Position numbers and translations under genes: made by a program. From a virus, in the IMG/VR virus record IMGVR_UViG_3300028025_001937, positions 1-23,448 of that record: 23,448 nucleotides of DNA, one strand, 5' to 3'. Each line of letters begins with the position of its first letter. The stretch's first letter is position 1. Shown in pieces: positions 1 through 23,448 of the stretch. The notes beneath the pieces are model-generated. The model made no database searches. It was not told the origin of the DNA and saw nothing but the letters and a program-made list of their open reading frames with translations.

Positions 1-744
1 AAGATGCTGGAAAAATCCGCCGGACGTTCAAAAGAAATTAAAGACAAAGGCTTTGGTAAAGCACTGGCTGAGTTTGGTTTTCAAATGGCGGCTAATGCCG
101 CTGAACCCGGTCAAGCGGGTAACAAAGGTATCTTTGGTGTAATACGAAGCGCCGCAAAAGCATCTCCAACACTTGCCGCATCGGTTGCTAAGACTAATGA
201 GTTGGCTCAAGCCGCAGATGACAACCAGCAAAAACTTGCGATTGCTATGCAACAGTTCCAAATGGCGCAACGTAAAGGTGATAACGCTACAGCCCTAGGC
301 TGGGCGTCCCAAGTACGTCAGTTCCAACAAGTGGATAAACAAATCGCAGTACAGCGTGAACAACTTGACGTACAACGTCAACAATACGCCTCACAAGCTG
401 GCCTCGGTGCCGCACAACTGGCACAAAAAGAACGTCAGTTTGGTTCGCTCATGGACTACCGCAACAAAGCCGCAGATGCTCAAGCTAGAGCCGCAGATGC
501 ACGCATGATGGACGTACGCCGTAAAGCCACACTTGACTTTGATAACAACCCAAGAAACACGCGAAAAGAAGCGGAACTCATACAACAGTATGGGCCTATT
601 CAAGGTAAGTATCAATTTAATCAAATGCGTCAATCTGCAATCGGGGACGCACTGAGTGCCGCACGGGACCAACGTGGAGATATGGCTTCCGCAACTAGCG
701 GCGGTAGTGCAAAATCGGTGTTTGATCTGCTTGATGAAGGTTAA
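1..744 (+). CDS. Ala/Gln-rich coiled-coil virion-type protein, 5' end outside window
   Basis: The frame is open at the left edge (AAG, then ATG at base 4), so the true start may lie upstream; about 246 residues are visible. The protein is rich in Ala, Gln, Arg and Lys. A long heptad-like helix runs from about residue 65 to 170, with repeated Q/R patches such as QVDKQIAVQREQLDVQRQ. A small Gly/Ser-rich stretch and an acidic end (SVFDLLDEG) follow. There are no membrane segments or catalytic motifs. Its stop lies two bases before the giant gene, so the two are co-transcribed. Composition and position resemble the helical internal core or ejection proteins that precede the large internal virion protein in podoviruses, but this rests on style and context. 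A tail or scaffold-like protein is an alternative. Confidence 0.7.
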   Translation, partial: KMLEKSAGRSKEIKDKGFGKALAEFGFQMAANAAEPGQAGNKGIFGVIRSAAKASPTLAASVAKTNELAQAADDNQQKLAIAMQQFQMAQRKGDNATALGWASQVRQFQQVDKQIAVQREQLDVQRQQYASQAGLGAAQLAQKERQFGSLMDYRNKAADAQARAADARMMDVRRKATLDFDNNPRNTRKEAELIQQYGPIQGKYQFNQMRQSAIGDALSAARDQRGDMASATSGGSAKSVFDLLDEG

Positions 745-746
745 TT

Positions 747-3700
747 ATGATTGTCACACTGCCCAAAGTAGGGAATGTTGAATTTCCAGACAACCTAAGT
801 CCAGAGCAGTTCGATAATTTAGTCGGCAGACTGGCAGAAAAATACGACTTCAGTCTTCCTAAACCGGATGTTGGTTTGGGTGAGATTGCCAAGCGCGGTG
901 TCATGCGTGGTCTGGGAGAAACGGGTATTGCTCTTGGCGACACCATCCCTGCTATGGTCAGTTCTTTTGTGGGTGGGGACAAAGAGTACGCTGAACGTCA
1001 AATGAAAGAAGCGGAAGCAAGCCGCCAACTTCTACAGCAGAAATACCCAACGCGTTTCAAATCCTATAAAGACATCAACAGTCCGTTTGAGGCACTTGAG
1101 TACGGCGTTGAAACCTTGGGTGAACTCACACCTACTATTGCTACTTCAATAGTTCCCGGTGTAGGGGGTAGTATGTTGGGCGGGCGCTTGGCTGGCGGCG
1201 CGGCTTTCAAGGCGGCTACTGCCGCTGGCGTTCCTACTCGTGCAGGTCTGGCTGGTGTTGAGACTGCCGCAAAAGCTGGTGCGCAAAAGGGCATGTATGG
1301 TGGTGTGTTCATGGGCTCATTTGCTCAAAACGCACCCGAAGTGTTTGAAGGTATATACAGAGAAACTGGCAAGTTCGAGCCCGGTGTTGCCGCCCTAGCA
1401 GGTGGCTTCAGTGCCATATTGGACTCTGTGTTACCTGCTGGCGTGCTTAACTCACTAGGCTCATACGGCAAACTAAAAGTCATTGAGCAGATGGCTAAAG
1501 AGTCTGGTGCCGCACCAAAAGTTTGGAAGTACCTTGGCAAAGAAGTAGCCAAGTCTGCCGCTACTGAAGGGCTTACCGAGAGCGCACAAGAAGCCATCGG
1601 CGCATACGCCACACAAGTTGCTGGCAGTACAAAAGGTTTGCTTGACCCTGAGAACGTACAGAAGTACAAGGAAGCATTTGTTAAAGGTGCTGTGGGTGGT
1701 GCTGGCTTTGGAGTCCCCGGTGGTATAGCCGCCGCTCGTACAGCCAAGAAAGACTATGCAAACACACAAGAAGCCAACGAAGCACTGAAGCAACAGGCCG
1801 CGCAAGAAGAAGCGGCACGACTACAACCTACTGGCTTGCAAAACCAAATCGAAGGTCAGTTCCCAACAGCGGGCAATACGCAAGCTGATATGGAAGCCGC
1901 CCTTGCGGAGAACGATGCACGCAAAGCGCGTGAGATTGAAATCAATGCCTTGCAAGCCCGCATGGATGAGCAACGTCCCGGTTCACGAGCCTACGCTGAC
2001 TTAGAAGACGCAATTAAAAAAGCCAAGGCTAAAGACGCTGACGAAAATGCGGCTAAAGCGTCAGAGAGCGCGTTCGCTACTGCCAAGCCAACACCCGGTA
2101 CGGGCGGCATGTTTATGCCCGGAGTTGAGAAGCAACGCGTTGAGAACAAGATTAGCCAAGAACAAGGTTTACGTGGGTTCGCCTTTGGCGACATGGGTGC
2201 ACAGAACGCACCGAAAGACCCAGTAACAGAGCAAGTTCTCAAAGCCTTGCGTATCCCTGCACGTTCAAACCTTACTACTGAGTTGTTGGGTGTTGACATG
2301 GCTACCCCCGAAGGTGTGCGCAAATTTATACAGACAATGGAAGACCCGCAAAAGACGGGCACCATCAACATCAACGAAGATAACTACCAAAAAGTACTTG
2401 ACAGCCTATATGCTGATGGGCGTGGTGGTGAAGTCGAAGCCGCCCGTGCGGAATTACAAGCGGAGCCTATCTCTGAGAAAACACAGAAGCAACAATCAGC
2501 AACGCGTCAATTCGCCTTTGGAGACATCAATGCTGGACAACCTAACGCCCCAACAAGTGGAGCAGGCACTAGCGTGGCTCCACCACCCGATCAAGAAGGC
2601 ACCGCCACAGGAACTGGAGCACCTACAGGAGCTCGAGTGGTTTCTCCTAAGCCGGATGCTGGACTGCCTACTATCAGAGAAGCTGAACAGTCCGCTACAG
2701 TAAAAGAAACCAAAACTCAACACAAAACAACCTTTGAAGGTAAACCTGCAACGGTAACTATTGTTCGTGATGACACAGGAAAAGTTGTTGATACAAAAGT
2801 AAAAGTTGATGGTGAAAAATTTGCCGCACTAAACCTTGGGGCGCAGGGGGTAGTTACCGATGAACAGCTACTACAAAATTTAACTGATACAGAAATAATA
2901 GGTGGTGAAAATGCGGCTCCTGTTACTGTTGCTACTACTGATACTGCTCCTCTTGTTGTATCTGCTAAGGGACGAAAGGCTACTCCTATCAAGGCTACTG
3001 AGGCTGCCCCTGCCGAAACGGTGGAAGCACAGAATATTGCTAAGGTTAATAAAACTATAAAGTTTGGTGAAGACCTCAAGATTGCCGCTGAGAAATTAGG
3101 CCGCACTGCATCCCTCAAAGGGATGACCGAACTTGCCAAAGACGCTCACGCTTATTTCAGCAAGGTTCTACCTGAGTTGGCGCTTAAAGCGATTGCTAAC
3201 GACTTGGTATATCAGCCTACTGCCTATCGCAATTCCAAAATGAAGTCGTTCAAGGGTGCCCCAGAGATGACATTCGGCACACAAGCCGAGGCTGAGTTTT
3301 TCAAAGGACAAGGCGGTAAACACGCTAAGAACGCCGCACAGTGGGTGCGTCAGAACCTGTCGCCCGAAGCAATCGCATTCATGGACAAGCAGATTGCCCT
3401 GTACGAGAAAGAGAACGCCAGTTCTCAGGTGCACTACTCCAGAATTGATAAACAGCAAGGGGTCAAGAAAGCGACCAAGAAGCAGTTAGCGGATGAGGCT
3501 AAAGAAGCCGCCGCAGACAAGAAGAAAGTTTCTGTACAGAAGACGATTGACGATGTGTACTTTGGCGAAGCCACTGACGACGATTTAAACAACTTCATAA
3601 ACACAGGGCGCGAAGGATACTTCGCATCGCCTGAGACTGCCGCACTGCACGGTGAGGCGCATCCAGTTGTCTTACACATGTTGGAGCGTGGTGATGTTGC

Positions 3701-6700
3701 AGGGGCTCTACAAGCTCTTGCAGATTCCGGTTCTTCTGGTTTGGTACAACGTATTGCTGGTGCTTTGACTAAGTACTTAGGTGATGTGAAATTGGCAGTG
3801 GGCGAAGCCCGCTACGACCCAAAGACAAACACTATCTACTTACCTGCAAACGCCAGCGAGTACGAGATTTTGCATGAGGCCGCTCACGCCGCACTATCAC
3901 ATGTTTTGGCAAACCCATCACACCCGATCACCCGGAAGTTAAACAAACTTTTTGAGCAAATCAAGGGTGATATTGAAGGTGCGTATGGCGCTACAGACTT
4001 GCAAGAGTTTGCCGCTGAAATGTGGAGTAACGAAGTCTTCCGCACGCGCTTGAAAGAAATGCGCACCGAGTCCCCTAACCTGTCAATGTGGGACAAGATT
4101 GTTAACGTCCTGCGTAAATTGATGGGTTACGAGCCAAAGCAAACGAGTGTGGTGGATGCAGTTGACCAGATGCTCAATGCGATTATGGGTGCGCCCCCTG
4201 CCGCACGCTACGGCGAGTCCATGTATGCACAGTCAATCCACAAACCAAACATAGCGCAACAAGTTATGGCTGGTATGGACCACATTATTTCCAATCAGCC
4301 CGCCATGAACAGTGAACGCGCTGTGAAGTTCCTTGCCGCTACCGAACGCATGGGTATCAGTTTCCGTGAGGCTACTCAACGCTTCCTGAACTTGTCTGCT
4401 CTGGGTGAAGTTGGTGAAAAGATATTGGGTAAAGACTCAATGGACTTCGCCCGCTCTGTGGACGGCATGATTGGTTACCGTGAAGAGTTGCGTGCCAAGT
4501 TAAAGCCTATTGCTGACCGTCTAAACAAATACCGTCAGAACGCTAACTATGACGCATGGTCACGCCTTGTGCATGAATCGTCACGCTTGGACGTAAATCC
4601 AGAGGCTCCTATTAGCCAGTACAAAGGTGCGCCTGAGAGGGAAGCAGCCCATCGCCAGTTCTCCGCTGAGTTCAACAAACTCAATGACGAAGAAAAGCAG
4701 TTGTACCGTGACACATTCGGTGCATACCGTGGTTTGTTCAAAGAGTTAAAGGGGTCGTTGTATAGCAGTCTGAAGGAAACTTTTCCTGATGAGAAAGCGG
4801 CACTAAGTGCGTACAACAAGATCATTGACCAAATCACGAAGATGGGCATTGACCACTACGTGCCTCTGTACCGTCAGGGTACTTACTGGTTGACCTACAC
4901 CGACAAGACTAACGATGCCGTATCTAAGTTGTATAACAGCCAAGCTGAACGTGACTTTGCACGCCGCAAGTTAGAAGCAGAAGGTAATACAAACTTTGAT
5001 GAGTTCTCCCGCATTGACCAGTTCACCGTAAAGAATGTTCCACGTGGAACTATGGCGGCTCAGATTGTGAAGATCATGCGTGAGGGCAACGCCGATGATG
5101 AGGCTGTTAATAAGTTCTTGCAGTTAATCGTTGCCGCGATGCCAGAGGCTAGTTTGCTGAAATCTTTCCAAACACGTAAGGGTACGCTTGGTTATGAGAA
5201 CGATGTTGCCTTGGCATTTGGTAATGTGACTCAGAACGTAACCCGCCAGTTGGCTCTGATGCGCTATGGTGATCGTATGCGCCGTTTGGTTAGCAATATG
5301 AAAGAGACCGCCGCAGGTCTACGTGGGCAGAATCAAAACCGTGCAGTTGAATTGATTAACGAGTTTGAAGCACGTCAAGAATACGCTATGAACCCCAAGG
5401 TGTCTGACTGGGCACGCTATGCAAGTACTGGCGCGTTCTACTTCAACTTGGCTGGTAACGCATCATCTGCCGTGGTCAACACGTTGCAAACCCCTATGAT
5501 TGTTTACCCGCTTTTGTCGGGTAAGTATGGCTGGGCAAACTCAGGTCGTGCATTGTTGGCGGCATTGCAGTTATATAGAACCAGCGGTGCCAAGCGCGAA
5601 GTAATTGATATTAACGGCAACAAGTCCATGCAAGATAGTTGGTTGGAAGTTGGCCTATCTATCGACAACGCAGTCAGTATGGGCAAATCCCCGCAGTATG
5701 CCGCCTTGATGCAAAGGCTCAAAGACCTTGGGTTCCTGCAAACATCAACAGCTTATGACGCGTTGGATGTAAACGACAGGCCCGGAAAAGAACTTGATAA
5801 GACTGGAAACTTAGCGCACAAAACTGCGGTTATTTCCACATACATGTTCCATCATGCCGAGCGTATGAACCGTGAAATCACGGCAGTTGCCGCCTATGAG
5901 TTGGAGATGGGACGCCTCAAGAATAACAAGAAGTTGTCCGATGCCGAGAAGCAAGCGCAGGCTATTGAAGAAGCCATCAAAATGGTTACCTTTGCGCATG
6001 GTGCTGGTCATACTGAATCTGGGCCCAGCATCGGTCAGTCAGACATAGGTAAAGTTCTTACTGTGTTTAAGCGGTTTGGCTTCACCATGTACTACATGTT
6101 GTTCAACACCATGAACCGTGCGCTGCCAGTTAAAGGTGCCACAGGACAACAACTTGAGGAAATACAAGCCGCCCGTCGCCAGTTGTTAGGCGTATACGGC
6201 ACTGCCGCATTGTTTGCTGGGGTTAAGGGTTTACCCATGTATTGGATTATGGAAGCCGCCTACAACGCGCTTAATGATGACGACGAGGATGACTTTGATA
6301 CCGTCATGCGTAAATATCTTGGTGAGTTTGCGTTTAAGGGCCCAATCAACTACATCACGAACCTCGGCATTGCTGACCGTGTGGGTTGGACTGACTTAAT
6401 CTACCGTGAAAACAAGGGCGGTAAAGCAGACGCTAGTGCGTTGAGCCAAATTACCGAGGCGATATTTGGCGCACCATATGCCATAGTAAACAACATGTTC
6501 CGTGCGGCTGAACTGGCTAACGATGGGCACATGGAGCGTGCCATCGAGACTGCCCTACCTATTGCGTTACGTAACGTACTCAAGGGTGTTCGCTATGCCA
6601 CTGAGGGTGTAAATACTCTACGCGGTGACCCAGTGATGGGTGATGTGAATGGATACAACGCAGCTATGCAGGTCTTAGGTTTCGCACCTGCTGACTTGTT

Positions 6701-7004
6701 GGCACAGTATGAGATTAACGCTATTGCCAAGAAGCAAGGTGACGTGATTACCAAAGAAGAGCAGTCCTTGCTCAAGAAGTACTACGTTGCCCAGCGTGAA
6801 GGTGACTTTGAGCGTGCGGATAAGTTGGAAGAAAAACTGTTTGAGTTGGGCGATAAGTATCCCGAACTAAAAATAACAGGCAACACTCTCAACAAGTCTG
6901 TCAAGGCACGGGACAAAATTTCCGAAGACATGTACCACGGGGTGCAGTTGAACAAGAAGTTGCGCCCTCTCATCGAGCAGTCAATCCACGAACTGGAAGC
7001 CTAA
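747..7004 (+). CDS. Giant polyvalent/internal virion protein with HExxH metallopeptidase domain
   Basis: A 2085-residue protein; ATG has AAGG eight bases upstream. Residues 1-45 carry a short module (VEFPDNLSPEQFDNLV) of a type common at the N-terminus of phage ejection proteins. Residues about 48-335 are Gly/Ala-rich and hydrophobic (VPGVGGSMLGGRLAGGAAF) and could contact membrane. Residues about 340-830 are linker-like, with two copies of an FAFGD...NAP segment at 478 and 589. A zinc peptidase lies at about 960-1150: HEAAH gives H1043, E1044 and H1047, and E1087 or E1091 in LQEFAAEMW is the likely third ligand. The remaining roughly 900 residues are mainly helical, with an aromatic segment near 1780 (FTMYYMLFNTMNRALP). 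The architecture fits phage polyvalent proteins with LPD-type domains, injected with the DNA or lining the ejection channel. The peptidase may process virion or host proteins; the target is unknown. Confidence 0.85.
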   Translation: MIVTLPKVGNVEFPDNLSPEQFDNLVGRLAEKYDFSLPKPDVGLGEIAKRGVMRGLGETGIALGDTIPAMVSSFVGGDKEYAERQMKEAEASRQLLQQKYPTRFKSYKDINSPFEALEYGVETLGELTPTIATSIVPGVGGSMLGGRLAGGAAFKAATAAGVPTRAGLAGVETAAKAGAQKGMYGGVFMGSFAQNAPEVFEGIYRETGKFEPGVAALAGGFSAILDSVLPAGVLNSLGSYGKLKVIEQMAKESGAAPKVWKYLGKEVAKSAATEGLTESAQEAIGAYATQVAGSTKGLLDPENVQKYKEAFVKGAVGGAGFGVPGGIAAARTAKKDYANTQEANEALKQQAAQEEAARLQPTGLQNQIEGQFPTAGNTQADMEAALAENDARKAREIEINALQARMDEQRPGSRAYADLEDAIKKAKAKDADENAAKASESAFATAKPTPGTGGMFMPGVEKQRVENKISQEQGLRGFAFGDMGAQNAPKDPVTEQVLKALRIPARSNLTTELLGVDMATPEGVRKFIQTMEDPQKTGTININEDNYQKVLDSLYADGRGGEVEAARAELQAEPISEKTQKQQSATRQFAFGDINAGQPNAPTSGAGTSVAPPPDQEGTATGTGAPTGARVVSPKPDAGLPTIREAEQSATVKETKTQHKTTFEGKPATVTIVRDDTGKVVDTKVKVDGEKFAALNLGAQGVVTDEQLLQNLTDTEIIGGENAAPVTVATTDTAPLVVSAKGRKATPIKATEAAPAETVEAQNIAKVNKTIKFGEDLKIAAEKLGRTASLKGMTELAKDAHAYFSKVLPELALKAIANDLVYQPTAYRNSKMKSFKGAPEMTFGTQAEAEFFKGQGGKHAKNAAQWVRQNLSPEAIAFMDKQIALYEKENASSQVHYSRIDKQQGVKKATKKQLADEAKEAAADKKKVSVQKTIDDVYFGEATDDDLNNFINTGREGYFASPETAALHGEAHPVVLHMLERGDVAGALQALADSGSSGLVQRIAGALTKYLGDVKLAVGEARYDPKTNTIYLPANASEYEILHEAAHAALSHVLANPSHPITRKLNKLFEQIKGDIEGAYGATDLQEFAAEMWSNEVFRTRLKEMRTESPNLSMWDKIVNVLRKLMGYEPKQTSVVDAVDQMLNAIMGAPPAARYGESMYAQSIHKPNIAQQVMAGMDHIISNQPAMNSERAVKFLAATERMGISFREATQRFLNLSALGEVGEKILGKDSMDFARSVDGMIGYREELRAKLKPIADRLNKYRQNANYDAWSRLVHESSRLDVNPEAPISQYKGAPEREAAHRQFSAEFNKLNDEEKQLYRDTFGAYRGLFKELKGSLYSSLKETFPDEKAALSAYNKIIDQITKMGIDHYVPLYRQGTYWLTYTDKTNDAVSKLYNSQAERDFARRKLEAEGNTNFDEFSRIDQFTVKNVPRGTMAAQIVKIMREGNADDEAVNKFLQLIVAAMPEASLLKSFQTRKGTLGYENDVALAFGNVTQNVTRQLALMRYGDRMRRLVSNMKETAAGLRGQNQNRAVELINEFEARQEYAMNPKVSDWARYASTGAFYFNLAGNASSAVVNTLQTPMIVYPLLSGKYGWANSGRALLAALQLYRTSGAKREVIDINGNKSMQDSWLEVGLSIDNAVSMGKSPQYAALMQRLKDLGFLQTSTAYDALDVNDRPGKELDKTGNLAHKTAVISTYMFHHAERMNREITAVAAYELEMGRLKNNKKLSDAEKQAQAIEEAIKMVTFAHGAGHTESGPSIGQSDIGKVLTVFKRFGFTMYYMLFNTMNRALPVKGATGQQLEEIQAARRQLLGVYGTAALFAGVKGLPMYWIMEAAYNALNDDDEDDFDTVMRKYLGEFAFKGPINYITNLGIADRVGWTDLIYRENKGGKADASALSQITEAIFGAPYAIVNNMFRAAELANDGHMERAIETALPIALRNVLKGVRYATEGVNTLRGDPVMGDVNGYNAAMQVLGFAPADLLAQYEINAIAKKQGDVITKEEQSLLKKYYVAQREGDFERADKLEEKLFELGDKYPELKITGNTLNKSVKARDKISEDMYHGVQLNKKLRPLIEQSIHELEA

Positions 7005-7036
7005 AGAAAAAAACCCCCCAACTTTTGGTCGGGGGG
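7005..7036 (-). terminator. Intrinsic terminator of the minus-strand replication operon
   Basis: A run of six C (7014-7019) pairs with six G (7031-7036), with two more pairs possible inside. Read on the minus strand, the hairpin is followed at once by seven T, a C and more T, the standard Rho-independent pattern. On the plus strand it is followed by CTAGGAGAAGG with no U-tract, so it should stop mainly leftward transcription. It sits one base after the giant gene's stop codon, between convergent genes. Confidence 0.85.
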
Positions 7037-7098
7037 CTAGGAGAAGGCAACTACAAAGGAGAGAGGAGATCAGTTGCTAGGCGAACTCTAACACAAGA

Positions 7099-7302
7099 TC
7101 ATTTGACACGCCAGAACCTCACTCCATGCGTAGTGCCTTCGACACAAAAACGAAACTTGACTTTCATGCCCCGTTCCTTCGCGGCAGTGTCTATTTCATC
7201 TGATAACACGTTAGGTGTTAACGTCGGTATATAGAACGAGCTGCCGACTACGAATTTATGCCATTCAATAACAACGGGTACGTTGCTATTATAAATCGTC
7301 AT
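7099..7302 (-). CDS. Small protein of unknown function at the end of the replication operon
   Basis: A 67-residue protein of mixed aliphatic and aromatic content, basic at the end (RFCVEGTTHGVRFWRVK). ATG overlaps the last 14 bases of the primase-helicase gene in another frame, with no clear Shine-Dalgarno, so translation is probably coupled. I recognise no family. The pattern VIEWHKFVVGSSFYIPTL looks like beta strands and the gene lies correctly between the last operon gene and the terminator. An overlapping plus-strand frame here runs through the terminator and is not credible. Confidence 0.65.
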   Translation of the reverse strand: MTIYNSNVPVVIEWHKFVVGSSFYIPTLTPNVLSDEIDTAAKERGMKVKFRFCVEGTTHGVRFWRVK

Positions 7303-10162
7303 CGCTAGGAGCGGGTACAGGAGTGCTATCTTCGGGGTCTAGGGCTGTTGCTTTTGCGCAATCAATCACCAATGCACTCACGGGTGGTGTGGACATTGCA
7401 GACCCACGCGACATGGCTTTCTTCAAAGTCCCGATGCAAGCACCCATCTTGTACAGGTCGTCCACCAGCCCTTTGTAAGAGACTTGGTTCTCGCTACACC
7501 ACTCACGCAAGAGTTTCACCGTCACAAACAAGTGCTTGGTGTCAGGCTCATAGCGGGTGATGAGTTCACCACGGGGTTCTCGTATTGGCGCTTCGGTAAG
7601 CCCTGAGCGTTTGTCCACCGTGCTGTTGATGACCAGCATATTGTTGTTGTGCTCATTAAGAAATAATCCCATGTGCGCTAAAGGACCCGATATTCCCGGG
7701 CGTACTTCAACCCGCATCCTGCCAATAGTTTGTACAGCCCATGCGTAAATGTTTTCTACGGCGATGTTATGCAAACCTAGTTTCTTGGTAATCAAACCAG
7801 CAGTCAGGGCACATGCGGCAGTAGCAGACCAAAACCGCTCACGCTGAGTGAGGCCAGCCGCTTTGTCAAACTTACGCTGGATTTTCTCCAACAACTTCTT
7901 GACTTCGGGCAGGTTGGCAATCACGTAGCGTATGAAGACTTCACCAGCCACGCCGTAGTTGTCGTACATAGCGTTGAACGCGCTATCAGATTCAGCCTTG
8001 GACATGTCATCAGTCTTGGAGACATTGAACTCCAGTATCCGCATCAACTCACCTTCGGGGAAGTCCTTCAAGTTGTACAACTGGTCGTACAGACTCTTGT
8101 TACCCGACGTAATCGCAATCATCGCCCAGCGCAACATGTTGCTTCGTTCAGCGTTAACTTGGGACATCATACGGTTGCGTCCCCTACCATGCGTAATGCC
8201 ATACGCCATGTTGCTAACCTCTTCGTCAGCCATGTTGGTCAGTTCGTCAATCGTCACCGAGATGTTGCCAAGCACAGAGATGCGGTGCATACGAGCCAAG
8301 TACTTATCTTCTTGGTTCATCAGGGTTTCCAATGGACGCCCCCAAATGCTGTTGACCATGTGCTGAATAGTTGTCTTACCCACGCCTGAGCCGTTGTTGG
8401 TCAGGTGAATAATCGAGCCACTTAGTTTGGTAAACTTGAACAGGGCAGAGCCAAAACCAGCGAACAGGGTGAACGCACGGACTTCATTACCTTCACGGGC
8501 GTAGTTGTTAGCCACTTTAGACCACTCGTGTAGCGTGCCCTTCTTTGTGTACATCGTCGCTAACTCTGCGGTTGCTTGCGACGACGGGCTGTAGTTCACC
8601 CCTGCGGCAGTTATCTCACGGTTGCCAACTACAAACTTCGTGTCGTCCTCACACCATCCAAACTGTTGCCGTGCTTTCTCAGCCTCTGCAAGTTGTTGCA
8701 ATTCACCTACCCAACGGGTTACATAAGCCATAAGTCCATCCAATTTCTTGTTGTATGCAGTCACGCCTTGAAAAGCAATGACTTCCCTAAATCTGTCTTT
8801 CGACAAGACGCTTGCTAACGGCGCAGAGAATTCCCGTATGCCGTCTTTGGGCATATGCAAGCGCATCCATAAAGATTCACCAGCATCAGGGTCAGTTAGC
8901 CTCTTGACCACGTAGAAGTCGTATTCATAAATGAGGTGGTCGCGTTCTTCTTCTGTCTCCTCATCGTCTTTCTTTTTGGCTTTCTCAGAAGGCAAGCCAC
9001 GCTTGTAGACCCCACCGTTCTTCCCACGAAAGTATGGGAACGGATACTCAGGAATCTCAACCGTAATGTCTTCTTCCAGCGTAGCGTTGCGCATCACCAC
9101 GATGTTGTCTTCTGCCGTAGCCGCCGCGATTTGTGACCCAATCTGTATGGGCGATGTAATCTTGTTGCGGTTCGGACAGTCGGTGCACCCTGTGGAGTTT
9201 AGGCTGTGAAATGTTGCGCACTTATAAGGCTTACCAAATAGGGCATCTGCCTTTACCTTGGTGTCCTGTGGGTCGTACTCCTCATGGGCATGAGAAATCT
9301 TGTGGATTGCCAACTCACCGTCTTCACAGTTAATGGCGATAGATAGCCCCGCTCTCCACAAAGGCTCTTCAACATCTTGCTGGTTGCGGTATATATGCAC
9401 GAGCTGCGCACAACCTTTACCTTCCGCACTCTTACGCATGATTGTCCCAAAGCGGGATATGCTGTTTCCCATCAAGGCGCGAGTGGTTGCATCTATTGGT
9501 CGGCGTTGCGTGGGCACCGCGAAACCAAGTTCGTTGTTGACTTCTTCCTCAGTACCCGCACCGACAATCGCTTGGAATCGGGAGAACTCCATAGCGCCAG
9601 AAGAAACCAGCACATCAACTCGTGACGGTGGGGAATCTTTATGGTTGAGTGTTTCGGGAATACGTAGGATACGAGCCGCATCTGCGGTCACCGCAGGGTC
9701 AGCCTTTAGGTCGTAAGCCGCACAAAACTTCTTGAACGCTTCAGCCGATGGCTTCCAATCGTTGTAGAAAATTGCTTTGGTCAGTGTCCAGTAGGCGTGT
9801 ACGCCACGGCCTGAGTTCACTATCGTTGGGCGTGGTAGCCCTGTGTCCTTAACAAACTGCTTGAGTGCATCTAAAGCAACGGCTTGTGTTTCGTAAGGTT
9901 TATTCTCACCGCAGTCTAAGTCAACCCAAAAGGCTTTGAACCATTTTGCGTTTTGTGCGGTACGCCCTTCTGAGGCGTTTAAATATTTAGCACATCCAAA
10001 GTACGCGTCGTACCCCTGTGCTAACAGCCCTTCTACTACACCATCTATTTCTTCAATCGTCTCTACAAAAGTTTGCCTCGGGGCACCTTTCTTTAGTCCC
10101 ACCACACAGTACATGCCTTCGTCGGCAAGCACGGAGGAGAGAAAGGGAATCCTTGAGGTCAT
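7289..10162 (-). CDS. Primase-helicase: AEP/RepB-type primase fused to DUF927-type ATPase
   Basis: A 957-residue replication protein that should lay primers and unwind DNA. The N-terminal third has archaeo-eukaryotic primase motifs: the D-x-D pair in FWVDLDCG (D81, D83), NSGRGVHAYW with H122, and DPAV..DAARILRIPETLNHK around 155-175. A possible metal site follows: C315, H319, C326, C329. After an acidic/basic linker (396-408) comes a DUF927-like helicase core: NNGSGVGKTT at 589-598 (K596), VTIDE as Walker B (D639, E640), GRGRNR near 660 and a sensor-like IAITSGN near 682-688. Family matches are recalled from motif patterns. It lies between a Cro-like gene and a small terminal gene, in the promoter-to-terminator unit with the ssDNA-binding-like gene. 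The Shine-Dalgarno is weak (AAGAG). Confidence in primase plus helicase is high, less in exact family names. Confidence 0.88.
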   Translation of the reverse strand: MTSRIPFLSSVLADEGMYCVVGLKKGAPRQTFVETIEEIDGVVEGLLAQGYDAYFGCAKYLNASEGRTAQNAKWFKAFWVDLDCGENKPYETQAVALDALKQFVKDTGLPRPTIVNSGRGVHAYWTLTKAIFYNDWKPSAEAFKKFCAAYDLKADPAVTADAARILRIPETLNHKDSPPSRVDVLVSSGAMEFSRFQAIVGAGTEEEVNNELGFAVPTQRRPIDATTRALMGNSISRFGTIMRKSAEGKGCAQLVHIYRNQQDVEEPLWRAGLSIAINCEDGELAIHKISHAHEEYDPQDTKVKADALFGKPYKCATFHSLNSTGCTDCPNRNKITSPIQIGSQIAAATAEDNIVVMRNATLEEDITVEIPEYPFPYFRGKNGGVYKRGLPSEKAKKKDDEETEEERDHLIYEYDFYVVKRLTDPDAGESLWMRLHMPKDGIREFSAPLASVLSKDRFREVIAFQGVTAYNKKLDGLMAYVTRWVGELQQLAEAEKARQQFGWCEDDTKFVVGNREITAAGVNYSPSSQATAELATMYTKKGTLHEWSKVANNYAREGNEVRAFTLFAGFGSALFKFTKLSGSIIHLTNNGSGVGKTTIQHMVNSIWGRPLETLMNQEDKYLARMHRISVLGNISVTIDELTNMADEEVSNMAYGITHGRGRNRMMSQVNAERSNMLRWAMIAITSGNKSLYDQLYNLKDFPEGELMRILEFNVSKTDDMSKAESDSAFNAMYDNYGVAGEVFIRYVIANLPEVKKLLEKIQRKFDKAAGLTQRERFWSATAACALTAGLITKKLGLHNIAVENIYAWAVQTIGRMRVEVRPGISGPLAHMGLFLNEHNNNMLVINSTVDKRSGLTEAPIREPRGELITRYEPDTKHLFVTVKLLREWCSENQVSYKGLVDDLYKMGACIGTLKKAMSRGSAMSTPPVSALVIDCAKATALDPEDSTPVPAPSDDDL

Positions 10163-10184
10163 TGTTCGCTCTTTTGAAAACCGG

Positions 10185-10203
10185 AGTCTGCTGGCGGCAG
10201 ACT
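10185..10203 (-). other. Intergenic hairpin between HTH gene and primase-helicase gene
   Basis: A perfect 7-bp stem, AGTCTGC and GCAGACT around a 5-base loop, lies in the short gap after the Cro-like gene. On the minus strand it is followed by CCGG and then TTTTC. It could be a partial terminator or attenuator, or a processing site that lowers primase-helicase expression relative to upstream genes. The U-tract is short and displaced, so it is unlikely to stop transcription fully. Confidence 0.5.
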
Positions 10204-10208
10204 GTCGG

Positions 10209-10454
10209 TCAGGGTTTTTTAGATTTGAGTGTCTTAATCAGGTCACGTATGGTGTCGCGCATAGTGGGGTGGGGAAATGACTTCCCCAAGAACCACATGT
10301 AAACAGCCTGTCGTGATACCGATAAATACTCTGCTACGTCTTGCACGGGTATGTCTCTCGAAACGCATATGCGCCCAAGTTGTACACCGATGTGCTCGTT
10401 GTCAGCCGTTTTGTTTGCTTGTACAAACTTACGGGAGTAACCTTTGTTGTTCAT
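10209..10454 (-). CDS. Small Cro/XRE-like helix-turn-helix protein
   Basis: An 81-residue protein. The start at ATG 10454 is preferred because it forms an ATGA overlap with the preceding gene; a start ten codons earlier would overlap by 34 bases. Residues about 23-60 read as a Cro/XRE-type helix-turn-helix: LGRICVSRDIPVQDVAEYLSVSRQAVYMW, with a second helix ending RQAVYMWFLGK. The C-terminus is basic (LIKTLKSKKP). A DNA-binding regulator, perhaps of the operon in which it sits. The operator is not known. No dimerisation domain is apparent beyond the HTH. Confidence 0.72.
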   Translation of the reverse strand: MNNKGYSRKFVQANKTADNEHIGVQLGRICVSRDIPVQDVAEYLSVSRQAVYMWFLGKSFPHPTMRDTIRDLIKTLKSKKP

Positions 10455-10876
10455 GGTCTCTGCATTGCTCCATAGTTGTCCCAATACTCTTTATCGAGGA
10501 CTACATCTTTTACACTGCCTATCGTTACTTGTATGGAATCAGTTTCAACCACTATGCCGTCTTTACACCATATGATTTTTGGTACAGCATGTGTCCCTGC
10601 AAGGAAGTCCCTACCCGCCTGTGTGATACGGTACATCCCTGAGCGCGTTGCTCCATGTTCTGCTAAACCAAACCAAACTAAACGGCTTGCATGTGCCTCT
10701 GCCCTATAAGGGGCGCGAACAGAAACGCCATTAACAATGACGCCATGTCCATGTTGGGCAACTACCCAGTCATCAGCCTTAGCCATGATTTCAAGCACAG
10801 TAACTTTGTGTTTGCACATTCGGTGTGGGTTTAATTTCCGAATCTTTTGCCCACAACATTCACAAATTTTTGCCAT
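10451..10876 (-). CDS. Zinc-finger plus winged-helix-like protein
   Basis: A 141-residue protein starting at ATG with a near-perfect Shine-Dalgarno (AAAGGAGG). The N-terminus has clustered metal ligands (C5, C7, C8, H18, C21, H23 in MAKICECCGQKI and HRMCKHK). The middle reads like a winged helix ending in a wing (SRLVWFGLAEH, GMYRITQAGRDFL, about residues 63-92). The tail VPKIIWCKDGIVVETDSIQV is probably beta. Likely a DNA-binding protein in replication or transcription control, inferred from fold signs and operon position. A GC-rich hairpin lies just upstream of its ribosome site. The next gene starts inside its stop codon. Confidence 0.7.
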   Translation of the reverse strand: MAKICECCGQKIRKLNPHRMCKHKVTVLEIMAKADDWVVAQHGHGVIVNGVSVRAPYRAEAHASRLVWFGLAEHGATRSGMYRITQAGRDFLAGTHAVPKIIWCKDGIVVETDSIQVTIGSVKDVVLDKEYWDNYGAMQRP

Positions 10877-10893
10877 TAGTAGCCTCCTTTGTA

Positions 10894-10911
10894 GGGGGGC
10901 ATAAGCCCCCC
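10894..10911. other. GC-rich perfect hairpin upstream of the zinc/winged-helix gene
   Basis: GGGGGGC and GCCCCCC form a perfect 7-bp stem around the tetraloop ATAA, between the ssDNA-binding-like gene and the Shine-Dalgarno of the next gene. The T-rich flank (GTTGTTTTT) is on the plus-strand side, so it has terminator shape only for rightward transcription, although all local genes read leftward. In the leftward mRNA it may block ribosome or RNase movement, or stop antisense transcripts. Confidence 0.6.
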
Positions 10912-10918
10912 GTTGTTT

Positions 10919-11788
10919 TTACTCAGCCCAGTCGTCCAAGATTTCGCTCACATCTTTCGGTGCGGCTTTCTTAGCGCGTTTGGTTGGTTCCGCTTCTTCG
11001 GCGGGTGCGGCTTCTGCTTTTGCAACTGGTTCGGGTGCGGCTACTGCTTTTGTTTTTGCGCCGTCCAATGTTGCAGGGGTTGATGCAATCGCAGACTTGG
11101 CTTCTGCTGACTGCCCCTTCTCTTGTGCCAATGCCATCTCGTCGGCTTCCAAAGGACGTAGTGCCTTGAAGGTCAACTTAGGTGTAGCACTTGCTGTATC
11201 AAAACGCATCTCGGTAACGACTGCTGTGATTGGCAAACCGTGGCTACCCAAGAACTTAGCATATGCTTGCAGAGGCATTTTGCCGCCCTCAACATTACCA
11301 AAGATTGACTGCGCAGGGAGTGTTAGTTGGTACACATCGCCTTTGAGGTCGTTCTCAAGGGTAACTGCCAAGCGTTGGCTGTAACGGCAAGCACGTCCTG
11401 CGCCCTGAGTTGCGGAGCCAGCAATGTTTTGTGCACATGTTGCGCATTTGCCGGACTGTGGTTCGCTGACTTTGGAATCGGGTGAGACTCCATCGTTTGA
11501 CCAGCATGAGGGGGCGAGGACTTGTCCTTCAACATAAGTGTCTGCATAGTAACTACGGGATACGTGCGGGTTAGCCGCAACAATAACAATCGGCATGGCG
11601 CGGTCTTCGTTTTGTGCGATTTCTTTGCCGTCAACAATCATGCGGAATACACCGCCTTTGATTGATATACGCTTGCCTGAGCCACCACCCGAACCCATCA
11701 AGGCTTTGGTAGTTGCGTCCAGTTCAAGGTTACGCAAGTGTGCGGGTAAGGTATTGCCACCCTTGGCAAATAAAGTCATTTCAGTCAT
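10919..11788 (-). CDS. Putative phage single-stranded DNA-binding protein with zinc site
   Basis: A 289-residue protein. Residues 1-35 are a flexible Gly-rich start. The core (about 40-215) has beta-rich patches such as RISIKGGVFRMIV and RLAVTLEND, and four spaced cysteines (C95, C115, C118, C134) that could bind zinc, as in T4 gp32-type proteins. Residues about 225-275 are a low-complexity Ala/Glu/Lys linker, and the end is acidic with an aromatic residue (SEILDDWAE), the usual partner-docking tail of SSB proteins. It sits among primase-helicase and regulator genes. ATG has AGGAGA upstream and overlaps the stop of the HTH gene (ATGA). The SSB role comes from layout and context, as I do not recognise the exact family; another replication accessory protein is possible. 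Confidence 0.65.
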   Translation of the reverse strand: MTEMTLFAKGGNTLPAHLRNLELDATTKALMGSGGGSGKRISIKGGVFRMIVDGKEIAQNEDRAMPIVIVAANPHVSRSYYADTYVEGQVLAPSCWSNDGVSPDSKVSEPQSGKCATCAQNIAGSATQGAGRACRYSQRLAVTLENDLKGDVYQLTLPAQSIFGNVEGGKMPLQAYAKFLGSHGLPITAVVTEMRFDTASATPKLTFKALRPLEADEMALAQEKGQSAEAKSAIASTPATLDGAKTKAVAAPEPVAKAEAAPAEEAEPTKRAKKAAPKDVSEILDDWAE

Positions 11789-11979
11789 ATAGTTTCTCCT
11801 ATGGTTGGTTTGGTTTGGGTATTTGTCATGGCGTCGAGGTCTGCACGTTTAATGCGTACCTTTGTTCCAACTTTGAAGTGTGGGATTTTTCCCTCACGTA
11901 TCAGGGTGTAGACTGTTTGTCGGGAAACCCGCAAGTATTTTGCGACCTCCAAAACAGTCAGGGTTGTTTCAGCTTCCAC
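11785..11979 (-). CDS. Excisionase-family (HTH_17/MerR-like) DNA-binding protein
   Basis: A 64-residue protein with the classical short excisionase/AlpA-type DNA-binding domain: LTVLEVAKYLRVSRQTVYTL followed by the wing IREGKIPHFKVGTKVRIKRADLD. It starts at GTG with a strong AAGGAGA site and overlaps the previous gene by 11 bases and the next by four (ATGA). No integrase is seen here, so a role as transcription or replication regulator is more likely than excision. It is the second gene after the operon promoter and could act on the TTGACA repeats there, but that is inference. Confidence 0.85.
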   Translation of the reverse strand: MEAETTLTVLEVAKYLRVSRQTVYTLIREGKIPHFKVGTKVRIKRADLDAMTNTQTKPTIGETI

Positions 11980-12376
11980 TTGTGCTTCTCCTTACAGTAA
12001 CTGAGTATTTGCTATCTACATTGACGCCCGGGGGCATCAGGTCAGGGTTCTCATCCAAAAGTTGTTTCAGTGTGGCTTGACTAATGCGCTTTTCCAAAAG
12101 GTCAGGCATTTGGTGTTCCAAAATGAATTTGTGCATGGATGCCCAATCACTTGTCCAGTAGCGGGTTTTGACACCACGCATAACCGTACCGTGCTTGGTC
12201 TTGAGGCTATCGGCACCGACGGTCTTGCAGAGGTCAAGTAACTTGCTCTCCACCATTTCCATCTGTGCTTTCACCGCACCGTCTTCTTCTTCGTAACCAC
12301 GTAGAAGTTCGGCTCTCTTGTCGCGCATCTTTATGTAGACGGCGACGAGTTTGTCGGCTGAAATGTCTTCAGTCAT
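11969..12376 (-). CDS. Small coiled-coil protein, possibly Gam-like nuclease inhibitor
   Basis: A 135-residue protein, the first gene after the operon promoter, starting at ATG with a GAAGGAGAG site. Residues 1-50 form a charged helix (YIKMRDKRAELLRGYEEEDG). The second half has a compact pattern: GTVMRGVKTRYWTSDWASMH, then PDLLEKRISQATLKQLLDEN and NPDLMPPGVNVDSKYSVTVR. A helix followed by a small sheet with tryptophans resembles host-nuclease inhibitors of the Gam type that protect phage DNA ends. That comparison is weak and rests on general shape. The position as first gene of a replication operon fits a protein needed early. Confidence 0.7.
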   Translation of the reverse strand: MTEDISADKLVAVYIKMRDKRAELLRGYEEEDGAVKAQMEMVESKLLDLCKTVGADSLKTKHGTVMRGVKTRYWTSDWASMHKFILEHQMPDLLEKRISQATLKQLLDENPDLMPPGVNVDSKYSVTVRRSTSGS

Positions 12377-12405
12377 TTTTCTCTCCTTCTCTCTTTGTGT
12401 TGTCC

Positions 12406-12443
12406 ATCATACCGCTAAATTTAACATTGTCAAGTATTGTCAA
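12406..12443 (-). promoter_or_regulatory. Sigma-70-like promoter with tandem TTGACA boxes
   Basis: On the minus strand TTGACA (12433-12428) is followed by a 16-base spacer and TATGAT (12411-12406), five of six bases of the -10 consensus. A second TTGACA lies exactly 10 bases upstream (12443-12438), making a TTGACAAT direct repeat with one helical turn spacing. The upstream box overlaps the helicase stop codon. Transcription would start near 12399, giving a leader of about 22 bases to the first ATG. The repeat may be an operator or an alternative -35. Confidence 0.8.
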
Positions 12444-13987
12444 CTCAGTATTTCCCCGTATAGGTCAATAATTTTGTGGTGAATATCGACTTTGTTATTC
12501 AACATGGTGTACATGCGGCGTTCTACACCACTACCCTGCAAGTGCACTACAACTGATGGGTTCTTCTGCCCTGCCCTATGGACTCGTGCGTTGCATTGCA
12601 AATATGTCTCTACGGACATTACCGGACTCCAATACACAATCGTGTTTGCGGCATGTAGGGTGACCCCGTGTGACGCCGCTTGCGGTTGTATGACTAACAC
12701 TTGTGGGCTGTCAGTCGTTTGGAATCTCTCAAAAATTTCTGTGCGTTTGCTTGCGGATACCCCGCCGTGAATGACTGCGGTCGCGTAGCCGTGCTTCTTT
12801 AAGTCTTCGGACACAACTTCAATCGCATGTCTGAACGGCACGAACACCAGCACCTTGTGGCTAGACTCTTCAATAACTTCTCGTAGGACAGCAAGGCGGT
12901 TGCTTGCATCGAACTGCACAACTTCGCCTGTATCGGAATACACCGCACCACCTGATAGTTGCAGTAACTTATTGAGGTTAGCGGCGGCGTTGACTGTTGT
13001 TATCTCTTCACCAGCCGCTTGCACGATTAGTTGTCGGCGGAGTAACTCGTAGTATTTCTCTTGCTGTGCGGTAAGCGGTACGTCTCGCGTTACGTAGGTC
13101 ATCTCAGGTAAATCTAAGCATTGCTCTTTCGTAAAACGTATTGCGGGTTGTAGTGCTCTGTATACCGTGTCGTTCGCATCGGGCTTGGGCACCCACTTGA
13201 ACTGCGTGACTTTGTTCATCACTTGGTCTCTGAACCCACCAAAGAATCGAGGGATATTGTTGGGGTTAACTAACTTCGCTATGCCATAAGCATCTACTGG
13301 AGACTGTGAGGCGGGCGTTCCTGTCAACATCCATAGCCATGTGGTCGGTTGGAGTAATTTACTCAGGATTTTCCAACGCTTCGTCTGAGGATTTTTGTAG
13401 GCGTTTGCCTCATCAATCACGATTAAATCAAAGCCACCCTGTGCAACGGCTTCCGCTACGATTTCTAAACCGTCGTAGTTAATGATGACGAACTCTGCAT
13501 CACCCTTAATAATTTCTCTGCGTTTCTCAGGCTTGCCATACGCGACGTCTACTCTGCGGTGCATCGCAAATCTAAACAAGTCATTACGCCATGCCGAGTC
13601 CATGATGGACAAGGGGCAGATTACAAGCACGCGCTTGATAATCTTTTGCGTCATTAGATAGTCTGCCGACCATATAACACTAGCCGTTTTGCCTGTGCCC
13701 TGTTCGTTGAAACAGAACGCACGGCGGTGCATGGTTAGAAAAGACGATGTAACTTTTTGATGGTCGAATGGTTTGTAGAGCCCCGGCCACTTGTACGTTC
13801 CATTGATAGGTGACGGTACGTTGATACGTAAGTTCTTCAGCACTAGGGTCTCTTCCAAGCCCCAGTTCACCAACACACTTGCTGAGTTCTCATCTCTCTC
13901 CAACACCTTGCTCTTTGGAATCACCGTAGTGATTCTGTCGGGGTGTTTTACCTTGAGCAATATTGCTCTGTTCTCAATAATCTCCAT
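12440..13987 (-). CDS. SNF2/DEAD-like superfamily 2 helicase
   Basis: A 515-residue ATP-dependent DNA helicase or translocase. The start is ATG with GGAGAGAG directly upstream; a GTG 60 bases earlier lies inside a hairpin and is rejected. SF2 motifs appear in order: DHQ near 75 (Q-motif region), NEQGTGKT (K100) as Walker A, VLVICPLSIMD as Ia, VIDEAN (192-195) as Walker B, LTGTPAS (222-225) as III, VFVPFRHAIEV as IV, IQPQAASHGVTLHAAN as V and QCNARVHRAGQK (464-475) with arginine fingers as VI. Short phage SNF2 proteins of this length act in replication or recombination. It follows a 200-base non-coding gap, and the promoter of the next operon lies at its 3' end. Confidence 0.93.
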   Translation of the reverse strand: MEIIENRAILLKVKHPDRITTVIPKSKVLERDENSASVLVNWGLEETLVLKNLRINVPSPINGTYKWPGLYKPFDHQKVTSSFLTMHRRAFCFNEQGTGKTASVIWSADYLMTQKIIKRVLVICPLSIMDSAWRNDLFRFAMHRRVDVAYGKPEKRREIIKGDAEFVIINYDGLEIVAEAVAQGGFDLIVIDEANAYKNPQTKRWKILSKLLQPTTWLWMLTGTPASQSPVDAYGIAKLVNPNNIPRFFGGFRDQVMNKVTQFKWVPKPDANDTVYRALQPAIRFTKEQCLDLPEMTYVTRDVPLTAQQEKYYELLRRQLIVQAAGEEITTVNAAANLNKLLQLSGGAVYSDTGEVVQFDASNRLAVLREVIEESSHKVLVFVPFRHAIEVVSEDLKKHGYATAVIHGGVSASKRTEIFERFQTTDSPQVLVIQPQAASHGVTLHAANTIVYWSPVMSVETYLQCNARVHRAGQKNPSVVVHLQGSGVERRMYTMLNNKVDIHHKIIDLYGEILS

Positions 13988-14190
13988 GCTCTCTCCGATT
14001 GTTATGCACTCCAAACACGGTCTGTGTTTAGAGGAAATTGGCGGCACCTTGCGGGTGCCATTCGGTTAAATCACCTATCCTCAGAAAGGGGTCGATAGGC
14101 TCTAACTGGTGCGGTTTTCGTTTCCATGAAGGGATTGACAGCCCTCGCGCCCCTACCACTCACACCTAACCTTGGGGCGCACTAACAACT
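13988..14190. other. Non-coding, stem-loop-rich region; candidate structured RNA leader or replication origin
   Basis: The longest non-coding stretch in the minus-strand gene block, between the HNH-like gene and the SNF2 helicase. It holds inverted repeats: AAACAC/GTGTTT (14013-14018 with 14024-14029), GGCACC/GGTGCC (14043-14048 with 14054-14059), CCTATC/GATAGG (14074-14079 with 14094-14099), a weak 4-bp AGGG/CCCT (14130-14145), and GCGCCCC/GGGGCGC (14147-14153 with 14174-14180). I see no promoter, U-tract terminator or tRNA cloverleaf. It may be a 5' leader controlling helicase translation, or a replication origin beside helicase genes. Confidence 0.6.
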
Positions 14191-14451
14191 TTATTTCATT
14201 GACTTGTCTGAATTCCTTTTGAACGAACGATTCTTTGCGGGGGCTTGCAAGGTGTAACCCTCTTTGTTAGTGCCACCCTTACTCAGCGCAACCTTGTGGG
14301 CAACATCTTTACCCTTGCGGTCTACACCCTTCTTGTCCAGCGCACGTCTAGCGCGTTGACGTTCCATGCGTGCTTCGTGTGCACCCGCACGTTTCTTTTC
14401 CAGTTCCCACTCATGCTTGGCATCGCGGTCTGATTTGTTTTTGTATGTCAT
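14191..14451 (-). CDS. Small basic HNH-like protein
   Basis: An 86-residue, very basic protein. The first half is a charged helix (KHEWELEKKRAGAHEARMER). The second half reads KDVAHKVALSKGGTNKEGYT then QAPAKNRSFKRN, which follows the pattern of HNH endonuclease cores (H, then GG-x-N, then a later N-R), but the final catalytic histidine is not evident. It may be a degenerate or unusual HNH protein, or a nucleic-acid-binding protein. ATG overlaps the nuclease gene's stop by one base (TAATG) and has a GGAAGGA site upstream. It is the last gene before the non-coding gap. Confidence 0.68.
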   Translation of the reverse strand: MTYKNKSDRDAKHEWELEKKRAGAHEARMERQRARRALDKKGVDRKGKDVAHKVALSKGGTNKEGYTLQAPAKNRSFKRNSDKSMK

Positions 14452-15137
14452 TACTCATTCCTTCCATTGTGTGGACATATAAGCACGGGACACCATGCTT
14501 TACATGTGAAATTTTTCTTTGGATTAAACACGCCTGACTCGTATGCTGTTTCACGGGTCACCAACGTATCGTCCAGTTGTGCAAATATGTTAAGCCCAGT
14601 AGCCACCTTGTACTGCGCCCTGATGAAGTCACCCACCACGACAAACAGTAGCCCACCCTTCACAGTCTCTATCTCAGGGAAATGCACGAATATGCAAGCC
14701 GCCATTAGTGCAAGTTGTTTAGGGTCAGCGTACTTACTGCTCTTGCCCGTCTTGTAGTCAACTACACGGGCTTCTTTCTTTTCTTTGTTGATGACGATTA
14801 GGTCAGCAACGCCACGATACCAAACATCTTTATCAAAGAAACCGCAAGGTACAAGGCGTCCATCTTCTTTCTTGATGCCCATCTTGAGTTCACAATGCTT
14901 CTCGCCTTTCATGTTCTTCAACACGTCCAACATCGGCAATATGTAGTCGTACTTTGCGGGTAGTGGTTTGTCATCCCGTATGTAGTGCTCTGCGGCAGAG
15001 TGCAAGTCTTTGCCGTACATCATCGCGTCGCTCTCAGGTTCCTTGATGTCCTTTGCCACTCGCAAGTGGTAATATTTTTTAGGGCACTGGTCGAACAGCG
15101 TGATGCTCGAGTAACTCCATGCGGGTGCTTTGTTCAT
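14451..15137 (-). CDS. Cas4/RecB-like PD-(D/E)XK nuclease with Fe-S cysteines
   Basis: A 228-residue nuclease. The start at ATG 15137 overlaps the previous stop (TAATG) and has GAGG ten bases upstream; a TTG nine codons earlier is less likely. The N-terminus has SYSSITLFDQCPKKYY with C18. The nuclease core has H46 in GKDLHSAAEH, D112 in GVADLIVI and D127-x-K129 in ARVVDYKTG. The end has C212, C216 and C221 (FTCKAWCPVLICPHNG). One early cysteine plus three at the C-terminus is the 4Fe-4S layout of Cas4 and AddB-type exonucleases. It likely processes DNA ends in phage recombination-dependent replication. No CRISPR array or Cas1/Cas2 is present, so there is no link to adaptation here. Confidence 0.88.
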   Translation of the reverse strand: MNKAPAWSYSSITLFDQCPKKYYHLRVAKDIKEPESDAMMYGKDLHSAAEHYIRDDKPLPAKYDYILPMLDVLKNMKGEKHCELKMGIKKEDGRLVPCGFFDKDVWYRGVADLIVINKEKKEARVVDYKTGKSSKYADPKQLALMAACIFVHFPEIETVKGGLLFVVVGDFIRAQYKVATGLNIFAQLDDTLVTRETAYESGVFNPKKNFTCKAWCPVLICPHNGRNE

Positions 15138-15298
15138 TAGTTTGTTGCCTCGATGTGAACCCAACGCATTACAGTTTCATCGTAAATCATTGTTGGCATT
15201 ACGGGATGCGTAATAACTATTTCATTCGCGGCAGTAAGCACCATCTCGGTCTTCTCATCGTACCCAAGCGGGAACGTGGTAATAGGTTGCGGTGTCAT
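15137..15298 (-). CDS. 53-residue protein of unknown function between polymerase and nuclease
   Basis: A complete short reading frame (begins MTPQPITTFPLGYDEKTEM, ends WVHIEATN). Its ATG follows the polymerase stop directly (TAAATG), with GGAG eight bases before it inside the polymerase tail. Its stop overlaps the nuclease start by one base (TAATG). It fills the gap exactly, with spacing typical of the other genes. The sequence looks beta-rich (EIVITHPVMPTMIYDETVM). No family recognised. Confidence 0.75.
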   Translation of the reverse strand: MTPQPITTFPLGYDEKTEMVLTAANEIVITHPVMPTMIYDETVMRWVHIEATN

Positions 15299-17131
15299 TT
15301 AACAATCTCCATAACTATCTCCATAGCCAGCCTCACAATTTAATGGTATGCCTTTCGCCCAGTCGGGTACATAGCGCATACAGTCCATCACGTATTGCTT
15401 GGCTTCTTCGGCCTCTTCTTTTGGAGCAACACATGCCACAGCATCGTGAACAGTAAGCACGACACGGTATCTCTTTGCAATTCTCAACATCTGTTCGCCA
15501 ATGATGCAACGTGCCAAACCCTGACAAACGTTCTCTGTCAACTTGCCACCATACAGTTTTACTATGCCCTTGCGGGAGTCATAGACGTACTGCGTCTTGC
15601 CTTGGTCGTCCACCATTTTTCGCAAGTTTGGATACCGTTGGTACAAACCGTTAGGCATGAGGATACCATCTTTATGTATCTCAATGCAACCGTTGCCCCA
15701 CTTGGTTGTTTGCCCGTTTGCTAGAGCAGTAATCGCCGTGGAGCCTGCTTGCCATAGGGCGGGAATATAGGGGTAGGTTTCTCGATAGGTTTTGATAATC
15801 CCTGCGGCTTCTCCCTCAGTAACTGTGACGTCAAACGTCTTGAGTTGCGCTTGGAACTTCGTACCGCCCATGCCATAACCCGCTCCAAGAATTGTGGTTT
15901 TACCCACAAACCGTTCGGGGTTCGCCTTAGTATCCAAGACTTCTTCGATGGGCTTGCGGTAAATCTGCGATGCCATGATTTTGTATACGTCCTCGCCATT
16001 TGCAAATGCCTCCATTAAGTCTGTTTGTCCCGCGAACCAAGCAAGCACACGGGCTTCAATCTGCGATGAGTCGCAGTCAATAATCACATGCCCTTCGGGG
16101 GCTAGGATTGCGTTCTTCAGTACCCCTGCGTTCTCGCCACGTGAGGGAAAGTTTTGGAAATTAAGTTTGTCCGACCCACCCCACCGTCCCGTGTGTGCGG
16201 CGTAGTATGAGAGGGGTACAGGTATCAGTCCTCTTGTGGCAATCCCAATCAACCGCTCGGTGCGCGTTTCTTCAAGCGTAGTCTTATTGCCAAGCCGTGC
16301 GGCAACAACTGCTTGCACACGTATATCTTTGTGGTCAGCCATCGCCTTGAACTCTTCGTCGTTCTTAGCCAGTGCAAGCGTCTCCTTGCCCGTAGTTGGG
16401 CTTATCTTCATAGGCGGTTCGACGCCTAACTTGCGTAGAACTTCTGCAAACTTCTTGTTGGACATTAAATCTTCGATAGAACAACCGGCTGCTGCAAGTG
16501 ACTTAGCCTTCCTATCACGTACTTGTACAAGATGCTTTTCAAGTAGCCCCGGATCGAGCCTCAAAACTGGTTCTGTAAACATCCTGATAGTTGTATCAAT
16601 CAACTTCAACTCCACCATCTTGAATGAAGGCAGTAGTGTTCGGAATAAGTCGTAGGTAAGTGCTACGTCGTTCTTACAGTAGTCACCATACGCATCAAGT
16701 TGTCGCGTTGTGAAGTCCTCGCGCTTCAAGTCAATAGCCGTGACAACTTCTCTACCCTTGACGCCAAGCCCATAGTGCACAGCCAACTTCTCAAGACTGC
16801 CACCCACCTCAGTGCCATGCACGGCACGCGCCATGCTCAACGTGTCACCAATAGCCATAGGTTTTATGTTGTAGTGCCAACTTAGGATTGCCATATCGAA
16901 CATGGCATTGTGTGCAACCGCCATGCTGTTAGCCCAGTCGAATCGTTTTAGGAACTCGTAGGTCTGCATGTAGTCACCACTGAACCACTCAGGCTTGCCA
17001 CCATCCACTTGCACCGACACACCAATCACATGGAATCGCGGGTCACGCACATACTCCTCAGTGGTCTGCTTCTTGAACCCTAAGTCCCCACTGGTGTAGT
17101 ACGTCTCAAAATCTACGGTCAATACGTTCAT
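15299..17131 (-). CDS. polA-like: Family A DNA polymerase with 3'-5' exonuclease domain
   Basis: A 610-residue replicative DNA polymerase, close to the size of phage family A enzymes without a 5'-3' exonuclease domain. The chosen ATG starts MNVLTVDFETYY, putting the ExoI residues D7 and E9 at the very N-terminus; the frame stays open 20 codons upstream, inside the sigma gene. ExoII is VAHNAMFD (D79) and ExoIII is YCKND (Y151, D155). The polymerase part has HTGRWGG, motif A DSSQIEAR (D354, E359, R361), motif B with R407, K411 and YG at 419, and motif C VHDA (H562, D563). Motif C usually reads HDE; here the third residue is Ala. It overlaps the sigma-like gene by 26 bases with a weak AAAG-type site. 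Confidence 0.95.
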   Translation of the reverse strand: MNVLTVDFETYYTSGDLGFKKQTTEEYVRDPRFHVIGVSVQVDGGKPEWFSGDYMQTYEFLKRFDWANSMAVAHNAMFDMAILSWHYNIKPMAIGDTLSMARAVHGTEVGGSLEKLAVHYGLGVKGREVVTAIDLKREDFTTRQLDAYGDYCKNDVALTYDLFRTLLPSFKMVELKLIDTTIRMFTEPVLRLDPGLLEKHLVQVRDRKAKSLAAAGCSIEDLMSNKKFAEVLRKLGVEPPMKISPTTGKETLALAKNDEEFKAMADHKDIRVQAVVAARLGNKTTLEETRTERLIGIATRGLIPVPLSYYAAHTGRWGGSDKLNFQNFPSRGENAGVLKNAILAPEGHVIIDCDSSQIEARVLAWFAGQTDLMEAFANGEDVYKIMASQIYRKPIEEVLDTKANPERFVGKTTILGAGYGMGGTKFQAQLKTFDVTVTEGEAAGIIKTYRETYPYIPALWQAGSTAITALANGQTTKWGNGCIEIHKDGILMPNGLYQRYPNLRKMVDDQGKTQYVYDSRKGIVKLYGGKLTENVCQGLARCIIGEQMLRIAKRYRVVLTVHDAVACVAPKEEAEEAKQYVMDCMRYVPDWAKGIPLNCEAGYGDSYGDC

Positions 17132-17579
17132 GCGTTCTTTTCTTTCTATTAGTTGGTTCGTAGCAGTCTTCGGGCGCAAAGACTTCTGCAAGTTTAAGTT
17201 CGGGGTGCTTCAGTTTGCGTATTGCTTTCATCTCAATTTGTCGAATACGCTCCTTTGTTAGGTCATACATCCCTGCTATCTCATCAAGCGTATGGTCACA
17301 TTCAAGTCCAATACCAAATCTAAAGCGCAACACTTTGGATTCTCTAGGTGTCAGCACATCTAGCAGTTCTTGTACAAACGCTGAGACTTCTTTCCTGTAC
17401 AACTCTTCTTCGGGGCACTCATACTCTGTGTATCGTGGTGGCGGGCATGGCAACTCAGGAAACTCATCGTCATTTTTATACCCGCCGTAGTAGGCTTGGC
17501 GCAGTTCATAACCAGCATTTACCATCGTGCCGTAGGGTATGGTGTGCCCCTTGTTTATTTTGCCGTAGGGTCTAGCCAT
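17106..17579 (-). CDS. Sigma-70 region-4-only transcription factor
   Basis: A 157-residue protein. Residues about 65-128 are a clear sigma-70 region 4: VLTPRESKVLRFRFGIG, then HTLDEIAGMYDLTKERIRQI and MKAIRKLKHP. This is the domain that contacts the -35 element and the RNA polymerase beta flap. The N-terminal 60 residues are Tyr/Pro-rich and acidic, with no region 2 (no -10 melting motif). The C-terminus is basic (NRKKRTHERIDRRF). It may divert host polymerase, act with host sigma, or work as an activator for phage promoters. It lies just ahead of the polymerase gene, overlapping it by 26 bases and a 23-codon frame by eight. Assignment of region 4 is secure; the role is inference. Confidence 0.9.
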   Translation of the reverse strand: MARPYGKINKGHTIPYGTMVNAGYELRQAYYGGYKNDDEFPELPCPPPRYTEYECPEEELYRKEVSAFVQELLDVLTPRESKVLRFRFGIGLECDHTLDEIAGMYDLTKERIRQIEMKAIRKLKHPELKLAEVFAPEDCYEPTNRKKRTHERIDRRF

Positions 17580-17643
17580 TTTTTTCTTTCAGTTTGGCTT
17601 CAATCGCCTCTCGTGCCATGCGAATAATGTCTTCTCTGTTCAT
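17572..17643 (-). CDS. 23-codon mini reading frame ending in the shared KEKN tail
   Basis: A tiny frame (MNREDIIRMAREAIEAKLKE followed by KNG) bridges the small-protein gene upstream and the sigma gene. Its ATG overlaps the upstream stop (ATGA), though the local site is weak, and its last eight bases overlap the sigma start. The first half resembles the start of the 82-residue neighbour (DEIIELARQAG) and the second half matches the tail of the two genes further upstream (IEAKLKEKNT). It looks like the collapsed remains of a gene, kept perhaps because its tail supplies the sigma gene's ribosome site. Confidence 0.5.
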   Translation of the reverse strand: MNREDIIRMAREAIEAKLKEKNG

Positions 17644-17888
17644 GCTTGTTTCTCCTGTGACCACATGTGCAATCGCAGTTCTGCGCTTTCAGCGTTAAAG
17701 TTTTTTCGTAATTCTTCCAAATGCGCTTTGGCTTCTTTGTTAATGGCCTCACGCTCGGCAGAAGCGACAAGGGCGGCAAAGGCTTCAAGCATTACCAACA
17801 ACTGTGTGTCGGTAAAGTACATGGGCATCATGTTCGCCATAGGGCAACCAGCCTGCCTAGCCAGTTCAATGATTTCATCTTGTGTCAT
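17640..17888 (-). CDS. 82-residue small phage protein, helical
   Basis: Starts at ATG overlapping the previous stop (ATGA), with AAGGAGAAG upstream encoded in that gene's tail. The N-terminus MTQDEIIELARQAGCP is typical of a class of small phage proteins. Residues about 30-60 form a hydrophobic helix then a charged one (LVASAEREAINKEAKAHLEE). The AEREA element also appears in the 78-residue protein at 20368-20604. Unknown function; probably early expressed. Its end overlaps the 23-codon frame by four bases. Confidence 0.75.
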   Translation of the reverse strand: MTQDEIIELARQAGCPMANMMPMYFTDTQLLVMLEAFAALVASAEREAINKEAKAHLEELRKNFNAESAELRLHMWSQEKQA

Positions 17889-17914
17889 GTGTTCTTCTCC
17901 TTGAGTTTGGCTTC
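17884..17914. repeat. Direct repeat copy 1 (gene tail, ribosome site and start codon)
   Basis: Thirty-one bases identical to 18144-18174, 260 bases apart. On the minus strand it encodes the last codons of the upstream gene (EAKLKEKNT), includes AAGGAGAAG as Shine-Dalgarno, and ends in the ATG of the next gene. Shorter related forms occur at the mini-frame/sigma junction and near 18292. Confidence 0.9.
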
Positions 17915-18148
17915 GATGGCTTTAACCAAATCTTTTAAGTTACCACCCTCTTCCCAATCAATTTCATCCTCATCCGTCAGCCCAACCCATGTGCGTTGTG
18001 GTGACTCAGTAAAGTTTGGCAACTCAAGCACTTCATTGATGCTCCGTGCTTGTAGTTTTTGTATTGACTTGCTCATGCCGCGAAACAAATTGTCCCGAAC
18101 AATTAGTAACTGCTCAGTAATCAGATGCAATCGTTGTTCATCAGTCAT
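17885..18148 (-). CDS. 87-residue small acidic protein with WVGLTDE motif and shared tail
   Basis: Starts at ATG in an ATGA overlap, preceded by the AAGGAGAAG site in the upstream gene's tail. The N-terminal half is helical (MTDEQRLHLITEQLLIVRDN). A short TWVGLTDEDEIDWEEGG segment, about residues 53-69, is a motif I associate with small phage proteins; the same WVGLTDE occurs in the next gene upstream (18145-18294). It ends KAIEAKLKEKNT, nearly the same as that neighbour. Likely related by duplication or by exchange of modules. Function unknown. Confidence 0.75.
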   Translation of the reverse strand: MTDEQRLHLITEQLLIVRDNLFRGMSKSIQKLQARSINEVLELPNFTESPQRTWVGLTDEDEIDWEEGGNLKDLVKAIEAKLKEKNT

Positions 18149-18174
18149 GTGTTCTTCTCCTTGAGTTTGGCTTC
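18144..18174. repeat. Direct repeat copy 2 (gene tail, ribosome site and start codon)
   Basis: Perfect 31-base match to 17884-17914. It covers the stop of the 49-residue gene, its in-frame Shine-Dalgarno and the start of the 87-residue gene. Recombination between the two copies would delete exactly one gene and leave working junctions. Confidence 0.9.
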
Positions 18175-18294
18175 AATCAATCGCACTTCAATAGGCTCAG
18201 TACCAACTGCAAGACACAAATTCTCAACCTCTTCATCCGTCAACCCTACCCAAGGTTTCTTGTAGTCTTGGATGTCATCGTCTTCTTCAGTCAT
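18145..18294 (-). CDS. 49-residue small protein with WVGLTDE motif and shared tail
   Basis: The frame is open further upstream, but ATG 18294 has AAGGAGAAG at proper distance and gives a tidy acidic protein (starts MTEEDDDIQDYKKPWVGLTD). It contains WVGLTDEE and ends EVRLIEAKLKEKNT, both shared with the following 87-residue gene. It overlaps the previous gene by eight bases. No known function; it appears to be a shorter relative of its neighbour. Confidence 0.72.
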   Translation of the reverse strand: MTEEDDDIQDYKKPWVGLTDEEVENLCLAVGTEPIEVRLIEAKLKEKNT

Positions 18295-18466
18295 TGTTCT
18301 TCTCCTTGTTTCTATCCCACTGTTCACCAAACAATTCGTCACCCATAGCCCACTGCAAGAGCATGGTGTACATGAGTCCTTCACCGCCAGTTTCATAAGA
18401 CCGCTCTGCCCAGTACAGGCTGTTGTTATTTGCGCCTTCTATGTATTGCTCTCTAGTTTGGTTCAT
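18287..18466 (-). CDS. 59-residue small protein of unknown function
   Basis: ATG 18466 is preferred over upstream in-frame codons because it follows a GGGGGGACAAGC ribosome site and overlaps the previous gene by only 14 bases. Sequence is mixed helical with aromatic residues (MNQTREQYIEGANNNSLYWA, then MYTMLLQWAMGDELFGEQWD). It ends DRNKEKNND, where KEKN is again encoded by the AAGGAGAAGAAC site for the next gene. No family recognised. Confidence 0.68.
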   Translation of the reverse strand: MNQTREQYIEGANNNSLYWAERSYETGGEGLMYTMLLQWAMGDELFGEQWDRNKEKNND

Positions 18467-18674
18467 GCTTGTCCCCCCGCCCTGCATGAAAGCCTTTGTC
18501 CCAAGCCTTAGCCCAAGCAATGCACCACAAGTCGTAGTAGCCACCGTTCAAAGGGAAACCAAACTTAGTATCGGTAAACATCCCCGCCACATCTTTGCGT
18601 GCAATGAACCCTTCCCATGCCTTGTCGCGTTCTTTATTCATTAGTGGCACATCATCAAATAGTCCATCACTCAT
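18453..18674 (-). CDS. 73-residue small phage protein, tryptophan-rich
   Basis: ATG overlaps the previous stop (ATGA) with a strong GGAGGAG site upstream. The protein has several tryptophans (KAWEGFIARKDV, YYDLWCIAWAKAWDKGFHAG) in an amphipathic helical pattern. Small early phage proteins that bind host factors often look like this, but no family is recognised. The end overlaps the next gene by 14 bases. Confidence 0.7.
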   Translation of the reverse strand: MSDGLFDDVPLMNKERDKAWEGFIARKDVAGMFTDTKFGFPLNGGYYDLWCIAWAKAWDKGFHAGRGDKHEPN

Positions 18675-18979
18675 TTGTTCTCCTCCGCTTTAGTTATATC
18701 CTGCAACGCCTTGTACTGTGCTTGCAGTTCATCGTAGTTTTCTACGGTTCGTTGCAGTATGTACCGCAACTCTTTTATTTGTTCGTCAAACGTAGCCACC
18801 GGATTCATTGCCGCCGTCCATCCACTTTGGCTGTTATGCAATGCGGTAGCGCCTATCTGTTGCATGTGCGGATTCGTGGTACTGGTCATCCAAATTGAAG
18901 AGCCCAACTGTTGTGGTAAAGGTTGAGGAGAAATTGTCTGTTGCCCACTCCCACCAAAGATGTTGTTAAGTATTCCCAT
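18671..18979 (-). CDS. 102-residue protein with coiled-coil end, member of a local paralog trio
   Basis: ATG 18979 is chosen because GAGGTG lies five bases before it; an earlier in-frame start is five codons upstream. The N-terminus is Gly/Gln/Pro-rich and low complexity (MGILNNIFGGSGQQ). The C-terminal 45 residues form a coiled coil (EQIKELRYILQRTVENYDEL) ending NYDELQAQYKALQDITKAEE. That end follows the same pattern as the two genes upstream. Function unknown; the first half could be a flexible binding segment. Confidence 0.7.
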   Translation of the reverse strand: MGILNNIFGGSGQQTISPQPLPQQLGSSIWMTSTTNPHMQQIGATALHNSQSGWTAAMNPVATFDEQIKELRYILQRTVENYDELQAQYKALQDITKAEENK

Positions 18980-19226
18980 AACGCACCTCGTCACCTTCAG
19001 CCTTCACTTCGGGGCGTGCTAACCCACCAACACCAACTCTGCTTGCACGTTTTAAATCCTCAACTGCTTTGTGCTGTGCAACGATTTCGGGGTACGCCTC
19101 TTGCAACCACTTATCACGCTCGAACATAACTTCCCAACGCTTCCACATGGCTTTCATTGTTTCGTTCTGCAAACTGATACGGTCGTCAAGACGTTTCAAC
19201 TCTTCTCTTGTTTCGTCTGCGTTCAT
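18966..19226 (-). CDS. 86-residue helical protein, member of a local paralog trio
   Basis: ATG 19226 has GGAGAAATCAA before it and overlaps the previous stop (ATGA). Highly charged helix (MNADETREELKRLDDRISLQ), then a Trp-rich stretch (MKAMWKRWEVMFERDKWLQE) and EAYPEIVAQHKAVEDLKRAS. The last part matches EATYPDIIKQYDAIRELEKA of the gene before, so the two are related. A Gly-rich tail follows. No known function; a protein-binding coiled coil is likely. Confidence 0.7.
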   Translation of the reverse strand: MNADETREELKRLDDRISLQNETMKAMWKRWEVMFERDKWLQEAYPEIVAQHKAVEDLKRASRVGVGGLARPEVKAEGDEVRYGNT

Positions 19227-19489
19227 TTGATTTCTCCAAAAAACGGTTCGGTGTTTTTGTCTGCCCATGCAGACTGTTCAGCCTTCTCAAGTTCTCGTAT
19301 GGCGTCGTACTGCTTGATGATGTCGGGGTACGTTGCTTCTATCCACTCCAACTTCCTACCCTCGATTGCATTAAACAGTTTTGACTCCAACAAATCGTTT
19401 TTTAGTTTCTGTACGTGTTTACGTACGTCAGGGTGTAGGAATGGATTCTCTCGCCACTCCCCAAGTTCTTGCTCTTTCATCTTGGTCAT
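19223..19489 (-). CDS. 88-residue helical protein, member of a local paralog trio
   Basis: ATG 19489 follows GGAGG by five bases; the in-frame TTG four codons earlier lies inside that site and is rejected. The protein is helical and charged (KMKEQELGEWRENPFLHPD), with the motif WIEATYPDIIKQYDAIRELE near residue 50. The same motif, in weaker form, is in the next two genes. It is one base apart from the winged-helix gene upstream. Unknown function. Confidence 0.7.
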   Translation of the reverse strand: MTKMKEQELGEWRENPFLHPDVRKHVQKLKNDLLESKLFNAIEGRKLEWIEATYPDIIKQYDAIRELEKAEQSAWADKNTEPFFGEIK

Positions 19490-19490
19490 A

Positions 19491-20072
19491 TCAACCTCCA
19501 AAAATTTGCTTCAGTCGGTCATACAACTCACGCGCTTGTATAACTGATAGTGAGTTAATCACATCATCGGCTCTCCACCGTAATGTTCTGTGCTCGAATT
19601 TCTCTGCCACCTTCTCAGGCACCAAGTCGCTAATGCCAACCTGTGTAGCCTTCGCTTCGCGCTTTGCTTCTTTTGCCGCACGTGCCATAGCCGCACGCTC
19701 GACCATACCTTTCATCTTATTTTTCTGTGCTTTTCTACGTGCTATGCGTATGTCGTCGGGCACAACGGTGTAGGTAAATGTTTGTCGTGCGCCTCTTGAC
19801 GTTTCAATCGTTGAACCTTGGCGGTCTAAGTAGTTTGCATCTGTCAACTGCTTGAGGATTGACGCAATGTTTTTAAAGGTAATGTCGGGGTACTTATGCG
19901 CTACCTTGTCACGTAGTGCGGTGCTCTCGATGTTTGGGTTGTCACGTATGAACCCCACGATTTTTGCTGTAGTTGTTTGTTTCTTTTCCACGGTTTTCTC
20001 CTGTATAGGTTGTTCGTCTTCTTTATCCCACTCTTGTATGACTTTCGCCATTTGTTCTCTTAAAGTTCCCAT
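19491..20072 (-). CDS. Winged-helix DNA-binding protein
   Basis: A 193-residue protein; ATG 20072 has GGAGG five bases before it and overlaps the nuclease stop (TGATG). Residues about 35-105 read as a winged helix: TTAKIVGFIRDNPNIESTAL, then TFKNIASILKQLTDANYLDR and a wing (RQTFTYTVVP). A basic helical stretch (about 107-145, many Arg, Lys, Ala) follows. The end ADDVINSLSVIQARELYDRL is a compact helical motif that may bind a partner protein. Likely an early regulator acting on phage or host promoters; the target is unknown. Confidence 0.8.
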   Translation of the reverse strand: MGTLREQMAKVIQEWDKEDEQPIQEKTVEKKQTTTAKIVGFIRDNPNIESTALRDKVAHKYPDITFKNIASILKQLTDANYLDRQGSTIETSRGARQTFTYTVVPDDIRIARRKAQKNKMKGMVERAAMARAAKEAKREAKATQVGISDLVPEKVAEKFEHRTLRWRADDVINSLSVIQARELYDRLKQIFGG

Positions 20073-20371
20073 CACTCCTCCTCTAGGATTACGTTTAATA
20101 TGTCCTGCAACTCTTGCAGGTTCTCTTCATTGACAACGATGGCTATGCCCTCTGCGTCTCTGATTTGTTTCAAGTTCTTGTCCTGTAGTGCGGTTGTCTT
20201 ACCCTTACCTGCCTTGCACTCAACGGCTATGAAATAACCGCGATAGCAAACCACAATATCAGGTATACCCGCCGCACCATACCCACCCATCACTGGGTAA
20301 AAGTAATACAAGTTCTTGTATAGTTTCAGCATTTTTACGACTTCGTTTTTAACTTTCTTTTCGGGTGTCAT
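20072..20371 (-). CDS. VRR-NUC domain nuclease
   Basis: A 99-residue nuclease covering almost exactly one VRR-NUC domain. ATG 20371 follows AAGGGGACAAGC and overlaps the previous stop (ATGA). Helix MTPEKKVKNEVVKMLK is followed by YYFYPVMGGYGAAGIPDIVV with D38 and FIAVECKAGKGKTTALQDKN with E51 and K53, a PD-(D/E)XK active site, then QIRDAEGIAIVV. Stand-alone phage VRR-NUC proteins are thought to resolve or trim branched DNA in replication. It lies in the same strand block as an SNF2 helicase, polymerase and Cas4-like nuclease, a combination known in several phages. Confidence 0.92.
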   Translation of the reverse strand: MTPEKKVKNEVVKMLKLYKNLYYFYPVMGGYGAAGIPDIVVCYRGYFIAVECKAGKGKTTALQDKNLKQIRDAEGIAIVVNEENLQELQDILNVILEEE

Positions 20372-20604
20372 GCTTGTCCCCTTGCTCTGATTGCTTTTAC
20401 GTAAGCCAACAACATTTCTGCAACCCAACTCTGCATTGCTGGGTTATCTTTTAGTCCACCTAAGTCTGTTGTTTCTAATAACTTTGCACACGCTTCGCGT
20501 TCGGCTTCTATCGCTGGCTTGAGCATATCTATCGCTGTTTCATGCAACTTCTGTTGTATCTCTAACATCTCTGTCAACTTGGCGATCTGTTCTTCGTTAG
20601 TCAT
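20368..20604 (-). CDS. 78-residue helical small phage protein (AEREACA motif)
   Basis: ATG overlaps the DUF3310 gene's end by eight bases and has AAAGGAGG before it. All-helical: MTNEEQIAKLTEMLEIQQKL, then PAIEAEREACAKLLETTDLG. The AEREACA element is common in small phage proteins of unknown role and recurs in shorter form in the 82-residue protein near 17800. Ends ARGQA, encoding the AAGGGGACAAGC site of the nuclease gene. Confidence 0.75.
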   Translation of the reverse strand: MTNEEQIAKLTEMLEIQQKLHETAIDMLKPAIEAEREACAKLLETTDLGGLKDNPAMQSWVAEMLLAYVKAIRARGQA

Positions 20605-20848
20605 TTATTACCTCCTTTAGTTTTTGCATGTAGTGCCGTGCTTTACCCGCATCGTCACTGCCTTCTTTTCGCCCCGCACGTAGGGAATATTTAATTACGT
20701 TGCCCTTGAGAAATCCAATGAACTCCTCACGGGTAAGCACCGACTCCATCACATGCCACGGTTGCACCGCCATATCTTTGTAGTGGTTACCGCTCACCTG
20801 TATATCGTCGGCTGTCGTGCCGTTGAAACCTAACTTCTCCTGTGTCAT
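20597..20848 (-). CDS. DUF3310 family protein
   Basis: An 83-residue protein with the family signature: SGNHYKDMAVQPWHVMES, GFLKGNVIKYSLRAGRK and DAGKARHYMQKLKEV, covering nearly the whole length. DUF3310 proteins (the family of T7 gp1.7-like nucleotide kinases) are widespread in phages; nucleotide kinase activity is reported for T7 gp1.7 but the general role is less clear. Here it is early in the chain, before a VRR-NUC nuclease gene. ATG has GGAGAAG about ten bases before. The following gene starts within its end. Confidence 0.9.
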   Translation of the reverse strand: MTQEKLGFNGTTADDIQVSGNHYKDMAVQPWHVMESVLTREEFIGFLKGNVIKYSLRAGRKEGSDDAGKARHYMQKLKEVIND

Positions 20849-20881
20849 AGCAGTGCTTCTCCATAGTTATTGATTTGCTTT

Positions 20882-21127
20882 TTAGTATTCTCGATATGTA
20901 GTATTTCTAAAACGCTTGGGGTCGCTCTTTCGAATGGGTTCCAATCGTTTTTGGTTATTCTCGAGATGAGTTCTTCTCTCTTCGTCGATTGCCTCTTGCG
21001 GGACAATGACTTCTTGGGTTGTAAATCGGTGTTCATTAGCGCACTCCCTCCTTCTTGTATACCCAAATGTGGGTGATTTCTTGGTTTGTTTTACTATCGA
21101 CCATGCACCGCACTCGGGACACTTCAT
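20882..21127 (-). CDS. NrdR-like zinc ribbon protein without ATP-cone
   Basis: An 81-residue protein beginning MKCPECGAWSIVKQTKKS, then GYTRRRECANEHRFTTQEVI. This closely follows the zinc ribbon of NrdR, repressor of ribonucleotide reductase genes (CPxCG, RRRREC, RFTT). The last ligand pair is altered: one Cys (in RREC) and then NEH, so H may replace a Cys. The NrdR ATP-cone is absent; the tail is charged (RRTHLENNQKRLEPIRKSDP). It may bind DNA or interfere with host NrdR, a plausible way to free nucleotide synthesis. ATG overlaps the previous stop (ATGA), with GAGGATGAAG upstream. A 33-base gap follows. Confidence 0.82.
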   Translation of the reverse strand: MKCPECGAWSIVKQTKKSPTFGYTRRRECANEHRFTTQEVIVPQEAIDEERRTHLENNQKRLEPIRKSDPKRFRNTTYREY

Positions 21128-21333
21128 TCTTCATCCTCGTAAATATCTTTACGTGGTGTCATAGGTAAATTACCTAGCGTTCCCGCATCAAGCATCTGCC
21201 GCATCGCTTGCATGTGTGCCGCACTCACCAATAACTTTGTGGGTTCTGATAGGTTGCCTACCGTGGGTAATACCTCTTTCATATGCGCTATAACATCTTC
21301 TATGGTTAGGTTTTTATTTACTTCGTTACTCAT
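21124..21333 (-). CDS. 69-residue small protein of unknown function
   Basis: ATG overlaps the previous stop (ATGA); GGGGGATGAAG precedes it. Helical, with EDVIAHMKEVLPTVGNLSEP and TKLLVSAAHMQAMRQMLDAG, and an acidic end (KDIYEDEE) that also encodes the next gene's GAGGATGAAG site. No family recognised. Confidence 0.72.
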   Translation of the reverse strand: MSNEVNKNLTIEDVIAHMKEVLPTVGNLSEPTKLLVSAAHMQAMRQMLDAGTLGNLPMTPRKDIYEDEE

Positions 21334-21548
21334 GTCTTCATCCCCCTTACAAATATTGCAAAACTGCTAGTCGTGTCTATGCCAAATGCGGGGGTGAATC
21401 CCTCAATCTCCTTGGCAATTTCCTCTATAACTTCGTTGCGGTATATAGATAATTCGCCGTCTAGGTTTGTCATAACTTGTTTTAGTTTGTCTCTACCTAG
21501 TCTGCTCTCTAACTCTTTAAACGCTTCATCTTCGTAATCGTCACTCAT
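21330..21548 (-). CDS. 72-residue acidic small protein of unknown function
   Basis: ATG overlaps the membrane-peptide gene's stop (ATGA) with AGGGAAG upstream. Strongly acidic N-terminal helix (MSDDYEDEAFKELESRLGRD), then IYRNEVIEEIAKEIEG and a hydrophobic end (TTSSFAIFVRGMKT). Small acidic early phage proteins sometimes mimic DNA or bind host enzymes; nothing here proves that. No family recognised. Confidence 0.72.
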   Translation of the reverse strand: MSDDYEDEAFKELESRLGRDKLKQVMTNLDGELSIYRNEVIEEIAKEIEGFTPAFGIDTTSSFAIFVRGMKT

Positions 21549-21649
21549 ATATCTTCCCTACTAATCATCACTATTGCTATTGCTACACCAACAACAATGA
21601 TTGCGCCAAGGCACATTAGAAATACTATCCATGCGATTGTTTCAAGCAT
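21545..21649 (-). CDS. 34-residue single-pass membrane peptide
   Basis: ATG 21649 follows TGGAGAAACCAA. The peptide starts MLETIAWIVFLMCLGAIIVV and continues with hydrophobic residues to MISREDI, so it is almost wholly one membrane helix with a short charged end. It overlaps the upstream gene by eight bases and the downstream start by four. A longer frame in the same phase lacks a good start. Early phage membrane peptides can alter host envelope or block other phages; role unknown. Confidence 0.72.
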   Translation of the reverse strand: MLETIAWIVFLMCLGAIIVVGVAIAIVMISREDI

Positions 21650-21968
21650 TTGGTTTCTCCAGTTCTTTAAGTTTCTCTTCAAGCCTACGAATACGTTGAC
21701 GGTTGTACTCCACGATACTCGTCGCATACTCAAGTGAATTCTCTGCGTTCATCTTGGCTAGATACGCTTCGCGCAATTCAATGTTTATCATCTCTTGCAA
21801 GGTGCGTGGGCGCAACATGTCTTTTAAAAAAGCAATGATGGTTTCGCGTTTAGTCATAGTTTTTTCCTTTCGTGATGGCTCGTGTGGATGCCACCATTTT
21901 TTATTATCGAACGCTTCAGCCAACGTACGTGGGAACGTACGTGTAGTCGTGTTTAGTTCTTCATTCAT
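21642..21968 (-). CDS. 108-residue protein, possibly two fused small genes
   Basis: ATG 21968 has GAGAGGA upstream. Residues 1-37 (TTTRTFPRTLAEAF then WWHPHEP) resemble a class of short phage proteins with FPRTLAEAF. Residues 38-108 start MTKRETIIAFLKDMLRPR and form a coiled coil (VEYNRQRIRRLEEKLKELEK). A good ribosome site, AAAGGA, lies eight bases before codon 38 (Met) and encodes RKEKT in frame, so a 71-residue form may also be made. Functions unknown. It overlaps its neighbours by eight bases at both ends. Confidence 0.72.
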   Translation of the reverse strand: MNEELNTTTRTFPRTLAEAFDNKKWWHPHEPSRKEKTMTKRETIIAFLKDMLRPRTLQEMINIELREAYLAKMNAENSLEYATSIVEYNRQRIRRLEEKLKELEKPNA

Positions 21969-22395
21969 TGTTAGTCCTCTCTTTTAAGTAATACAACTTG
22001 TCGTGTATTTTCATACCAAGTTCATCTACTTTTTCGTTAGCATCACTGATACGCAACATGGATACGCTCTCCATTATCCATTGCGGTACATCTACTTGCG
22101 CTAGGTTTTTCTTTATCCTACCTTCAGAACTTGGCAGTGTAAAGTCTACAATATTAAACGTCCCGTCCTCATTGATAGAAACCCTTAATACATCTTGCGA
22201 TAGGTTGTCGGCAACCATGCCGTGTCCCCCTACCAACATGTTGTACACACTTACTGCGTCATACCAAATACCTGAGAACCGCATGTCTAGGCTAATGGAT
22301 TGAGACAATGGTGTCGGTGCTTCGGGGTGATTGACCAACCGTTCGTAGTCTTCCCAACTAACAAACGGCGGTGCGCCGTTCTTCGTAATAATCAT
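21961..22395 (-). CDS. 144-residue protein sharing a C-terminal domain with its neighbour
   Basis: ATG 22395 makes an ATGA overlap with the upstream gene; a TTG four codons earlier is possible. N-terminus MIITKNGAPPFVSWEDYERL. The last 60 residues include VDVPQWIMESVSMLRIS and ELGMKIHDKLYYL, which match the end of the 295-residue protein. The region before this is beta-like with ordered acidic and Gly residues (INEDGTFNIVDFTLP). Unknown function; the shared domain suggests common binding or assembly. Confidence 0.75.
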   Translation of the reverse strand: MIITKNGAPPFVSWEDYERLVNHPEAPTPLSQSISLDMRFSGIWYDAVSVYNMLVGGHGMVADNLSQDVLRVSINEDGTFNIVDFTLPSSEGRIKKNLAQVDVPQWIMESVSMLRISDANEKVDELGMKIHDKLYYLKERTNNE

Positions 22396-23279
22396 AGGAA
22401 TATCCAATAGGTTGTGTTATCAATCTTTACACCAACGTCCATGATTGGCTTGCCTTCGCTACCGATTTGTAGGACGGACACCTTGTCCATTATGAACTCA
22501 GGCACATCTTGTAGGTTGTACACCACCTTGCGCTCTTCACCCTCAACCTGATACTCAACCTTGTCCTTCTTAGCCCACACAAAACATGACTTGGGCTTGT
22601 AGTTCAACGCCTGTTGAATCTCAGCATCTTCCTCTTTGAGAACGTGCATGGCGTCGGTGAATGAGGGTGTGACTGGTACATACCCCATGCGAACCATGTT
22701 GCGTATCTCATCAATGATGATGTGGCGTCCCATGTTTGATACACCATACAACTTCTCCTTGGACGGTGCGCGTAGATTTTCTATTGCGCTGTTGAATTCC
22801 AAGTCATGCTTGCTCTTCATCTCCTCGAACAACATGGGCTTCAAGAACTGCACGGCGTTCTTCACGGCATTGCTAAAGTTCTTTGTCTTCTTGACCTTGT
22901 ACCCCTTGCTGTAGGACGCATACTTATCGTTGGTAATGCGGTCTGATGTGACGGTATACATCAATTCACCATGCGCACCACCATCGTTCTCCAACCCAAT
23001 AATCCCTACTTGAATCTCAGGGCAGTCCTTGTAGGCGATGCCTAAGTCAGCGAACACACGATAGTCTTTGCCGTTGTAGAAACTCGCATGGGTATCGAAC
23101 CGCACCACAATGTCAGGACGCTTGTGCTTCAACTCGTTGTAGAACTTCAATGTGTTATGTGCTACGGGAATCTCATCGTTAATCCAATGAGTATGCCCCT
23201 TGGAACGCGCTTCGTTCACTAACGAAACATACCTATCGTATGGTGTCTTGCTACCTACATAGTCTTCTTGCTTAATCAT
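22392..23279 (-). CDS. 295-residue phage protein of unknown function
   Basis: ATG 23279 has AGGGAG seven to twelve bases before. Mixed alpha/beta sequence without recognised catalytic motifs: VAHNTLKFYNELKHKRPDIV, DTHASFYNGKDYRVFADLGI, a Gly-rich turn (GLENDGGAHGELMYTVTSDR), a Lys-rich stretch (YSKGYKVKKTKN) and a helical middle. The end VPEFIMDKVSVLQIGSEGKP and VGVKIDNTTYWIFL resembles the end of the following gene. The largest protein of the small-gene block. I do not recognise the family. Confidence 0.78.
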   Translation of the reverse strand: MIKQEDYVGSKTPYDRYVSLVNEARSKGHTHWINDEIPVAHNTLKFYNELKHKRPDIVVRFDTHASFYNGKDYRVFADLGIAYKDCPEIQVGIIGLENDGGAHGELMYTVTSDRITNDKYASYSKGYKVKKTKNFSNAVKNAVQFLKPMLFEEMKSKHDLEFNSAIENLRAPSKEKLYGVSNMGRHIIIDEIRNMVRMGYVPVTPSFTDAMHVLKEEDAEIQQALNYKPKSCFVWAKKDKVEYQVEGEERKVVYNLQDVPEFIMDKVSVLQIGSEGKPIMDVGVKIDNTTYWIFL

Positions 23280-23448
23280 GGTTAACTCCCTTCATACTAG
23301 TTATTCTTGCCTTAGTAATGACAGCATCTGCAAGCAAGTCATATAAATCCAAGGCACTCGCTTCGTCCAACCTACCCCTGTCGGCAACTGCTAACAACTC
23401 TTTAACAGTTACGTCTATGTACGCTAGGCCGCGTTGACTGCCGACCAT
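23272..23448 (-). CDS. Small protein, possibly cut by the right edge
   Basis: A 58-codon frame reading leftward from the last three bases of the window, which are ATG on the minus strand; whether that is the start cannot be seen. It contains a helical stretch (ELLAVADRGRLDEASALDLY, then DLLADAVITKARI) and ends KGVNHD, overlapping the next gene's start by eight bases. That junction is the same style as in the rest of the block, which supports it. No family recognised. Confidence 0.62.
   Translation of the reverse strand: MVGSQRGLAYIDVTVKELLAVADRGRLDEASALDLYDLLADAVITKARITSMKGVNHD

Follow-up and report, generated by a model that had tools for sequence, protein, structure and literature searches.

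A Family of Phage Proteins Joining Sigma70 Region 4 to a Lineage-Specific N-Terminal Module

A virus fragment of 23,448 bases (the whole stretch that was analysed, called the window in the following) carries in its replication arm a short gene whose product is, judged by sequence comparison, a free sigma70 region 4 preceded by the last part of the 3.2 linker and fused to an N-terminal module specific to its lineage. Proteins with region 4 and this module, which we call the PYGT module, form a phage family as defined by their alignments. The protein probably helps the phage to steer the host RNA polymerase, and our tentative reading is that it may compete with region 4 of the host sigma70 at the beta flap and the -35 element and so shift transcription from the replication arm to the structural arm. 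The coordinates of the features are collected in Table 1.

Table 1. Features of the window that bear on the region 4 protein, with their positions and supporting evidence.
Feature	Position	Strand	Evidence or remark
DUF927-domain protein, 957 aa, far end of replication arm	7289–10162	-	Pfam DUF927 2.2e-26; synteny
Ordinary sigma70 promoter TTGACA-16-TATGAT, 11/12	12406–12433	-	Conserved, upstream of gene 11969–12376
Upstream TTGACA box, formerly proposed target	12438–12443	-	Not conserved
SNF2-type helicase, conserved neighbour	12440–13993	-	Pfam 2.1e-23; synteny
PD-(D/E)XK exonuclease, conserved neighbour	14451–15164	-	Pfam 3.2e-13; synteny
DNA polymerase family A	15299–17131	-	Pfam DNA_pol_A 5.4e-37; PHROG 17, 7e-93
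Region-4-only protein, 157 aa	17106–17579	-	ATG at 17579; its phage family numbers at least 63 distinct sequences
Variable C-terminal tail, residues 135–157	17109–17177	-	Family alignments
End of sigma 3.2 linker and regions 4.1 and 4.2, residues 49–134	17178–17435	-	hhalign, fold superposition
Conserved N-terminal module, residues 1–48, not sigma-related	17436–17579	-	KG.TIPYGTL..AS.EL..AYY..GY..D...PELP

Results

The original prediction had read a strong sigma-70 region 4 in this open reading frame, leaving its strand unstated, and the Pfam search of the whole 157-residue protein bears this out, with Sigma70_r4 at residues 72–125 (E 9.5e-17) and no other Pfam family above cut-off among the matches listed to E 10. 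NCBIfam models of RpoD type align to residues ~52–128, and the best match to RpoD chains in the PDB covers residues 52–127 (phmmer, E 9.3e-19). When the profile of the 63-member family was compared with sigma factors by hhalign, the homology was confined to residues 49–134 (probability 99.9%, E 2.8e-33), the aligned part of sigma running from the end of the 3.2 linker through regions 4.1 and 4.2 to slightly beyond them. The fold predicted with 61 sequences (pLDDT 70.2, pTM 0.44; an earlier one with 22 sequences was poor, pLDDT 59.4) points the same way: residues 50–134 superpose on residues 525–608 of sigma70 (VIA Z 11.0, 84 aligned, rmsd 2.4), and Foldseek with the predicted fold reached a best E of 3.2e-6. 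Residues 1–48 are hardly tested by the rows of this superposition; their predicted fold is not confident and contains a single helix of at least four residues (24–30). According to the alignments, the C-terminal tail is swapped in many relatives for an extension of ~100 residues, which gave no significant Pfam match in the one member tested (L009). The full-length profile of MzaA, from the anti-phage MZA system, matches region 4 only, with 85 bits against a cut-off of 800, and the PADLOC profile of MzaA aligns only to residues 64–125; neither identifies the protein as MzaA.

Neither region 2 nor region 3 was found in the protein by Pfam at E up to 10, and in profile–profile comparison residues 1–56 and 1–66 matched sigma regions 1.2–3 and the C-terminal 200 residues of sigma with a probability below 1%, so that neither approach supports a region 2 or 3 inside the N-terminal part. 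With the whole-protein profile, the part that aligns to region 3 is residues 81–115, which are region 4, at just 12%. A sigma finger (region 3.2) suspected by eye within residues 30–56 was unsupported by the profile comparison. That region 4 stands here without region 2 had been claimed from the start, with a profile search for region 2 named beforehand as able to overturn it; such a search found no region 2 in the N-terminal part, and at the level of genomes PF04542 (E up to 1) was absent from all seven family contigs, the probably complete G001 included, in a search that could miss a strongly diverged region 2 such as that of gp55. The one PF04542 match among ten records, in G008, is an ordinary full sigma factor outside the family. 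Region 4 itself gave exactly one match in each of nine records, seven of them family contigs. The lack of an RNA polymerase gene, also stated there, is supported: beta' (PF00623) was missing from all 11 records searched, seven of which are family contigs, as was the T7-type enzyme (PF00940; 0 of 11 records) in a search run without a positive control. No gp55-like or sigma partner came to light among ten scanned replication-arm proteins, whose PHROG matches (E up to 0.01) include neither a sigma factor nor a regulator; seven of the ten matched no PHROG at all at this threshold.

The stretch that had been described as Tyr/Pro-rich at the N-terminus is present and conserved across the family in the alignments. 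Of the 25 viral loci obtained in a first search, 12 (L001–L012) share the N-terminal part. With this part as the sole query, the best 80 of 85 viral loci gave 64 distinct proteins, and 63 of these carry region 4, the remaining one being a product of 32 aa that ends at a contig edge. Among 61 aligned sequences, the invariant positions include P15, Y16, G17, L26, Y30, D37, P41, E42 and P44 in the module and R87, G89, I90, E100, I112, E116 and P126 in region 4. In the closer pairs, purifying selection acts on each half; between the window and L003, for example, dN and dS are 0.079 and 0.365 in the N-terminal part and 0.047 and 0.269 in the region 4 part.

Outside the family the module has no detected relatives. 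Residues 1–54 gave no Pfam match at E up to 10, none of 13 members matched a PHROG, nothing in the PDB was significant (best E 0.38) and nothing was found among sequenced phages (best E ~1). None of 43 matches in bacterial genomes extends to residues 1–23, in a search sensitive to close relatives only, and none of the 88 phage records with a match covers 80% of the query. Two open reading frames near the DNA polymerase of the phage RHph_TM3_14A, inspected by eye as candidates for the module, are not it. The best match in the viral structure library is A0A6J5S254 (BFVD, from an uncultured Caudovirales phage; E 2e-11, 52% identity over 124 columns), a protein of 136 aa annotated as 'Sigma70_r4 domain containing protein', which evidently belongs to the same family, judged by the overlap of this match. 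Short region 4 proteins of phages already exist as database annotations, and in the literature, covered by titles and abstract openings with few subscription journals included, we found no description of a free region 4 of this kind.

The residues through which region 4 would read DNA were counted in 63 sequences, namely the window and 62 others, with duplicates removed, L200 and L223 (ended by contig edges) omitted and L205 (without its first residues) kept; the E. coli sigma70 numbering was taken from the phmmer alignment to the RpoD chains of the PDB. At R584, E585, R588 and Q589, which we take to be the sigma70 positions contacting -35 DNA, conservation is high: R588 and Q589 are each retained in 62/63, E585 in 58/63, and position 584 is R in 49/63 and K in 7/63, the window having K. 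The nearby basic positions behave similarly, with K at 593 in 48/63, R at 596 in 62/63 and K at 599 in 52/63, and region 4.1 and the linker helix are likewise conserved.

The adjacency to the phage DNA polymerase was also seen as described, the family A polymerase gene overlapping the 3' end of the region 4 gene by 26 bases, with a start at 17131 that is inferred from the PHROG 17 alignment. The wider setting is best seen in G001 (64,917 bases), which is probably complete because its ends are identical over 127 bp, and which is laid out as two divergent arms, one for replication and one for structure. The structural arm is marked by the terminase large subunit, portal, major head protein and a DarB-like protein (the latter scanned in the window); its first gene matches no PHROG (E up to 0.001), and the label 'TerS' that we used for it is by position only. 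In ten of ten genomes region 4 lies in the replication arm, together with DNA polymerase A, the PD-(D/E)XK nuclease, the SNF2 helicase and the DUF927 protein. Where it stands with respect to the polymerase differs between loci: in the 21 of 27 that also show the polymerase gene, region 4 overlaps the polymerase 3' end in 15, overlaps the 5' end as in the window in two (L001, L002) and lies farther away in four (L003, L005, L102, L118). Proteins that had been given labels such as MoxR and VWA match an ATPase and an HNH endonuclease in PHROG. Isolates with related DNA polymerases do exist (KPP25, phiA008, Rollin and RHph_TM3_14A), and the gene tables of RHph_TM3_14A and KPP25 contain a related replication set. 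None of the four has a region 4 above cut-off, KPP25 giving a sub-threshold match over 25 positions (E 0.004), so in such phages the job of the protein would be done otherwise or is dispensable.

Promoters were counted in the ten genomes that have the first structural-arm gene, region 4 and the DUF927 gene; the first of these was unmatched in seven of 14 further contigs, and G023, where it matched, was left uncounted. The replication arms hold 26 sense sigma70 promoters with at least 11/12 consensus positions vs 2.05 expected, and the structural arms hold one vs 4.0 expected, where the expected values are means of 20 first-order resamplings and the counts are not independent, as the ten genomes are related. 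Three further 11/12 promoters (G017, G024, G025) are antisense promoters within the replication arm, being on the structural strand, and were counted in neither arm. In G001, G002, G004 and G005 the replication arm has two conserved TTGACA promoters. Upstream of the first structural gene the best promoter score is 8–10/12 and never includes a full TTGACA, the candidate of G005, for example, reaching 10/12 with TTAACA; where the structural-arm promoter would lie is a guess from -10-like sequences, and a 'CCCC-TATA' late -10 motif proved valid for one sub-group only. The contrast is not simply one of arm against arm, because the head of the replication arm is also without a near-consensus promoter: the gene for a 175-aa protein that heads it has a best promoter of 7 or 8/12 in all six genomes where it was found, and the strong sigma70 promoters sit deeper in the arm.

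The two TTGACA boxes at 12428–12443 had been proposed as the target of the protein, and the comparison of loci gives this proposal no support. The downstream box (12428–12433) belongs to a sigma70 promoter, and together with a -10 partner (TATGAT, TATTAT or TATAAT) it is kept in 7/7 aligned loci. The upstream box overlaps the helicase stop codon and is found only in the window and in the near-identical G001; G002 has TTAACA, and in G004, G005, L006 and L004 the box is absent in this register, L004 having CTGACA in another. Since the pair is not conserved, tandem TTGACA boxes were rejected as an operator of the protein. TTGACA is also not enriched in the window (15 found vs 20.1 expected), and other TTGAC-N4-6-TTGAC pairs number three in 13 sequences (one in G003 and two in G004), all within open reading frames. 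Of the earlier interpretation, what stands is a region-4-only protein, with no region 2 in the family contigs either, and what lacks support is the TTGACA pair as its target.

A different element is found at a fixed place before the structural arm. The pattern A[CG]ACCCCCC, which was picked after inspecting these very upstream regions, occurs on the late strand 91–212 bp upstream of the first structural gene match in 10/10 genomes, which contain two other sites between them. G023 has it ~106 bp upstream of this match, plus two other sites, and none of the four isolates lacking region 4 contains it. Of seven family contigs with no match to the first structural gene, one (G012) has the pattern, on the region 4 strand, and G003, which was not tested for that gene, has one site, also on the region 4 strand. 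Over 14 records there were 11 matches to the pattern and five to its reversed control, so that single sites mean little and it is the fixed place that stands out. The element may belong to late control, or it may just as well be a signal for packaging or replication.

Discussion

Three roles had been suggested for the protein: recruiting RNA polymerase to -35-like sites, displacing host region 4 from the flap, or serving as an activator. Near-universal retention of the -35-contact residues, taken with the split of promoters between the arms, makes the first two plausible. In the course of events that we tentatively propose, the protein would be made from the sigma70-dependent replication arm and would dock on the host RNA polymerase via the beta-flap tip, on -35 DNA, or on both, as sigma region 4 does. 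There it would compete with region 4 of the host sigma70, initiation would fall at the TTGACA promoters of early phage genes and host genes, and polymerase would be left for, or directed to, a structural-arm promoter that lacks a good -35 box. The N-terminal module would be a second contact, on RNA polymerase or on another phage protein. This competition is weakened as a model by the head of the replication arm, with its lack of a near-consensus promoter, and region 4 on its own, with no region 2 attached, may be a weak binder.

A blocker of the flap alone would not need conserved -35-contact residues, and the protein may therefore simply bind DNA. This is the main rival, a plain regulator that uses the helix-turn-helix of region 4 to bind TTGACA-like DNA and acts as a repressor or activator of promoters with no docking on the beta flap; it is a possibility, and we consider it rather doubtful. 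The nearly invariant contact residues and the two conserved TTGACA promoters in the replication arms of four genomes (G001, G002, G004, G005) speak for it, whereas the conservation of region 4.1 and the linker helix goes beyond what reading DNA alone would need, and the tandem TTGACA site is not conserved. It is unlikely that the protein serves host shut-off only, titrating either the beta flap or the contacts that host sigma70 makes with the -35 element, with an effect like that of P7 or AsiA and with no choice of late promoters. Interference at the contact of region 4 and beta flap is a known phage strategy (PMC3985653, in the part drawn on here) and the gene sits in the replication arm; however, that arm has the same TTGACA promoters, so full shut-off would harm the phage itself, and the N-terminal module would be left unexplained. 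We think it very unlikely that the helix-turn-helix has a role in replicating DNA or in coupling transcription to replication, as its place among the replication genes and its overlaps with the polymerase gene (the start in the window, the 3' end in 15/21 loci) might suggest, for the sequence is of the RNA polymerase-associated region 4 type with its promoter-contact residues retained, and the position relative to the polymerase gene varies.

Two readings give the protein a part in a composite sigma factor. In one, which strikes us as quite improbable, it is one half of a split sigma whose region 2 comes from another protein, of the phage or of the host, the pair acting as a late sigma in the manner of SigO-RsoA or T4 gp55-gp33. 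Such factors exist (PMC8103513 and PMC7892883, in the parts used here), the structural arm is without near-consensus sigma70 promoters, and seven of the ten scanned replication-arm proteins have no PHROG match (E up to 0.01); the absence of PF04542 at E up to 1 from all seven family contigs, G001 included, stands against it, with the proviso that divergence like that of gp55 could escape. In the other, about which we are scarcely less sceptical, the free region 4 and its tether in a lytic lineage would replace host region 4 while host region 2 is kept, giving a chimeric holoenzyme from two sources that recognises, in a control region of the structural arm without a -35 box, a conserved RAACACCCCCCG-like element, and so drives the switch from replication to structure. 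That the reversed-pattern control also matched weakens this reading. Against these alternatives, competition with host sigma70 region 4 is the reading that we carry forward, at the tentative strength given above.

The protein resembles region 4 of RpoD-type sigma70 in sequence and predicted fold over residues 49–134, with the -35-contact residues kept, and it differs from such a sigma factor in that regions 1.2, 2 and 3 are undetected and an N-terminal module of its own stands in front. The same combination of region 4 without region 2 on viral contigs is seen in six proteins (L013, L015, L017, L025, L131, L134), in which, however, the N-terminal part looks like an XRE-type helix-turn-helix (clear only in L015, with HTH_3 3.8e-10; the others by eye) and not like the PYGT module; an XRE-like helix-turn-helix was not found in residues 1–54 of the present protein by Pfam (E up to 10) or in 13 members by PHROG.

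Phages that seize the host RNA polymerase often target the contact of region 4 with the beta flap, using proteins unrelated to region 4. To our knowledge, neither P7 of Xp10 nor AsiA of T4 is a region 4 homologue. Both share with the present protein a possible target in this contact, regulators aimed at it being a known kind in phages, and P7 displaces sigma70 by way of the beta' N-terminus and the flap (PMC3985653, in part). With the late co-activator gp33 of T4 the possible similarity is one of use, a phage protein holding the beta-flap tip at the seat of region 4. In the portion of PMC7892883 drawn on here, gp33 clamps the flap-tip helix while being structurally unrelated to sigma region 4, and binds no DNA alone, yet contacts upstream DNA in the complex; the present protein, by contrast, is a true region 4 by its alignments, with DNA-contact residues and with no region 2 partner found. 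In SigO-RsoA, regions 2 and 4 are on separate proteins (PMC8103513, in part; the split is worded differently in the table of PMC10141391, also used in part), and the present region 4 is likewise separate from a region 2, but no partner carrying one was found (PF04542, 0/7 family contigs).

Conclusions

In the phage collection searched, no isolate of the lineage that carries this family was found. The family would open a first way into gene control in a lineage represented by many viral metagenome contigs. A true region 4 that comes without region 2 and with a module of its own would, if it is used in the way proposed here, allow one to ask directly whether a working holoenzyme can have its region 4 exchanged in trans.

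Candidate control elements ahead of the structural arm

In all 10 genomes, the region ahead of the first structural-arm gene contains an element resembling RAACACCCCCCG, lying 91-212 bp upstream of that gene. The search pattern was chosen after inspection of these upstream regions, and across 14 records it gave 11 matches vs 5 for the reversed-pattern control. The element may act as a signal for late control, for packaging or for replication. Upstream of the same gene in four viral genomes (G004, G005, G016 and G018), a TATATT -10-like box is followed just downstream by the perfect palindrome GTGTACAC, which is possibly an operator.

Features of the window and of a related genome
Feature	Position	Strand	Support
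2085-aa protein, DarB-like antirestriction match in C-terminal part	747-7004	+	PHROG 10089, 2.4e-68
Hairpin resembling intrinsic terminator, 11 pairs	7012-7038	-	
Excisionase-like helix-turn-helix protein, 64 aa	11785-11979	-	conserved in five related records
Match to PHROG 13900 "minor head protein"	11969-12376	-	1.3e-21
RAACACCCCCCG-like element (outside window)	G001:42779-42787	-	same place in other genomes

Architecture of region-4 proteins

Some region-4 proteins (L006, L009, L104, L161 and others) have an extension of about 100 residues C-terminal to region 4, with the conserved motif W...P...D..W...L....P.MYQELK; the window's protein is without it. A second architecture lacking region 2, in which an XRE-like N-terminal part is fused to region 4, was seen in six viral loci (L013, L015, L017, L025, L131 and L134) and in L086, from a proteobacterial MAG, with HTH_3 clear only in L015 and the other loci judged by eye.

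Arm convergence and replication-arm genes

The terminator-like hairpin sits where the replication and structural arms converge. The gene with the minor head protein match lies in the replication arm, directly behind the conserved sigma70 promoter, an odd location for a head protein. The excisionase-like protein, kept in G001, G002, G004, G005 and L006, is a candidate further regulator.
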